Assembly (NCBI GenBank): GCA_016868855.1
Contig: VGFP01000003.1
Location: 62,001 to 126,000, forward strand
DNA from: Bacteroidota bacterium
Lineage (GTDB): Bacteria; Bacteroidota; Bacteroidia; Chitinophagales; Chitinophagaceae
Direction: 5' to 3'
Length of the DNA: 64,000 bases
The position numbers and the translations under genes were made by a program. The notes under the pieces are model-generated. The model worked only from the letters and a program-made list of their open reading frames with translations. It did not search any database and was not told the DNA's origin. Positions 1 through 64,000 of the stretch are shown here, piece after piece. Positions within the stretch are counted from its first letter, which is position 1. Each line of letters starts with the position of its first letter.

Positions 1-165
1 GCTTTTTGATAATTTATAGGCCAGCGTTCCTGTACTGCTGTATACTGCCAAGAGACTCACCAACGTCAACAATACAACCAAGGTCCATATGACTTTGTCA
101 CCCTTGGTTCTTTTCGAAATGCTCGAAAGTGAATATTGCTTGATATCGATTCCTTCTGCTTGCAT
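1..165 (-). CDS. ftsW: FtsW, peptidoglycan glycosyltransferase of the divisome (5' part only)
   Basis: Only the first 55 codons lie in the window; the gene runs off the left edge. The reading begins MQAEGIDIK, then a basic stretch (SKRTKGDKV) followed by a hydrophobic helix ending in LLAVYSSTGTLAY. This matches the cytoplasmic tail and first membrane segment of SEDS-family proteins, where the 'VYSSTG' type motif ends TM1. FtsW polymerises septal glycan strands from lipid II together with the FtsI transpeptidase encoded in this cluster. The ATG is 3 nt downstream of the murD stop on the minus strand, so the two are co-transcribed. The call rests on this short stretch plus cluster order; RodA is the alternative family member but would not be expected here. 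Confidence 0.85.
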   Translation of the reverse strand, partial: MQAEGIDIKQYSLSSISKRTKGDKVIWTLVVLLTLVSLLAVYSSTGTLAYKLSKS

Positions 166-168
166 ATT

Positions 169-1506
169 TTATAATTCCTTCACTGCTTTTTTAAATTGTT
201 GACCTCTGTCCTCATAGTTCTTGAATAAATCAAAGCTTGCACAAGCTGGACTGAGCAATACAACATCTCCTTTTTGTGAGACCTCATAAGCTCTTTTTAC
301 AGCATCTTCTGCAGTAGCTGTATCAATTATTTTTCCTACAACACCATCAAAGACTGCATGGATTTTAGAATTATCAACCCCCATGCATACAATTGCTTTC
401 ACTTTTTCTGCAACCATGTCTTTGATCAATTCATAATCATTTCCCTTGTCAACGCCCCCCAAAATCAGTGTCACAGGTTTTTCCATGCTTTCCAATGCGA
501 ACCATGTACTGTTTACATTGGTAGCTTTTGAATCATTGATAAAATCAATTCCCCTTACAGTTGCAACCATTTCCATGCGATGTTCAAGGCTCTCAAAGGA
601 TGCGACTGCATCTCTTATTTTCTCTTTACGTATGCCAATCACAGATCCTGCAACTGCTGCTGCCATGGAATTGTACTGATTGTGCTTTCCTTTGAGTGCG
701 AAATCAAAAATGCTCATGGAAAATGAATCACCGTGGGATAGAGTCATTTTACCGTCCTTGATGTGTGCTCCTTTTGGCATTTCTCTTTGCATACTGATGG
801 GGAGTGTTTTAGAATGAATGGGGTAATGAGTAAGTTGAGCAGCAGTTACAGGATCGTCGGCATTGTAAATGAAGAAATCCAGTGCTGTTTGATTCTTTGT
901 GATATTGAATTTTGAACGTATATATTTATTGAAATCATAATCATATCTGTCCAAATGATCTTCAGTGATATTGGTAAGCACCGCAACATCTGGCCTGAAG
1001 GATATGATATCATCCAATTGGAAACTGCTTATTTCAACCACATACAATGGCTTGGGGTCGATGGCCATTTGCCGAGCGATGGAATTGCCTATATTCCCCA
1101 CCAGCGCACAATCCATGCCGCCTTTTTTACAGATTTGATAAATAAGTGATGTGGTGGTTGTTTTACCGTTGCTGCCCGTGATGCCGATGATTTTACTATT
1201 CCCTTTGTGACGGTATGCCAATTCCATCTCACTAATGATCTGAATGCCCTGCTGTACAATCTTTTTTACTATTTCAGTTTTATGGGAGATACCCGGACTC
1301 TTCATCACTACCAATGCATCCAGCATTCTTGTATAATCATGTGAACCTTGTTCGAACTCTATTTGATTTTCTAAAAGTTCCTTTTCAAAATGTGGTTGGA
1401 TTTTTCCGCCATCAGATACGAACACATCATACCCCTGTTGTTTGCACAACAAGGCAGCGCCTAATCCGCTTTCACCTGCTCCCAATATGACAATCTTTTT
1501 ACTCAT
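169..1506 (-). CDS. murD: UDP-N-acetylmuramoyl-L-alanine--D-glutamate ligase
   Basis: Cytoplasmic ATP-dependent ligase that adds D-glutamate to UDP-MurNAc-L-Ala, the second amino-acid step of peptidoglycan precursor synthesis. The protein has 445 residues, normal for MurD. An N-terminal nucleotide-fold domain starts with VILGAGESGLGAA. The ATP-binding P-loop GSNGKTT lies at residues 111-117. The central domain contains ITEDHLDRY, and the C-terminal domain has LILGGVDKGNDY and LLSPACASFDLF, typical of MurD rather than MurC, MurE or MurF. It sits 2 nt after mraY and 3 nt before ftsW, inside the dcw operon. Nothing is missing or truncated. Confidence 0.97.
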   Translation of the reverse strand: MSKKIVILGAGESGLGAALLCKQQGYDVFVSDGGKIQPHFEKELLENQIEFEQGSHDYTRMLDALVVMKSPGISHKTEIVKKIVQQGIQIISEMELAYRHKGNSKIIGITGSNGKTTTTSLIYQICKKGGMDCALVGNIGNSIARQMAIDPKPLYVVEISSFQLDDIISFRPDVAVLTNITEDHLDRYDYDFNKYIRSKFNITKNQTALDFFIYNADDPVTAAQLTHYPIHSKTLPISMQREMPKGAHIKDGKMTLSHGDSFSMSIFDFALKGKHNQYNSMAAAVAGSVIGIRKEKIRDAVASFESLEHRMEMVATVRGIDFINDSKATNVNSTWFALESMEKPVTLILGGVDKGNDYELIKDMVAEKVKAIVCMGVDNSKIHAVFDGVVGKIIDTATAEDAVKRAYEVSQKGDVVLLSPACASFDLFKNYEDRGQQFKKAVKEL

Positions 1507-1508
1507 TC

Positions 1509-2780
1509 TTATCTCATCTTTAATGACATAACAGCAAATACCACAAACAACAAAGTGATGATCCAGAATCGCAGTGCTATCTTGCTTTCATGGTATCCCT
1601 TTTTTTGAAAATGATGATGCAAGGGGCTCATCAAAAAAACCCTTCTTCCTTCACCATATTTTTTCTTTGTGTATTTGAAGTAGCTTACCTGAATAATTAC
1701 GCTCAGATTTTCTACCAGAAAAACAGCACAGAAAATGGGAATGAGCAATTCTTTTCTAACCATGATGGCAAGAGAGGCAATGATTCCACCCAAAGCAAGA
1801 CTTCCGGTATCTCCCATGAAAACCTGGGCGGGATATGTATTGTACCACAAGAAACCGATACAGGCACCTATCATTGCAGCGATAAATATGGATACCTCAC
1901 CCAAATTGGGTATGTACATAATGTTCAGGTAATCAGCAAAAATGAGATTTCCGCTTGCGTATGCAAACAAAGCAAGACAAACACCAATGATAGCAGAAAC
2001 TCCCGTAGCGAGTCCGTCCAACCCGTCTGTTATATTGGCTCCATTCGAAACAGCTGTTACGATAAAGATGATTACCAACATGTACACAACCCAACCATAC
2101 TGTCGCAAACTTGCCGGTAGCAATCTTGCATAGTTGAATTCATGATTTTTAATAAAGGGGATTGTTGTTACTGGTTCATTTGCCTTAACAAAATATCTCT
2201 CTCCGCCCTGAAACTTTACCACAGTTGCATTGGCTGGCTTGCTCATACCCTTGTATTCACGCATGACTTTTACATTGTCATTGAACAACAATGTTACACT
2301 GATGATCACACCCAACCCAACTTGTCCCAGTACCTTGAACCAACCTGCCAATCCATCTTTATCCCCTTTTTTATAAGGAATTCCTTGCTCCTGTGAGAGT
2401 CTTTTTGCCCTTAGCTTCAGATAATCGTCAACAAAACCAACCAGTCCAAGCCAAACTGTGCTGAGCAGCAACAACTTGATATATACCTTATCCAAATTGG
2501 CAAACAACAATGTTGGAATCAATATTCCCAGCAGGATGATGAATCCCCCCATTGTTGGAGTTCCTTTCTTTTGCTCTTCGCCTTGCAATCCCAATTCACG
2601 TACACTTTCTCCAACCTGTCTTTTTTGCAGAAAAAGAATGACTCGTTTACCATAAACAAGCGTGATGAACAATGAAAGCAAGATGGCCATCATAGACCTG
2701 AAAGTGATGAACTGAAAAATTCCCATACCGGGTATTTTCAATCCTTCGCTCTGCAACCATTGGTATAAGTGATACAACAT
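1509..2780 (-). CDS. mraY: Phospho-N-acetylmuramoyl-pentapeptide-transferase
   Basis: Integral membrane enzyme that transfers phospho-MurNAc-pentapeptide to undecaprenyl phosphate, making lipid I. At 423 residues it is longer than the roughly 360 of enterobacterial MraY. The extra length is a loop after the early membrane segments (about residues 170-230, containing KPANATVVKFQGGERYF), which I believe is common in Bacteroidota MraY. Family motifs are present: GFVDDYLKL (first aspartate motif), NITDGLDGLATG, FMGDTGSLALGG and the C-terminal MSPLHHHFQKKG. About ten hydrophobic segments are visible. It lies 6 nt after murE and 2 nt before murD in the dcw operon. Confidence 0.97.
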   Translation of the reverse strand: MLYHLYQWLQSEGLKIPGMGIFQFITFRSMMAILLSLFITLVYGKRVILFLQKRQVGESVRELGLQGEEQKKGTPTMGGFIILLGILIPTLLFANLDKVYIKLLLLSTVWLGLVGFVDDYLKLRAKRLSQEQGIPYKKGDKDGLAGWFKVLGQVGLGVIISVTLLFNDNVKVMREYKGMSKPANATVVKFQGGERYFVKANEPVTTIPFIKNHEFNYARLLPASLRQYGWVVYMLVIIFIVTAVSNGANITDGLDGLATGVSAIIGVCLALFAYASGNLIFADYLNIMYIPNLGEVSIFIAAMIGACIGFLWYNTYPAQVFMGDTGSLALGGIIASLAIMVRKELLIPIFCAVFLVENLSVIIQVSYFKYTKKKYGEGRRVFLMSPLHHHFQKKGYHESKIALRFWIITLLFVVFAVMSLKMR

Positions 2781-2786
2781 ATTTGC

Positions 2787-4253
2787 CTATTTATCTAATT
2801 CTTTGAATGCTTCCAATAAAACTGCTTTGTCATCAAAGGGAAATTTCACACCCTTTACCTCCTGGAATTTTTCATGTCCCTTCCCTGCTACCAAAATGAT
2901 GTCATCTTTCCTGGCAAGCATAACAGCCATTCTGATGGCTTCTCGTCTGTCTTCAACTGTGACAACTTTTTTAAGCAGATCAATCGTCATATCCTCTTTC
3001 ATCTCGATCAAAATCTGCGACGGATTTTCTGTTCTCGGATTGTCTGAGGTCAGAATTGCCTTGGTGCTATACATGGCTGCAGTTGCACCCATTACTTTAC
3101 GCTTTGTCTTATCTCTGTTACCTCCACAACCAACAACTGTAATAACCTGCTCATAACCTTTTTGGAGCTTTTTGATTGTTGTCAATACGTTTAGCAATGC
3201 ATCGGGTGTATGTGCATAATCAATAATCCCTATGACACCATCCTGTGGCGAGAGCGACCAGTCGAACCTGCCTTCAGCTCCATGCAAATTGGACATGACC
3301 CTCAAAACTTCCTGCTTATCCAATCCAAGTGAAACTGCAGTTCCGTAAACTGCCAGCAGATTATAAGCATTGAATTCTCCAATCAATCTGAACATCACCT
3401 CCTGATCATTGATCAACATATGGAGTCCCATGATGCTGTTGTCTATGATCTTCCCCTTGAAATCAGCAGCGTTTTTCAAGCTGTAGGAATATTTTTTGGC
3501 TGCAGTATTTTGCAGCATGTAGCTTCCATTTTTATCATCCTCATTGGTAATGCAGAAGGATGCAGCTGTTAGTTGATCAAAAAACATTTTTTTGACTCTT
3601 CTGTATTCATCAAATGTTTTATGGTAGTCCAAATGATCATGGGTAATATTGGTGAATACTGCCCCGGTGAAATGCAATCCACTGATCCTTTGTTGGTGAA
3701 TGGCATGGCTGCTGACTTCCATGAATACATATTCGCAACCTGCATCCGACATTTGATGCAGGAGTTGGTTGAGGGATGCCACATCGGGTGTGGTATGGGT
3801 AGCAGCAAGTATTTGATCATTGATCCTGTTGTGTACGGTGGAAATCAGTCCAACCGAAATTCCCAACTCTCTGCTGAGATTGAAGAGCACAGTGGCAACG
3901 GTAGTTTTACCATTTGTTCCTGTTATACCAATCAACTTCAATGATTGGGTAGGATATCCATAAAATGCATGACAGATCATCCCAGCTGCTTTTGCAGCAT
4001 CATTGGTTTGTACATAGGTAACATGGGGGACTGTTTCTGCGGGAAGATTTTCACATACAATGGCAACAGCACCTGAAGCAATGGCGTCAGATATAAACAG
4101 ATGTCCATCGCCTGCAACTCCCTTCACTGCAATAAAACAAGACCCTTTTTGTATGCGTCTTGAATCTATTTCAACAGATAATACAGGAATATCAGTATGA
4201 CCGATAATAGTCTGTAAATTGATTTTATATAATATGTCCTGAAATGGCCTCAT
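2787..4253 (-). CDS. murE: UDP-MurNAc-tripeptide ligase (meso-DAP type)
   Basis: Adds the third residue of the stem peptide to UDP-MurNAc-L-Ala-D-Glu. The 488-residue protein has the Mur ligase P-loop GTNGKT at residues 112-117, NITHDHLDYH in the central domain and the substrate-specificity motif DNPR at 404-407. DNPR is the established signature for meso-diaminopimelate-adding MurE, so a DAP-type peptidoglycan is predicted. The start codon overlaps the last base of the ftsI stop (both include position 4253), a sign of translational coupling. Confidence 0.97.
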   Translation of the reverse strand: MRPFQDILYKINLQTIIGHTDIPVLSVEIDSRRIQKGSCFIAVKGVAGDGHLFISDAIASGAVAIVCENLPAETVPHVTYVQTNDAAKAAGMICHAFYGYPTQSLKLIGITGTNGKTTVATVLFNLSRELGISVGLISTVHNRINDQILAATHTTPDVASLNQLLHQMSDAGCEYVFMEVSSHAIHQQRISGLHFTGAVFTNITHDHLDYHKTFDEYRRVKKMFFDQLTAASFCITNEDDKNGSYMLQNTAAKKYSYSLKNAADFKGKIIDNSIMGLHMLINDQEVMFRLIGEFNAYNLLAVYGTAVSLGLDKQEVLRVMSNLHGAEGRFDWSLSPQDGVIGIIDYAHTPDALLNVLTTIKKLQKGYEQVITVVGCGGNRDKTKRKVMGATAAMYSTKAILTSDNPRTENPSQILIEMKEDMTIDLLKKVVTVEDRREAIRMAVMLARKDDIILVAGKGHEKFQEVKGVKFPFDDKAVLLEAFKELDK

Positions 4254-6355
4254 CAGGGTATATCTATTTTAGATCCGAGATTTAAATACACTGTCTGACC
4301 TTTTTGAAGTGCCGATCCTGCAGGAATGGATTGTGAAACAACTTTCCCCTTTCCGTATGCAACAACTTGCACTTCTTGGTTCTCCAAAATTTCCAATGCA
4401 TCTTTCAATCCATAACCATTCAGATCTGGCATTGTGCCAGAAGAAATACGGTTTGATACGTATTGCATCCTCGCATCCTTTTTATTGGCATCCATTTTTT
4501 GTGTAATCAGCCTGTGATCAGATGGATTGCCTTTGGTCGATTTGCGCATTGTATCAATCAATACTGGATGCCTGTAGTACTTATATAAATCACGATCGAT
4601 GGTATACAGTTTATTGGCAATGGTTCTGAACACGGGACCTGCAATCTGTGCACCGTAATACCTCGGAGCAAATGGTTTGTTTTTGATAACTACAATGCAC
4701 GAATATTTTGGAGCATCTGCTGGAAAATATCCAGCGAAGGATGATTGATAAATATGCTCTGTGTACCCCTTGTTTCCGTTTGCCACCTGGGCGGTACCTG
4801 TTTTTCCAGCAATTGGAAAATTGGGATCAAATAAACTTTTAGCTGTCCCCGCAAGAACAACACCTTCTAAACATGTTTTCAATTGATCGAGTGTCTTCTG
4901 ACTGCATATGGAATCATTCAACACAACAGGTCCATATGATTTGATGCTCAATCCGTCTTTCATGATGGCATTGACCAAATACGGTTTCATCATTTTCCCT
5001 TTGTTGGCTACAGTGTTGTAAACCATCAGGGTCTGCAGTGGTGAAATGGCAATGGAGTAACCAAATCCCATCCAAGGAAGTGAAACATTGCTCCAATATT
5101 TACTACCCGGACGCGGAATGGATGGCTTGGATTCTCCTATGAGATCAATTCCAGTTGGCTTGTGCAATTGAAGCTTCTCAAGATTTGCAATGAATTTCGA
5201 TGGATTTCTTCCGTAATAATTAACCGCCAGTTTTGCCATTCCTACATTTGAGCTCAGTTCAAATGCCTGCTGATAGGTCACATCCGTATGATGATGACGT
5301 TCACTGTCCCAAACTGTCCTTCCGCTGTACTCCCATTTTCCCCCTTCGATGTTTACATGATTAGATAGGCTGATAAATTGATCATCCAGCGCAGAAAGCA
5401 TTGTGATCAATTTGAAGGTTGATCCCGGTTCAGATCTTGTAATTGCATAGTTCATATCCTCAGCATAACTGCCGTCTGGCTGTCTGCCAAGATTTGCAAT
5501 GGCTTTTATTTTACCAGTTTTCACCTCCATTACAATACAGGTGCCATTCGTACATTCATTCTCTGTCATCACTTTCAACAAGGCCTGTTCAGCGATATCC
5601 TGAATGTTTACATCAAGGGTTGTAACAATATCTTTTCCATTATCAGGTTCAATTTCAGAACCTTCAACCGGAACAAATGCACCGCCTGCAATTCTTCTGA
5701 CCAATCTCTTGCCTGTAACCCCTTTCAACAAGCTATCATATGTTTTTTCGAGTCCAACATTCTTGGTAACCATATTGCCTGTGGAATCTATGTACTCGCG
5801 GGAGAGTCCGATTGTTCTGTTTGCCAACAAACCAAACGGTGCCAATCTTTTCTCTTTTTCAATGAAAATGAAACCGTTTTTATTTTTATTTTTCTTGATA
5901 AAGCCTATACTTCTTAAAGACTGATACTGGTTGAAATCGATGTTCCTGGTCAGGAGATGATACCTGTCTTGCCTGTTGTAAACATCCATCAACTCACGCT
6001 TGTATTCGATCTCTGATTTTTCACCAACGATTGCAGAAAGATGATAGGCCAGACTGTCAAGGTGTTGTTTCAACCTTTCACCATTTTTTTCTTGGATGCC
6101 CTGTGCCCCGAAATCCAGATAAATATCAAAGAACGGTATTGAGCTGCTGAGCATTCGTCGATCTTCACTGTAAATGGTTCCTCGCTCTGCATCCATTTCT
6201 CTGTACTCTAAATGCAGACTATCGCTCAGCGAACGCCAATATGCACCTTCAGCATTTTGAATGTAAAATGCTTTTGCAAAAATGCATACCCCCAACACCA
6301 ACATCATGATGTATATGAGGTAACTGCGCCACAATATGTCTTTTTTTGTTTCCAA
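4253..6355 (-). CDS. ftsI: Penicillin-binding protein 3-type transpeptidase with PASTA domain
   Basis: Class B PBP that crosslinks septal peptidoglycan. The 700-residue protein has one N-terminal membrane anchor (residues about 10-30, YLIYIMMLVLGVCIF), a dimerisation/pedestal domain beginning DAERGTIYSEDRR, and a transpeptidase domain with all three catalytic motifs: STFK (nucleophile Ser312, Lys315), SSN at 368-370 and KTG at 518-520. The last 65 or so residues (MPDLNGYGLKDALEIL ... GSALQKGQTVYLNLG) form one PASTA domain. C-terminal PASTA on the division PBP occurs in Bacteroidota and Firmicutes. It follows ftsL by 12 nt and overlaps murE by one base. Confidence 0.95.
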   Translation of the reverse strand: METKKDILWRSYLIYIMMLVLGVCIFAKAFYIQNAEGAYWRSLSDSLHLEYREMDAERGTIYSEDRRMLSSSIPFFDIYLDFGAQGIQEKNGERLKQHLDSLAYHLSAIVGEKSEIEYKRELMDVYNRQDRYHLLTRNIDFNQYQSLRSIGFIKKNKNKNGFIFIEKEKRLAPFGLLANRTIGLSREYIDSTGNMVTKNVGLEKTYDSLLKGVTGKRLVRRIAGGAFVPVEGSEIEPDNGKDIVTTLDVNIQDIAEQALLKVMTENECTNGTCIVMEVKTGKIKAIANLGRQPDGSYAEDMNYAITRSEPGSTFKLITMLSALDDQFISLSNHVNIEGGKWEYSGRTVWDSERHHHTDVTYQQAFELSSNVGMAKLAVNYYGRNPSKFIANLEKLQLHKPTGIDLIGESKPSIPRPGSKYWSNVSLPWMGFGYSIAISPLQTLMVYNTVANKGKMMKPYLVNAIMKDGLSIKSYGPVVLNDSICSQKTLDQLKTCLEGVVLAGTAKSLFDPNFPIAGKTGTAQVANGNKGYTEHIYQSSFAGYFPADAPKYSCIVVIKNKPFAPRYYGAQIAGPVFRTIANKLYTIDRDLYKYYRHPVLIDTMRKSTKGNPSDHRLITQKMDANKKDARMQYVSNRISSGTMPDLNGYGLKDALEILENQEVQVVAYGKGKVVSQSIPAGSALQKGQTVYLNLGSKIDIP

Positions 6356-6367
6356 TTATTCGGAAGC

Positions 6368-6697
6368 TTATTTTGTTTTATTTGTTGTATCCTCCAATGT
6401 CATCGGAGGCTCTTTGATTTCTTTGATACCAAAAGGCTCTACGGCCTTCACCACCTCAGATTGCTTTGTCATGAACATCCAATCCTTTCGGATCATCTTG
6501 AACTCATACTGCAAGTCTTTCATCTCCCTTGAGGTTCTGTTGATGTCTTTGATGGCTCGCTCAGCATGATGTCCGTTGTATATATATGCTATAGCGAGTG
6601 CCGCCAAAAACAAGAAAAAATTTACATTTTTTACCAACCATGCTTGATTGATGAAAAACCACTTGTTCTCTCTGCTGTTTATTTTCTTCTCGTTCAT
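6368..6697 (-). CDS. ftsL: FtsL-like bitopic division protein
   Basis: A 109-residue small protein with a charged cytoplasmic tail (NEKKINSRENK), one membrane helix (about residues 24-42, VNFFLFLAALAIAYIYNG) and a periplasmic heptad-like segment (AERAIKDINRTSREMKDLQYEFKMI) suited to coiled-coil pairing. Sequence conservation of FtsL is weak, so the call depends on size, topology and position between rsmH and ftsI, where ftsL is normally found. It abuts rsmH directly (stop at 6698). The role would be a scaffold that regulates FtsWI activity. It could formally be another small anchor protein. Confidence 0.8.
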   Translation of the reverse strand: MNEKKINSRENKWFFINQAWLVKNVNFFLFLAALAIAYIYNGHHAERAIKDINRTSREMKDLQYEFKMIRKDWMFMTKQSEVVKAVEPFGIKEIKEPPMTLEDTTNKTK

Positions 6698-7612
6698 TTA
6701 CTTTTTTTCTGCAATCCTCAATCTTGCACTGCGGGATCTTGGATTTCTTTTTATTTCCTCTGCATAGGGTTCTATTGGTTTTTTTGATATTGGGCGCAAC
6801 GCACTCAACACTTTTGTACCAAATACAGGATCAATTTTTATTTGTTCCACATCACCCGTTTTGAAAAACTGTTTCACCACGCGGTCTTCGATGCTGTGAA
6901 AAGTGATGATGGCTATTCTTCCCCCAGGGACCAAAGCGTCAATAGATTGATGCAATAAATCTTTCAAAGCACCCAACTCATCGTTGACGGCCATTCGCAA
7001 TGCCTGAAAGACCTGTGCCAAATACTTATTGGGATTCCCCTTGATCACTGGCGCAATCACCGCCTTGAATTCATCAATGGTTTTAATGGACGCATGCAAG
7101 CAGTGTTCAAACAAGAGGACAGCCAAGGTTTTTGCATTGGATACTTCACCATATTCCTGGAAAATCCATTGGAGTTCAGATGCTGAAAGCCGCTGAATGA
7201 GTTGTGAAGCTGTCAGGTCATTCGATTGGTCCATGCGCATGTCTAGAGCAGCATCAAATCGTATCGAAAATCCACGGCTGGGTTCATCAAACTGGTGACT
7301 GCTTACACCCAAATCAGCGAGGATTCCATCAACATGAGAAATTTGGTGAAGGCGCAGAAATTTTGAAAGATGCCGGAAGTTGTGCGGAATGAACAAGATG
7401 CGGGTATCAGCAGGAATATTTTTTTTCGCATCTGCATCCTGATCAAAAGCAATCAACCTTCCATTTTCACTCAATTGACGAAGGATTTCCCTTGCATGTC
7501 CGCCTCCACCGAATGTACAGTCAACATACACCCCATCAGGCTTTATCTGCAATGCATCAACCGCCTCTTTCAGCAGTACCGGAACATGATAAGTTGAGTT
7601 TTCATCACTCAT
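6698..7612 (-). CDS. rsmH: 16S rRNA (cytosine-1402-N4)-methyltransferase
   Basis: SAM-dependent enzyme (MraW) that methylates N4 of C1402 in the 16S rRNA P-site. Visible motifs are YHVPVLLKEAVDAL at the N-terminus, VDCTFGGGGHAREIL (SAM-binding loop), ILADLGVSSHQFD and GGRIAIITFHSIEDR, with the basic C-terminus NPRSRSARLR. I chose the ATG at 7612 because it gives MSDENSTYHVPV, the usual family start, and an AAAGG ribosome-binding sequence lies about 10 nt upstream. The frame stays open to a TTG at 7648, and ATGs at 7645 and 7633 are alternatives. It follows mraZ in the dcw operon. Confidence 0.95.
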   Translation of the reverse strand: MSDENSTYHVPVLLKEAVDALQIKPDGVYVDCTFGGGGHAREILRQLSENGRLIAFDQDADAKKNIPADTRILFIPHNFRHLSKFLRLHQISHVDGILADLGVSSHQFDEPSRGFSIRFDAALDMRMDQSNDLTASQLIQRLSASELQWIFQEYGEVSNAKTLAVLLFEHCLHASIKTIDEFKAVIAPVIKGNPNKYLAQVFQALRMAVNDELGALKDLLHQSIDALVPGGRIAIITFHSIEDRVVKQFFKTGDVEQIKIDPVFGTKVLSALRPISKKPIEPYAEEIKRNPRSRSARLRIAEKK

Positions 7613-7658
7613 TTTTTGTTCACCTTTCTGCATGGGAGGCAACATCAATTTTAATTTT

Positions 7659-8117
7659 TCATTGTTGATCTTTCTTGGCCATCACTTCAGCAGCCAGGTT
7701 GCTGAAAGTTTCTGGAGAAAATTTTTCAAAGAACTGCTGATACTTATTTTTATCCCATATTTCCATTTTGTTGACTGCCGAAACCAAAACGATGTCCTTC
7801 TCCAATCCGGCATGCTCCATCAAGTTTTTAGGCAACAACATTCTCCCGGCACTGTCCAATTCTATCTGCATGGCCCCATTGAGAAAATATCTTCTAAACT
7901 CCCTGACCTTTGGATCGAAGTCATTCAGGTTGCTGATGGATTCGTAAAGTGGGTTCCAGCTTTTCAGCGGGTACATGGAAAGGCATTTTTCAAATCCACG
8001 ATTGATCACAAAAACCGGCAATTCCCCCTCAGGCAGCTGTTTTTTTATGCCTGCAGGCAGAAGAAACCTACCTTTGCTGTCAATTGTTGCCTCGTATTCG
8101 CCTATGAAACCTATCAT
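7659..8117 (-). CDS. mraZ: MraZ, transcriptional regulator of the dcw operon
   Basis: 152-residue protein of the MraZ/AbrB-like fold. Two tandem SpoVT/AbrB-like halves are visible: the first starts GEYEATIDSKGRFLLPAG and the second contains MQIELDSAGRMLLPKNL. Both carry the diagnostic D-[SA]-x-G-R-[FM]-LLP motif. MraZ binds short direct repeats upstream of its own gene and usually represses the dcw cluster. A matching 10-nt periodic repeat is present at 8143-8172. It is the first gene of the cluster here. Confidence 0.96.
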   Translation of the reverse strand: MIGFIGEYEATIDSKGRFLLPAGIKKQLPEGELPVFVINRGFEKCLSMYPLKSWNPLYESISNLNDFDPKVREFRRYFLNGAMQIELDSAGRMLLPKNLMEHAGLEKDIVLVSAVNKMEIWDKNKYQQFFEKFSPETFSNLAAEVMAKKDQQ

Positions 8118-8142
8118 TTACAGTTAGTTATGAAAAAAACAA

Positions 8143-8172
8143 TTATTGACACAAAATAACACAAATTCCCAC
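8143..8172 (-). promoter_or_regulatory. Putative MraZ operator: three 10-nt direct repeats upstream of mraZ
   Basis: On the minus strand three consecutive 10-mers begin with GTG: GTGGGAATTT, GTGTTATTTT, GTGTCAATAA. MraZ is known to bind TGGGN repeats spaced by 5 nt (10-nt period). The first copy matches exactly and the other two are degenerate. The third copy ends 25 nt before the mraZ ATG. The middle repeat also contains TTATTTTG, close to the Bacteroidota -7 element, which would place the operator over the promoter as expected for autorepression. Confidence 0.55.
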
Positions 8173-8318
8173 TTTCAGACCCAAATCAGCCAATCTATAT
8201 TTTTCCACAGCTGAAATGCAGTCTGGCATTGTATTTCAGAGATATTTGTATTCTTGGCTGTGCATATATCAATGTTAAATGTTAATAACAGGTGGATTAC
8301 CGCAAAATCTTGACAGAA

Positions 8319-9560
8319 ATGGATATAAAATCACTTAAAACAACTGACTTCGATTATTCCTTGCCGGAGGAACTGATTGCCTATGCACCACTTGAACAGA
8401 GGGATGCTTCAAGATTGATGGTTGTAGATAATAATCATGTTGAACACAGCCAATACAATAACCTTGCCTCACATCTTCCGGTTGGATCCAGGCTGGTTTT
8501 CAATAATACCAAAGTGATTGCCGCTAGGCTTTACTTCAATACACTCCATGGGAAAACAATTGAAATATTCCTGCTTGAACCTTTGAATGGTGATTACAGT
8601 TCTTTGCATCAATCAAGATCCGCTACCTGGAAATGCTTGATTGGAGGATCCAAAAAATGGAAAAAAGAGGAAACTCTTGTTCAGTCCTACCCATCTATCA
8701 GCGATTCATTTGAATTGCATGCAAGCTTCAATGGGAGAAATGATGACTATTTTATTGTTTCATTCAACTGGACGGAAGACATCTCTTTTTATGCATTGAT
8801 TGAATTGGTTGGAAATACCCCCCTGCCCCCCTATATCAAAAGAGCTGCCACTGCTGAAGATGCAAAACGCTATCAAACAATCTATGCAAAAACAGAAGGT
8901 TCTGTTGCTGCACCAACAGCTGGACTCCATTTCACGGAGGATTTGATCCATCAATTGTATCAAAATAATATAACCACCTCTTATGTTACACTTCATGTAG
9001 GTGCTGGTACATTCAAACCTGTAACTGCAACATCCATTGCAGACCATACCATGCACAAAGAATTTTTTGAGGTAGCGTTCAAAACACTGGAAGAATTGGC
9101 AAGTGAAGATTGTACGATCATCCCTGTTGGAACAACATCACTGAGAACCCTTGAGAGTTTGTATTGGATTGGACTTAAATCATATTATCAGGTAAAGGAT
9201 CTTGATACCATGAACAACCTTGATCAATGGGAACATATCGAATTATCATCGCTTGGTCCCATTCCCTATACAACCATATTGCAGCATCTTGCCAAGCGAA
9301 TGAAAGAATTAAATATAGGCACCTTGCATGGCCATACCGGTATTTGCATCACGCCAGGGTATGCATTTAAAATGGCAAAGGGACTGATTACCAATTTTCA
9401 CCAGCCACAATCAACTTTGTTGTTTATTATCTCTGCTTATTTAGGAGACAGATGGAAAGATGTATATGCAACAGCTATCCAAAAGAGATACAGGTTTCTG
9501 AGTTACGGAGATGGTATGCTGATAAAACACTGGCCTATCGGAGAGGCAATCGAACAGTGA
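8319..9560 (+). CDS. queA: S-adenosylmethionine:tRNA ribosyltransferase-isomerase
   Basis: Transfers the ribosyl group of SAM to 7-aminomethyl-deazaguanine in tRNA, forming epoxyqueuosine. Motifs: TTDFDYSLPEELIAYAP (N-terminal), VFNNTKVIAARL, GSVAAPTAGLHFTEDL, HVGAGTFKPV and LITNFHQPQSTLL. I chose the ATG at 8319; the frame also has a GTG at 8292, which would add nine residues (MDYRKILTE) not typical of the family. The 413-residue length exceeds the roughly 350 usual for QueA because of insertions, for example around residues 95-140. The last 26 nt overlap the convergent kinase gene. A possible -7 element (TATTCTTG) lies at 8249-8256. No preQ1 riboswitch was recognised upstream. Confidence 0.95.
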   Translation: MDIKSLKTTDFDYSLPEELIAYAPLEQRDASRLMVVDNNHVEHSQYNNLASHLPVGSRLVFNNTKVIAARLYFNTLHGKTIEIFLLEPLNGDYSSLHQSRSATWKCLIGGSKKWKKEETLVQSYPSISDSFELHASFNGRNDDYFIVSFNWTEDISFYALIELVGNTPLPPYIKRAATAEDAKRYQTIYAKTEGSVAAPTAGLHFTEDLIHQLYQNNITTSYVTLHVGAGTFKPVTATSIADHTMHKEFFEVAFKTLEELASEDCTIIPVGTTSLRTLESLYWIGLKSYYQVKDLDTMNNLDQWEHIELSSLGPIPYTTILQHLAKRMKELNIGTLHGHTGICITPGYAFKMAKGLITNFHQPQSTLLFIISAYLGDRWKDVYATAIQKRYRFLSYGDGMLIKHWPIGEAIEQ

Positions 9561-10881
9561 AGGTGCTGCCAGTACCCAATGTACTGTCTAATTCGATGGT
9601 TCCATGATGTGCCTCCACCATTTTTTTAGTATAATTCAGACCCAGGCCAAAGCCCTTTACATTGTGCACATTTCCAGTATGTGCCCTGTAGAACTTATCA
9701 AAAACCTTCGACATGGTATCCTTGCTCATTCCCAGTCCATTGTCTTTCACAACAACCACAATATTCTTTTTTTCATTAAATGTTGTAATCGTGATGTAAG
9801 GATCAATACCCTCCCTGCTGTACTTCAAAGCATTGTCCACAAGATTGCTCAACATATTCATGAAATGCACTGGATGTCCGGCTACACCATCTTGCACAGC
9901 ATCAAGATCAAGCTCAATAGATGCATTTTTTTCTTCCGCCTGCAGAGAAAATTTAGATTTTATTTTCTGCAGCACTTCATGTACTTGCAAATCCTTCATG
10001 TCCTTCAGCACCTGATTCACATCCAACTGAGCAGCCTGTAAAATCTGTTCAACTTGGGTATTCATACGACTGTTTTCAGTCTTGATGATCTGACCTATAC
10101 TCAGCAGTTGCTCTTTGTTGCCAATGATTTTTTCATTTTTTAGGGTATCAACTGCGATGGAGATGGTAGCCAATGGAGTCCTCAATTCATGTGTCATGTT
10201 GTTGATGAAATCAGTTTTCATCTCACTTAATTTTTTCTGTGTCAGAATGGTTCGAATCGTGAGATAAAATGCTGCAATGATGATCAAAGTAAAAATGACA
10301 GCAAAGAGGATCATCCAGCTTACCGACCTCAAAACAAAATCTTTGATGTCGTATATAACAAGTACCAGTTTTTCCTGCGGCATGTAGGGCCTTGATTCTT
10401 CGTCAGGCAATGTCATCAGCGGCCAAACATGCAAGAGATAATTGACTGAATCTTTTAATCCGTCTTCATAATATTTCATGTAATTGGTTGATGCCAGTTC
10501 TGGTCCCATGTTATTTACATTGGACAGTACCGCAAATTCAAACTTGGCACCCTTCAATCCGTTTGCTTCAAATGCTTTTGCAATTTTTTGTTGAATATCT
10601 TCAACTGAGAAATGCTCTGCGATCGTCTGTGGACCAAAAAGTTCAAGAATTCTGTCTTGTGTTCCTTTCGGCAATACATCGATCGGAATATTTGGCGCAT
10701 ACTTCATTTTCTCTTCAACAAGTGATTCTACTACCTCGAATTCCACCATCTCTACCTTGTTTGCAATCTGCTCATTTTTAATGGCGATCACATTCTTCAG
10801 CCAAGAGTATTGAATAATGATGATCCCAATCAGGGACACAGTAGTCAAAACCGTTATCAGTCCGAATATTCGCTTCATCAT
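9535..10881 (-). CDS. Two-transmembrane sensor histidine kinase, RprX-like
   Basis: 448-residue membrane kinase. It has an N-terminal helix (residues 5-27), a periplasmic sensor region of about 160 residues, and a second helix (WMILFAVIFTLIIIAAFYL). The HisKA domain carries NMTHELRTPLATIS, with the phosphoacceptor at His231. The HATPase domain has NLVDNALKYS (N box), VKDNGLGM (G1), KGFGLGLNY (G2) and GTGSTFTVRL. Layout and sequence resemble Bacteroides RprX. No response regulator is adjacent; the RprY-like regulator at 34165-34863 is a plausible but unproven partner. A perfect -7 element sits 4 nt upstream of the ATG, supporting this start and a leaderless transcript. The 3' end overlaps queA by 26 nt. 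Confidence 0.9.
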   Translation of the reverse strand: MMKRIFGLITVLTTVSLIGIIIIQYSWLKNVIAIKNEQIANKVEMVEFEVVESLVEEKMKYAPNIPIDVLPKGTQDRILELFGPQTIAEHFSVEDIQQKIAKAFEANGLKGAKFEFAVLSNVNNMGPELASTNYMKYYEDGLKDSVNYLLHVWPLMTLPDEESRPYMPQEKLVLVIYDIKDFVLRSVSWMILFAVIFTLIIIAAFYLTIRTILTQKKLSEMKTDFINNMTHELRTPLATISIAVDTLKNEKIIGNKEQLLSIGQIIKTENSRMNTQVEQILQAAQLDVNQVLKDMKDLQVHEVLQKIKSKFSLQAEEKNASIELDLDAVQDGVAGHPVHFMNMLSNLVDNALKYSREGIDPYITITTFNEKKNIVVVVKDNGLGMSKDTMSKVFDKFYRAHTGNVHNVKGFGLGLNYTKKMVEAHHGTIELDSTLGTGSTFTVRLPLR

Positions 10882-10885
10882 TCAA

Positions 10886-10893
10886 CAAAAATA
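10886..10893 (-). promoter_or_regulatory. -7 element (TATTTTTG) 4 nt before the kinase ATG
   Basis: Minus-strand TATTTTTG, then TTGA, then the ATG at 10881. It matches the Bacteroidota -7 consensus TAnnTTTG. With a transcription start about 4-5 nt after the G, the mRNA would begin at or next to the ATG. No convincing -33 TTTG was found. Confidence 0.6.
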
Positions 10894-10932
10894 AGTGCGC
10901 AATCATCTAAAGATAAATAAAGAGAATTTATT

Positions 10933-10940
10933 TAACTTAG
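10933..10940 (+). promoter_or_regulatory. Imperfect -7 element (TAACTTAG) 4 nt before yqgE
   Basis: Seven of eight positions fit TAnnTTTG (A for the third T). It is followed by GTTT and the yqgE ATG at 10945, repeating the 4-nt spacing seen at other genes here. It lies back to back with the kinase promoter in a 63-nt divergent gap. Confidence 0.4.
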
Positions 10941-10944
10941 GTTT

Positions 10945-11499
10945 ATGATCGATGTTTCATGTGGCACTTTGCTCATAGCTGAACCCTTCATGAAAGACCC
11001 TAACTTTCAACGTTCAGTGGTATTGATATGCGAACATGAAAACAGCGCTGGGAGTTTTGGAATTACGATCAACCGATTGACAAAAGATGTACTAGGAGAT
11101 TACCTTACTGATTTTGAAAATATCAGACTGCCTGTATTTGATGGTGGACCTGTAGGCAAAGAAAACATGCATTTTTTACATGTGCGCCCTGACCTGATTG
11201 AGGGAGGAAAAGAAATAGCAAAAGGAATATATTGGAGTGGAGATTATGCATCAGCAATGCACTTGCTCAATGATCATGCTATTTCGATCAATGAGATCCG
11301 TTTTTACCTGGGATATGCAGGTTGGGAAAAAAATCAACTCAAAGAAGAAATGAAAGAGAAGAGTTGGATGATGGTGGATGCAAAACCTTCCATTGTATTC
11401 CATAAAAATCCATCTCAAATCTGGAAAGAATCTGTCAAACAAATGGGAAAGGAATTTCATCCAGTCATCCACTATCCACTCGATCCCTCTTACAACTAA
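10945..11499 (+). CDS. YqgE/AlgH family protein
   Basis: 184-residue member of the UPF0301 (YqgE/AlgH) family, whose biochemical role is unknown. Conserved features are GTLLIAEPFMKDPNFQRSVVLICEH near the start, a GSFGITINRLT loop, FDGGPV, and YLGYAGWEKNQLKEEM near residue 120. The family folds as a small alpha/beta protein and is predicted cytosolic. The last 4 nt overlap the end of the convergent MFS gene. Confidence 0.92.
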   Translation: MIDVSCGTLLIAEPFMKDPNFQRSVVLICEHENSAGSFGITINRLTKDVLGDYLTDFENIRLPVFDGGPVGKENMHFLHVRPDLIEGGKEIAKGIYWSGDYASAMHLLNDHAISINEIRFYLGYAGWEKNQLKEEMKEKSWMMVDAKPSIVFHKNPSQIWKESVKQMGKEFHPVIHYPLDPSYN

Positions 11500-12668
11500 T
11501 CCCCTGTTCTCACTTTCTTTGATAGCAGAAAAATCATGGCCCCCAGCATTGCAACAATGATCAATGCCATCCTCAATCCTACTTCATGTGCGATGAATCC
11601 AATCAGAGGGGGACCAATTAAAAATCCGGTAAATCCAACACTACTGACGGCAGACAATGCTGCCGAAGGAGCCATATCCTTGCTTTTTGCTGCCAGCATG
11701 TAGACAATTGGAATTACAGATGATACTCCGAAACCCACCAATGCAAATCCAATCATCACTGAAATAGGATGTTCGAGAGACAATGAAAGTGTCATGCCAG
11801 CTAAAATCAATATGCCATTTGCTATCAATACCGCACCATGTTTGAAAGATTGCACCAGCCTATCTCCTGCCAGTCTGCCAGCGGCCATGCACATGGCAAA
11901 GGCCGTGTAACCGGTTGTACTGATGGTATTCAATTGATGCATGATTTGTCTGTAATACAATGAGCTCCAATCTGCCATGGCCCCTTCAGACATGGCAACA
12001 CAAAAACAAATGATGCCCAATAACACCAACTTTCTGTTGGGCAACACAAAAACTTTGGATGTTTCATCACCGAGTCCCTCATCTGGAATCAAATGAAACG
12101 ATCCGACGATGATGATCAATGCAGCAATCAGTGATACAATCAAAAAATGGAGACTGGTGCTATATCCCATGCGCATGGTCCAACCACTTACAGCAGCAGC
12201 ACTGAATGCACCAATGCTCCACATGGCATGCAAACTGGATAAAATAGGTTTGTTGATTTGATGTTGTATAGAAATTCCCTGTGTATTCATGGAGATATTT
12301 CCAAAATTCCCGATCAGCCCAAATCCAAACAATACAATTGACAGCGAAAGAATGGTCGTTGCAGATGCAATCAGGTACAACAATACGGTGTATACAAGTG
12401 CTGAAACAATAGACATCAACCTGCTACTGAGTTTATGCACCAGCCAACCGGAGAAGGGCAAGGCTGCCAGGGCGCCAAGCGGTAACATAAACAGAACAGC
12501 TCCGAGCTCAGCCTCATTTAGTTGAAACTTATCTTTTACTTGCGGTATACGTGAAGCCCAACTTGAAAAAATAAATCCAAGAAAGTAGAAATAGGAGGAT
12601 ATGGCGATACGGGAATAAGGCGATTTTTTTTGCACAAACAAAAATAAACTTTCCCTGAAGAAAACCAT
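11496..12668 (-). CDS. MFS transporter (YbjJ-like)
   Basis: 390-residue protein with about twelve hydrophobic segments. The N-terminal half has RIAISSYFYFLGFIFSSWASRIP followed by FQLNEAELGAVLFMLPLGAL, a pattern of the YbjJ-like branch of the major facilitator superfamily. Substrate is not predictable from sequence; relatives are often annotated as sugar or drug permeases. A perfect -7 element 4 nt upstream supports the ATG at 12668. Gene ends overlap yqgE by 4 nt, and the start is 48 nt from the divergent GH16 gene, so the two could be co-regulated, but nothing shows this directly. Confidence 0.85.
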   Translation of the reverse strand: MVFFRESLFLFVQKKSPYSRIAISSYFYFLGFIFSSWASRIPQVKDKFQLNEAELGAVLFMLPLGALAALPFSGWLVHKLSSRLMSIVSALVYTVLLYLIASATTILSLSIVLFGFGLIGNFGNISMNTQGISIQHQINKPILSSLHAMWSIGAFSAAAVSGWTMRMGYSTSLHFLIVSLIAALIIIVGSFHLIPDEGLGDETSKVFVLPNRKLVLLGIICFCVAMSEGAMADWSSLYYRQIMHQLNTISTTGYTAFAMCMAAGRLAGDRLVQSFKHGAVLIANGILILAGMTLSLSLEHPISVMIGFALVGFGVSSVIPIVYMLAAKSKDMAPSAALSAVSSVGFTGFLIGPPLIGFIAHEVGLRMALIIVAMLGAMIFLLSKKVRTGD

Positions 12669-12672
12669 TGAA

Positions 12673-12680
12673 CAAACGTA
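12673..12680 (-). promoter_or_regulatory. -7 element (TACGTTTG) 4 nt before the MFS ATG
   Basis: Minus-strand TACGTTTG, then TTCA, then the ATG at 12668. It is an exact match to TAnnTTTG and predicts a leaderless mRNA. Confidence 0.6.
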
Positions 12681-12716
12681 TTCGATAATTGTTTAACTTC
12701 ATGCCATAATATACTT

Positions 12717-13898
12717 ATGAAATACTTTCTCCCTGTTCTATTTTTGATGATGGTTTCTTGCAAGAAGGGCGGGACTGACTGTTGTCTTCCTCCTGTTGAG
12801 ACCACACCAACCATCGCCATTGATGCGATCGGACTTGCTGAGGGCAACAGTGGCACCACTGCTTTCAATTTTACCATTCAACTCAGCAATGCTTCCAGTA
12901 AAAGCGTAACGGTGAGGGTGACAACCAAGAATGGAACCGCTTCTGCTCCAAGTGATTTCACCAGCCTCGACAAAACCATCACTTTTGCTCCAGGAGAAAA
13001 GTCTATTAAAGTTGCTGTATCTGTTGTTGCAGATGAATTCAAGGAGGCAGATGAAGATTTCCAGCTCATGCTTTCAGAACCTGTCAATGCAACTATTTTG
13101 ACAGCTGTTGGTGCGGGATCGATCATAAACGATGATACCAAATTTGAAGTCAATGAAACCGGATACACTACTCCAAATAGCTACCCGGGCATGAATCTTG
13201 TTTGGGCAGATGAATTCAACAGTACAACGCTCAATACAGAAAATTGGAATTATGATGTGGGAGATGGTTGTCCCAATTGCGGATGGGGCAACAACGAGCT
13301 TCAATTTTACACAGCAGGTGACAATCTTTATTTTCAAAGTGGCAAGATGATTCTTGAAGCGAGAAAAGAAAATAAAAATGGGAAAAGCTATACCTCGACC
13401 CGACTGACTTCCGTGAACAAAAGATCATTCAAATTTGGAAGGGTTGACTTTCGAGCCAAAATTCCATCTGGACAAGGCATTTGGCCTGCGTTCTGGATGT
13501 TGGGCGATAACTTTCCAACTGCTGGATGGCCCGCTTGTGGTGAAATTGATATTTTAGAAGTATTGGGACAACAGCCATCTAAAATTTATTCAACCATTCA
13601 TTTTAAATCTGGCAATACAAGTGCAAGGGTTGAAAAAAGCCTGGTCACAGCATCTTCACTCGCAGATGAGTTCCATGTCTACAGCCTGGTTTGGGAAAAA
13701 GACAAAATCAAAACCATGGTTGATGACAAGACCATCGCAGAATTCGATCCATCACAGGTTTCAGCTTCATACCCCTTCAATGAAAAATTTTTCTTTATCA
13801 TGAATATTGCAGTAGGAGGAAATTGGCCTGGTAGTCCGAATGCAACTACCTATTTCCCACAGTTCATGATGGTAGACTATATACGTGTATTTCAATAA
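12717..13898 (+). CDS. Lipoprotein GH16 beta-glucanase with Calx-beta domain
   Basis: 393-residue exported hydrolase. A lipoprotein signal (MKYFLPVLFLMMVSC) puts the lipidated Cys at residue 15. Residues about 35-145 form a Calx-beta domain (EGNSGTTAFNFTIQLS, APGEKSIKVAVSVVAD, DEDFQLMLSEP). The rest is a GH16 jelly-roll catalytic domain starting LVWADEFN. The catalytic motif E-I-D-I-L-E lies at 276-281, giving nucleophile Glu276, Asp278 and acid/base Glu281, and WPAFWMLG precedes it. GH16 enzymes with this E-[IL]-D-x-x-E form usually cut beta-1,3 or mixed-linked glucans (laminarinase/lichenase); the exact substrate is inference. No SusC/SusD pair is nearby. Confidence 0.93.
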   Translation: MKYFLPVLFLMMVSCKKGGTDCCLPPVETTPTIAIDAIGLAEGNSGTTAFNFTIQLSNASSKSVTVRVTTKNGTASAPSDFTSLDKTITFAPGEKSIKVAVSVVADEFKEADEDFQLMLSEPVNATILTAVGAGSIINDDTKFEVNETGYTTPNSYPGMNLVWADEFNSTTLNTENWNYDVGDGCPNCGWGNNELQFYTAGDNLYFQSGKMILEARKENKNGKSYTSTRLTSVNKRSFKFGRVDFRAKIPSGQGIWPAFWMLGDNFPTAGWPACGEIDILEVLGQQPSKIYSTIHFKSGNTSARVEKSLVTASSLADEFHVYSLVWEKDKIKTMVDDKTIAEFDPSQVSASYPFNEKFFFIMNIAVGGNWPGSPNATTYFPQFMMVDYIRVFQ

Positions 13899-13909
13899 GA
13901 CAGGAGTAC

Positions 13910-14170
13910 TTATTCAGCTGCACTGGCACTCTCCAATAATACAGTGGCTTTGTTATTGATAACCTCTATGAAGCCGCTTGAGATTGTATAAGATGCTGTT
14001 TTGCCCTTGTTGTCCAATAATATTTTTATCACACCATTTTTGAGTGCACTTACAAGTGGGGCGTGTTTGTCCAGCACTTCAAATGAGCCAGTTACACCAG
14101 GGAGCTGTATTCCGTATACATCTCCCGTGTAAATCTTCTTCTCAGGTGTCAGTATTTCAATTTGCATCAA
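13910..14170 (-). CDS. atpC: F1 ATP synthase epsilon subunit (short form)
   Basis: 86-residue protein starting MQIEILTPEKKIYTGDVYGIQLPGVTGSFEVL, the N-terminal beta-sandwich of AtpC. The C-terminal helical hairpin present in the ~135-residue E. coli form is absent: the sequence ends soon after the beta domain (SSGFIEVINNKATVLLESA). Short epsilon subunits of this size are usual in Bacteroidota, so this is not a truncation. Lack of the hairpin removes the classical epsilon-inhibition element. It follows atpD by 16 nt and ends 11 nt from the convergent GH16 gene. Confidence 0.95.
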   Translation of the reverse strand: MMQIEILTPEKKIYTGDVYGIQLPGVTGSFEVLDKHAPLVSALKNGVIKILLDNKGKTASYTISSGFIEVINNKATVLLESASAAE

Positions 14171-14186
14171 TTCTTCTTGAGGTTGG

Positions 14187-15710
<1,524 letters not shown>

Positions 15711-15725
15711 TTATATTTCAGGGCG

Positions 15726-15733
15726 CAAAGATA
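15726..15733 (-). promoter_or_regulatory. -7 element (TATCTTTG) of the atpDC promoter
   Basis: Minus-strand TATCTTTGCG, ending 39 nt before the atpD ATG. The same ten bases occur in front of the atpB operon (59003-59012), consistent with matched expression of the two halves of the complex. Confidence 0.55.
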
Positions 15734-15792
15734 ATCCAGGCACCGAGATTGTAAAAATTAACAACCATAAATTTTCTAACATTTGCCTCTTT

Positions 15793-16497
15793 TCAGAGTG
15801 CCATATATAAAAAGGCTGCCAAAACTGCTCCCAGAACTGGACCCACAACGGGTATGAAGGCATATTTCCAGTCACTCGAACCCTTGTGCGGGATGGGAAG
15901 CAGGGCATGCATGATCCGGGGACCAAGATCACGAGCGGGATTGATGGCATACCCGGTGGGTCCGCCCATGCTGAGTCCGATTCCCAATACCAGCAGAGCA
16001 ACCGGCAGTGCATCGATAGACCCTAGCTTGACCTCTCCTGCTTGAATGAAAAATACGGCCAACATAAATATGAAACTGGCAATGGCTTCCGTCATTAAAT
16101 TCTGCATGGAGTTTCGGATAGCCGGACCAGTAGAAAAAACTCCGAGAATGGATGCCGGATCTTTAGATGCATCAAAATGACCTTTGTAGGTGAGCCATGT
16201 GAGCAGAGCACCAGAAAAAGCCCCTAAAAATTGAGCGAGTATATATCCAGGCACCAAACCCCATTCAAATTTTCCTGCCACAGCGAGAGCAATGGTAACT
16301 GCGGGGTTCAAATGTGCACCGCTGATATCAGCTGAAATGAATACACCTACAAAAACTGCTATGGCCCATGCAAAACCAACAACGATGAGTCCCGCATTTT
16401 GCCCCTTTGTCTTGTCCAATGCAACATTGGCAACAACTGACAATCCCAGTGTAATCAAAACTGTAGTGCCCACTAATTCAGCTATAAATGGTGTCAT
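15793..16497 (-). CDS. glpF: Aquaglyceroporin (glycerol facilitator)
   Basis: 234-residue membrane channel of the MIP family with six predicted helices and two half-helix NPA motifs (Asn64-Pro-Ala and Asn186-Pro-Ala). The second motif reads NPARDLGPR; Asp190 after the Arg is the marker that separates glycerol facilitators from water-selective aquaporins. It lies 34 nt downstream of glpD in the order glpK-glpD-glpF, so glycerol uptake, phosphorylation and oxidation are encoded together. Confidence 0.93.
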   Translation of the reverse strand: MTPFIAELVGTTVLITLGLSVVANVALDKTKGQNAGLIVVGFAWAIAVFVGVFISADISGAHLNPAVTIALAVAGKFEWGLVPGYILAQFLGAFSGALLTWLTYKGHFDASKDPASILGVFSTGPAIRNSMQNLMTEAIASFIFMLAVFFIQAGEVKLGSIDALPVALLVLGIGLSMGGPTGYAINPARDLGPRIMHALLPIPHKGSSDWKYAFIPVVGPVLGAVLAAFLYMAL

Positions 16498-16531
16498 GGC
16501 AAGAATTTACATTGAATGTAAAGAAAATATT

Positions 16532-18088
16532 TCAAGGAAGATACCCTTTTGCAAGTTCAGTAAACAATGCGATTTGCTGTTGAATCCATTGATTGTCTTT
16601 CTTCAATTCGTTCGCCATGATTGAAGCAACTTTTTCAACCGATGCAATTGCAGCAGCAGCATCGACGAATAAAATCCTGGATCTTCTTGCCAGGATGTCC
16701 TCGACCTGCAAGGCCATTTCATTTCTGATGGACCAAATCAATTCCGCCTTGGTATAGGCATGATCCGGATGAATCCTCTCACCCATGGAGACATCTTCAT
16801 TTATCATTTGCTGGATTTCTTTTGCATCGGATCCATATATCGAAAGCGCAGAAGATGCCTGTATATTTTCCGTATAACCATGAAGCCTCAGGCTTCTGGT
16901 TGCACATTTTACAATGGGAAGTTTCGCCACGAATACTGCATTGTTCAGTGCATCTTTCGCCATTTTTCGATAGGTCGTCCATTTGCCCCCCGTGATGGTG
17001 ATCAAATTTGAGGATGAGACAATGATGGTATGGTCTCTGGAAGCAAGTGCAGTGCTTTTATTGTTGGATGTTTTAACCAATGGTCTCAATCCGGCAAAGA
17101 CCGACTTGATATCGTCTTTGGTGATTTTTTTTTCGTTGTATTGATTGAAGTGTTCGAGAATGAAATCAATTTCTTCATTCAGTGCTGAGGGCTCTTCGCT
17201 GATTTCCTGCAATGGTGTATCGGTTGTACCGAGGACAACTGCATTTTTCCATGGTACTGCAAAAAGCACCCTTCCATCTCTGGTCTTGGGAATCATCAAT
17301 GCATGATCAGATGGAAAAAATTCTCTGTTAATCACCAGGTGCACACCTTGTGATGGCATGACAGCTGCAGGCGATGATTTGTCATCCATGTCAAGAATGG
17401 AATCAACAAAAACACCAGTTGCGTTGATGACAGATTTGGAAGCAATCTCATAGGTCTTGTTGCTTTCTTCATCTATGAATGCAACACCTGATACTTTTCC
17501 ATCATTCTTTTTCAATGCAGTAACATTGGCATAATTAAGCACCACTCCACCCAAATCATTTGCAGTAAGTGCCAATGACATCACCAGTCTTGCGTCATCA
17601 AACTGACCATCCGCATACACAATACCTCCTTTGAGTCCCTTTCCATGAATGGAAGGCATCAATTGTACCAGTGACTTTTTACTGAGCAGCTTGGTTCGTG
17701 AAAGACTTAGTTTTCCGGCAAGCGCATCATACAACAACAATCCGCTTGCATAGAACAGCTGATCAAAATAACGATAAGTGGGGATGATGAACGCTTGAAG
17801 ACGGGTAAGATGTGGAGCATTCGCCAAAAGAAAACCCCTTTCACTCAATGCTTCAATCACTAACTTCAGATTGCCCTGTGCAAGATACCTGACACCACCA
17901 TGAACAAGTTTGGTGCTTCTGCTGGAAGTCCCTTTTGCAAAGTCATTTTTTTCAAGCAAGAGCACTTTGAATCCCCTGTTGGCGGCATCTACAGCAATGC
18001 CCATGCCTGTTGCGCCTCCACCGATTACAACTACATCCCATATATCTGTTTGAGCAATTTTTTCAAACGCTTTTTTTCTGGACAACAT
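16532..18088 (-). CDS. glpD: Glycerol-3-phosphate dehydrogenase, FAD-dependent
   Basis: Membrane-associated flavoprotein that oxidises sn-glycerol-3-phosphate to dihydroxyacetone phosphate and passes electrons to quinone. The 518-residue protein begins with a dinucleotide fold VVVIGGGATGMGIAVDAA (residues about 20-36), then LLEKNDFAKGTSSRSTKLVHGG and VRYLAQGNLKLV, all typical of GlpD/GlpA. ITGGKWTTYRKMA near residue 370 is also conserved. It sits 12 nt after glpK and 34 nt before glpF. No iron-sulfur or C-terminal cysteine domain is seen, arguing against the anaerobic GlpA form. Confidence 0.96.
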   Translation of the reverse strand: MLSRKKAFEKIAQTDIWDVVVIGGGATGMGIAVDAANRGFKVLLLEKNDFAKGTSSRSTKLVHGGVRYLAQGNLKLVIEALSERGFLLANAPHLTRLQAFIIPTYRYFDQLFYASGLLLYDALAGKLSLSRTKLLSKKSLVQLMPSIHGKGLKGGIVYADGQFDDARLVMSLALTANDLGGVVLNYANVTALKKNDGKVSGVAFIDEESNKTYEIASKSVINATGVFVDSILDMDDKSSPAAVMPSQGVHLVINREFFPSDHALMIPKTRDGRVLFAVPWKNAVVLGTTDTPLQEISEEPSALNEEIDFILEHFNQYNEKKITKDDIKSVFAGLRPLVKTSNNKSTALASRDHTIIVSSSNLITITGGKWTTYRKMAKDALNNAVFVAKLPIVKCATRSLRLHGYTENIQASSALSIYGSDAKEIQQMINEDVSMGERIHPDHAYTKAELIWSIRNEMALQVEDILARRSRILFVDAAAAIASVEKVASIMANELKKDNQWIQQQIALFTELAKGYLP

Positions 18089-18100
18089 GCTTCAATGATT

Positions 18101-19591
18101 TCAAGATTTACTCCATGCAAGTACTGCATGGATGGCTCTTTGCCATAAAAGGAGTTTTTCTTTTTTCACTTCCTCTTGCATATTGGGCGTAAACTTTCCG
18201 GATACTTTCCATTGAGATGAAATCTCGTCGATCGATTTCCAATATCCCACTGAGAGTCCCGCTAAATAAGCAGCACCCAATGCTGTCGTTTCAATCACTT
18301 CAGGTCTGAGGACCTTCACTCCCAAAATGTCTGATTGGAACTGCATCATCAAATCATTCACGGTGGCGCCACCATCCACCCTCAGCTCTGCAATGGGCAA
18401 TGCAGCATCTGCTTCCATTGCTTTCAACACATCATACGTTTGAAAGGCAATGCTCTCGAGTGTTGCCCTGGCAATATGTGCGTCGGTTGTTCCTCTGGTA
18501 ATTCCAAAAATAGTGCCGCGCGCATGCGGATCCCAGTGCGGCGCACCCAATCCTGCATATGCCGGAACCACCACCACTCCATCTGCATCCTGAACAGCGG
18601 CAGCGAGCGATTGGACTTCTGATGATGTTTGAATCATCTTCAATCCATCCCTGAGCCACTGCACAGCAGCACCTGCAATAAATACACTTCCTTCCAATGC
18701 GTAATTGATTTCACCATTGATTTTCCATGCAATGGTGGTGAGAAGATTATTGCTGGATTTCACAGCTTTGGCACCTGTATTCATCAACATAAAACATCCT
18801 GTACCATATGTATTTTTAACCATCCCTACTCCCGTGCACATTTGCCCAAACAAAGCTGACTGTTGATCGCCCGCCATACCTGCAATGGGAACATCCCCCA
18901 TGCCAATGGCTTGAGCGTATCCAAAAATTTCACTGTTGCTTTTTACTGTCGGCAACATATGCTGCGGAATATCCAGTATGCCCAACAGTTCTTTATCCCA
19001 CTGCTGCGTATGCAAATTAAACAGCATGGTTCTTGAAGCATTGCTGACATCCGTAGCATGCACTTTGCCCTCTGTCAATTTCCACAACAACCATGTATCG
19101 ATGGTACCAAAAGCCAAATGACCTTCTTTTGAAAGTTGACGAGCTCCTTCAACATGATCCAATATCCATTTGATTTTTGTTCCGGAAAAATATGCGTCAA
19201 TGACCAATCCGGTTTTATCTTGAATCATTTCTGCATGACCCTCTCTTTTCAATTCATCGCAATAGCCAGCTGTGCGCCTGTCCTGCCAAACAATGGCATT
19301 GTAAAGTGGCTGTCCGGTTTTTTTGTTCCATACAACGGTGGTTTCACGTTGATTGGTGATACCGATGGCAGCAATGTTTTCTGCTTTGAGAGATGATTTC
19401 AGCAATGCTTCTTTGGCAACGCTGCCCTGACTAGCCCAGATTTCCATGGGATCGTGTTCAACCCATCCTGGTTGCGGAAAAATTTGTTTGAATTCTTTTT
19501 GAGCTACGGAGCAAATATTACCAGCATGGTCAAAAACAATCGCCCTTGAACTGGTTGTCCCCTGATCAAGTGAGAGGATGAACTTTTTCAT
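18101..19591 (-). CDS. glpK: Glycerol kinase
   Basis: Cytosolic FGGY-family kinase making sn-glycerol-3-phosphate. The 496-residue protein starts with [16 protein letters not shown] (phosphate-1 motif). It contains [25 protein letters not shown] and [12 protein letters not shown], and in the C-terminal half [13 protein letters not shown] and [16 protein letters not shown], as in other GlpK. First gene of the glpKDF operon, 69 nt from the divergent dnaX. No clear operator for a GlpR-type repressor was recognised in that gap. Confidence 0.97.
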
Positions 19592-19660
19592 GAGTGTAAA
19601 ACGTGACTTTTATTTTATGGAACTAAGGAGTTATACAATTTACGATTAAATTGCAAGCCG

Positions 19661-21439
19661 ATGGAAAACTTCGTAGTATCTGCCAGAAAATACAGACCGC
19701 AGCATTTTTCGACTGTTGTTGGACAAGCACATATCACCACTACATTGAAAAATGCCATCCTTCAAAACCATCTTGCACATGCTTTTTTGTTTTGCGGACC
19801 CCGAGGTGTAGGAAAAACAACCTGTGCCCGCATCCTGGCCAAAACCATCAACTGCGAAAAATTGGGTAAAGATGGAGAGGCATGTGACAAATGCAATTCC
19901 TGCCAATCTTTTAACAAAGGAGCCTCTTTCAATATTCATGAATTGGATGCTGCCAGCAACAATTCTGTGGATGATATCCGTGAATTGATTGAGCAAGTAA
20001 GATTTGCTCCCCAGGCCGGTAAATACAAAATCTATATCATTGACGAGGTACACATGTTGAGCGCCTCTGCTTTCAATGCATTTCTGAAAACCCTGGAGGA
20101 GCCTCCCGCCCATGCAATTTTCATTTTGGCAACCACAGAAAAACACAAAATTCTTCCAACGATCCTTTCCCGTTGTCAGATTTTTGATTTCAAAAGAATT
20201 ACACCGGCTGATATTGTTGCTTACTTGGAAGAGATTGTATCCAAAGAAAAAATTACAGCGGAAAACGCAGCCATGCAGCTCATTGCCCAAAAGAGTGATG
20301 GATGCATGCGGGATGCCTTGAGCATTCTCGACAAAATTGTAAGTTTCACCAATGGTCAATTGACCTATGCTTCAACCCTCGAGCACTTAAATGTGCTGGA
20401 CGAAGAATATTTCTTCCAATTTTTTGAACTGTTGCAAAAGGAAGATCTACCCGGCGTTTTGAGCCTTTATGATGAAATTGATCAAAAGGGTTTTGAGGGA
20501 GATACTGTTTTGAACCATTTTTCATCTTTTTTCAGGAACATGTTGGTCAGCAAAGATGCCAGATCCATCGCCCTTTTGCAGGTCGTGGAAGCATTCACAG
20601 AAAAATACAACGCTACAGCCAATCAGGTGTCCATCCCCTATATCATCGGTGCGCTCAATATTCTGAATGAGGCTGAAATCGGTTTCAAGCAGGCAAGGAA
20701 TAAAAAATTGCATGTTGAATTTCACTTGATCAGACTCACATACCTGCAGCAGGCTGTCAACATCCAGCCGGATGAAACAGCCGGTAAAAAAAAACGATTG
20801 GATGAACTGAAGCCCATTGCTTTCAAGCATATTGGCTTCGCAGTTCAGAAAGAAAAAAAAGTTGAGAGACAACAAAAATCCCCATCCATAGAAGGCAGTC
20901 CAACTGCAAAACTTGAAATAGACAATGCAATTATTCAAGATAAATTACCGGTGCAGCTGCCAAATGAACCAGTAGCTGAAAAACCCAAAGAGGCGGGAGC
21001 CCTGAAAAAAATCAGGGAGCAGATCCTGCACAGGAAACTAGAACCTCTGGCGAGCAAGACACTCACCCAGGACATGCTGAATGAAGCATGGAATATGTAT
21101 TTGTCGAGGTTGCTGGATCAAAACCAGGTAACCAGTCACCATAACCTGAAAACCGCCATCACAACTGTTATCAATGAAGTTCAGTTTGATGTTTTTGTTG
21201 GATCCAGGATCCAGCAGCAATTCATCGAATCAGAAAAAACACATTTGTTGATTCACATCCAGGAGTATTTCAACAATCCCAAGATACAGCTCAAAATCAG
21301 CCTGGATCCAGCAGCAGAAAAAGAACCGGTTCAGACAGAGCAAACCCTTTCACAGCGCGATCAATATTTGAGGATGATCGAACGCTATCCACTGGTCAAA
21401 GAAATGAGGGACCAATTGAATCTGGACCTGGACTATTAG
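19661..21439 (+). CDS. dnaX: DNA polymerase III tau/gamma subunit
   Basis: Clamp-loader AAA+ ATPase. In the 592-residue protein the N-terminus VSARKYRPQHFSTVVGQ is the DnaX signature. Walker A GPRGVGKT is at 46-53. A zinc site is formed by Cys65, Cys75, Cys78 and Cys81. The DEVHML Walker B follows near residue 128, then ATTEKHKILPTILSRCQ (sensor 1/SRC motif). Residues after about 370 form the oligomerisation domain, a low-complexity linker and a tau-type C-terminus. I saw no obvious poly-A slippery sequence dictating a gamma form, although an eight-A run (GGTAAAAAAAACGATTGG) sits near 20786, where slippage might occur. Confidence 0.95.
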   Translation: MENFVVSARKYRPQHFSTVVGQAHITTTLKNAILQNHLAHAFLFCGPRGVGKTTCARILAKTINCEKLGKDGEACDKCNSCQSFNKGASFNIHELDAASNNSVDDIRELIEQVRFAPQAGKYKIYIIDEVHMLSASAFNAFLKTLEEPPAHAIFILATTEKHKILPTILSRCQIFDFKRITPADIVAYLEEIVSKEKITAENAAMQLIAQKSDGCMRDALSILDKIVSFTNGQLTYASTLEHLNVLDEEYFFQFFELLQKEDLPGVLSLYDEIDQKGFEGDTVLNHFSSFFRNMLVSKDARSIALLQVVEAFTEKYNATANQVSIPYIIGALNILNEAEIGFKQARNKKLHVEFHLIRLTYLQQAVNIQPDETAGKKKRLDELKPIAFKHIGFAVQKEKKVERQQKSPSIEGSPTAKLEIDNAIIQDKLPVQLPNEPVAEKPKEAGALKKIREQILHRKLEPLASKTLTQDMLNEAWNMYLSRLLDQNQVTSHHNLKTAITTVINEVQFDVFVGSRIQQQFIESEKTHLLIHIQEYFNNPKIQLKISLDPAAEKEPVQTEQTLSQRDQYLRMIERYPLVKEMRDQLNLDLDY

Positions 21440-21534
21440 GGCTTAAAACTCTTTGTTCACAGGTCAAGCGCATTTAGTCAAATTGACGTAATTTCGGCCT
21501 TCCAATTTATTATTCAACAAACCTTATCTGCGAT

Positions 21535-23136
21535 ATGGCGGAAGTGATCAGAATGCCTCTCCTGAGTGACACCATGACGGAAGGAAAAATTGTGAAATGG
21601 AACAAAAAAGTCGGTGACACCGTAAAAAGCGATGACGTATTGGCCGATGTCGAAACAGACAAAGCAACCATGGAAGTGGTTGGTTATGCGGAAGGTACTT
21701 TGTTATATGTGGGAGTAAAAGAGGGTGATGCTGCAAAAGTCAATGGCATCATTGCAATTGTTGGAAAGCCAGGAGAAAATATTGACGGATTGATTTCGTC
21801 TGATGCAGTACCTGCTGCAACTACAGCTTCAACACCTAATTCAGCTCCAGTTGCTGCTGGTCCGGCTGCTTCATCAGCTCCTGCAACAACGCCCGAGCAG
21901 TTGGGAGTAACCGTCATCAGAATGCCTTTGTTGAGTGATACCATGACCGCCGGAAAGATCGTTCAATGGAACAAAAAAGTCGGTGACGCAGTTAAAAGCG
22001 ATGACAATCTTGTTGATGTTGAAACAGACAAGGCAACCATGGAATTGGTCGGATATACAGATGGCACACTTTTGCATATTGGTGTTCAGAATGGTGACTC
22101 TGCAAAAGTGAACGATGTCATTGCCATCATTGGAAAGGCTGGAACAGATATATCCCCATTACTGGCATCACTGCAATCAACATCTTCAACACCAACTGCT
22201 GTGCAACAACCATCAGCAGCACCTGCAGCAACACCTTCAAATGCAGTCGTTGCTCCTTCTTCCAACAATCCAGATGATACTAGATTGAAGGCCTCTCCAT
22301 TGGCCAAAGTTCTGGCCAAAGAAAAAGGCATAGACCTTTCAAAGGTCAGCGGATCCGGAGACGGTGGGCGCATTGTTAAGTCAGATATTGATAATTTCAA
22401 AGCAGGTACAAGTCCAGCAGCTGCTGCAGCGACCAAGCCTTTCGTTACAGGCCAAGAAGGATACACCGATACCCAACTTACTTCCATGCGAAAGACCATC
22501 GCAAGAAGACTCGGTGAGAGCATGTTTACGGCCCCGCATTTTTATTTATCAATGGAAATCTGCATGGACAATGCAATCAACGCCCGTGCACAGATGAATG
22601 AAATGAGTCCTACGAAAATTTCCTTCCAGGATATGCTCATCAAAGCATGTGCTTTGTCATTGAAACAGCACCCGGCTGTAAACAGCAGCTGGATGGGTGA
22701 ATTCATAAGAACATATAATCATGTTCATATCGGCTCTGCCATTGCATTGCCCGAAGGATTGATTGTTCCTGTATTGAAATTTGCCGATCAAAAATCGCTT
22801 TCTCAAATTGCTGCTGAATCAAAGGAACTCTATGATAAAGCACGAAACAAAAAAATTCAACCACAGGATTTTTCCGGAAATACTTTTACCATTTCAAATC
22901 TCGGAATGATGGATATCGATGAATTTACTGCCATCATCAATCCACCAGATAGTTGTATTCTGGCGGTAGGAAAAATCAAAGAGGTCGTTGTGAAAAAAGG
23001 AGATGGTTTCACAACAACACAAATGATGAAAGTAACGTTGAGCTGTGATCACAGAAGCGTTGACGGTGCAGTGGGTGCTGCATTTTTGCAAACCTTGAAA
23101 AAGTACATGCAAAATCCAATAACCATGTTGGTGTAA
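21535..23136 (+). CDS. pdhC: Pyruvate dehydrogenase E2 (dihydrolipoamide acetyltransferase), two lipoyl domains
   Basis: 533-residue E2 core of the pyruvate dehydrogenase complex. Two lipoyl domains are visible (residues about 3-78 and 126-200), with lipoylated lysines in ETDKAT at Lys43 and Lys166. Ala/Pro/Thr-rich linkers follow each. A peripheral subunit-binding domain (ASPLAKVLAKEKGIDLS) and the catalytic acetyltransferase domain (SFQDMLIKACALSL, ending in the active-site DHRSVDG) complete it. E1 and E3 genes are not in the window. The start was set at the ATG giving MAEVIRMPLLSDTM, the normal family start. 2-oxoglutarate E2 is less likely given the two lipoyl domains and 'MPLLSDTM' motif. 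Confidence 0.93.
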   Translation: MAEVIRMPLLSDTMTEGKIVKWNKKVGDTVKSDDVLADVETDKATMEVVGYAEGTLLYVGVKEGDAAKVNGIIAIVGKPGENIDGLISSDAVPAATTASTPNSAPVAAGPAASSAPATTPEQLGVTVIRMPLLSDTMTAGKIVQWNKKVGDAVKSDDNLVDVETDKATMELVGYTDGTLLHIGVQNGDSAKVNDVIAIIGKAGTDISPLLASLQSTSSTPTAVQQPSAAPAATPSNAVVAPSSNNPDDTRLKASPLAKVLAKEKGIDLSKVSGSGDGGRIVKSDIDNFKAGTSPAAAAATKPFVTGQEGYTDTQLTSMRKTIARRLGESMFTAPHFYLSMEICMDNAINARAQMNEMSPTKISFQDMLIKACALSLKQHPAVNSSWMGEFIRTYNHVHIGSAIALPEGLIVPVLKFADQKSLSQIAAESKELYDKARNKKIQPQDFSGNTFTISNLGMMDIDEFTAIINPPDSCILAVGKIKEVVVKKGDGFTTTQMMKVTLSCDHRSVDGAVGAAFLQTLKKYMQNPITMLV

Positions 23137-23145
23137 TGCTGCCCC

Positions 23146-23505
23146 GTGAAAAAAACATTGGTCATAGGTGCCTCTCCAAAAGAAACACAGTATAGTCATA
23201 TTGCAGTAAAACGACTGCTAGAAGAAGGCCACCCTGTTGAAGCAATCGGTAGAAGTGAATTTTTAATACAGGATGTTCATGTCATTACCAATAAAGAGCC
23301 GTTTAGCGACATTGATACTGTTACACTGTATTTAAACAAAGAAAGACAAAAAGAATACGAAGCATATATTCTATCGTTGCATCCCAAAAGAATAATCTTC
23401 AACCCTGGTGCAGAGAATCCCGCATTCGCAGAAAGAGCAGGAGCAGAGGGTATTCAATCCATTGAAGCTTGTACCCTTGTCATGCTCAGTACCGCACAAT
23501 ACTAA
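23146..23505 (+). CDS. CoA-binding domain protein
   Basis: 119-residue small protein with a Rossmann-like CoA-binding fold: TLVIGASPKETQYSHIAVKRLLEEGHPVEAIG at the start, then VTLYLNK and IIFNPGAENPAFAERA. It resembles the YccU-type single-domain CoA-binding family of unknown cellular role. Start is GTG at 23146, 9 nt after the pdhC stop, so co-transcription is likely. The neighbourhood (PDH E2) makes an acyl-CoA-related role plausible, but this is inference. Confidence 0.85.
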   Translation: MKKTLVIGASPKETQYSHIAVKRLLEEGHPVEAIGRSEFLIQDVHVITNKEPFSDIDTVTLYLNKERQKEYEAYILSLHPKRIIFNPGAENPAFAERAGAEGIQSIEACTLVMLSTAQY

Positions 23506-23529
23506 CAGAAGCAAAGCAGCAATAGTACT

Positions 23530-23537
23530 TATCTTTG
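23530..23537 (+). promoter_or_regulatory. -7 element (TATCTTTG) 4 nt before gltX
   Basis: TATCTTTG, then CACC, then the gltX ATG at 23542. Exact TAnnTTTG match with the recurrent 4-nt spacing; predicts a leaderless gltX transcript separate from the pdhC operon. Confidence 0.6.
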
Positions 23538-23541
23538 CACC

Positions 23542-25074
23542 ATGCATCAACGTCCAGTTAGAGTAAGATTTGCACCGAGTCCAACCGGCGGTTTACACCT
23601 GGGTGGTGTAAGAACAGCCTTGTACAATTACCTGTTTGCCAAAAAACACCATGGAACTTTTGTATTGAGGATAGAAGATACCGATCAAACGCGCTATGTT
23701 CAAGGTGCAGAGCAATACATCGTTGATTGTTTAGAATGGTGCGGCATTTCCCCCGATGAGGGTCCGCATCGACCGGGAAAATTTGGACCTTACCGACAGA
23801 GCGAGCGAAAGGACGTGTATCGCGTATTTGCAGAGCAATTGGTAAGCAATGGCCATGCCTACTACGCCTTTGATACCCCAGAAGAGTTAGAAAAAATGCG
23901 CACAGATTTTAAATCTGACAACAACCCATCTCCTCAATACAACCACACAACGCGCATGAAGATGTGCAACTCCCTCACACTCAGCAAAGAGGAAGTTGAA
24001 AAAAAAATATCAGACAAAGTTCCGCATGTCATCAGAATATTAATGCCGGATCAAGAGGAAATAAAGTTGAATGATATAATCCGGGGTGAAGTTGTTTTTC
24101 ACTCACATCTGGTCGACGATAAAGTATTGCTCAAGGCGGACGGAATGCCAACCTACCATCTTGCAGTGGTGGTTGATGACCATGCCATGGAAATTACACA
24201 TGCCTTCAGAGGCGAGGAGTGGTTGCCGTCTGCACCTGTTCATGTTTTGCTCTGGCAATTTCTTGGATGGTCTGATGTGATGCCAGCATGGGCACACTTT
24301 CCGTTGATATTAAAACCCGATGGACAAGGAAAGCTAAGCAAAAGAGATGGCGACAGATTGGGCTTCCCGGTATTTGCAATGGATTGGAGGGATCCCAAAA
24401 CTGGTGAACTCACCAAAGGATTCAAGGAGATGGGATTTCTGCCGGATGCATACATCAACCTGTTGGCCCTGCTTGGATGGAACGATGGAAGCGGACAAGA
24501 AATATTCAGCAAGGAGGAACTGATCCAACATTTTTCTGTTGAACGCATTCACAAGAGTGGCGCAAAGTTTGACTTTGAGAAAGCAAAATGGTACAACCAT
24601 GAGTGGGTCAAAAAAAGCAGTACAGACTTACTGCTCCCCTTGGTGCAGGAATTGCTTTCATCCAATCAAATTCATACCAACGATGAACTGCTGCAGACAG
24701 CCATACCCTTGATCAAAGAACGATGTCATGTGATCAATGATTTTTTACTGCAATTGAAATATTTTTTTGTGGATCCCACCCAATTGGACACAGAGGCAGT
24801 CAAGCCAAAATGGGATGAAAAAAAATCAGCTTTTTTTCAAAGCTTTGTGAAAGAATTGGAATCCCTGTCATCGTGGAATATTGAAGAAATTGAAAAATGC
24901 TTCAAAGATCTCTCCCTTGCACAAGGATTGAAACCAGGTGATGTACAGCTCCCATTCAGGGTAATGCTGGTAGGTGGAAAATTCGGTCCCGCTGTTTTTG
25001 AAATTGCACAGCTTATCGGAAAAGATGCGACCTTGAGAAGAATAGACACAGGACTCTCAAGCTTCAATATATAA
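23542..25074 (+). CDS. gltX: Glutamyl-tRNA synthetase
   Basis: Class I aminoacyl-tRNA synthetase, 510 residues. The HIGH-type motif is HLGG at residues 19-22, in RFAPSPTGGLHLGGVRTAL. The second ATP motif KLSKR begins at Lys264, followed by DGDRLGFPVFAMDW, a Bacteroidota-like insertion. RIEDTDQTR and AFRGEEWLPSAP are standard GluRS features. Whether it is discriminating or also charges tRNA-Gln cannot be told from sequence by eye. The following B12-binding gene starts 6 nt after the stop. Confidence 0.97.
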   Translation: MHQRPVRVRFAPSPTGGLHLGGVRTALYNYLFAKKHHGTFVLRIEDTDQTRYVQGAEQYIVDCLEWCGISPDEGPHRPGKFGPYRQSERKDVYRVFAEQLVSNGHAYYAFDTPEELEKMRTDFKSDNNPSPQYNHTTRMKMCNSLTLSKEEVEKKISDKVPHVIRILMPDQEEIKLNDIIRGEVVFHSHLVDDKVLLKADGMPTYHLAVVVDDHAMEITHAFRGEEWLPSAPVHVLLWQFLGWSDVMPAWAHFPLILKPDGQGKLSKRDGDRLGFPVFAMDWRDPKTGELTKGFKEMGFLPDAYINLLALLGWNDGSGQEIFSKEELIQHFSVERIHKSGAKFDFEKAKWYNHEWVKKSSTDLLLPLVQELLSSNQIHTNDELLQTAIPLIKERCHVINDFLLQLKYFFVDPTQLDTEAVKPKWDEKKSAFFQSFVKELESLSSWNIEEIEKCFKDLSLAQGLKPGDVQLPFRVMLVGGKFGPAVFEIAQLIGKDATLRRIDTGLSSFNI

Positions 25075-25080
25075 ACGACC

Positions 25081-25497
25081 ATGGGAAATACATCAAGACA
25101 CATACGGGTGCTCATTGCAAAAGTTGGACTCGACGGACATGATCGGGGTGCAAAAGTCATTGCAACTTCACTCAGAGACGAGGGAATGGAAGTCATATAC
25201 ACGGGACTGAGACAATCACCCGAAATGGTTGTTGCAGCTGCCCTGCAGGAAGATGTAGATGCCATCGGCATCAGTATTTTATCCGGAGCACACATGACAG
25301 TCTTCCCAAAAATCATCGAGCTGATGAAAAAAGAACAGATGACAGATGTACTGCTCACCGGTGGAGGTATCATTCCTGATCAAGACATGAAAAAGTTGGA
25401 AGAAATGGGTGTAGGAAAACTATTTCCTCCTGGAACACATTCAAAAGAAATTGCAGACTATATCAGAGCATGGACAAAACAACATCGTTCATTTTAA
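25081..25497 (+). CDS. Free-standing cobalamin-binding subunit of an acyl-CoA mutase
   Basis: 138-residue protein that is essentially only the B12-binding domain of methylmalonyl-CoA mutase. The base-off/His-on motif DGHDRG is at 18-23, with His20 as the lower cobalt ligand. SILSGAH (about residue 77) and [11 protein letters not shown] complete the three-part signature. Such stand-alone subunits pair with a separate large substrate-binding subunit, as in two-part methylmalonyl-CoA or isobutyryl-CoA mutases. That large subunit is not in the window. Lies between gltX and an enoyl-CoA hydratase, spacing 6 and 10 nt. Confidence 0.9.
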
Positions 25498-25507
25498 TAC
25501 AATCAAT

Positions 25508-26278
25508 ATGTATTCAACAATTTTAACTGAAGCAAAAAACGGATTGTTGAAGATCATCATCAACAGACCTGAAAAATTGAATGCGCTCAATGAAGTGGTA
25601 TTGGCCGAATTGAAGATCATTGTTGAGTCCCTGAAACAGGATGCATCCATCAAAGGTGCCATCATCACAGGAGCTGGTGAAAAATCATTTGTGGCAGGTG
25701 CTGATATCGGCGGATTCCTCCAGGTTGACAAAAACCAAGGGGCCTCACTGGCAGCTCATGGACAGTCCATTTTTTCAATGATAGAAAATTCCGGCAAACC
25801 CATCATGGCAGCAGTCAACGGCTTTGCACTAGGAGGAGGCTGCGAATTGGCCATGGCCTGTCATTTCAGGTATGCATCAGCACAGGCAAAGTTTGGACAA
25901 CCTGAAATCAATTTAGGCATCATACCAGGATACGGTGGTACACAAAGACTCACACGCTTGATCGGAAAAGGGCGCGCAATGGAATGGATGATGCGTGGAG
26001 ACATGGTGGATGCCCAGGAGGCATATCGAATCGGATTGATCAATAAAGTAATTGCACATGATCAATTGATGGAGGAAGCGGAAGCAACCATGCAACTGAT
26101 CATCACAAAACCACAACCAGCATTGGAAGCATTGATCAAAGCAACCAACGCAGCGGAAGATGGAACTAAAGAAGGATACGAAACAGAGGCCCAATCATTT
26201 GGACGAGCGTTTGCCTCTGAAAACATGAGAGAGGGCGTTACTGCCTTTATGGAAAAAAGAAAACCCAATTTCAAGTAA
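25508..26278 (+). CDS. Enoyl-CoA hydratase (crotonase family)
   Basis: 256-residue crotonase-fold enzyme, likely adding water to 2-enoyl-CoA in fatty- or branched-acid breakdown. Oxyanion-hole segments are [16 protein letters not shown] and [19 protein letters not shown]. Both catalytic glutamates of hydratases appear to be present, in GGGCELAMA and [17 protein letters not shown]. Start set at the ATG 25508 ([12 protein letters not shown]); the frame is open further upstream into the preceding gene, but that would give an atypical N-terminus. Proximity to the B12 mutase subunit suggests propionate or branched-chain acyl-CoA metabolism. Confidence 0.92.
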
Positions 26279-26301
26279 ATTTGCAAACTCAACAATACAG
26301 C

Positions 26302-27699
26302 ATGGAATTCAGGATTGAAAAAGACACGATGGGTGAGGTGAAAGTACCTGTCAACGCATACTATGGTGCACAAACACAAAGAAGCATTGATAATTTCAAA
26401 ATTGCGCAAGACATCAACACCATGCCCAAAGAAATTATCTGCGCCTTTGCTTATTTGAAAAAAGCAGCTGCGATTACCAATTTCGAAGCAGGTGTACTGA
26501 GTGAAGAAAAATGTGATGTGATTGGTAAAGTATGCGATGAAATACTGGAGGGAAAGTTGGATGCCTACTTTCCGCTGGTGGTATGGCAAACAGGTAGCGG
26601 CACTCAAAGCAATATGAATGTGAATGAAGTGGTTGCATACAGAGGACACGTATTGAAAGGAGGATCGTTGGGTGATAAAGAAAAATTTCTTAACCCAAAT
26701 GATGATGTCAATAAGTCGCAGTCATCCAATGACACCTTCCCCACTGCCATGCACATCGCAGCATATAAAATGATTGTCGAGACTACCCTTCCGGGTATAG
26801 AAAAACTGCGTGATACACTAGCAACCAAAAGCAAATCATTCATGCATTTGGTGAAAATTGGCAGAACACATTTCATGGATGCCACACCACTCACGCTTGG
26901 TCAAGAATTCAGCGGCTATGTATCCCAACTGGATCATGGCATCAAGGCAATCAAAAATACATTGCCACATCTTTCTGAATTGGCCTTGGGCGGTACCGCA
27001 GTGGGAACGGGCATGAATACCCCTGAACATTATTCTGTGAACGTTGCGAAACATATTGCAGCACTTACCAAACTGCCCTTTGTATCAGCTGAAAATAAAT
27101 TTGAAGCACTCGCTGCACATGATGCCATCGTTGAAGCACATGGCGCACTGAAAACTGTTGCCGTCAGTCTGATGAAAATTGCAAACGATATCCGCATGCT
27201 TTCATCTGGACCACGCAGTGGCATTGGTGAAATTTTTATTCCAGATAATGAACCTGGATCATCCATCATGCCCGGCAAAGTGAACCCTACCCAATGTGAG
27301 GCACTGACCATGATTGCGGCTCAAGTACTGGGGAATGATGTAGCCATCAATGTGGGAGGCGCAAACGGTCATTTTGAGTTGAATGTTTTCAAACCCATGA
27401 TGATATACAACTTTCTGCACAGTGCGCGTTTGATTGGAGATGGATGCATAAGTTTCAACGATAAATGTGCCATCGGCATTGAGCCCCTCTATGAAAACAT
27501 CGATAAGCACCTAAATAATTCATTGATGTTGGTCACTGCCTTGAATACCAAAATAGGATACTACAAAGCAGCAGAAATTGCACAAAAAGCACACAAGGAG
27601 GGAACCACGTTGAAGGAAATGGCTGTTAAACTGGGCTACTTGACAGAAACTGAATTTGACGCATGGGTTGTTCCGGGCGATATGGTTGGTAAAATATAA
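26302..27699 (+). CDS. fumC: Class II fumarate hydratase
   Basis: Interconverts fumarate and malate in the TCA cycle. 465 residues from the ATG at 26302 ([16 protein letters not shown]). The fumarase/aspartase superfamily signature [11 protein letters not shown] is present, as are [14 protein letters not shown] and [13 protein letters not shown] in the active-site region; [20 protein letters not shown] follows. The frame could begin at a TTG at 26281, which is less convincing. Gene is 23 nt after the hydratase, and its end is 12 nt from the convergent alanine dehydrogenase. Confidence 0.96.
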
Positions 27700-27711
27700 A
27701 AGACCGCCATA

Positions 27712-28923
27712 CTAACGCTGACTCGCAATCAAGAGATTGAGATCGGTGTATTTCAACTTGAATCGCTGCGACAAATGAAAATTGGTCAATGCCCCTTTAA
27801 AAAGATAGACACCGTTTCTGATGTTGAGGTTGTGCCAAACCAATTTTTCCAATCCACCTTCATCTCCAATTCTCAATAACAAAGGCATGAGTACATTGCT
27901 GATCGCTTGTGAGGCGGTACGCGCAAATCCGGATGGAATATTGGGAACTCCGTAATGTATTACATCGTATTTTTTAACGACAGGCTTCTCATGGGATGTA
28001 ACTTCAGATGTTTCAAAGCAACCTCCCCTGTCGATGCTCACATCAACAATCACACTCCCTGGCCGCATCATAGAAACCATTTCTTCGCTGACAACAACGG
28101 GAGTCCTTCCGCCGGTTGACGTAAGTGCACCCACAGCCACATCACATGTTTTCAATTGCTTTGCCAAAATTTTGGGTTCCAGCACGGAAGTCCACATCCT
28201 GACACCTATGTTATTTTGCAGGCGTTTCAGTTTATAAATATTGTTATCGAATACTTTCACGCTCGCTCCCATTGCCAGAGCAGTTCTGGCAGCATACTCA
28301 CCTACAATACCTGCACCAATGATGATGACCTTGGTTGGGGGAATTCCTGAAATTCCTCCCAGCAATACGCCTTTTCCTTGATCAGTACTGTTGAGGTATT
28401 GCCCTGCAATCAGCATAACAGCACTTCCAGCAATTTCACTCATGCTTCGCACGATTGGATTGTGGCCGGACTCATCCTTCAAATTTTCAAAAGAAAGTGC
28501 AGTGATTTTTTTCTCCATCATCTTTTCCAGAATATGCGTCTTCATAACAGGAAGATGGATCGGTGAAACAATGGTTTGTCCGAGCGACAATAAAGGCAAT
28601 TCCTCATCTGAAACAGGAGCTGACTTCACAATCAACTCACATTGAAAAATTTGTTTTTTATCCGGGACAATTTTCGCACCTGCGTCTGCATAATCTTTAT
28701 CAGAAAAATGTGCTCCCTCACCAGCTGTTTTTTCAACCGAAACCCGGTGACCGTTGTTGACCAGAACCCCCACTGCATCGGGGGTGAGCGCAATCCTGTT
28801 TTCTTGAAATTCATTTTCTTTTGGGATGGCTATGGAAAGAGATGCAGATGATGGCTTGATATCGAGTGTTTCCTCAAGCGTTTCATAACTGATGCCTGCG
28901 CTTACAAAAGGTTTTTTTGCCAT
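27712..28923 (-). CDS. ald: Alanine dehydrogenase
   Basis: NAD-dependent enzyme of the AlaDH/PNT family, 403 residues. N-terminal AlaDH/PNT domain: SIAIPKENEFQENRIALTPDAV; substrate-site region: VSPIHLPVMKTHILEKM. The NAD-binding fold is VIIIGAGIVGEYAARTA. The C-terminal part has VGVPNIP-like HYGVPNIPSGFARTAS. Length and a single chain with both domains favour alanine dehydrogenase over the split PntA. Start placed at the ATG 28923; a TTG 15 nt upstream is possible. A near -7 element (TATTTTTC) ends 4 nt before this ATG. tsaE lies 25 nt upstream on the same strand. Confidence 0.9.
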   Translation of the reverse strand: MAKKPFVSAGISYETLEETLDIKPSSASLSIAIPKENEFQENRIALTPDAVGVLVNNGHRVSVEKTAGEGAHFSDKDYADAGAKIVPDKKQIFQCELIVKSAPVSDEELPLLSLGQTIVSPIHLPVMKTHILEKMMEKKITALSFENLKDESGHNPIVRSMSEIAGSAVMLIAGQYLNSTDQGKGVLLGGISGIPPTKVIIIGAGIVGEYAARTALAMGASVKVFDNNIYKLKRLQNNIGVRMWTSVLEPKILAKQLKTCDVAVGALTSTGGRTPVVVSEEMVSMMRPGSVIVDVSIDRGGCFETSEVTSHEKPVVKKYDVIHYGVPNIPSGFARTASQAISNVLMPLLLRIGDEGGLEKLVWHNLNIRNGVYLFKGALTNFHLSQRFKLKYTDLNLLIASQR

Positions 28924-28948
28924 TGCTGAAAAATACAATTGAAGATAC

Positions 28949-29389
28949 TCAATTTTGTGCTGATTCTACTTCTATGTGGCGTTCATCTGTATCTACGTGG
29001 GACAGTTGTACATTCAATACTTCGGAGGGCAAGATTCCAATGGCTTTTTGTGGCCATTCAACCAGACAGCAATTCCCGCTGTACAAATATTCCTCCAAAC
29101 CTGCACGAACTGCCTCCTGTTCATCTGCAATCCTGTAGAAATCCATATGAGCGATTTCAGCATATGTACTGCCAGAGGATGTTTTATAAAGATTCATCAA
29201 AGAGAACGTGGGACTGCTGACCGTATCTACCACATTCAACTGCTTGCAGATTGATCTGATCAGTGTGGTTTTGCCGGCACCCAGGTCGCCTTCAAATGTC
29301 ACGACTCCAGAAGCTGGCATATGCGCTATGATAAAGTGAGCAATCTCATCTACTTGATCCAGCTTGAAATTTCTTTTAAGCAATTGCAT
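28949..29389 (-). CDS. tsaE: TsaE, ATPase for tRNA t6A synthesis
   Basis: 146-residue P-loop protein required with TsaB/TsaC/TsaD to make N6-threonylcarbamoyladenosine in ANN-decoding tRNAs. The Walker A is GDLGAGKTTLIRSI. SSPTFSLMNLY (switch region) and HMDFYRI (Walker B-like, family hallmark) follow, then LVEWPQKA. Start chosen at the ATG 29389 (MQLLKRNFKLDQ), which matches usual length; the frame stays open about 130 nt further into the copA gene region. TACCTTCG, one mismatch from the -7 consensus, lies 8 nt upstream. Probably co-transcribed with ald. Confidence 0.93.
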   Translation of the reverse strand: MQLLKRNFKLDQVDEIAHFIIAHMPASGVVTFEGDLGAGKTTLIRSICKQLNVVDTVSSPTFSLMNLYKTSSGSTYAEIAHMDFYRIADEQEAVRAGLEEYLYSGNCCLVEWPQKAIGILPSEVLNVQLSHVDTDERHIEVESAQN

Positions 29390-29413
29390 AGACTGCGAAG
29401 GTAATTTAATATG

Positions 29414-29421
29414 TAATTTTG
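29414..29421 (+). promoter_or_regulatory. -7 element (TAATTTTG) 4 nt before copA
   Basis: TAATTTTG, then GAAC, then the ATG at 29426. Exact TAnnTTTG match; predicts a leaderless transcript for the copA-recQ pair. No CopY/CueR-like operator was recognised. Confidence 0.6.
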
Positions 29422-29425
29422 GAAC

Positions 29426-31543
29426 ATGGAAAAAGTCACCTGGAAAGTGGATGGAATGACCTGTGCCAATTGTGCGCTGACCATCAACAAGTATTTGGAA
29501 AAACAGGGCATGCAGCAAATCCGCATCAATCCGATTGACGGAGATGTTTCATTTGAATTGATAGAGGGTACAGACAAAAACAAGCTGAAAAAAGGTATTG
29601 ACGATCTGGGGTATCATGTATCCAATGACACAGCTGCTGATAAAAAAAGCAAAGCTGCATTTCTATCAACCAATATCCAACGACTGCTTTTTTGTCTCCC
29701 ATTTACCCTTGTACTCATGTTGCACATGCTTGAATCAGTTCTGCACATTCACTGGCTGATGAACCCATGGATACAACTCGTACTTTGTTTGCCTGTATTC
29801 CTTGTTGGGATGAACTTCTTCGGCAGAAGTGCAATCAAAAGCATTCGCAACAAAATGCCCAATATGAATGTACTCGTGGCGCTGGGTGCTCTTGCAGCAT
29901 TCATTTACAGCCTGATCGGCACCCTTATCGGACAAGGTGAGCAATATTTGTTTTATGAGACAGCCGCTACGATCATCACACTGGTATTTTTTGGCAACTA
30001 CCTCGAAGACGCATCCATGCAGTCTACCCAACGGGCACTCAAATCTCTGATGAAATCACAGAAAGTTATGGCCAACATGATTGCATTTGATGAGCATCAT
30101 CAAGAGGTGATATTTCCGATAGAAAACACCCAATTGAAAGTAGGTGACCTGATACTAATTAGAAGTGGTGAACAGGTACCCATTGATGCGAAAATACTCT
30201 GGGGAGATGCACATGTGAATGAATCACTTCTTACGGGCGAATCCATCCCTGTTCATAAAATAGCAAAAGACAAGATCATAGGCGGAAGCATCCTGGAGTC
30301 AGGTTCCGTAAAGGCGCAGGTCACCGCCACAGGTGACGATACAGTATTGTCGGGCATCTTACAATTGGTGAAAGAAGCACAAGGCGAAAAGCCCCCTATC
30401 CAACACCTGGCAGATAAAATCAGTGGTGTTTTTGTACCCATCGTTGTAGGCATAGCTGCAGTTACATTCATTGGTAATTATATTTACTTGGGCTCATTGA
30501 CCGATTCACTTTTGCGTAGCATCGCTGTTTTGGTGATTGCTTGTCCTTGTGCTATGGGCCTCGCAACACCGGCCGCCATTGCAGTTGGACTCGGAAGGGC
30601 AGCCAGAAATGGTATACTTTTTAGAAATGCAACCAGTTTAGAAAATTTCCGAAACATACGGCAAGTTGTTTTTGATAAAACTGGTACCCTTACAACCGGA
30701 TCTTTCAAGCTTTCCAATTTTAAAGCAATGGATGTTGATGAATATGATTTCAAAACCATTGTTTTTTCCCTCGAAAAATACTCTACACATCCAATTGCTG
30801 TATCAGTGGTAGCAGCTTTCAAAGGAAAACAAGAAGTCAGATGGAAGTCCATCGAGGAAGTAAAAGGAATTGGGATGAAAGGAATAGACAAAGATGGCAA
30901 TGAGTTCTGGGCGGGTTCCTATAAGATTGCTTCCACATTGACCAATGAATCCAACCATAATGTTTATGTCCTGAGGAACAACAAGCTCATTGGATGGTTG
31001 GATGTTGAAGATGAAATCAGACCCGAATCGAGAGAGATCATTGCACACCTGAAAAAACTTGGATTGAAAACCATTTTATTAAGTGGTGACAGAAGAGAAA
31101 AATGCAAACATATCCAGGATCAACTGGAACTGGATGAATTTATTGCCGAACAAAGTCCAGAAGAAAAATTGAATAAAGTAGCTGAACTCACCAAAACAAC
31201 ACCCACTGCAATGGTTGGTGATGGCATCAATGATGCACCAGCTCTTGCAAAAGCAACGATTGGCATTTCGTTGAGCGAGGCTTCCCAGCTCGCCATTCAA
31301 AGTGCACAGGTTGTGTTGATGAATGCAGATTTGAAAAAACTCCCTACAGCACTCGGACTCGGAAAGCATACTTATATTACCATCAAACAAAACCTGTTCT
31401 GGGCGTTTTTCTATAATATCATTGCGCTTCCTGTTGCGGCATTCGGACTCCTTACACCAACACTGGGTGCACTGGTGATGGGATTGAGCGATGTAGTACT
31501 TGCCATCAATTCAGTGAGACTGTTTGTAAAAAAAGTAGCTTGA
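29426..31543 (+). CDS. Copper-type P1B ATPase (heavy-metal exporter)
   Basis: 705-residue P-type ATPase with one N-terminal HMA domain (GMTCANC, Cys13 and Cys16), eight predicted membrane helices, the TGES actuator motif, the transport-site CPC motif (Cys373-Pro-Cys375), the phosphorylated Asp417 in DKTGT, and GDGINDAPAL. These place it with Cu+-transporting P1B-1 pumps. TM7 has the YN pair (FWAFFYN). TM8 reads MGLSD, where copper pumps normally have M-x-x-S-S, so the second serine is replaced by aspartate. It precedes recQ by 10 nt. Metal specificity is therefore probable copper, not certain. Confidence 0.9.
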   Translation: MEKVTWKVDGMTCANCALTINKYLEKQGMQQIRINPIDGDVSFELIEGTDKNKLKKGIDDLGYHVSNDTAADKKSKAAFLSTNIQRLLFCLPFTLVLMLHMLESVLHIHWLMNPWIQLVLCLPVFLVGMNFFGRSAIKSIRNKMPNMNVLVALGALAAFIYSLIGTLIGQGEQYLFYETAATIITLVFFGNYLEDASMQSTQRALKSLMKSQKVMANMIAFDEHHQEVIFPIENTQLKVGDLILIRSGEQVPIDAKILWGDAHVNESLLTGESIPVHKIAKDKIIGGSILESGSVKAQVTATGDDTVLSGILQLVKEAQGEKPPIQHLADKISGVFVPIVVGIAAVTFIGNYIYLGSLTDSLLRSIAVLVIACPCAMGLATPAAIAVGLGRAARNGILFRNATSLENFRNIRQVVFDKTGTLTTGSFKLSNFKAMDVDEYDFKTIVFSLEKYSTHPIAVSVVAAFKGKQEVRWKSIEEVKGIGMKGIDKDGNEFWAGSYKIASTLTNESNHNVYVLRNNKLIGWLDVEDEIRPESREIIAHLKKLGLKTILLSGDRREKCKHIQDQLELDEFIAEQSPEEKLNKVAELTKTTPTAMVGDGINDAPALAKATIGISLSEASQLAIQSAQVVLMNADLKKLPTALGLGKHTYITIKQNLFWAFFYNIIALPVAAFGLLTPTLGALVMGLSDVVLAINSVRLFVKKVA

Positions 31544-31553
31544 TCAAACACCA

Positions 31554-33452
31554 ATGAAAACCCCAAAAGAAATCCTGCATCAATATTGGGGATATGAATC
31601 CTTCAGACCTATTCAGGAAGAAATCATCCAGGCTGTTCTGGAAGGGAAGGACACACTGGCCATTCTTCCAACCGGCGGAGGGAAATCTATTTGCTTCCAA
31701 GTTCCAGCATTGATAAAAGAAGGGACTTGCCTGGTTGTTTCACCATTGATTGCATTGATGACTGAACAGGTAGAAAGACTGGATAAGCTGAATATTTCTG
31801 CCAAAGCGATTCATACTGGTCTACATGCAGACGACATAGACGAAATACTTGATGCATGTGAAGAAGGGAACTTGAAATTTTTATACGTCTCCCCAGAAAG
31901 ATTGAATAGTAAAAGATTCATCGAGAGATTAGCAGATCTGCCCATTTCAATGCTTGCCGTGGATGAGGCACATTGCATCTCTCAATGGGGATATGACTTC
32001 AGACCTTCATATTTACAAATCGCCTCCATCAAAACGTTGTTGGGTAACGTTCCAACGGTTGCACTGACTGCGTCTGCTACCCCATCTGTGAAAGACGATA
32101 TGGTAAAAAAACTAAAACTCTACAACCCTTCTTATTTTTTTGGATCTTTTATCAGGGAAAATCTGTCTTACCAAGTTGTTGAATGCAATGATAAAATCAA
32201 TTTTCTCATCAACCTGTTAAAAAACAATCCAGGCTCAAGCATTGTCTATTGCAAGACCAGAAGAAAAACAAAAGAGATTGCTGATTTGCTCCATCAATTT
32301 CATCTGTCGGCCGACTTCTATCATGCTGGTCTCAGTCAAGAACAGAGAATAGAAAAACAATTGGCATGGATCAATGATAAAACGGATTGCATGGTGTGCA
32401 CCAATGCTTTTGGGATGGGAATTGACAAGCCCGATGTTCGCATGGTGATTCACATGGATGTTCCTGATTGTCTGGAAAATTATTATCAGGAAGCCGGAAG
32501 AGCAGGACGCGAGGGAAAAAAATCATCGGCTTATTTACTATATAGGAATAGGGATTTAGAGGAGCTGCAAACCCTTCCTGATCTCAAGTACCCTGGAATA
32601 GAAAATATCAGAAAAGTGTACAAAGCATTGTGCAACCACTTTCAAATTCCTGCAGGAGTGGGGGCTGGTCAAAGTTTTGATTTTGAAATCCAGTCATTCG
32701 CATCTGCTTTTAAATTGAATCTATTTGAAATTTTGTACTGCCTTGATATACTCAAACAAGAAGAAATCATCAGCTACCAGGATCAGGTATTTACACCCTC
32801 CACCGTTGAATTTGTATGTGATCGAATGGGACTCGAAACGTATGAAAAAGCATTCCCCCAAATGGAATCCATTGTGAAAATGTTGCTGAGAACCTACGGA
32901 GGAATTTTTGACAACGCAGTAAAAATAAATGAGCATCAACTTGCATGGCTGTTAAAATGGGATATTTCCAATGTAAAAAAAGCATTGCAACAACTCCAAC
33001 AAAATGGGATCGTTCAATACAGGGCATCTAAAGAAAGTACCCTTATTTATTTTTTGGAAGACAGGATCCCATCAAGCGAATTAAATATTGATTACGCACA
33101 TTACCATTCAAGAAAAGCTGCCTATGCCGAACGTGTTCACAAAATGATTGCCTTTGTAAAGCACAACAATTGTAGATCAACATTTATAGCAACCTATTTT
33201 GGTGATGCATCACTTGATGATTGTGGAATATGCGACAGATGTCTTGTAAAAAAAACAGATAACGTTCAAAAAAAAATATCAACTGACTTATTAAAAAAAA
33301 TTAAAATCCTTCTATCAGAAAAACCAATGACTGAAAATGAGCTTTCAGAAATTACTCAAGCTCGATTGAAGAATGTTAGAGAAGTGTTAGATTTTTTAGG
33401 GGCAGAAGGGATGGCTAGGATAAATATCGAAGGTAAATTTGAAATGAAATAA
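31554..33452 (+). CDS. recQ: ATP-dependent DNA helicase RecQ
   Basis: Superfamily 2 3'-5' helicase of recombination and repair, 632 residues. Walker A TGGGKSICFQVPAL, DEAH box with the aromatic-rich loop (DEAHCISQWGYDFRPSY), TASATPSVKDD (motif III), and AGRAGREGKKSSAYLLY (motif VI) are present. The RecQ-Ct zinc-binding site follows with CRSTFIATYFG and CGICDRC near residues 540-565. The last ~70 residues form a small winged/HRDC-like tail rather than a full HRDC domain. Likely an operon with the upstream ATPase, 10 nt away. Confidence 0.94.
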   Translation: MKTPKEILHQYWGYESFRPIQEEIIQAVLEGKDTLAILPTGGGKSICFQVPALIKEGTCLVVSPLIALMTEQVERLDKLNISAKAIHTGLHADDIDEILDACEEGNLKFLYVSPERLNSKRFIERLADLPISMLAVDEAHCISQWGYDFRPSYLQIASIKTLLGNVPTVALTASATPSVKDDMVKKLKLYNPSYFFGSFIRENLSYQVVECNDKINFLINLLKNNPGSSIVYCKTRRKTKEIADLLHQFHLSADFYHAGLSQEQRIEKQLAWINDKTDCMVCTNAFGMGIDKPDVRMVIHMDVPDCLENYYQEAGRAGREGKKSSAYLLYRNRDLEELQTLPDLKYPGIENIRKVYKALCNHFQIPAGVGAGQSFDFEIQSFASAFKLNLFEILYCLDILKQEEIISYQDQVFTPSTVEFVCDRMGLETYEKAFPQMESIVKMLLRTYGGIFDNAVKINEHQLAWLLKWDISNVKKALQQLQQNGIVQYRASKESTLIYFLEDRIPSSELNIDYAHYHSRKAAYAERVHKMIAFVKHNNCRSTFIATYFGDASLDDCGICDRCLVKKTDNVQKKISTDLLKKIKILLSEKPMTENELSEITQARLKNVREVLDFLGAEGMARINIEGKFEMK

Positions 33453-33456
33453 AAAA

Positions 33457-33484
33457 GGGCCGGGATAGATATCCAGCCCGTTTT
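33457..33484 (+). terminator. Stem-loop after recQ
   Basis: GGGC-CG-GGAT-AGAT-ATCC-A-GCCC hairpin with one small internal loop, starting 4 nt after the recQ stop, followed by G then TTTT. Compatible with intrinsic termination. Confidence 0.6.
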
Positions 33485-33633
33485 AAAATCCAATATCCTA
33501 TGAAAAACCGTAATGATGATATATATTAAATCATATTTGTTATATAATAAGTCCACTTTTTTTAAAATTACAGCTGAAAGTTTTCCTTTTCAATTTTCTG
33601 GACTACCCTAAAACGCACCAAAAAATTACATTT

Positions 33634-33655
33634 TGTAGATTTTTTCTACATTTTT
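33634..33655 (+). terminator. Second stem-loop with U-rich tail in the recQ/co-chaperonin gap
   Basis: TGTAGA-TTTTT-TCTACA hairpin followed by TTTTTGTTGTTTTT. It lies in the 222-nt gap between convergent genes (33453-33674), which otherwise holds only A/T-rich sequence and the palindrome at 33664-33679. Confidence 0.45.
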
Positions 33656-33663
33656 GTTGTTTT

Positions 33664-33679
33664 TGTGACAAAAGTCACA
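33664..33679. repeat. Perfect 16-nt palindrome TGTGAC-AAAA-GTCACA
   Basis: Six-base arms around AAAA. The sequence equals TGTGA-N6-TCACA, the consensus of Crp/Fnr-type regulators, but it sits at the stop codon of the minus-strand co-chaperonin gene between convergent genes. A stem-loop role in RNA is at least as likely as protein binding. Confidence 0.5.
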
Positions 33680-34046
33680 TTTCCTCCTCCCTTTCGAGCA
33701 TCAAAATTGCACTTTGCTGCACGATGTAGTATTTATTACCCTCGTATACAATTTCAGTAGCTGCATTGACCAAAAAAATAGCCAGATCACCCTCTTTTGC
33801 CTGCAAAGGCACATATTTAACTTTCTCCTCATCTGTTTTCCATGGCTCTTCCTCTACTGGCATTGGGATTACGAATCCTGGTCCGGTCTTGATCACAACC
33901 CCTTGCTGCACCTTTTCCTTTTCCTGTACACCTGGGGGCAGGTAGAGCCCGCTTTCGGTCTTTTCATTGGGCTTTGAGGGTCTGATCAAAACCCTGTCGC
34001 CAATAACAATCAATTTCTTAAAAGTATTCTCTGGAGTCAGTCTCAT
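33675..34046 (-). CDS. GroES-like co-chaperonin family protein
   Basis: 123-residue protein of the Cpn10 fold: LIVIGDRVLIRPSKPNEKTESGLYLPPGVQEKEKVQQGVVIKTGPG resembles the GroES start and mobile loop, and EGDLAIFLVNAATEIVYEGNKYYIVQQSAILM resembles its C-terminus. It is about 25 residues longer than GroES, with a charged insertion (EEEPWKTDEEKVKYV) near the roof loop. No groEL is adjacent, so this is probably an accessory GroES-like protein rather than the main co-chaperonin. The stop codon overlaps a palindrome. It diverges from the response regulator gene across 118 nt. Confidence 0.85.
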   Translation of the reverse strand: MRLTPENTFKKLIVIGDRVLIRPSKPNEKTESGLYLPPGVQEKEKVQQGVVIKTGPGFVIPMPVEEEPWKTDEEKVKYVPLQAKEGDLAIFLVNAATEIVYEGNKYYIVQQSAILMLEREEEM

Positions 34047-34164
34047 ATTTAGAAAATGTTAGAAGATAGCAAATTCCAAAAATCATGCCTGTTTAACAAA
34101 ATTTTATTCGCTCAGGTCCTTAGTTATGGACAACTTAAATTTATTTTGTTGAAAACAAGTAATT

Positions 34165-34863
34165 ATGTCAGCTCAAGCAAAACATAAAATCCTGCTCTGC
34201 GAAGATGACGCGAATTTGGGACTCGTACTGAAAAACTTTTTGGAATTGAATGAATTTGAGGTAGTACTTGAAAGGGATGGAAGACTGGGAATGGCTGCAT
34301 TCCAAAGAGAAAAATTTGATATCTGTCTGCTGGATGTAATGATGCCTAAAATGGACGGATTTGCATTGGCTGAAGAAATACGAGATATCAATCCCGATAT
34401 TCCTCTTTTCTTCCTTTCAGCTAAATCAATGAAAGAAGATCAGATCAAGGGATACAAACTTGGGGCAGATGATTATATCACCAAGCCTTTTGATTCTGAA
34501 CTCTTGCTTTTTAAGATAAAAGCCATCCTAAAGAGAAACGAAGAGCAACACAAGGAACAAGAGAATTTAGAATATGATCTCGGAAAGTATCACTTCATTC
34601 CAAAGCTCAGAGAGCTATCAATTGATGGTAATAAAGTGACACTCTCACCCAAAGAGAATGAGCTGTTGAAAATGTTGAGCGAGTATAAAAATGATCTGCT
34701 TCAAAGAGAATTGGCATTGAAAAAAATATGGGGCAACGATAACTATTTCAATGGTAGAAGCATGGATGTGTACATTGCAAAACTTCGTAAATACCTGAAG
34801 GAAGATCCAAATGTTGAAATTGTCAACATCCACGGCAACGGATTCAGGCTGCTAGTGAAATAG
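34165..34863 (+). CDS. OmpR-family response regulator, RprY-like
   Basis: 232 residues: receiver domain (phosphorylated Asp57 in LLDVMMPKMDGF, acidic pair in CEDDANLG, KP at YITKPFD) and a C-terminal winged-helix domain (VTLSPKENELLKML, NYFNGRSMDVYIAKLRKYL, NIHGNGFRLL). Closest resemblance is to Bacteroides RprY. It has no adjacent histidine kinase. The RprX-like kinase at 9535-10881 also stands alone, making the two natural candidates for a pair. Upstream, TTATTTTG about 20 nt before the ATG is a weak -7 candidate. Confidence 0.92.
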   Translation: MSAQAKHKILLCEDDANLGLVLKNFLELNEFEVVLERDGRLGMAAFQREKFDICLLDVMMPKMDGFALAEEIRDINPDIPLFFLSAKSMKEDQIKGYKLGADDYITKPFDSELLLFKIKAILKRNEEQHKEQENLEYDLGKYHFIPKLRELSIDGNKVTLSPKENELLKMLSEYKNDLLQRELALKKIWGNDNYFNGRSMDVYIAKLRKYLKEDPNVEIVNIHGNGFRLLVK

Positions 34864-34879
34864 CAACACATTTAACGAT

Positions 34880-35908
34880 CTAGAACAACAGATTTTCATT
34901 GCCTGCCTTGGGTGCACGACCCACATGCTCATATGCTCTTGCTGTGACCTCTCTCCCTCTCATGGTTCTTTGAAGGAATCCTTCTTGAATCAAGAATGGT
35001 TCATACACATCTTCAATGGTACCCGACTCCTCACCTACTGCAGTGGCAATTGTGCCGAGTCCTACTGGTCCCCCTTTAAATTTATCAATGATGGTAGCCA
35101 AAATCCTGTTGTCCATTTCATCCAATCCATGCTCATCCACTTGTAAGGCTTTCAAAGCATGTTTGGTGATGGCTATATCAACAACCCCATTGCCCAAAAC
35201 CTGAGCAAAATCTCTCACCCGCTTCAAAAGTCCATTGGCAATTCTCGGTGTTGCTCGACTTCTTCTTGCTATTTCTTTTGCTGCATCGGAAGTTATTTTC
35301 GTTTGTAAAATACCTGAAGAACGCACGATGATTTTTTCAAGTACTTCACTGTTGTAGTATTCCAGTCTTGATTTAATCGCAAATCGAGACAGCAGTGGGG
35401 CAGTCAACAACCCACTCCTGGTAGTTGCTCCGATCAGCGTAAAAGGATTCAAATTGATCTGAATGGTTTTGGCACTCGGACCCCCATCAATCATGATGTC
35501 TATTTTAAAATCCTCCATCGCTGCATAGAGATACTCTTCCACCACATTGCTGAGTCGATGAATTTCATCAATGAACAATACATCATTGGGTTCCAGACTC
35601 GTTAACAAGCCAGCCAGATCAGCAGGCTTTTCGATGACTGGTCCGGATGTCTCCTTGATATTGGCACCCATTTCTTTTGCAACAATTCTGGACAATGTTG
35701 TTTTTCCCAATCCCGGGGGACCATGAAACAAAACATGATCAAGTGACTCTCCTCTCAGTTGGGCAGCCTTGATAAATACCTTTAAATTTTCAATGATACC
35801 CGGTTGTCCGGAGAATTCCTCCAAACTGACTGGACGAATACTGTTTTCAAATTCTTTGTCCCCGGCAATACCGGATGAAGTATGGGGATCCAGATGGGGA
35901 TTTATCAT
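34880..35908 (-). CDS. ruvB: Holliday junction branch-migration ATPase RuvB
   Basis: 342-residue AAA+ motor. Motifs: [19 protein letters not shown] at the start, Walker [15 protein letters not shown], Walker [11 protein letters not shown], sensor 1 [17 protein letters not shown] and the winged-helix C-terminus with [19 protein letters not shown]. Works with RuvA and the RuvC resolvase (ruvC is at 44843-45433). Not in an operon with either here. It converges with the RprY-like gene across 16 nt and lies 47 nt downstream of leuS. Confidence 0.97.
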
Positions 35909-35955
35909 AGTTTGAAATTACATCTTTCCCTTTGAAACCTGGCAGTTGTTGGCAA

Positions 35956-38730
35956 TTAGATCACCACGTTGATCATCTTGTTTTTGACGTAAATGATTTT
36001 TTTGGGCTGATTTCCTTCCAACCATTTTTGCACAACAGGGTCCTGCAAAACGAGCTGCTCGATTTGCTCCTGAGTGATGTCCAGCGCAAGCATCATGGTT
36101 GTCCTGGTTTTTCCATTGACGGCAATAGGATATTCTTTGGAAGTTTCAACCAAGTATTTTTCTACAAGAACAGGATAAACTGCATCCAGCACAGAGCCTT
36201 CACATCCCATTGCTTGCCAGAGTTCTTCACAAATATGCGGTGCATAAGGTGATAAAAGTACCAGGAACTTTTCAAGCAACTCTTTGGAGTGGCATTGCAA
36301 ATCAGTTAGCTCATTTACACCGATCATAAATGTACTTACAGCGGTATTGAATGAAAACTTCTCGGTATCCTCCTCCACTTTCTTCACCATCTTGTAAAAT
36401 GCTTTCCAAGCCTCGTTGCTGGGAGCATCGGTATTCACGATCAACCCTTTTTCTTCATTGAAAAACAATCTCCAGCATTTTTTGATAAACCGATGCACTC
36501 CTTCAATCCCTTTGGTATCCCATGGCTTGTCTTGCTCAACGGGACCCAAAAACATTTCATACATGCGAAAAGTATCTGCACCATATTTTTTAACAATGTC
36601 ATCAGGATTCACCACATTGAAGTAGCGTTTACTCATTTTTTCCTGTCTGCTGCCACATATATATTTTCCATCTTCAGTCATGAATGTTGCATCTGAGAAA
36701 TCGGGTTTCCATTTTTTGAAAAGATCCATGTTCAATTCCAGTCCATCAACCATGGCAACATCCACATGCAATTCATCCGTGTCGTATTGTATTTTGAGTC
36801 CAGCTGAAACAAATTGTTTTGTTCCCCTGACCCGATAAACGATCCTGGAATCACCTCCTATCTTTCCCTGGTTCAACAAACGCTTAAAAGGTTCATCAAA
36901 ATGAATGTATCCCAAATCAAAGAGTGCCTTCGTCCACATGCGCGAATAGAGGAGATGGCCTACTGCATGTTCTGTACCACCAATGTATAAGTCAACCTGA
37001 CCCCAATACTCACTTGCATCCTTCCCGCAGAACTCCTTATCGTTGTGAGGATCCATATACCTTAAAAAATACCAGCTGCTTCCTGCATAACCCGGCATGG
37101 TATTGACTTCTCTTGATCCGCCATCTTGTACAACCCAATCGCTCAAATTGGCAAGTGGACCCTGTGCATCGGGTCCGGGTTTGAGATCTGTCAATGCAGG
37201 GAGTTCCAAGGGGAGCTCTGTTTCGGAAAGTGGAATAGCTGTATCGTCCTTCCAAAGAATGGGGAAAGGCTCTCCCCAATAGCGCTGACGGCTGAATGCC
37301 GCATCACGCATTTTGTAATTGGTTTGGCGCTTACCAATGCCCATTGCTTCTAATTTTTCAATGGCAACATCGATCGCATCCGACATTTTCAGTCCATTCA
37401 AGAATCCACTGTTGTGAAGAATTGCTTCTTTGGTTGGATTTGCTTCATCCCCAGAATAAAAATCACCAATGATATTTGTAATGGGAATATTGAAATGCTG
37501 AGCGAATTTAAAATCACGTTCATCTCCACATGGAACTGCCATGATTGCACCCGTTCCATAGCCTGCCAATACATACTCACTGATCCAAATGGGAATTTTC
37601 CGATTTTCAAATGGATGCTGACAATAGGCGCCAGTGAAGACTCCGGATATTTTTTTCTCAGCCATTCTTTCCCGTTCACTTCGGCTGTTGACATATTCAA
37701 TATATGCTGCAACATCTTTAGATTGTTCCGCACTTGTGATTTGACTGATCAATTCGTGTTCAGGAGCAACGACCATGAAATCAATTCCAAAAATGGTATC
37801 TGGCCTTGTTGTGTAGACCTTTAATAACTGTCCGAAAGAAAGTGAATCAGCTGTAAGGACTTCAAAATCGATTTCTGCTCCATAACTTTTACCAATCCAG
37901 TTGGACTGCATGTCTTTCATGCTGTCACTAAAATCAACTGTATTCAGTCCGGACAGCAGCCTTTCAGCATATTCCGTAATACGCAAATACCACTGTCGCA
38001 ATTTTTTCTTCACCACTGGATGTCCGCCTCTTTCACTGACACCATTGATCACTTCATCGTTGGCTAGAACCGTGCCCAAAGCTTCACACCAATTCACTTC
38101 TCCAATGCCGCAATAAGCCAAACGGTAATGCATTAAAATTTCAGATTGTCTTTTTTTGTCAAATCCTTTCCATTCAGCTGCCGAAAATTGGATATTTCGA
38201 TCTCCCGGACAAACTATTTTTGAGTTGCCATCTTTTGCAAAAAGCGACTCCAATTCATTGATTCTTCTTGCTTGCTGTGATTTTCGATCGAACCAGCTGT
38301 CAAACAATTGAAGAAAAATCCACTGCGTCCACTTGTAATAATTTTTGTCGGAGGTCCTCACCTCTCGACTCCAATCATAACAAAATCCAATTTTGTCCAA
38401 TTGAGAACGAAAGGTTGCAATATTTTGTTCAGTAGAAACTGCAGGTGGAATACCATGATCAATGGCATACTGCTCGGCAGGGAGTCCGAATGAATCATAT
38501 CCCATCGGATGCAACACATTGTATCCTTTGAGGCGTTTGTATCTGCTGAAAATATCACTTGCGATGTACCCCAACGGATGCCCCACATGGAGTCCCGCTC
38601 CACTTGGATAGGGAAACATGTCTAGCACATAATACTTGGGTTTGTTGGAATGATTGGAAACCTTGTATGCGTTCAATTCGTTCCATTTTGACTGCCACTT
38701 TTTTTCTATTTCGCTGAATGCATATTCCAT
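35956..38730 (-). CDS. leuS: Leucyl-tRNA synthetase
   Basis: 924-residue class I synthetase. HIGH-type motif HVGHPLGYIASDIFSRY near residue 48, editing (CP1) domain with TTRPDTIFGIDFMVVAPEHEL, and the KMSKR motif (QEKMSKRYFNVVNPDDIVKKYGAD). Insertions relative to E. coli LeuRS appear around residues 160-200 (RINELESLFAKDGN) and 650-720 (GGDSRIVYRVRGTKQFV), as expected for Bacteroidota. The -7 element lies 26 nt before the ATG, and AAAGGA precedes the ATG by about 8 nt. Confidence 0.97.
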   Translation of the reverse strand: MEYAFSEIEKKWQSKWNELNAYKVSNHSNKPKYYVLDMFPYPSGAGLHVGHPLGYIASDIFSRYKRLKGYNVLHPMGYDSFGLPAEQYAIDHGIPPAVSTEQNIATFRSQLDKIGFCYDWSREVRTSDKNYYKWTQWIFLQLFDSWFDRKSQQARRINELESLFAKDGNSKIVCPGDRNIQFSAAEWKGFDKKRQSEILMHYRLAYCGIGEVNWCEALGTVLANDEVINGVSERGGHPVVKKKLRQWYLRITEYAERLLSGLNTVDFSDSMKDMQSNWIGKSYGAEIDFEVLTADSLSFGQLLKVYTTRPDTIFGIDFMVVAPEHELISQITSAEQSKDVAAYIEYVNSRSERERMAEKKISGVFTGAYCQHPFENRKIPIWISEYVLAGYGTGAIMAVPCGDERDFKFAQHFNIPITNIIGDFYSGDEANPTKEAILHNSGFLNGLKMSDAIDVAIEKLEAMGIGKRQTNYKMRDAAFSRQRYWGEPFPILWKDDTAIPLSETELPLELPALTDLKPGPDAQGPLANLSDWVVQDGGSREVNTMPGYAGSSWYFLRYMDPHNDKEFCGKDASEYWGQVDLYIGGTEHAVGHLLYSRMWTKALFDLGYIHFDEPFKRLLNQGKIGGDSRIVYRVRGTKQFVSAGLKIQYDTDELHVDVAMVDGLELNMDLFKKWKPDFSDATFMTEDGKYICGSRQEKMSKRYFNVVNPDDIVKKYGADTFRMYEMFLGPVEQDKPWDTKGIEGVHRFIKKCWRLFFNEEKGLIVNTDAPSNEAWKAFYKMVKKVEEDTEKFSFNTAVSTFMIGVNELTDLQCHSKELLEKFLVLLSPYAPHICEELWQAMGCEGSVLDAVYPVLVEKYLVETSKEYPIAVNGKTRTTMMLALDITQEQIEQLVLQDPVVQKWLEGNQPKKIIYVKNKMINVVI

Positions 38731-38756
38731 GAATATTCCTTTAATTTAACGATGTG

Positions 38757-38764
38757 CAAAGGTA
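38757..38764 (-). promoter_or_regulatory. -7 element (TACCTTTG) of leuS
   Basis: Exact TAnnTTTG match on the minus strand, ending 26 nt before the leuS ATG. The 20-nt leader would contain the AAAGGA ribosome-binding sequence, unlike the leaderless genes in this window. Confidence 0.6.
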
Positions 38765-38784
38765 CGCAAACCCCTCAAAATTGT

Positions 38785-38792
38785 TATTTTTG
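38785..38792 (+). promoter_or_regulatory. -7 element (TATTTTTG) of ftsX
   Basis: Exact TAnnTTTG match 39 nt before the ftsX ATG, about 20 nt from the divergent leuS element, so the two promoters are back to back. Confidence 0.5.
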
Positions 38793-38831
38793 ACACTGAA
38801 GAGGTCAAATCCAATCAAAACATAAGAATCA

Positions 38832-39710
38832 ATGATGACAACCCAAGGAAAAGGATCGATGAAAAAAAGCAAACCCTCCTATTTCATGGCTATTTTGGGA
38901 GTTGCATTGGTATTGTTTATTCTAGGAATCCTGGGTTGGCTGGTCATCAATACAAGCAAATTGGAAACCTATTTCAAGGGAAGCGTACAGGTACATGCTT
39001 TCATCAGAGAAGGGAGTCCACAGAAAGATATCACTTCAGTTAAAAACTCCATCAAATCAAAACCTTATGCTCGAAATGTGGAGTACATCACAAAAGAAAA
39101 AGCGCGACAAACATTCATAGGTGATGGCAATCAGGACTGGAACAAGGTCCTTGATTACAATCCCTTGCCAGCCAGCATTGATTTTTATCTTGAACCTGCA
39201 TATGTGAACAAAGATAGTCTCAAGGTCATCACTTCGGATATTATGAAAAATTTCATCATCAGTGAAGTGAAGTACCCAGACGCAGTAGTAACCAACTTGA
39301 ACAATGTGGTCAGAAAGGCAGGGTATTTTTTACTGGCACTTGCAGGTATACTGGCTTTGATTGTTATCATATTAATAGACAACACGATCAAACTCGCAAT
39401 GTTTTCCAACAGGTTTTTGATCAAGACCATGCAGATGGTAGGCGCAACCAGGTGGTTTATCTCAAAGCCATTCGATACCAAAGCGATCATCAACGGACTG
39501 ATCAGCGCTCTGCTGGCAATTGCTGCAATTCTGGTATTGATTTATGCAGTCGAAAATTGGTGGTTACCTGAAATCAAAGCATTGAAAGACAATACAAGTT
39601 TATTCCTCTTGTTCTTTGCACTCATTCTGATTGGGATAAGCATTACCTTTATCAGCACACACCGCAGTGTAACGAAGTATCTTAAAATGAAATTAGACGA
39701 CCTCTATTAA
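38832..39710 (+). CDS. ftsX: FtsX, cell-division ABC transporter permease-like protein
   Basis: 292 residues: a cytoplasmic tail, TM1 (YFMAILGVALVLFILGILGWLVI), a periplasmic domain of about 110 residues (VQVHAFIREG, NPLPASIDFYL), and three further TM helices near the C-terminus, the classical FtsX topology. LIKTMQMVGATRWFISKPF is the conserved cytoplasmic loop. FtsX with the FtsE ATPase controls peptidoglycan hydrolases at the septum; ftsE is not adjacent, as is usual in Bacteroidota. The operon continues with DUF3098 and uppP. Confidence 0.95.
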   Translation: MMTTQGKGSMKKSKPSYFMAILGVALVLFILGILGWLVINTSKLETYFKGSVQVHAFIREGSPQKDITSVKNSIKSKPYARNVEYITKEKARQTFIGDGNQDWNKVLDYNPLPASIDFYLEPAYVNKDSLKVITSDIMKNFIISEVKYPDAVVTNLNNVVRKAGYFLLALAGILALIVIILIDNTIKLAMFSNRFLIKTMQMVGATRWFISKPFDTKAIINGLISALLAIAAILVLIYAVENWWLPEIKALKDNTSLFLLFFALILIGISITFISTHRSVTKYLKMKLDDLY

Positions 39711-39721
39711 TTTATACATCA

Positions 39722-39952
39722 ATGGAAACAAAGAACACACCGCTTTTTGGAAAAGAAAATCTTGTATGGATGCTGATTGGTTTAGTGACCATCGTCATCG
39801 GACTCATCCTGATGGCTGGAGGCAAAAGCACTGATCCCAATGTATTCAATGAAAATGAGGTTTACAGTTTCAGAAGAATTACACTGGCTCCTATTCTGAT
39901 CGTAGCGGGTCTCCTGATTGAAGTGTTTGCGATCATGAAAAAAAGTAAATAA
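39722..39952 (+). CDS. DUF3098 membrane protein
   Basis: 76-residue protein with two hydrophobic helices (WMLIGLVTIVIGLILMAGG and ITLAPILIVAGLLIEVFAIM) separated by the conserved loop DPNVFNENEVYSFRR. This matches the Bacteroidota-restricted DUF3098 family, which almost always lies between ftsX and uppP, as here (11 and 15 nt spacing). Function unknown; the constant context suggests a link with division or the undecaprenyl cycle. Confidence 0.9.
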   Translation: METKNTPLFGKENLVWMLIGLVTIVIGLILMAGGKSTDPNVFNENEVYSFRRITLAPILIVAGLLIEVFAIMKKSK

Positions 39953-39967
39953 ACGCTTCAACTCATC

Positions 39968-40765
39968 ATGGGTTATATCCAGGCCATTGTTTTAGCCATC
40001 ATTGAAGGCATCACAGAATTTCTCCCAGTGTCCTCTACCGGACATATGGCCATCGCATCTGCCTTTTTTGAAACAGCCAGTGATCCATTCACTAAATTGT
40101 TTGAAATCGTCATTCAATTTGGCGCCATCCTGTCTGTTGTTGTATTGTACTGGAAGAAATTTATACAATTCAAGAGATTGGATTTCTATATAAAACTTTT
40201 TATTGCCATCATACCCGCACTCGCTTTCGGTGCTGTATTCAAAAAGCACATAGACCAGGCTTTGGAAAAGCCAATTTTTATTTCCAGCATACTTTTCTTG
40301 GGAGGCATTGTTTTGTTGTTTGTCGACAATTGGTTCAAAGCCCCGGTTATCGACGATGAAGAAAAAGTAAATTATAAAACATCATTCTTCATTGGTTGTT
40401 ACCAGGTACTGGCCATCCTTTTACCTGGACTCAGCAGAAGTGCTGCCACCATCATTGGGGGCATGCAACAAAAACTCACCAGAAGTGCTGCTGCCGAATT
40501 CTCATTTTTCTTGGCAGTCCCCACCATGTTCGCCGCCACTGCCAAAAGCATATATGACATCTGGAATGAGGAACCTGCTTTGCTAAACAGCGATGGAATA
40601 ACAACGCTATTGATTGGGAGTATAATTGCATTTATTGTTGCACTTATTGCCATCAAGTTCTTCATCAGTTTCCTCCAAAAAAATGGCTTCAGGTTGTTTG
40701 GATGGTATCGAATTATTCTTGGATTGGTGCTGTTTATATTGATTTACACCGGGCACCTAGGCTGA
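39968..40765 (+). CDS. uppP: Undecaprenyl-diphosphatase (BacA/UppP)
   Basis: 265-residue integral membrane phosphatase that recycles undecaprenyl diphosphate to the monophosphate carrier; also confers bacitracin tolerance. Motifs are [15 protein letters not shown] near the start and [16 protein letters not shown] around residue 155, containing the catalytic Glu- and Ser/Arg-rich loops. Third gene of the ftsX operon. The truB gene that often follows in Bacteroidota is absent here. Confidence 0.96.
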
Positions 40766-40823
40766 TTTTTGAGTAAAAGGGAATTCAGTTCTTTTGCTTA
40801 CCTTACTGATAAGATTTGCAAAT

Positions 40824-42149
40824 ATGGACAATAGAAAAAAAATCCAAAGGGCCTGGACCATGTATGACTGGGCCAACAGTGTTTATAATCTTGTTATCAC
40901 CTCAACGATTTTTCCTGCATATTACGTTGCCATCACCAGCAGCAACAACGACGAACAATCCTATGTAAACTTTTTTGGCCATCAATTCATGAATACAGCT
41001 CTTCAGAATTATGCGCTGGCGATTGTCTTCTTTATAGTTGCCATCACTTCCCCCATCCTTTCTTCGATTGCTGATTACAGAGGAAACAAAAAAGCATTCA
41101 TGCGTTTCTTTGTTGTCATCGGATCCCTTGCTTGTTCCATGATGTTTTTCTTCACGCCAGAAAAAATTGAATGGGGAATTATTTTTTTCGCCTTGGCAGC
41201 ATTGGGATTTTGGAGCAGCCTGGTTTTCTATAATTCTTATTTGCCGGATATTGCTACGCCAGAGGAAAGAGACGGACTCAGTGCGAGGGGATTTGCAATG
41301 GGATACATCGGAAGTGTACTCTTGCAACTGATCTGCTTTGTAGTTATTCTGCAGCCACAACTGTTTGGATTGGATCCAAATGATAAAACAATGGGACCCA
41401 GAATTTCATTTTTATTGGTAGGATGTTGGTGGCTGGGATTCGCACAAATCACCTTCAGAGCACTTCCTTCCAATACAGAGCAAAACAAACAACTTAAAAA
41501 ACACCTGCTGGTGAACGGGTTTCATGAATTGAAACAGGTTTGGAATCAAGCCAAACAAATTCCTGCCCTGAAGAGATACCTGATCTCTTTCTTCCTTTTC
41601 AGTGTAGGCGTTCAGACTGTCATGTTGGTAGCTGCCAGCTTCAGTAAAAAAGAAATTTTTCCCAAACCAGAGGATGAACCCAAATTGATCATGACAATCA
41701 TACTCATCCAATTGGTGGCACTTGTTGGTGCTATTCTCATGAGTTGGCTGAGTAAACGAATTGGAAATATTTACACCTTGGTCGTGGCAGTTTTTATTTG
41801 GATAGGAATCTGTCTATGGGGATACTTTATTCAATCACAGACTGAATTTTATATTTTAGCTGCATGCGTGGGTCTGGTCATGGGTGGTATTCAAACCATT
41901 GGAAGAAGCACCTACTCAAAATTGATTCCACCAACAGAAGATACAACCTCCTATTTCAGCTTTTATGACGTGACCGAAAAAATTGCACTCACTATTGGAT
42001 TATTCCTTTTCGCAAGAAACGAAGAACTTACGGGCAGCATCAGAAATTCAATACTCGTCCTCATGCTTTTTTTTATTTTTAGCTTTTTTGCCCTCTTGTA
42101 CACCAAAAAAGTTATTACAAAAGAAAAATATGCAAGTCTATTCAATTGA
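40824..42149 (+). CDS. UMF1-family MFS transporter
   Basis: 441-residue protein with about twelve membrane segments. The opening RAWTMYDWANSVYNLVITSTIFPAYY is diagnostic for the UMF1 (Atg22-like) branch of the major facilitator superfamily. Substrate is unknown; yeast Atg22 exports amino acids from the vacuole, which may not carry over. I set the start at ATG 40824; a TTG at 40794 is the alternative. The last 20 nt overlap the next gene, implying translational coupling. Confidence 0.9.
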   Translation: MDNRKKIQRAWTMYDWANSVYNLVITSTIFPAYYVAITSSNNDEQSYVNFFGHQFMNTALQNYALAIVFFIVAITSPILSSIADYRGNKKAFMRFFVVIGSLACSMMFFFTPEKIEWGIIFFALAALGFWSSLVFYNSYLPDIATPEERDGLSARGFAMGYIGSVLLQLICFVVILQPQLFGLDPNDKTMGPRISFLLVGCWWLGFAQITFRALPSNTEQNKQLKKHLLVNGFHELKQVWNQAKQIPALKRYLISFFLFSVGVQTVMLVAASFSKKEIFPKPEDEPKLIMTIILIQLVALVGAILMSWLSKRIGNIYTLVVAVFIWIGICLWGYFIQSQTEFYILAACVGLVMGGIQTIGRSTYSKLIPPTEDTTSYFSFYDVTEKIALTIGLFLFARNEELTGSIRNSILVLMLFFIFSFFALLYTKKVITKEKYASLFN

Positions 42150-42963
42150 CGCCGGAACTTTCAAGCTGGATGGTGGTGCCATGTTTGGGGTCGTACCTAA
42201 GCAGCTCTGGCAGAAGTTGATTCCTGCCGACGAAAACAATCTTTGCACTTTTGCCATGAGGTGTTTGCTGATTGTTGAGGGCGATCAAAGAATACTCATC
42301 GACACCGGAATGGGTGATAAACAATCTGATAAATTTTTTGGACATTATCATCCCGCTGGTAATCATCTGTTGACCTCACTAAAAGAAAAAGGGTTTGAGA
42401 AAGAGGATATTACAGATGTGCTGTTGACCCATCTGCATTTTGATCATTGCGGCGGTGCTGTCAATAAGTCAATGGAGCCTGCATTTCCACATGCAACCTA
42501 TTGGACTTCCGAGCAACATTGGAAATGGGCCGTGCATCCGAATGCCAGAGAAAAAGCATCTTTTCTTAAAGAAAATATATTACCGCTGCAAGAGCATGGT
42601 GTAATCAAATTCATTGAGGAAAAGCAAGAGCAACGGACCCGTTTTTCAGAGCATATTGAAATTCTTTTTGCCAACGGGCATACTAAAAGCATGATGCTTC
42701 CGATATTTCAATACAACAACCATACGTTTGTTTACATGGCAGATCTAATTCCCACTGCTGCCCATATTCCACTGCCCTATGTAATGGGCTATGATATGTT
42801 TCCAATGACAACAATGACTGAAAAAGAAGCTTTTCTGAAAGAAGCAGCATCCAATAGATACAAGCTCATTTTTGAACACGACGTGAACATTGAATGTTGC
42901 AACGTCTTTGAAACAGAGAAAGGATTTTCAAAAGGTGAAGTTTTTCAATTGCGTGATCTTTGA
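42130..42963 (+). CDS. Metallo-beta-lactamase-fold hydrolase (lactonase-like)
   Basis: 277 residues from the ATG at 42130 (MQVYSIDAGTFKLDGG). The zinc motif HLHFDH is at 101-106, with IDTGMGD upstream and FANGHTKSM, YMADLIPTAAH and FEHDV downstream as further metal ligands. The layout resembles quorum-quenching lactonases and related MBL hydrolases of the AttM type, but the substrate cannot be assigned. The frame is open further upstream inside the transporter gene, which I regard as shadow. It overlaps the transporter by 20 nt and its stop abuts the convergent DUF3108 gene. Confidence 0.85.
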   Translation: MQVYSIDAGTFKLDGGAMFGVVPKQLWQKLIPADENNLCTFAMRCLLIVEGDQRILIDTGMGDKQSDKFFGHYHPAGNHLLTSLKEKGFEKEDITDVLLTHLHFDHCGGAVNKSMEPAFPHATYWTSEQHWKWAVHPNAREKASFLKENILPLQEHGVIKFIEEKQEQRTRFSEHIEILFANGHTKSMMLPIFQYNNHTFVYMADLIPTAAHIPLPYVMGYDMFPMTTMTEKEAFLKEAASNRYKLIFEHDVNIECCNVFETEKGFSKGEVFQLRDL

Positions 42964-43764
42964 TCATCGCCATGTGATGAGTGCGTCAAATGGATATCGT
43001 AGATTTTTGAACTTGACCATATCCACTTTTACGCTGCCAACACTGATGGGACTTTCAATTCGCAGTGGCAGGTGATTTCCATCATCTGATACCCAGACAG
43101 TCATGAGCTCCCCTCCCTTGAAAACGGTACCGCCGATCAACATGGGCTTGAACTTGATGGCATTGAAAATGCCGTATTTGGTTTTGATCACTTCTTTTCC
43201 AAGATAACGTATGTAGAGATTATGTACCGCGTCATCAATGAACATGCTGAATGGAATTTTCTCTCCTATGCTGCGCTTTGAAAAATCAATATTTCTTGCA
43301 TAATACACCGCACTCAACACATCCTGTATGCATGCAGGTACACTGAAACTGCCTTTTTGTGTAGTTGCTTTTTTCTCATCATAGTTGAAGTTGACCAACT
43401 CATCTTTTCTGTAACTACCTTCCTCTACATGTCTCACAAAACGATAGGGCTTCATGGTAGCAGTATCTACATATGACTCATATTTATCCCTCACCCTGAA
43501 TATCCAATCATATGAAGGATTGGAAGTACCGAGTCCAACAATATGATATACCGGCTTGCTGTTGATTTTGGCATTGCTTACCGTGAATGATGCATTTCCT
43601 GCATCTACATACAATCCAATTATATTATAAAATATCTTAAAATTTACCTGCTCATTCCCTGTAAATGAAACATTCTGAACCCCACAGAAATCATTATCAG
43701 CTGTCAATGTTATAGACAGCAGTATGAAGCATAAAAAAAGGGTCGATTTCCTGGCAAAATTCAT
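42964..43764 (-). CDS. DUF3108 protein, exported
   Basis: 266-residue protein with an N-terminal signal peptide (STLFLCFILLSITLTA) and a DUF3108 body: FKIFYNIIGLYVDAGNASFTV, YDWIFRVRDKYESYVDTATMKPYRFVRHVEEG, and LGKEVIKTKYGIFNAIKFKPML. DUF3108 proteins resemble periplasmic lipid-binding beta-barrels; the role is unknown. The last gene end abuts the MBL gene. A perfect -7 element 4 nt before the ATG supports this start. Confidence 0.88.
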   Translation of the reverse strand: MNFARKSTLFLCFILLSITLTADNDFCGVQNVSFTGNEQVNFKIFYNIIGLYVDAGNASFTVSNAKINSKPVYHIVGLGTSNPSYDWIFRVRDKYESYVDTATMKPYRFVRHVEEGSYRKDELVNFNYDEKKATTQKGSFSVPACIQDVLSAVYYARNIDFSKRSIGEKIPFSMFIDDAVHNLYIRYLGKEVIKTKYGIFNAIKFKPMLIGGTVFKGGELMTVWVSDDGNHLPLRIESPISVGSVKVDMVKFKNLRYPFDALITWR

Positions 43765-43768
43765 GTTG

Positions 43769-43776
43769 CAAAGATA
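43769..43776 (-). promoter_or_regulatory. -7 element (TATCTTTG) 4 nt before the DUF3108 gene
   Basis: Minus-strand TATCTTTG, then CAAC, then the ATG at 43764. Exact consensus and the same 4-nt spacing as at four other genes in the window. Confidence 0.6.
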
Positions 43777-43829
43777 ATTGTGTTCAAAGGCAATTCATCA
43801 AAAGAAATACAAAGCCCATGATAAATTGT

Positions 43830-44825
43830 TTATGGATCAATCCGGTCAATTGGCTTAAAGATCAACCAAAAGGCACCGATGATGGCAGGAAGTACAACAT
43901 TGAGCAGCCAAATAATGGTAGCGCCAATGGTTATTCCCAAAAGATTTGAAGTGTACACCGAAAAAAGTAAATATGAAAATTCCCATCTCAATCCGATTTC
44001 AACAAATGAAATGGTTGGAATCACAACCAATCCAAATAGCATCAATGATACACCAGCGAAGGTTGAAATAAAAGATATATCTACTCCAAGCCATGAAAAA
44101 ACAAGCCAATACTGAAAAACAATAATCAGTGTCTTTAGAATTGTCAATCCAAACATCACTATTGATGTTTCATGATTTATTTGCATGCATGCACTCCAAA
44201 TATTTGTAAACTTTTTAAGAAAATGAGTATTCATCAAAAAAATAAACAATCGCTTTTGTATGACAAAAAATATGATACATGCGAAAGAAATCAAGAGTGC
44301 AACCAATTGCAATATTTCAATCCATTCTCCAGTTGAACTTGACAGCTTTTTTGACAAGGATGTTGCATCGTAAAAATAAAAAGCGATAGATGCAAAAAAA
44401 CAGTAAACCGATATTTGCACAACAGTATTGTATACAGTAAATGCAGTACCAATGCCTTTCTTTTCAGAAGGCAAATACACAACCCGTCCAATGAATTCAC
44501 CCATCCGGTTCGGTGTAACAAAGGAAAAAGATTGTCCTGCGAAAATCATTTTGAGAGAAGTTGCCCATTTCATATGAAAAGAAACTGCACCCAAGATCTT
44601 CCTCCACTTCAATGCCTCGATTGTCCATTGCAGCAACATCAAAAGGAGTGAAACAAGGGGCAAAAGCATTCCATTCTTACTGATATTTTGCTGTATGGTA
44701 TTTAGATCAAACGAAAGCTGGGGACTGGTTGAAAGTTTATGGTATAAATGATAGGATATGAGGATGAGCAATGCAGGTCCCACCACATAATTGAGGATTA
44801 ATTTGATATTTTTGTTGAGGCTCAC
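43830..44825 (-). CDS. Flippase-like (LPG synthase TM-domain) membrane protein
   Basis: 331 residues with seven or eight hydrophobic helices. The segment LQWTIEALKWRKIL and AGQSFSFVTPNRMGEFIGRVVYLP matches the UPF0104/'lysylphosphatidylglycerol synthase TM region' family, which resembles the flippase half of MprF. No catalytic domain is attached. It starts with GTG at 44825, only 17 nt from the divergent ruvC start (TTG). Substrate unknown. Confidence 0.85.
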   Translation of the reverse strand: MSLNKNIKLILNYVVGPALLILISYHLYHKLSTSPQLSFDLNTIQQNISKNGMLLPLVSLLLMLLQWTIEALKWRKILGAVSFHMKWATSLKMIFAGQSFSFVTPNRMGEFIGRVVYLPSEKKGIGTAFTVYNTVVQISVYCFFASIAFYFYDATSLSKKLSSSTGEWIEILQLVALLISFACIIFFVIQKRLFIFLMNTHFLKKFTNIWSACMQINHETSIVMFGLTILKTLIIVFQYWLVFSWLGVDISFISTFAGVSLMLFGLVVIPTISFVEIGLRWEFSYLLFSVYTSNLLGITIGATIIWLLNVVLPAIIGAFWLIFKPIDRIDP

Positions 44826-44842
44826 GCGATAACAATATACAC

Positions 44843-45433
44843 TTGAAACGGAAAAGTAAAATTATTTTAGGAATCGACCCAGGAACAGTCATCATGGGAT
44901 TCAGCATCATTGAAACAAATGGGAGCAAAATCAACATGCTGGAGATGGATGTAGTGAAGTTGAACGGGAAAAAAGATATGTTCGTGCGACTGGGCATGAT
45001 CAACGAAACCATTCAATCGTTGATCGATAAATACCATCCTGACGCGATGGCGATTGAAGCACCTTTTTTTGGGAAAAATGTTCAAAGCATGCTTAAACTT
45101 GGCAGGGCCCAGGGTGTGGCCATCGCGGTGGCCATGTCCAACAAGATTGCTGTTGCGGAATACTCCCCAAAAAAAGTCAAACAGTCCATCACAGGCAATG
45201 GAAATGCAACCAAGGAGCAGATTTGGAAAATGTTGAACAACATCATGCAACTCAAGCATACCATTCGGTATTTTGATGCCTCTGATGCATTGGCAGTAGC
45301 AGTTTGCCATCAATTCAACGACCAGACAATTCCTATTCCAAAGGCAAGTTCAAAAAGAAAACCAAACAAGAAAGCAAGTTCCAGCTGGAGCAATTTCATT
45401 CAGCAACATCCTGAACGGGTGGTCAAAAAATGA
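44843..45433 (+). CDS. ruvC: Holliday junction resolvase RuvC
   Basis: 196-residue RNase H-fold nuclease. Acidic residues are in ILGIDPGTVIMGF (Asp11-12 region), AIEAPFFGKNVQSMLKLGRAQG, and YFDASDALAVAVCH, matching the four catalytic carboxylates of RuvC. The C-terminus has a basic tail (SSKRKPNKKASS) longer than in E. coli. The start is TTG at 44843, needed to include the GIDPGT motif since no ATG precedes it in frame. Its stop abuts the HIT gene end. Confidence 0.93.
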   Translation: MKRKSKIILGIDPGTVIMGFSIIETNGSKINMLEMDVVKLNGKKDMFVRLGMINETIQSLIDKYHPDAMAIEAPFFGKNVQSMLKLGRAQGVAIAVAMSNKIAVAEYSPKKVKQSITGNGNATKEQIWKMLNNIMQLKHTIRYFDASDALAVAVCHQFNDQTIPIPKASSKRKPNKKASSSWSNFIQQHPERVVKK

Positions 45434-45829
45434 TCAGGATAAATGTGCAAGTATGGCAACTTGGGCCTGATGCAAGGCCTCCTGTGTAGGCTTTAATTTT
45501 TCCCTGGTAAAATTCAAATCATCAGCAGTTTGTATTGGTACCAGGTGCACATGCGCATGGGGTACTTCCAATCCAATGACGGCAATACCACAACGTTTAC
45601 AGGGAAATGCCTTTTCAATGGCTTTTGCGATAGGTTTTGAGAAAGACAAAATTTGATTGAGCTCGTTTTCGCTCAAATCAAAAATATAATCTGTTTCTTT
45701 TTTAGGCACTACCAATGTATGTCCGGGTACAAGCGGAAATACATCCAGGAATGCATAAAACTGATCGTTTTCTGCAATTTTATAGGAAGGAATTTCTCCG
45801 CTGATGATTTTGCTGAAAATACTTGACAT
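45434..45829 (-). CDS. HIT-family nucleotide hydrolase/transferase
   Basis: 131 residues, with the histidine triad HAHVHLVP near residue 98 and the N-terminal pattern IFSKIISGEIPSYKIAENDQFYAFLDVFPLVPGHTLVVPK typical of HinT/Fhit-like proteins. HIT enzymes split nucleoside phosphoramidates or dinucleotides. Two nt downstream of greA, so likely co-transcribed. Confidence 0.94.
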   Translation of the reverse strand: MSSIFSKIISGEIPSYKIAENDQFYAFLDVFPLVPGHTLVVPKKETDYIFDLSENELNQILSFSKPIAKAIEKAFPCKRCGIAVIGLEVPHAHVHLVPIQTADDLNFTREKLKPTQEALHQAQVAILAHLS

Positions 45830-45831
45830 AT

Positions 45832-46302
45832 CTATATCGTGATGTGATCGATATGAAATACAATTTTACCGTTGGGTGCTTGAATTTCAGCCTCATCTCC
45901 AACCTTCTTACCGAGGAGTCCCTTTCCAATGGGTGAAGTGACAGATATTTTTTGGAGCTTCAAATCTGCTTCTTTTTCCGAAACAATCTGATATGTCATA
46001 GATTTCTTGGTGGCTTTGTTGGTGATCGTGACTTTTGTCAAAATAGAAACTTTGGTTGTATCAATTTCAGATGCATCGAGGATGCGGGCATTGGCCAATT
46101 CAGTCTCCATTCTGGAAATTTTTGCTTCTAGCAATCCCTGTGCTTCTTTGGCAGCATCATACTCGGCATTTTCCTTGAGATCCCCTTTTTCCCTCGCCTC
46201 GGCGATTGCTCTAGAAGCCGCAGGCCTTTCAACTGTCTTCATTTTATGAAGTTCAGCCTTCATTTGCTCCAGTGTTTCCTTTGTAACATACATTACGCTC
46301 AT
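45832..46302 (-). CDS. greA: Transcription elongation factor GreA
   Basis: 156 residues: N-terminal coiled-coil (YVTKETLEQMKAELHKMKTVERP, EAREKGDLKENAEYDAAKEAQ containing the conserved acidic tip DLKENAEYDAA) and C-terminal FKBP-like domain (ISVTSPIGKGLLGKKVGDEAEIQAP). Rescues backtracked RNA polymerase by stimulating transcript cleavage. First gene of a greA-HIT pair; the terminator of the preceding 2-hydroxyacid dehydrogenase lies 34 nt upstream. Confidence 0.97.
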   Translation of the reverse strand: MSVMYVTKETLEQMKAELHKMKTVERPAASRAIAEAREKGDLKENAEYDAAKEAQGLLEAKISRMETELANARILDASEIDTTKVSILTKVTITNKATKKSMTYQIVSEKEADLKLQKISVTSPIGKGLLGKKVGDEAEIQAPNGKIVFHIDHITI

Positions 46303-46335
46303 AGTGTCACATTTAGCTTGGGTTTGAAAAAAATA

Positions 46336-46365
46336 GCAACGCCTCAGAATAAACCGGGGCGTTGC
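46336..46365 (-). terminator. Rho-independent terminator after the 2-hydroxyacid dehydrogenase
   Basis: Perfect 8-bp stem GCAACGCC/GGCGTTGC with a 14-nt loop; on the minus strand it is followed by TATTTTTTTC. It lies 31 nt past the dehydrogenase stop, isolating that operon from greA. Confidence 0.8.
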
Positions 46366-46396
46366 TGTTGTGCAAAGTTACATAAATTCCAGAAAA

Positions 46397-47332
46397 TCAA
46401 TTTTCATGCAGGGTATCCAGTTTTTGGATCACCGTCTCGGCCATTTTCAGAAGCGCTTCGTGGCTGTATCCTGCAATGTGTGGGGTAATGATTACATTTT
46501 CCCTTTTCAATAAATGACTGAGCAACGTTTTTTCCTCGGCAGTATATGAAGCAAGATCCTCATTTTCAAGCACATCGAGTCCAGCGGCAGCAACCAACCC
46601 TTTTTCGAGCGCCTCCATCAATGCCCTTGTTTGAACGACTTTTCCCCTAGAGGCATTTAGAAAAAATGGTTTGCGTTGAAGAGCGGCAAAAAAAGCCTGG
46701 TCAGCGTAATGAGTAGTTTCATCTGTCAAAGGCAGGTGAAGACTGATGATGTCTGAGTTGGACAACACTTGTTCCAATGAAGCTTGCCTGATATGATTCT
46801 CTTCAAAAACTTGTTTGTACTTATCATGCGCCAAGATCTTCACATCAAATGATGCTAATAATTTTGCAAATGCGGCACCTGTATTTCCAAATCCAATGAT
46901 ACCAATAGTTTTTCCTGTCAACTCAACACCCCTGTTGGCATCCCTTATCCATTTTCCCTCCATCACTTCCTGATGAGACTTGTTGATATTGTGCATCAGT
47001 GAAAGCAATGTGCCTAGGCAGTGTTCTGCAACTGCATTTCGATTTCCTTCTGGACTACTAAAGCACTTGATCCCTCTTGATTGGGCATATGCAACATCAA
47101 CTATTTCCATTCCACTTCCCAGCCTTCCAATCCATTTCAATTGAGTGGCATGATCCAATATTTCAGGATCGATTGTCAATCGTGTGGTAATAACCAATCC
47201 TTCGTATTGATGAACGATACTCATCAACTGCTGATCATTTATTTTCTCCTGTACTTCTACTTCATATCCTCTTTGGATGAGTGATTCGCGTAGGAAAGGA
47301 TGTGCATATGCTGTGATAAGTACTTTTCTCAC
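46397..47332 (-). CDS. D-2-hydroxyacid dehydrogenase family protein
   Basis: 311-residue NAD-dependent dehydrogenase. The Rossmann motif is [16 protein letters not shown] (about residue 145). The catalytic Arg is in [11 protein letters not shown], the Glu/His pair in [11 protein letters not shown] and [26 protein letters not shown] near residue 73 also fits. Could be 3-phosphoglycerate dehydrogenase (serA) or another 2-hydroxyacid enzyme; no ACT domain is present, so substrate is left open. Overlaps rsmA by 4 nt and ends in a strong terminator. Confidence 0.88.
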
Positions 47333-48081
47333 TTCATTGATTTTAGCAAATGAACAAAATCTTCGACGGAAAGTTGCTCAGCCCTTTTGGTAAATATCTC
47401 ATCGGATAATACGGTTTTATCAAAAAATCCTTTCAATGGATTGCGCAACTGCTTCCTGCGTTGAGAAAAAGCAGTCTTTACCAGAACTGAAAATTTTCGA
47501 TGATTGTCAATCTGATAAGGATTTCCGATATAAACAAGTGAAATCACTCCACTTTTAACTTTTGGAGGAGGGTTGAATGCTGTTTCATCCACATCAAAAA
47601 GATAGCTTGCTTTGAAATAGGCCTGCACAAGTACACTGATGATGCCGTAATCTTTTGTTCCTGGTTTTGCACAAATTCTTTCTGCTACCTCTTTTTGAAA
47701 CATGCCAACCATGGCTTCAACTTGTTCTCGCCATTCAATAACCTTGAAAACAATTTGGGTTGAAATATTGTAAGGGAAGTTTCCAATCATGGTAAACTTA
47801 CCTTCAAAGGGAGAAGCAATATCTAGTATGCTACCCTCCACAATATGTGATTGCAATTTTGGAAATGCAATAGAAAGAAAGGCAATCTTTTCTTTGTCAA
47901 TCTCAACCAGCTTCAAATCAATTCCGGGAATTTCCTGCAGATGCTTGGTGAGGGCGCCTCCCCCGGGACCCACTTCCAGCAGTTGTGTAAAAGGGTGGCT
48001 TTTCAGCTCCTCCACAATGCGAACACAGATGGTTTCATCCTTTAAAAAATGCTGGCCGAGTGACTTTTTGAGTGTTAGCAT
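47329..48081 (-). CDS. rsmA: 16S rRNA (A1518/A1519) dimethyltransferase
   Basis: KsgA-type methyltransferase, 250 residues. [15 protein letters not shown] at the start, SAM-binding [11 protein letters not shown], and the catalytic NFPYNIST motif (NxPY) are present, with [14 protein letters not shown] near residue 175. Dimethylates two adjacent adenosines in the 3' helix of 16S rRNA. A perfect -7 element lies 7 nt before the ATG. Overlaps the 2-hydroxyacid dehydrogenase gene by 4 nt. Confidence 0.96.
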
Positions 48082-48088
48082 GCGGATA

Positions 48089-48096
48089 CAAAATTA
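48089..48096 (-). promoter_or_regulatory. -7 element (TAATTTTG) 7 nt before rsmA
   Basis: Minus-strand TAATTTTG followed by TATCCGC and the ATG at 48081. The transcript would carry at most two or three leader bases. Back to back with the pdxA element. Confidence 0.5.
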
Positions 48097-48119
48097 CGAT
48101 AAAGATTAGCCATTATCCC

Positions 48120-48127
48120 TACCTTTG
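48120..48127 (+). promoter_or_regulatory. -7 element (TACCTTTG) of pdxA
   Basis: Exact TAnnTTTG match ending 23 nt before the pdxA ATG, giving a short conventional leader. Confidence 0.55.
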
Positions 48128-48150
48128 TCGCTTCAAGCTAAAGTCAATTT

Positions 48151-49236
48151 ATGAGCGAACAAAACAGGCCTGTGATCGGGATTTCAGTGGGTGATCTGAA
48201 CGGTATCGGTATAGAAATCATCATCAAAACATTTTCAGACAACAGAATTCTGGAACTCTGCACGCCTGTAATTTTTGCCTCGAACAAAGTGATCAATTTT
48301 TATAAAAAATCCATCCCTGAAATAAATTTTAACTACGCCAGCATCAAAGAAATTTCTAAAATCAATCCCAAGCAGGTCAATATTTTCACTGTCTGGGAGG
48401 AGGATGTTGATATCCAACCCGGACAAATGAGTGATACCGGTGGAAAATATGGTGTTCAGTCATTACAAGCTGCTGTGAAAGCACTCAAAGAAAAAACCAT
48501 TGATGCGCTGGTAACGGCACCACTCCATAAATACACCATGCAAAGCAATGCATTTAGCTTTACAGGACATACCCCTTTCCTGAAAGATGCATTCAAGGCA
48601 GATGATGTGCTGATGCTGATGATTGCAGATAATATGAGAGTGGGTTTGCTCACAGAACATTTGGCCATCATGGATGTTGCCAAAAACATCAACAAGGAAC
48701 AAATCATCAAGAAAATCAATCTTTTGAAAAACAGTCTGATCAAGGATTTTGGAGTAGAGCGCCCGCGGATAGCGGTACTGGGACTCAATCCACATGCAGG
48801 TGATGAGGGACTTGTCGGCAGAGAGGAAAAAGAAGTTATTCGTCCAGCAATTCTTGAGTCCAAAAAGAATGATTGTGTGGTAATGGGACCATACAGTGCT
48901 GATGCATTTTTTGCAAGAGGAAATCATGAAAAATTCGACGCCATTCTGGCCATGTACCACGACCAAGGACTGATCCCATTCAAATCACTTGCCATTGGTG
49001 AGGGCACAAATTTTACTGCCGGTCTTCAAGCGATCAGAACTTCTCCAGATCATGGAACGGCATTTGATATTGCTGGCAAAAACCAGGCTGATGAATCCTC
49101 TTTCATGGCTGCCGTTTTTTCTGCAATTGATATTTATAATACACGCAACCACTATCAGGAATTGCGGAAAAATCCGTTGAAAAAGATTTCAGCTCACGTC
49201 GTTGCCAATGCAGTTGACGAAAAAATTGACGAATAG
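48151..49236 (+). CDS. pdxA: 4-hydroxythreonine-4-phosphate dehydrogenase
   Basis: NAD-dependent enzyme of de novo pyridoxal-5-phosphate synthesis (DXP-dependent branch). 361 residues with GISVGDLNGIGIEIIIK at the start, VTAPLHKYTM (metal-binding His), GHTPFLKDA, GLNPHAGDEGLVGREE, and AMYHDQGLIPFKSL with further metal-binding His residues. A pseudogene follows 32 nt downstream on the same strand. Confidence 0.96.
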   Translation: MSEQNRPVIGISVGDLNGIGIEIIIKTFSDNRILELCTPVIFASNKVINFYKKSIPEINFNYASIKEISKINPKQVNIFTVWEEDVDIQPGQMSDTGGKYGVQSLQAAVKALKEKTIDALVTAPLHKYTMQSNAFSFTGHTPFLKDAFKADDVLMLMIADNMRVGLLTEHLAIMDVAKNINKEQIIKKINLLKNSLIKDFGVERPRIAVLGLNPHAGDEGLVGREEKEVIRPAILESKKNDCVVMGPYSADAFFARGNHEKFDAILAMYHDQGLIPFKSLAIGEGTNFTAGLQAIRTSPDHGTAFDIAGKNQADESSFMAAVFSAIDIYNTRNHYQELRKNPLKKISAHVVANAVDEKIDE

Positions 49237-49268
49237 CAATTTTTCGTTATATTCATTAAAAGGATATT

Positions 49269-50031
49269 ATGAGACGGATCACAAAAACAATGCTACTAGC
49301 AGGACTCATGCTGGCATCTGTGATCACCGCAGAAGCGCAAGAAAAAAAGTTCCCAGCCCCAAAAAAAATTTGATAAAAGTCAATCTCACCTCACTGCCCC
49401 TTAACAAATACAACGGACAATTTGAGCGTGTTTTGGGGAAAAAATATCCATTGCAGTCAGCTACAGATACATGCCCTTGGGAAATATTTCCTTGAAAGAC
49501 AATATCGTTCGCATTGCCAATGGTGATGCCAATATGCAGAAAACTTTCGATCAGTTGCTTTTATCAAACAATGCATTGACTCCAGAATTGAGATGGTATC
49601 CTGGAAAAAAGGGTTATGGCAAGGGATTTTACGTTGCTCCATTTATCCGTTTCTCAAATTTTCATGGAGAGGGAATCAAAATTGAATTTACTCCCGTGAA
49701 TGGAGTAAAAGACAATATAACACTCTCCGGTGATGTGAAATCAACCACATATGGTTTGATGTTGGGCGCTCAGTGGTTTCTTGGAAAAAGACTATGCCTG
49801 GATTGGCAAATCATTGGTCCACATTATGGCAGCGGAGCTGGAACACTCAATGGCAAAAGCTCATTCACATTGAGTGCAGCCGAGCAGGGAGCTATCAGAG
49901 ATGCTGCAAATAATATTGAGATTCCAATGACGACCGTTCGCAGTGAAGTAAGTTAAAATGCATTGAAGCTGACACTCGATGGCCCATGGGCCGGCATCAG
50001 AGCAGGTATTTCACTTGGATTCAGGTTCTAG
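49269..50031 (+). pseudogene. Decayed envelope (outer-membrane beta-barrel-like) protein gene
   Basis: Three reading frames continue one protein. Frame 1 from ATG 49269 encodes a clear signal peptide (ITKTMLLAGLMLASVITAEAQ) and stops just after an A run at 49361-49368. Frame 2 resumes as KKNLIKVNLTSLPLNKYNGQFERVLGKK, until about 49457. Frame 3 continues as SYRYMPLGNISLKDNIVR and MLGAQWFLGKRLCLDWQIIG. A TAA at 49954-49956 interrupts frame 3, yet the same frame goes on with NALKLTLDGPWAGIRAGISLGFRF to the stop at 50029-50031, a typical barrel ending. Both frame changes fit a one-base loss. The body resembles DUF3575-type Bacteroidota outer-membrane proteins; the name is inference. It ends 4 nt inside the convergent hyi-like gene. 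Confidence 0.8.
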
Positions 50032-50939
50032 AGAAAATCATCCGATTCTCTGTAAGCTTTGATCAAGGCAATTTCTCCTTCTTTTCCTTTAACAGCATTT
50101 CCGTGTTCCATTCCTAAAATTCCCTTGAAACCTTTGTTGTAGATGTGCTTGAAAATATTCTTGTAATTCATTTCGCCGGTTGTCGGCTCGTTTCTTCCCG
50201 GATTATCGCCAATTTGCATGTACCCGATTTCACTCCAACACTTGTCCATATTTGCAATGATATTGCCCTCATTTCTCTGCATGTGGTACATGTCAAAAAG
50301 TATTTTACAAGAGGGACTGTTGACTGCTTTGCAAACCATGTATGTTTGTGCAGAGTACCGCAAAAACAAATCAGGATTATCGCTCAAAGGTTCAAGCACC
50401 ATAACCAGTCCAGCTTTTTCCAACACTTCCGTCCCCAGCCTCAAACCTTCTATCACATTGGCCATTTGCAGGTCGTATGGTAAAGAACGGTCATAATTTC
50501 CTGGTACAACAGTTGCCCACTTTGCATTGCATCTCTTTGCCACTTCTACTGCTTTGTGACAATCTTTGACAATCAGATCCTTGAATTCTTGCTTACCCGT
50601 TGCAAGGCTCATTTTCCAGTGCCAGTTTTCGGAGGTAATCACAAATACGCCCATGCGCATGCCAAGTTTTTCCAACGTATCGCAAATTTTGGATTGCATT
50701 TCAGGTGTCCTCGACATCATTCCGTTGTCCTCAATGGCATTGAATCCCTGATCATGTGCAAATTTTATTTGATCAATGAAATCCTTGCCGGCATGATTGG
50801 CAAACATTCCATCATGAAATGCATAACTCAGGTTAAAAGGTTTGGCTGCTGGCAGATTGTTTTGAGAAAACAAGGATTTGCCTGAAAGCAATCCCATGCC
50901 AGCCAATGAAGAATTTCTGATGAACCCTCTTCTTTCCAT
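50028..50939 (-). CDS. Exported hydroxypyruvate isomerase-like TIM-barrel protein
   Basis: 303 residues. The N-terminus MERRGFIRNSSLAGMGLLSG is a Tat-type signal (RRGFI). The rest is an AP-endonuclease-2 type TIM barrel with metal-binding motifs VLEPLSD, CKILFDMYHMQ and YMQIGDNPGRNEPTTGEMNY, the last matching the Hyi family. The enzyme would interconvert keto/aldo sugars or similar. Export to the periplasm (or cell surface) is predicted, not proven. Diverges from the SUMF1-domain gene across 66 nt. Confidence 0.85.
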   Translation of the reverse strand: MERRGFIRNSSLAGMGLLSGKSLFSQNNLPAAKPFNLSYAFHDGMFANHAGKDFIDQIKFAHDQGFNAIEDNGMMSRTPEMQSKICDTLEKLGMRMGVFVITSENWHWKMSLATGKQEFKDLIVKDCHKAVEVAKRCNAKWATVVPGNYDRSLPYDLQMANVIEGLRLGTEVLEKAGLVMVLEPLSDNPDLFLRYSAQTYMVCKAVNSPSCKILFDMYHMQRNEGNIIANMDKCWSEIGYMQIGDNPGRNEPTTGEMNYKNIFKHIYNKGFKGILGMEHGNAVKGKEGEIALIKAYRESDDFL

Positions 50940-51005
50940 AAGAGATATTTTAATGATGGATCAAATTACTTTGAACAATTTACTTAAAATTGCATCAAAT
51001 CATCC

Positions 51006-51947
51006 ATGGTGAAGAAATTAATTACGCTGTTCGTTTTGTTATGTCCTTATTTATTCATCTATGCCCAGCCTGTTTCAAAGGAGGAAGTATTGATTCCAGA
51101 ATCCAATCAATCCATTAAAATGATTGGACTGCAGGGCGGGTCCTTTACCATGGGCAGCAATACATCCTTGAATCAGCATGAAAAACCAACGCGACAAGTG
51201 CAGGTTTCCCCATTTTCCATCGGTGTCTATGAAATCACCCATGACCAATTTGATATTTTTTTCAAGGATGAAGAAATATCACAAGGATCAAAAGCAGATG
51301 CCATTACCAGACCAACACCTCAGTACATCGATCTTAGCTGGAACATGGGTAAAGAGGGCGGTTTTCCTGCCAATAGCATGAGTGTGGATGCAGCAATGAT
51401 GTTTTGCAGATGGTTGTACCATAAAACAGGAAAATTTTTTCGTTTGCCTACTGAGGCAGAATGGGAGTATGCATGCAGAGCCGGCACCCAAACTGCATAT
51501 TTTTATGGAGATGGTCCGGAGAAACTTGGTCAATATGCCTGGTACAAATTAAACAGCCAGGAAAAATATCAGAAAGTAGGAATGAAAAAGCCCAATCCAT
51601 GGGGACTCTATGACATGATGGGAAATGTCGCTGAATGGACAATGGATCAGTATGATCAGGAATACCTCAAAAAAACTTTGACCAATGAAAAAGACAAAAT
51701 CATCCTTCCGGTTTCGAGGTATCCAAGAAGCATACGAGGAGGATCTTACATGGATGATGCAAAAAAATTAAGATCATTCAGCAGACAGTTTTCCGAAACA
51801 AGTTGGAACAAAAGAGATCCCCAGCTTCCCAAAAGCAGGTGGTGGCTTACAGATGGAATGTTTGTTGGATTCAGGATTGTTTGTCCGGCCAACCAGCCCA
51901 CGCAGGAAGAAGCCGAAAAATTGTATAAATTGTATCTGGGTAACTAA
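51006..51947 (+). CDS. Secreted SUMF1 (FGE-like) domain protein
   Basis: 313 residues with a signal peptide (LITLFVLLCPYLFIYAQ). The body is a formylglycine-generating-enzyme-like domain: MIGLQGGSFTMGSN, VYEITHDQFDIFF, RLPTEAEWEYACRAGTQTAYFYGD, NPWGLYDMMGNVAEWTMDQYD and RGGSYMDD. True FGEs carry two cysteines after the RGGS motif; here that stretch reads RGGSYMDDAKKLRSFSR and has none. It is therefore probably not a cysteine-to-formylglycine oxidase, and more likely a binding or structural protein of the same fold. Followed 18 nt later by a Gfo/Idh oxidoreductase. Confidence 0.85.
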   Translation: MVKKLITLFVLLCPYLFIYAQPVSKEEVLIPESNQSIKMIGLQGGSFTMGSNTSLNQHEKPTRQVQVSPFSIGVYEITHDQFDIFFKDEEISQGSKADAITRPTPQYIDLSWNMGKEGGFPANSMSVDAAMMFCRWLYHKTGKFFRLPTEAEWEYACRAGTQTAYFYGDGPEKLGQYAWYKLNSQEKYQKVGMKKPNPWGLYDMMGNVAEWTMDQYDQEYLKKTLTNEKDKIILPVSRYPRSIRGGSYMDDAKKLRSFSRQFSETSWNKRDPQLPKSRWWLTDGMFVGFRIVCPANQPTQEEAEKLYKLYLGN

Positions 51948-51965
51948 CGATTAAAAAATTCAACG

Positions 51966-53306
51966 ATGTACAAAAACATGCCAAACCACAAAGGCCGCCG
52001 AGCATTTGTAAAACAAGGTGGACTCCTTTCAACTGGAATCATTGCGGCTCCCATGATGTCCCAAGCCAATTATTTTTCTGGAGCTGATGATGTGATCAAA
52101 ATAGCATTGATAGGATGTGGAGGAAGAGGAACAGGTGCAGCACTGCAGGCTTTGCAAAGCAAGCAACGTGTAAAATTGGTTGCGATGGCGGATGCATTCA
52201 AAGATCGCCTTGACAGCTGTTATAAAAATATTACTTCTGAAGATCTCTCTGATGCGGGAACCAAAGGTTCTGTAAAAGCAATGGTGGATGTACCGGAAGA
52301 AAGAAAGTTTGTTGGATTCGACGCTTACCTCAAAGCGATTCCATTGTCAGATGTGGTCATCCTCGCTACCCCTCCCGGATTCAGGCCCATTCATTTTGAA
52401 GAGGCTGTCAACCAGGGCAAGCATATTTTCATGGAAAAGCCCGTTGCAACTGATCCTGAGGGAGTGAAGAAAGTATTGGCAGCTGCAGCTGTTGCAAAAA
52501 CAAAAAAATTAAATGTAGTTGTTGGACTGCAGAGACATTATCAAAATTCATACAGAGAACTGTTTAAAAGAAAAGACCTGATTGGTGATATCACTTCTGC
52601 ACAGGCATGGTGGAACAACGACGGAGTATGGGTCAATCCCAGAAAACCTGAACAAACCGAAATGGAGTACCAAATGCGCAACTGGTATTATTTCAACTGG
52701 CTATGCGGTGATCATATTACAGAGCAACATATCCATAATATTGATGTGATCAATTGGTTCAAAGGATCTTACCCAGTAAAGGCACAGGGATTTGGTGGAA
52801 GAGAAGTCAGAAAGGGCAAGGATCATGGAGAGATTTTTGATCATCACTTTGTTGAGTTTCATTATGCAGACGGTTCCATCCTGAATTCACAATGCAGACA
52901 TATCCCAAAAACATCCGCAAAAGTGGATGAGTTGATCATGGGCACCAAAGGAAAAATTTTCTGTGGTGCTGCCAATATCAGAGATCACAAAGGGACCATT
53001 TTGTACCAATTTGACAAGAAGCAGGAGAACGACCCCTATCAAAACGAACATGTTGAACTGTTTGCTGCCATTGCAAAAGGTGAATACAAATTCGCAGATG
53101 CGGAGAATGGAGCAAAAAGTACCTTGACTTCTATTTTGGGAAGAATGGCAACCTACAGCGGCCAGGTTGTTGAGTGGGACAAAGCCCTGAACAGTGGACT
53201 CAATTTGCAGCCAGAAAAATATGCATGGGATGCCATGCCAAAAACATTACCGGATGAAAACGGAAGGTACAAGGTTGCAGTGCCAGGGGTGACTAAATTT
53301 TATTGA
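51966..53306 (+). CDS. Exported Gfo/Idh/MocA family oxidoreductase
   Basis: 446 residues. The Tat signal is GRRAFVKQGGLLSTGIIAAP. The NAD(P)-binding fold starts with IKIALIGCGGRGTGAALQAL, and the EKPVATDPEGVKKVLAAA motif (about residue 158) is the family hallmark. The C-terminal domain contains WYYFNWLCGDHITEQHIHNIDVINWF, a conserved His-rich patch near the active site. Such exported members act on glycans or inositols with a tightly bound cofactor; the substrate is unknown. Start could be MYKNM or the later ATG (MPNHKG). Confidence 0.88.
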   Translation: MYKNMPNHKGRRAFVKQGGLLSTGIIAAPMMSQANYFSGADDVIKIALIGCGGRGTGAALQALQSKQRVKLVAMADAFKDRLDSCYKNITSEDLSDAGTKGSVKAMVDVPEERKFVGFDAYLKAIPLSDVVILATPPGFRPIHFEEAVNQGKHIFMEKPVATDPEGVKKVLAAAAVAKTKKLNVVVGLQRHYQNSYRELFKRKDLIGDITSAQAWWNNDGVWVNPRKPEQTEMEYQMRNWYYFNWLCGDHITEQHIHNIDVINWFKGSYPVKAQGFGGREVRKGKDHGEIFDHHFVEFHYADGSILNSQCRHIPKTSAKVDELIMGTKGKIFCGAANIRDHKGTILYQFDKKQENDPYQNEHVELFAAIAKGEYKFADAENGAKSTLTSILGRMATYSGQVVEWDKALNSGLNLQPEKYAWDAMPKTLPDENGRYKVAVPGVTKFY

Positions 53307-53309
53307 TAC

Positions 53310-53399
53310 AAAGAGAGGAGGGAGAAGGGAAGAGAAAAGAAAGATGATAATGATTTGATTTTTTATCTTTTCCCTCCTCTCTCCTCTCTTTTCCCTCCT
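53310..53399. repeat. Facing polypurine (35 nt) and polypyrimidine (34 nt) tracts
   Basis: A pure purine run at 53310-53344 and a pure pyrimidine run at 53366-53399 are separated by 21 nt in the 100-nt gap between convergent genes. An 11-nt segment (GAGAGGAGGGA, 53313-53323) is exactly complementary to 53371-53381. The pyrimidine side holds the 13-mer TCTTTTCCCTCCT twice, 21 nt apart (53366-53378 and 53387-53399). Possible bidirectional terminator or triplex-prone element. Confidence 0.6.
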
Positions 53400-53406
53400 A
53401 TCCCCA

Positions 53407-54789
53407 CTATTTATCCGTCCTGAACAAATTCACAGGCAAACCTTCTGCGGAAAATAAATTAGGCATTGCTGTATTGGTGAATCCAAACCTGACATCAACC
53501 GGATCTTTCACATTTCGGCTGGATACCACAACTGTTTTTCCTTCAATTATTGCTTTTGCAGGGACAAAAGCTCCATCAGCCCCCGCAATATAAAAATCAA
53601 TCAACTCAGCACCTTTAGACAACAATGTGGTTGGAACATTGTCAAATTGAATTCTGATTTTATTCTTTTCAATGGAATGTGATGCATACTGTGGACTTTT
53701 ATAATGAAGTCCTTTTACCTGATATGTTTCAGCAAGTGCATAGTTGGCCAATCTTGCTGCCACCTCTTTTTTCAATGTTGGATGAATATCTTTTACATTG
53801 TCTACCAGGTCACTTACCACGACCATACCTGTTTTGGGAAAAGAAGCTGACTTTGTTTGTGCCTCTCTCAACAATGCGCCGTTGATATGATTGTCACCAT
53901 AGGCATAGGGAGCAATCTGAACAAAATAAAAGGGGAAATTTTTGTTCCACGCTTTTCGCCAACTATCAATCATGTTGGTGAACAGTCGCTGATAGGCATA
54001 ATGGGTGCCTACATTGCTTTCACCCTGATACCAAATGGCTCCAGCTATTTCATAATTTGTCAGTGGGTGAATCATGGCATTGTAGGCTTCGCCTTTTATA
54101 TGAGGCCACCACTGACTTGGATTCAATTTCTCAGCAGCCAAACGCAAATCAGGGTCATGCTGAACAATCTCAGATGGCGTCCAAACCTCCGCGGGTGTTC
54201 CACCCCAATTGCTGTTGATCAATCCAACAGGATACCCTGTCGAAGCATTGATTTGTTTTCCAAAAAAATATCCAGTCGCACTGAAATGTAGCATATCCTC
54301 CGGATTGCATACAACCCATTTTGCCTGTACATCATCCTGTGCTGTTGCAGATGTTGATTTAGGAACATAAAAAAACCGAATCTGTTTGTTGTTTGCATTG
54401 GGGGATTCTTCTTTGGATTGCTTCAAACCCTGATCTGCGCTCCATTCCATATTGCTTTGCCCACCGCAAACCCACACCTCACCGATCAATACATCTTCCA
54501 GTATGATTTCATTGCTTGCCTTGATCTTTATGGAATAGGGTCCGCCTGCTGCAGGCGTCATGATTTCTGCCACCCATCTCGCACCTCTCGATGCTATTGT
54601 TTCGTAAGTAGTGGTATCCCATCCAACCTGGATCCTGATTTTTTCTGCAGGTGCACACCAACCCCATAACTTGACCTTTGACTTTTGTTGCAAGACCATA
54701 TGAGATGAAATAATGGATGGTAACCGAACTGCTGCAAAAAGATTCAATGTGATGATAGCAGCAATGGAAAGGGATATAATTTTTTTCAT
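53407..54789 (-). CDS. Sialate O-acetylesterase-like protein, exported
   Basis: 460 residues with a signal peptide (KKIISLSIAAIITLNLFA). An N-terminal beta-sandwich (LPSIISSHMVLQQKSKVKLWGWCAPAE) is followed by an SGNH-like esterase domain with VCGGQSNMEWS (nucleophile Ser) and IWYQGESNVGTHYAY. These motifs define the sialate O-acetylesterase/carbohydrate esterase family, which removes acetyl groups from glycans. No sialidase is in the window. Start placed at ATG 54789; a TTG at 54795 is the alternative. Confidence 0.9.
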   Translation of the reverse strand: MKKIISLSIAAIITLNLFAAVRLPSIISSHMVLQQKSKVKLWGWCAPAEKIRIQVGWDTTTYETIASRGARWVAEIMTPAAGGPYSIKIKASNEIILEDVLIGEVWVCGGQSNMEWSADQGLKQSKEESPNANNKQIRFFYVPKSTSATAQDDVQAKWVVCNPEDMLHFSATGYFFGKQINASTGYPVGLINSNWGGTPAEVWTPSEIVQHDPDLRLAAEKLNPSQWWPHIKGEAYNAMIHPLTNYEIAGAIWYQGESNVGTHYAYQRLFTNMIDSWRKAWNKNFPFYFVQIAPYAYGDNHINGALLREAQTKSASFPKTGMVVVSDLVDNVKDIHPTLKKEVAARLANYALAETYQVKGLHYKSPQYASHSIEKNKIRIQFDNVPTTLLSKGAELIDFYIAGADGAFVPAKAIIEGKTVVVSSRNVKDPVDVRFGFTNTAMPNLFSAEGLPVNLFRTDK

Positions 54790-54845
54790 ATACAAGTTTT
54801 ACCGGATGAATGTAAATATTTTGACAGATCTGTACAAAATAAAAA

Positions 54846-54866
54846 AGGCCTGGTCAGACCAGGCCT
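54846..54866 (-). terminator. Terminator of the atpBEFHA operon
   Basis: Perfect stem AGGCCTGGT-CAG-ACCAGGCCT; on the minus strand it is followed by six T and lies 21 nt beyond the atpA stop. Strong rho-independent terminator, showing the operon ends at atpA. Confidence 0.85.
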
Positions 54867-54887
54867 TTCAATCAGTAAGAAAAATAT

Positions 54888-56465
54888 TTATTTGTACTGA
54901 GCCATGATGTTCTTGGCCAGTTCAGTCATTTTCTTTATGCCATCCTCAGGAAGGTTTCCTTTTTTGAATTCAGCAAGAATGTCGGCATACTTGGTTTCCA
55001 TTTCCAAGAGGAATTGTTCTTCAAAATCCTTTACAGATTTGACCGGCACCTCTCTGAGGAGACCTTGCGTACCGAGGTAGATGATGGCAACCTGTTTTTC
55101 AACTGCTACAGGTTGATACTGTCCTTGTTTCAGGATTTCAACGTTGCGTGCTCCTTTGTCAAGTACTGATTTTGTTGCAGCATCCAAATCACCGCCAAAC
55201 TTAGAGAAAGCTTCCATCTCACGGTAAAGTGCCTGATCAAGTTTCAACGTACCTGCTACCTTCTTCATTGATTTGATCTGTGCATTACCACCCACGCGGC
55301 TTACAGAGATACCTACGTTGATCGCTGGACGAATACCTGCATTGAAGAGGTTGGATTCAAGGAAGATCTGTCCGTCGGTGATGGAAATAACGTTCGTAGG
55401 AATATATGCTGATACGTCACCCGCTTGTGTCTCAATGATAGGAAGAGCAGTAAGTGATCCACCACCTTTTACCAAATGTTTGATGGAGTCAGGAAGGTCG
55501 TTCATCTTCTTGGCAACTTCATCCTTGCTGATCACCTTCGCTGCTCTTTCCAATAAACGGCTGTGCAGGTAGAATACGTCACCAGGATATGCCTCACGGC
55601 CGGGTGGACGACGAAGCAATAATGAAACTTCGCGGTAGGCTACTGCCTGTTTTGAAAGATCATCATAAACAATCAATGCAGCATTTCCGGTATCACGCAG
55701 GAATTCACCAATGGCGGCACCTGCAAAAGGAGCATAGAACTGAAGTGGCGCAGGTTCCGCTGCAGAAGCTGCTACGATGATGGTATAATCCATCGCACCA
55801 TTGTCTTCCAAGGTCTTCATCACCGCAGCAATGGTTGACGCTTTTTGTCCAACTGCGACACATATACAATACACAGGTTTGCCTGCTTTGTAAAATTCTT
55901 TCTGATTAATGATGGTATCAATGGCAATGGCAGTTTTACCCGTCTGGCGATCGCCAATGATCAGCTCTCTTTGTCCACGTCCAACTGGAATCATGGCATC
56001 AATCGCCTTGATACCTGTTTGCAGCGGTTCTTTTACCGGCTCACGGAAAATGACACCAGGTGCCTTGCGCTCCAAGGGCATTTCATATACATCTCCCTTG
56101 ATAGGGCCCTTGCCATCAATCGGCTCTCCAAGGGTATTGATAACGCGTCCAACCAATCCCATTCCAGCTTTGATGGAAGCGATTTTACCAGTGCGCTTTA
56201 CTTTTGATCCTTCTTTGATATCCAAACCCTCTCCCATCAATACCACACCCACGTTGTCTTCTTCAAGGTTCAATGCAATGGCTCTTACACCATTTTCAAA
56301 TTCAACCAACTCACCGGATTGTACATTGTTCAATCCATAAATACGTGCGATGCCGTCACCAACCTGGAGTACTGAACCTACTTCTTCCAAATCAGCGGAG
56401 GAATTGAAGTTGCTCAACTGCTGGCGGAGGATGGCTGATATTTCGTCGGGTTTAATCTCTATCAT
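54888..56465 (-). CDS. atpA: F1 ATP synthase alpha subunit
   Basis: Non-catalytic nucleotide-binding subunit, 525 residues. P-loop GDRQTGKT at 171-178, then [15 protein letters not shown], and the ATP-synthase alpha/beta signature [14 protein letters not shown] near residue 365. Last gene of the minus-strand run atpB-E-F-H-A, immediately followed by a strong terminator. The usual downstream atpG is not here. Confidence 0.97.
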
Positions 56466-56488
56466 TGCTTTGAATTTAAATGCTGTGA

Positions 56489-57049
56489 TTATATTTTACT
56501 GATGTACATGTTTTCAATGAATTGCTTTTTGATGACCTGCAAATCATGTTTGATACTTGCATCAAACAATTGATCATCCACCTGAACAATCAAACCGCCT
56601 ATGATGGAGGGGTCTACTTTGGATCTCATCTCAATTGACTTTCCTTTCAACAGTTTGTTTTCCTTGAGTTCAGCGGCGATGGTGTCTTTGATATCTTTCG
56701 ATACTTCCACTGCTGTTGTAAGTTCAACCAACTGAATTCCTTTTTGTGATCTGTATTTCTCAATGAAAGCAGAGATGATTTCATTGATGGCCACTGATCT
56801 ACCCTTCGAAAAAATAAGTTTGAAAAAGGATTGGGTTAGAGGTTGAATATGTTTGGAAAATACTGCTTCAAATATGGCTATTTTCTTCTCCCCCTTGACA
56901 ACGGGCGACATCAACATCAGATGAAGATCTTTGTTCTGAACAGATTGGATCAGATCAACATCCTGTTTCACCTCTTCCAATTTGGAGGTTTCTACTGCCA
57001 AATCAAAAATGGCTTTCGCGTAACGTTGAGCTACTTTGGTTTGACGCAT
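56489..57049 (-). CDS. atpH: F1 ATP synthase delta subunit
   Basis: 186-residue stalk subunit that ties F1 to the b subunits. Hallmarks are the N-terminal [13 protein letters not shown] and the C-terminal [26 protein letters not shown], as in other OSCP/AtpH proteins. Sits between atpF (5 nt gap) and atpA (23 nt gap). Confidence 0.95.
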
Positions 57050-57054
57050 ACCCT

Positions 57055-57555
57055 TTATTTTCCAAATTGATTTAATTCACCTGCCATTTGCTGGATATAC
57101 TTTTCCTGTTCAGCTTTGTTGTCAAGTTGTTTGCGGATGACCTTTTCAGATACCTCAATCACCATATTTCCAATCTGATTTTTGATATCGGTCAGTGCAG
57201 CCATTTTTTGCGAGTGTATGGCGGCATTTGCATCTGCAAGTATTTTAGAGGCTTCAGCCTTCGCTTGTTCTTTGGCGTCGTTGATCAGTTTATCTCTTGT
57301 TTCCTTTGCCTCTTTCAACATCAATGCTCTTTCTTCACGTGCCTGCACCATCAGGGCTTCATTTTCACTTTTCAGCTGGGTCATTTCTGCCTTTACTTTT
57401 TTGGCAGCATCCAATGAATCAGCGATGCCTTTTTCACGCTCATTCAATGAGTCAATGATGATCTTCCAGGCATACTTTCTGAGCAGAAAAAATACCAAGC
57501 CAAAGGCAAGAAAAGTCCAAAACAGTAAACCTAAACCGGGTAATAAAAGATCCAT
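57055..57555 (-). CDS. atpF: F0 ATP synthase b subunit
   Basis: 166 residues: one N-terminal membrane helix (LLFWTFLAFGLVFFLLRKYAW) followed by a long charged alpha-helix rich in A, E and K (AAKKVKAEMTQLKSENEALM and beyond), the dimeric peripheral stalk. Positioned between atpE and atpH, 75 nt after atpE. Confidence 0.95.
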   Translation of the reverse strand: MDLLLPGLGLLFWTFLAFGLVFFLLRKYAWKIIIDSLNEREKGIADSLDAAKKVKAEMTQLKSENEALMVQAREERALMLKEAKETRDKLINDAKEQAKAEASKILADANAAIHSQKMAALTDIKNQIGNMVIEVSEKVIRKQLDNKAEQEKYIQQMAGELNQFGK

Positions 57556-57630
57556 ATTGCTTGATTAACTTTTTAAAGGTAAAATGTATCCTCCGCCCTG
57601 TGCATTGGATACAGTTTAGTTTGTGCAATG

Positions 57631-58984
<1,354 letters not shown>

Positions 58985-59004
58985 AAATGCCTCTAAATTT
59001 TTCG

Positions 59005-59012
59005 CAAAGATA
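59005..59012 (-). promoter_or_regulatory. -7 element (TATCTTTG) of the atpBEFHA operon
   Basis: Minus-strand TATCTTTGCG ends 20 nt before the atpB ATG, in a 66-nt gap after the ABC transporter stop. A GTTAAT about 20 nt upstream is the best, weak, -33 candidate. Identical ten bases precede atpDC. Confidence 0.6.
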
Positions 59013-59050
59013 CAATCTGGAGAGTAATTAACGCGATTTCAAGTGGAAAA

Positions 59051-60841
59051 CTAATCCCCGTCTTTTTTCATTTGAGCTTCAATCATTCCCGCATAGGAAC
59101 CCTGCTTGGCCAGGAGGGTTTCATGTGTACCCTCTTCAATGAGATTTCCTCCCTCTAGAACAATGATTTTGTGTGCTTTACGAATGGTAGAAAGCCTGTG
59201 AGCAATGACGATGGAAGTCCTGCCCTTTGTCAATACATCAATGGCCTTTTGTATCAATACCTCCGTATTGGAATCCACCGAGGAAGTTGCCTCATCCAGT
59301 ATTAAAATAGCGGGATTAAAAAGCAGTGCCCTGAGGAAAGAGAGCAGCTGCTGTTGGCCGGTTGACAAGGTGGCTCCCCTTTCCTGAACATTGTAATCAT
59401 ATCCCCCGGGAAGACTCTCTATAAAATTGTGGATGCCGATCATCTTTGCTGCTTCCTCCACCCTTGATTGAGGAATGGAAGGATCCCTGAGAGTTAGGTT
59501 ATCCAGTATGGAGCCTGAAAAGAGAAAAACATCCTGCAAAACAACTGCAATTTGTGAGCGGAGCGATTGGAGTGTAAACTTTTCAATGGCATGTCCATCG
59601 ATCTTTATTTCTCCCTCTTGGTGTTGATACAAACGACTGATCAATTGAATGATGGTTGACTTCCCACTTCCTGTATGTCCAACGATGGCCAATGTTTCCC
59701 CTGCTTTTACCAAAAAATTTAGATCCTTCAACACAGGAGTCCCCTGCAGATAGGAGAATCCAACATGCTTGAACTCAATCTCCCCCTTGATCTGTTGATT
59801 GACTGCTCCGGGAGTATCCGCCAGGGTATCCTGATTGTCCAATACCACCATAACGCGCTCAGCAGCTACCATTCCCATTTGCAGGACGTTGAATTTATCC
59901 GCAATGACACGCAGTGGACGAAAAAGCATGTTCAGCAACAAAGCAAATGCAACAATATTTCCGCTGATGGCGGTGGCTTGTGTAGCATCCAAATGCAACG
60001 CATCCTTTGCAGCAAACCAAACAAGCAATCCCATGGAAACTGCCAGTATGATTTCTACAACTGGAAAAAAAACTGAATAGGCAAAAATGGCATCTATATT
60101 AGCATTTTTGTGTCGCTGATTGATGGCATTGAACTTATTCATCTCTCTTCTTTCTGCTGTAAAAGCCTGGATGATTTGCATACCCGAAATGTGCTCCTGC
60201 ACAAATGCATTGAGGGATGCAATGGCATTTCTGACTGCAACAAAAGATTTGTTGACACTTTCTTTGAACAAATAAGTTGCAACAATTAAAAAAGGAAAAG
60301 GAATCAGGCAGATCAATGTAAGTCGCCAATCGGTGTAAAACATTGCAGCCAAGATGGCAATGACAGAAAGAAGATCTGCAATAATTGGGATGAAACCCTC
60401 TGCAAAAATATCATTGATGGCTTCAATATCATTGATGGTTCTTGTTGTAAGTGTTCCAATAGGGGTTTTGTCAAACTGCCTTAGATTCAGATGAAGAATC
60501 TTTTGAAATACCTCGACACGGATGTCTTTTACAATCTTGTGGCCAAGCCATGAAGTGATGTAGGTAAATAAAAATTTAGTCGCTGTTTCAATAAAAAGAA
60601 AAATAATTTGAATGATGGTGATGTACAAAAGAAATTGCATCACCGATGCGACCTCTTCGCTCTGTGTATTTACTTTTTTCAATGTGAAGTTGATCAACAA
60701 GGGTCGCAATGGAGAAAAAACAGCAAGGAACAATGCCAACACGACCGACAAGTAGAATTTTCCTGCATACGGTTTGGCAAATACAAAAACACGCTTCAAC
60801 AATTGGGCATTGAAAATTTTCTTCTTCTCTTCCTTGCTCAT
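59051..60841 (-). CDS. ABC exporter, MsbA-like half-transporter
   Basis: 596 residues fusing a six-helix transmembrane domain (about 1-330) to a nucleotide-binding domain. Walker A GHTGSGKST at 388-396, signature LSTGQQQLLSFLRALL (a variant of LSGGQ with Thr), Walker B ILILDEATSSVD, and the H-loop VIAHRLSTIR. This is the type IV exporter fold of MsbA/LmrA relatives, probably working as a homodimer. Substrate is unknown; lipid or drug export is usual. The upstream gene for a secreted 700-residue protein ends 7 nt before the ATG, so the two are very likely co-transcribed. Confidence 0.92.
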   Translation of the reverse strand: MSKEEKKKIFNAQLLKRVFVFAKPYAGKFYLSVVLALFLAVFSPLRPLLINFTLKKVNTQSEEVASVMQFLLYITIIQIIFLFIETATKFLFTYITSWLGHKIVKDIRVEVFQKILHLNLRQFDKTPIGTLTTRTINDIEAINDIFAEGFIPIIADLLSVIAILAAMFYTDWRLTLICLIPFPFLIVATYLFKESVNKSFVAVRNAIASLNAFVQEHISGMQIIQAFTAERREMNKFNAINQRHKNANIDAIFAYSVFFPVVEIILAVSMGLLVWFAAKDALHLDATQATAISGNIVAFALLLNMLFRPLRVIADKFNVLQMGMVAAERVMVVLDNQDTLADTPGAVNQQIKGEIEFKHVGFSYLQGTPVLKDLNFLVKAGETLAIVGHTGSGKSTIIQLISRLYQHQEGEIKIDGHAIEKFTLQSLRSQIAVVLQDVFLFSGSILDNLTLRDPSIPQSRVEEAAKMIGIHNFIESLPGGYDYNVQERGATLSTGQQQLLSFLRALLFNPAILILDEATSSVDSNTEVLIQKAIDVLTKGRTSIVIAHRLSTIRKAHKIIVLEGGNLIEEGTHETLLAKQGSYAGMIEAQMKKDGD

Positions 60842-60848
60842 GGTGCAA

Positions 60849-62951
60849 TCATCTATTTTTTCCTCTTGCTTTTAAAAGCATCAATCCAAGATTTTTATGT
60901 GGGGCAACATAATTTTCAAAACGTTGCTTTGCATTGTTTATGCGCATTTGTTGTTGTAAATGCTTCCAGATTCCAACCCAATCCAAATTTTGGCCAGTCC
61001 GTATTGCCTCGTTGATCGTTCTTAATATGGGATCATTGACCGAAAGGCTTCCTACTTCTCTGGATGAAATAATTTGTGCATCCGGACAAACATCGAGCAC
61101 CTTGCTCAAATGCTGGTAACTGCCGCAGGACCCCAACAAGACAACTTTGGCACTGAGGGGTAACTGTGATATGGTTGATGGCAAGTGATAACTATGCCCT
61201 CGGTGAACTACAATACTAGGTTCCCATTGTTGCTCCTGCAAATACATTGACAAAGCTGTTTGTGCTTCGGTATCACGGTCTTCTCCATCCGCATGATCAA
61301 AAGGATTATTGGCAAATACAGAAATAGGTTTCCCTTGAAGCGACTTGATCTCAATCCATTTTTCAGCTCTGTATATTTTCCAGAATTTACTCTTTGTGTA
61401 ATATGTCAGAAAATTTTCAAATGACAATTTTCCGTCCTTATCGCCGTAAAAAAATAATTGCTCAACAATCCTGCCATTGGACAAAAGCTTGTCCCTCATC
61501 AAAAAATATGGAGGGTCTAACGCAAATTGTTTTGAAAAGGATTTCCCGCTGTCAGCGTCTGATTTCAGAAGCAATTGAATTGTCTCATAGAGGGCTACAC
61601 CTTCACTGTCTAGATTGAATTTCAGCGAAAGAATATTGGCCTCCACTTCCTTCAAAATGGCCGTTTTCAGAGAGGCATTGCTGATGCTTGAATATCCGTT
61701 CACAACATCCACAGCAGTTTCCAATGTCATATCTTTTTCTAAACCTGCAACAAAATCTTTCATCAGCCTTTTGGCTTGATCAGGACGCATAGCATTTACA
61801 AAATCATCCAACTTATTGTAGTCTGCTGCCATTTTGATGAATTTTCGAAACCGATCAAAATGAATGCTTATCAGCAATTCATCGGATTTGCGCTTGTTCA
61901 TCGAGCTCATCATTTTTTGGAAAATTCCGACAAAGGAGGATGTGTAGATGATGTCTTCTGATGCAACCATCAAATAATAAAGTTCCTCCGGTGTGAGTCC
62001 CTCAATAATTTTAAACCTCACTGCATCCGGCTCATCGTGCAATGCATTGATCTCATTGATGAAAATTTCTACAGCCTTCTTCTCCAAGAGTTTAAAAATT
62101 TCACCATATTCAATGGGAGGATTTCCCGACTGCAAATCTGATTGATAGTGTATTTGTGTGGCGACCAACAAGCTGAAAAATTTTTTCGCATCCTTTGAAA
62201 CCTGTTTCAAGCTGTCATAGCTGGTTTCTTTTGTTATGATGGCATGGATGAATGGATAGAGTAACCGACCAGAACTATCCGCGGAGAGCCTGCAGAGCAA
62301 TTGAACCATGGCATCATCCACCATGAGCATACTTTTTCTCAATGGGGATTCCATTGCCGAGGCATAATTATAAAAATCACTTGGATACTTTTGGGCCGCT
62401 GTAATCAATGCCTCAGCAACAAAAGATTCATTCAAATAATTTGAAATGGTTGGAAGAATCTGATCCGGACGTTCACGGATGAACTGATAATACATAAATA
62501 CTCTTGCCTGAGCCAATCCCGCATTTTCGTAAAAAGCAGTCCTCTCACCCAAGAGGGAGCGATTGATTGCCAGGGAATTGTTTTTGATTGCTTCAGCAAT
62601 TGATTGTTCCTTGATATCCGCCTCCAATAGAATCCTATAGGCATCCAGCAATTGGTGCGAATCTTTACTGGGCACCCTTCCATTCTGCAAATCATCCAAC
62701 AAAGATTTGATACCTGACAAATACTTGATTTTCAATCGATGGTCAAACTGGTCCTCTTTTTCCAACCATTGCTGCAAAGAATCGATCCTTGTATTGAAGT
62801 TTTTTTCTTGTCCTGTTTGTCCCAAATCGATATCCTCGTGCAATTTGACCCTCCTGATATCTTTCGTAATGAAAGCAGTGTCGCCGCTATTTTGTGCCAA
62901 TGACAAAAATGGGGAAAGCAAGAAAATCAAGCATAAGCGAACCAGCTGCAT
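60849..62951 (-). CDS. Large secreted protein with possible clan CD peptidase-like C-terminus
   Basis: 700 residues; I do not recognise a named family for the whole chain. Residues 1-19 are a signal peptide (LVRLCLIFLLSPFLSLAQ). Residues about 20-520 look mostly alpha-helical with no clear motifs. The C-terminal part has two hydrophobic strands each followed by a possible catalytic residue: SIVVHRGHSYHL with His583 and His586, and AKVVLLGSCGSYQHL with Cys609. A beta-strand-His...beta-strand-Cys order is the hallmark of clan CD peptidases (caspase, gingipain, separase, CHAT). The ensuing DAQIISSREVG and LDWVGIWKHL are unassigned. A -7 element 5 nt upstream supports the ATG at 62951. Followed by an ABC exporter after 7 nt. 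Confidence 0.85.
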   Translation of the reverse strand: MQLVRLCLIFLLSPFLSLAQNSGDTAFITKDIRRVKLHEDIDLGQTGQEKNFNTRIDSLQQWLEKEDQFDHRLKIKYLSGIKSLLDDLQNGRVPSKDSHQLLDAYRILLEADIKEQSIAEAIKNNSLAINRSLLGERTAFYENAGLAQARVFMYYQFIRERPDQILPTISNYLNESFVAEALITAAQKYPSDFYNYASAMESPLRKSMLMVDDAMVQLLCRLSADSSGRLLYPFIHAIITKETSYDSLKQVSKDAKKFFSLLVATQIHYQSDLQSGNPPIEYGEIFKLLEKKAVEIFINEINALHDEPDAVRFKIIEGLTPEELYYLMVASEDIIYTSSFVGIFQKMMSSMNKRKSDELLISIHFDRFRKFIKMAADYNKLDDFVNAMRPDQAKRLMKDFVAGLEKDMTLETAVDVVNGYSSISNASLKTAILKEVEANILSLKFNLDSEGVALYETIQLLLKSDADSGKSFSKQFALDPPYFLMRDKLLSNGRIVEQLFFYGDKDGKLSFENFLTYYTKSKFWKIYRAEKWIEIKSLQGKPISVFANNPFDHADGEDRDTEAQTALSMYLQEQQWEPSIVVHRGHSYHLPSTISQLPLSAKVVLLGSCGSYQHLSKVLDVCPDAQIISSREVGSLSVNDPILRTINEAIRTGQNLDWVGIWKHLQQQMRINNAKQRFENYVAPHKNLGLMLLKARGKNR

Positions 62952-62956
62952 GTCAA

Positions 62957-62964
62957 CAAAATTA
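62957..62964 (-). promoter_or_regulatory. -7 element (TAATTTTG) 5 nt before the secreted protein gene
   Basis: Minus-strand TAATTTTG, then TTGAC, then the ATG at 62951. Exact consensus; predicts little or no 5' leader. The 122-nt gap to the divergent regulator gene also holds that gene's promoter. Confidence 0.55.
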
Positions 62965-63045
62965 AATCATTCTGCCACGGGGATTTCGCATTTTGCTTAA
63001 CAATTTATTAATCTTGCATCATTGAGTATTGACCAGCATCCAAAC

Positions 63046-63053
63046 TAACTTTG
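63046..63053 (+). promoter_or_regulatory. Promoter of the PhoB-like regulator gene
   Basis: -7 element TAACTTTG, with a TTG at 63022-63024 placed 21 nt upstream as a possible -33 element. The leader to the ATG at 63074 would be about 15 nt. Confidence 0.55.
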
Positions 63054-63073
63054 CTTAACAGCACATTCTTTCC

Positions 63074-63754
63074 ATGGCCCCTGAAATCAAAAAAGTTCTC
63101 ATAGCTGACGATGAGCCAGATATTTTGGAAATCATCAGTTACAATTTACAGTTGCATGGCTATACGGTTTTTACAGCCAAAGACGGTGAACATGCTATCA
63201 GACTAGCCCAAGAAGTACATCCTGATCTGATCATTTTGGACATCATGATGCCAAAGAAAAATGGCATAGAAGTCTGCAAACAACTTCGAACCCAACCTGC
63301 ATTTCAAGATACCATCATCGTATTTTTAACTGCTTTGAATGATGAACTCTCTCATGTCAGGGGTTTGGAATTTGGAGCCGATGATTTCATCGCCAAGCCG
63401 ATATCACCCAAAGTGATGGTTTCAAAAGTGAATTCTTTTTTCCGTCGCATCAACAAACAAGAAGCCTCCAAGGCTATTGAGATGGGTAATTTGAGGATCG
63501 AGCCAGAGGAATATGTGGTTTATTACAAAGATGAACCCATCAATTTAGCCAAGAAAGAATTCGAATTGCTGAGTTACTTGGCATCCAAACCTGGACGCGT
63601 TTTTCTTCGCAATGAAATCTTGAATAAAATCTGGGGCAATGATGTGATTGTAGGAGACAGGACCATTGATGTGCACATCAGAAAAATAAGACAAAAGCTT
63701 GGTATCGACTGCATTACAACCGTCAAGGGTGTAGGTTATAAGTTTGAGCTTTAA
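63074..63754 (+). CDS. OmpR/PhoB-family response regulator
   Basis: 226 residues. Receiver domain: ADDEPDILEI acidic pocket, phosphorylated Asp56 in LIILDIMMPKKNG, and the conserved Lys in DFIAKPISP. Output domain: winged helix with INLAKKEFELLSYLASKPGRVF, GDRTIDVHIRKIRQKL and TTVKGVGYKFEL. PhoB/PhoP-like by these motifs. A histidine kinase gene starts 44 nt downstream on the same strand, forming a standard pair. The phosphate link is inference from similarity only. Confidence 0.93.
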   Translation: MAPEIKKVLIADDEPDILEIISYNLQLHGYTVFTAKDGEHAIRLAQEVHPDLIILDIMMPKKNGIEVCKQLRTQPAFQDTIIVFLTALNDELSHVRGLEFGADDFIAKPISPKVMVSKVNSFFRRINKQEASKAIEMGNLRIEPEEYVVYYKDEPINLAKKEFELLSYLASKPGRVFLRNEILNKIWGNDVIVGDRTIDVHIRKIRQKLGIDCITTVKGVGYKFEL

Positions 63755-63798
63755 CATTTCAACATTTTTGCGGTAGCTGCAAATACCTAAATTGCAGT

Positions 63799-64000
63799 AT
63801 GTTCGAATCAAAGAACTACTCACCCACTCGGATTGCTTTTTACATCAGCTTGTCCGCTGCAGCAACAGCCTTGCTCATTGCTGTATTGCCAGGCGGTGGA
63901 CTGATCAAAATCTCATCCATTGTATTGGGTGTATTCACAGTTTCTTTTCTGGTTGCACGTTATTTCATCAACGAATTTATTTACAGAAGGGTCAAGCTTA
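63799..64000 (+). CDS. Sensor histidine kinase (5' part only), PhoR-like
   Basis: First 67 codons before the right edge. The translation starts MFESKNYSPTRIAFYISLSA and contains two closely spaced membrane helices (FYISLSAAATALLIAVLPG and ISSIVLGVFTVSFLVARYF), the N-terminal layout of PhoR-like kinases in Bacteroidota. No catalytic motif is reached. The call depends on the adjacent PhoB-like regulator. Confidence 0.75.
   Translation, partial: MFESKNYSPTRIAFYISLSAAATALLIAVLPGGGLIKISSIVLGVFTVSFLVARYFINEFIYRRVKL

Follow-up and report, generated by a model that had tools for sequence, protein, structure and literature searches.

The window analysed here, a stretch of 64,000 nucleotides from a Bacteroidota bacterium of the family Chitinophagaceae, encodes an exported 700-residue protein that no family model matched and that we regard as a candidate new caspase- or separase-like peptidase. 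Our preferred reading, to which we assign a probability of roughly 0.55, is an exported envelope enzyme made of a long helical domain and a clan-CD-like (caspase/separase-like) cysteine hydrolase domain, which in its own bacterial family probably works in a module with a two-component system. The protein belongs to an unnamed family, abbreviated FAM below. The features to which the text refers are the following (positions in the window unless a locus is named).

60849..62951, minus strand: gene of the 700-residue FAM protein, ATG start, with chance-level database matches only
62892..62951, minus strand: signal peptide by eye, residues 1-20, ending SLAQ, with AQ in the majority consensus
61497..62891, minus strand: residues 21-485, nearly all helical in the AlphaFold model and alignments
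60852..61496, minus strand: residues 486-700, C-terminal alpha/beta domain carrying the His/Cys block (alignments A2 and A7, model)
61431..61442, minus strand: D504-x-D506-G507, after the first predicted strand (alignments)
61191..61205, minus strand: H583-R-G-H586-S587, at or after a predicted strand end (alignments)
61122..61133, minus strand: G607-S-C609-G610, after the next predicted strand (alignments)
59051..60841, minus strand: MsbA-like ABC exporter, downstream neighbour (ABC_membrane and ABC_tran)
63074..63754, plus strand: OmpR/PhoB-type response regulator, divergent neighbour (Response_reg and Trans_reg_C)
Locus L159, 4800-5840: kinase that spans and passes the window end (HisKA and HATPase_c)

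The open reading frame was confirmed as a gene of 700 codons with an ATG start on the minus strand, which the initial annotation had left unstated; the plus-strand frame of the same interval contains 26 stops. On inspection by eye the N-terminus, MQLVRLCLIFLLSPFLSLAQ, resembles a signal peptide; the AQ at its end recurs in the majority consensus of 52 members, in agreement with the export signal claimed earlier. Among 94 copies, some of them cut by locus ends or carrying an over-extended start, 79 begin with a hydrophobic stretch by a crude hydropathy rule and 52 have AQ within residues 15-46. The long helical region described previously was recovered in the AlphaFold model, where residues 21-485 are almost entirely helical, and His583, His586 and Cys609 lie at the positions given for them. 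The exporter frame likewise begins 7 nt past the stop codon of the FAM gene, as annotated.

Searches of Pfam, NCBIfam, PADLOC, PHROGs and PDB sequences with the 700-residue protein returned matches at chance level only. The best models were AAA_32 of Pfam (12.8 bits against a cut-off of 21, E 0.12) and FliG (12.7 bits against a cut-off of 550, E 0.052); no PDB chain was found up to E 10 and no PADLOC match up to E 1, and the best E value in PHROGs was 0.22. Family profiles reached E 0.034 and 0.64 at best against the PDB, and single family members matched scattered families with E values as low as 0.0026; both were taken as chance. Scans of viral contigs with two alignments confirmed no relative, and phage records contained none. 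By title or abstract start no paper on the family was found in the literature covered, which leaves out most subscription journals.

Relatives are widespread in the order of the source organism (128 of 298 sampled genomes) and nearly universal in its own family f1, with 83 of 85 sampled genomes, a count that assigns 150 unlisted genomes without a match to other families, like the listed rows before them. On the preferred reading, a protein this common in f1 and without a family model would be a candidate protease of the envelope whose active site can be tested. In a phylum sample of 395 genomes, all 14 with a relative were members of f1. A class sample of the same size, searched with the C-terminal profile A7, yielded 22 genomes with a relative, 9 from f1 and 13 from two other families (f120 10, f125 3), which overturned the view that FAM is confined to its own order. 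One f125 copy (G1021:C6:81697-82293) reads with one internal TAA and may be a pseudogene or an assembly error. Three weak candidates that a domain search across the phylum gave outside the order were attributed to chance: G398 (E 0.002, a frame of 46 aa containing a stop), G344 (E 0.004, a frame of 90 aa) and G489 (E 0.04, covering 25 positions of a 480-aa frame). A relative annotated as 'hypothetical protein' was carried by four Azospirillum plasmids out of 72,556 plasmid records. The copies L221-L223 start with a signal-like sequence; the annotated start of L220 seems too short, and a signal-like stretch lies upstream in frame. Three of the four plasmid loci (L220-L223) have a common neighbourhood that includes DUF1194 and ethanolamine ammonia-lyase genes.

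Free variation of Cys609 and both His residues, named in the initial annotation as evidence against its proposal, was not observed: H583 and C609 occur in all 122 distinct domains and H586 in 118. This set combines 10 domains from f120/f125, all with HRGHS and GSCGG, and 112 domains that span the motif (from 114 distinct ones, 2 being dropped), in which HRGHS occurs 108 times, HRGLS three times and HRGYS once, each with the cysteine. With H583 and C609 in all 112 and H586 in 108, the block stands beyond chance. In 61 aligned members D504, D506, N548, H583, R584, G585, S587, G607, C609, G610, G634, N639, W658, W662, Y681, P684 and N687 show no variation, and 60 members have H586. An alignment of nine sequences from two phyla retains D504, D506, G507, H583-S587, G607, C609, G610, G634, N639, W658, W662, Y681 and P684. 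The alignments also show a conserved block in the helical part around N302, H305, R312-F313, Y325, T337-S338 and Y455. Since all copies examined from both phyla have the same His and Cys, the degenerate pseudo-enzyme that had been offered as an option is unlikely for most members.

The exceptions at H586 weigh against the preferred reading to some extent, as 4 of the 112 domains that keep C609 have Leu or Tyr in its place. All four are long-frame copies, three from the genus g68 (1003-1025 aa) and one from f10 (935 aa). These long paralogues, L042 (the same protein as L235), L237, L238 and L239, retain H583 and C609. H586 can therefore be lost, while H583 and C609 were lost in no copy seen; either H583 is the catalytic base, or the copies lacking H586 are non-catalytic partners.

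Long and short copies often occur together. Among the 17 loci of the order outside f1, 14 (L034, L035, L036, L037, L042, L051-L053, L151-L156) have tandem FAM genes, arranged in transcription order as a long copy (1001-1155 aa) followed by a short one (696-813 aa). In each of the 14 long copies the profile of the N-terminal helical part finds two matches, so that the extra part is a second helical domain. The tandem arrangement is not universal, as G062 carries two copies on opposite strands. The paired long and short paralogues may form a complex.

The placement of the conserved residues would be compatible with a clan CD fold. H583/H586 precede C609, each after a predicted strand, in the motif order of clan CD, with spacings of 26 residues from H583 and 23 from H586. 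G585 lies directly before H586 and two residues after H583; a literal H-G signature is absent (H583-R, H586-S). In an AlphaFold model of the domain, computed from four sequences and with a mean pLDDT of only 66.5, which counts against the preferred reading, His and Cys each sit where a strand ends, in the order found in clan CD, and the strand assignment of this low-confidence model fits a dyad on strands 3 and 4 of a sheet ordered 2-1-3-4. The peptidase-like active site is the best reading of the block, and peptidase activity is predicted from the sequence.

Comparisons with known folds gave no significant match to any clan CD family by hhalign or Foldseek, a point against this reading. Foldseek found nothing at E <= 0.001 in the PDB or BFVD; clan CD entries numbered zero among the 50 PDB matches listed with VIA-align, mostly small GTPases, and two among the 50 listed for viral models. 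The hhalign probabilities against CHAT, C14 and C25 did not exceed 3.2%, and controls, which consisted of reversed columns and unrelated families, reached 3.0% with reversed columns. CHAT membership, one of the earlier proposals, thus found no backing in a Pfam match or in hhalign (about 3%, level with the reversed controls), and the superposition of Cys on Cys in the alignments to CHAT and C14 is suggestive only. Membership in the separase family C50 fared no better: hmmscan against Pfam-A gave no Peptidase_C50 match (PF03568) for the window protein up to E 10, and neither PF03568 nor CHAT appeared among the 25 of 50 families listed for 52 members. A genome search with PF03568 was uninformative because it matched nothing anywhere, controls included. 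The window protein likewise had no Pfam match to Peptidase_C14 (PF00656; hhalign 0.7-1.2%) or Peptidase_C25 (PF01364; hhalign 0.2%). The initial clan CD proposal hence stands in the conserved His and Cys, their order, the predicted strands, the export signals and the helical part, and lacks a significant fold or profile match; a cysteine hydrolase of clan CD type is likely but unproven.

Gene neighbourhoods were compared in 43 loci from f1, some of them second copies of one genome, and in the 17 loci of the order that lie outside f1, with identity thresholds of 45% (regulator) and 38% (kinase). A response regulator lies divergently upstream in 32 of the 43 f1 loci, accompanied by the kinase in 31 of these 32; the regulators are about 60-93% identical across f1 loci. 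The exporter follows directly in 21 of the 43 (L120 and L132 included, being taken as adjacent) and one gene away in 2 more. Compared with TIGR02203, the exporter in the window scored 449.7 bits, under the cut-off of 602. The pairing with an exporter put forward in the initial annotation thus holds in about half of the f1 loci and was not seen elsewhere, with 0 of 17 loci in other families of the order and 0 of 10 outside it. The exporter is a frequent but not constant partner, and the two-component system is the more constant one in f1. In G107 and G293, with two copies each, one copy is accompanied by regulator and kinase and the other by the exporter; in other two-copy genomes (e.g. G162, G215) the second copy has neither regulator and kinase nor exporter.

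Of the 17 loci of the order outside f1, five (L036, L052, L152, L153, L156) have a regulator or kinase nearby. In f120/f125 none of regulator, kinase and exporter adjoins the FAM gene in any of the 10 loci, which counts against the preferred reading; a regulator relative with 40% identity (L250) and an ABC relative with 25% (L249) each lie four genes off. In L251, L252 and L257 of these families a small gene resembling SpoU-type RNA methyltransferases by eye lies upstream of the FAM gene, and in L257 a MutS-like gene lies beyond it. Many f1 loci continue with ATP synthase genes, and simple synteny may therefore account for some of the linkage. All 33 linked kinases that were long enough have a hydrophobic N-terminal hairpin ahead of the kinase core, resolved by hydropathy as two segments in 29 and as one merged stretch in 4. 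The linked kinases thereby show, on hydropathy, the feature of intramembrane-sensing kinases: a pair of membrane helices at the N-terminus with hardly any loop outside.

Most probably FAM is an exported, clan-CD-like cysteine enzyme of the envelope, either a peptidase or a transpeptidase, and in f1 it may be tied to the two-component system. The product would be exported to the periplasm or surface, where C609 after strand 4 would act as nucleophile and H586 (or H583) after strand 3 as base. The DxDG that follows strand 1, which hardly varies, may line the substrate pocket and direct cleavage after Arg or Lys, or it may bind a metal; the helical domain could recognise the substrate or keep the enzyme inactive. 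In clan CD enzymes the region near this strand 1 position governs the P1 choice (PMC4357240); gingipain Asp163 and MALT1 Asp365 lie in helix 1, and separase has a glutamate (PMC4626109). The location of DxDG in this P1-selecting region makes a basic P1 residue a first guess. An EF-hand reading of DxDG was rejected, as EF-hand_8 touches 2 of 52 members with a best E value of 0.24 and positions 508-509 vary. In f1 the enzyme would probably belong to an envelope-response module together with the two-component system, in which the kinase lacks a sensor domain on the outside; the MsbA-type exporter would often be part of the module. This role is suggested by gene linkage only. If the fold is borne out, FAM would offer an input for kinases of this kind.

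The best of the competing explanations, although improbable, retains the fold and the active site and assigns FAM to a transpeptidase/sortase-like or other acyl-transfer enzyme that attaches or matures envelope proteins. The conserved His and Cys and the export signal suit it, and clan CD includes transferases such as PorU, GPI8 and legumain; PorU, of family C25, is transpeptidase/sortase-like in Bacteroidota. Against it, no sorting-system gene was recognised among the compared neighbours, of which a minority were identified, and sequence alone cannot tell hydrolysis from transfer.

A slightly less probable explanation is a non-enzymatic receptor or scaffold, that is a pseudo-enzyme serving the kinase, in which His and Cys sense metal or redox state. 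The linkage to regulator and kinase in f1, the missing outside domain of the linked kinases and the loss of H586 in some long paralogues would fit such a role, but H583, C609 and the surrounding glycines are present throughout the copies examined, also where regulator and kinase are missing.

About as unlikely, and marginally more so, is another Rossmann-like alpha/beta hydrolase or phosphotransferase with a catalytic HAD- or metal-like DxDG and accessory His and Cys. The motif after strand 1 is one that we take to resemble HAD motif I, and its conservation in 94 copies (D504 93, D506 92, G507 91) nearly equals that of the His/Cys block (H583 94, C609 94, H586 93; N548 93). Yet D504 varies in one copy and D506 in two, H583 and C609 in none, and no HAD family appeared in the scans of the window protein or in the 25 of 50 families listed for 52 members. 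A small GTPase-like domain, to which the structural matches would point, is very improbable, as the P-loop GxxxxGK[ST] is missing after strand 1, where nearly all copies have [GDN]-D-x-D-G and K508 occurs in 21 of 94.

Beyond the preferred reading of an exported clan-CD-like enzyme, we consider more tentatively that FAM is a new clan CD peptidase family with the architecture of separase (helical solenoid and C-terminal protease), exported in several Bacteroidota families and encoded on Azospirillum plasmids, which in f1 would be the outside sensor or effector of the kinase and elsewhere would form pairs of a short and a long, doubled-helical protein. If the fold is correct, this would be an exported, separase-shaped branch of clan CD beside the CHAT/caspase-like and gingipain/PorU branches.

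With separase (MEROPS C50) FAM shares a long helical N-terminal part followed by a C-terminal His/Cys domain. Human separase has a spacing of 26 between H2003 and C2029, with G2002 before H2003 (PMC12609080); the spacing equals that of H583 and C609, and the Gly before the second His of FAM resembles G2002-H2003. FAM differs in being bacterial and exported and in having HRGHS instead of G-H-G; C50 was compared through its Pfam model only. CHAT (PF12770) has a comparable His...Cys alpha/beta domain, aligned by hhalign with Cys on Cys over 16-17 columns at about 3%, but FAM has a signal peptide, and motif and strand insertions differ. Peptidase_C14 (PF00656) shares x-G-H-[G/S] after strand 3 (AGHG in L160) and strand-x-C at strand 4; G585-H586 fits this pattern in L160, a C14 protein of the same order, better than H583 does. 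The gingipain/PorU group (C25), present in 60 of 60 searched genomes of the order, likewise consists of clan CD enzymes that are exported in Bacteroidota, but shows no profile similarity (0.2%). The gene neighbourhood recalls the BceRS-BceAB modules, in which an intramembrane-sensing kinase, a regulator and an ABC transporter are encoded together and which are described as Firmicutes-specific in the abstract of PMC3023708. FAM loci share the joint encoding of an intramembrane-sensing-type kinase, a regulator and an ABC transporter, but they carry an MsbA-type exporter and, in addition, the exported His/Cys protein.
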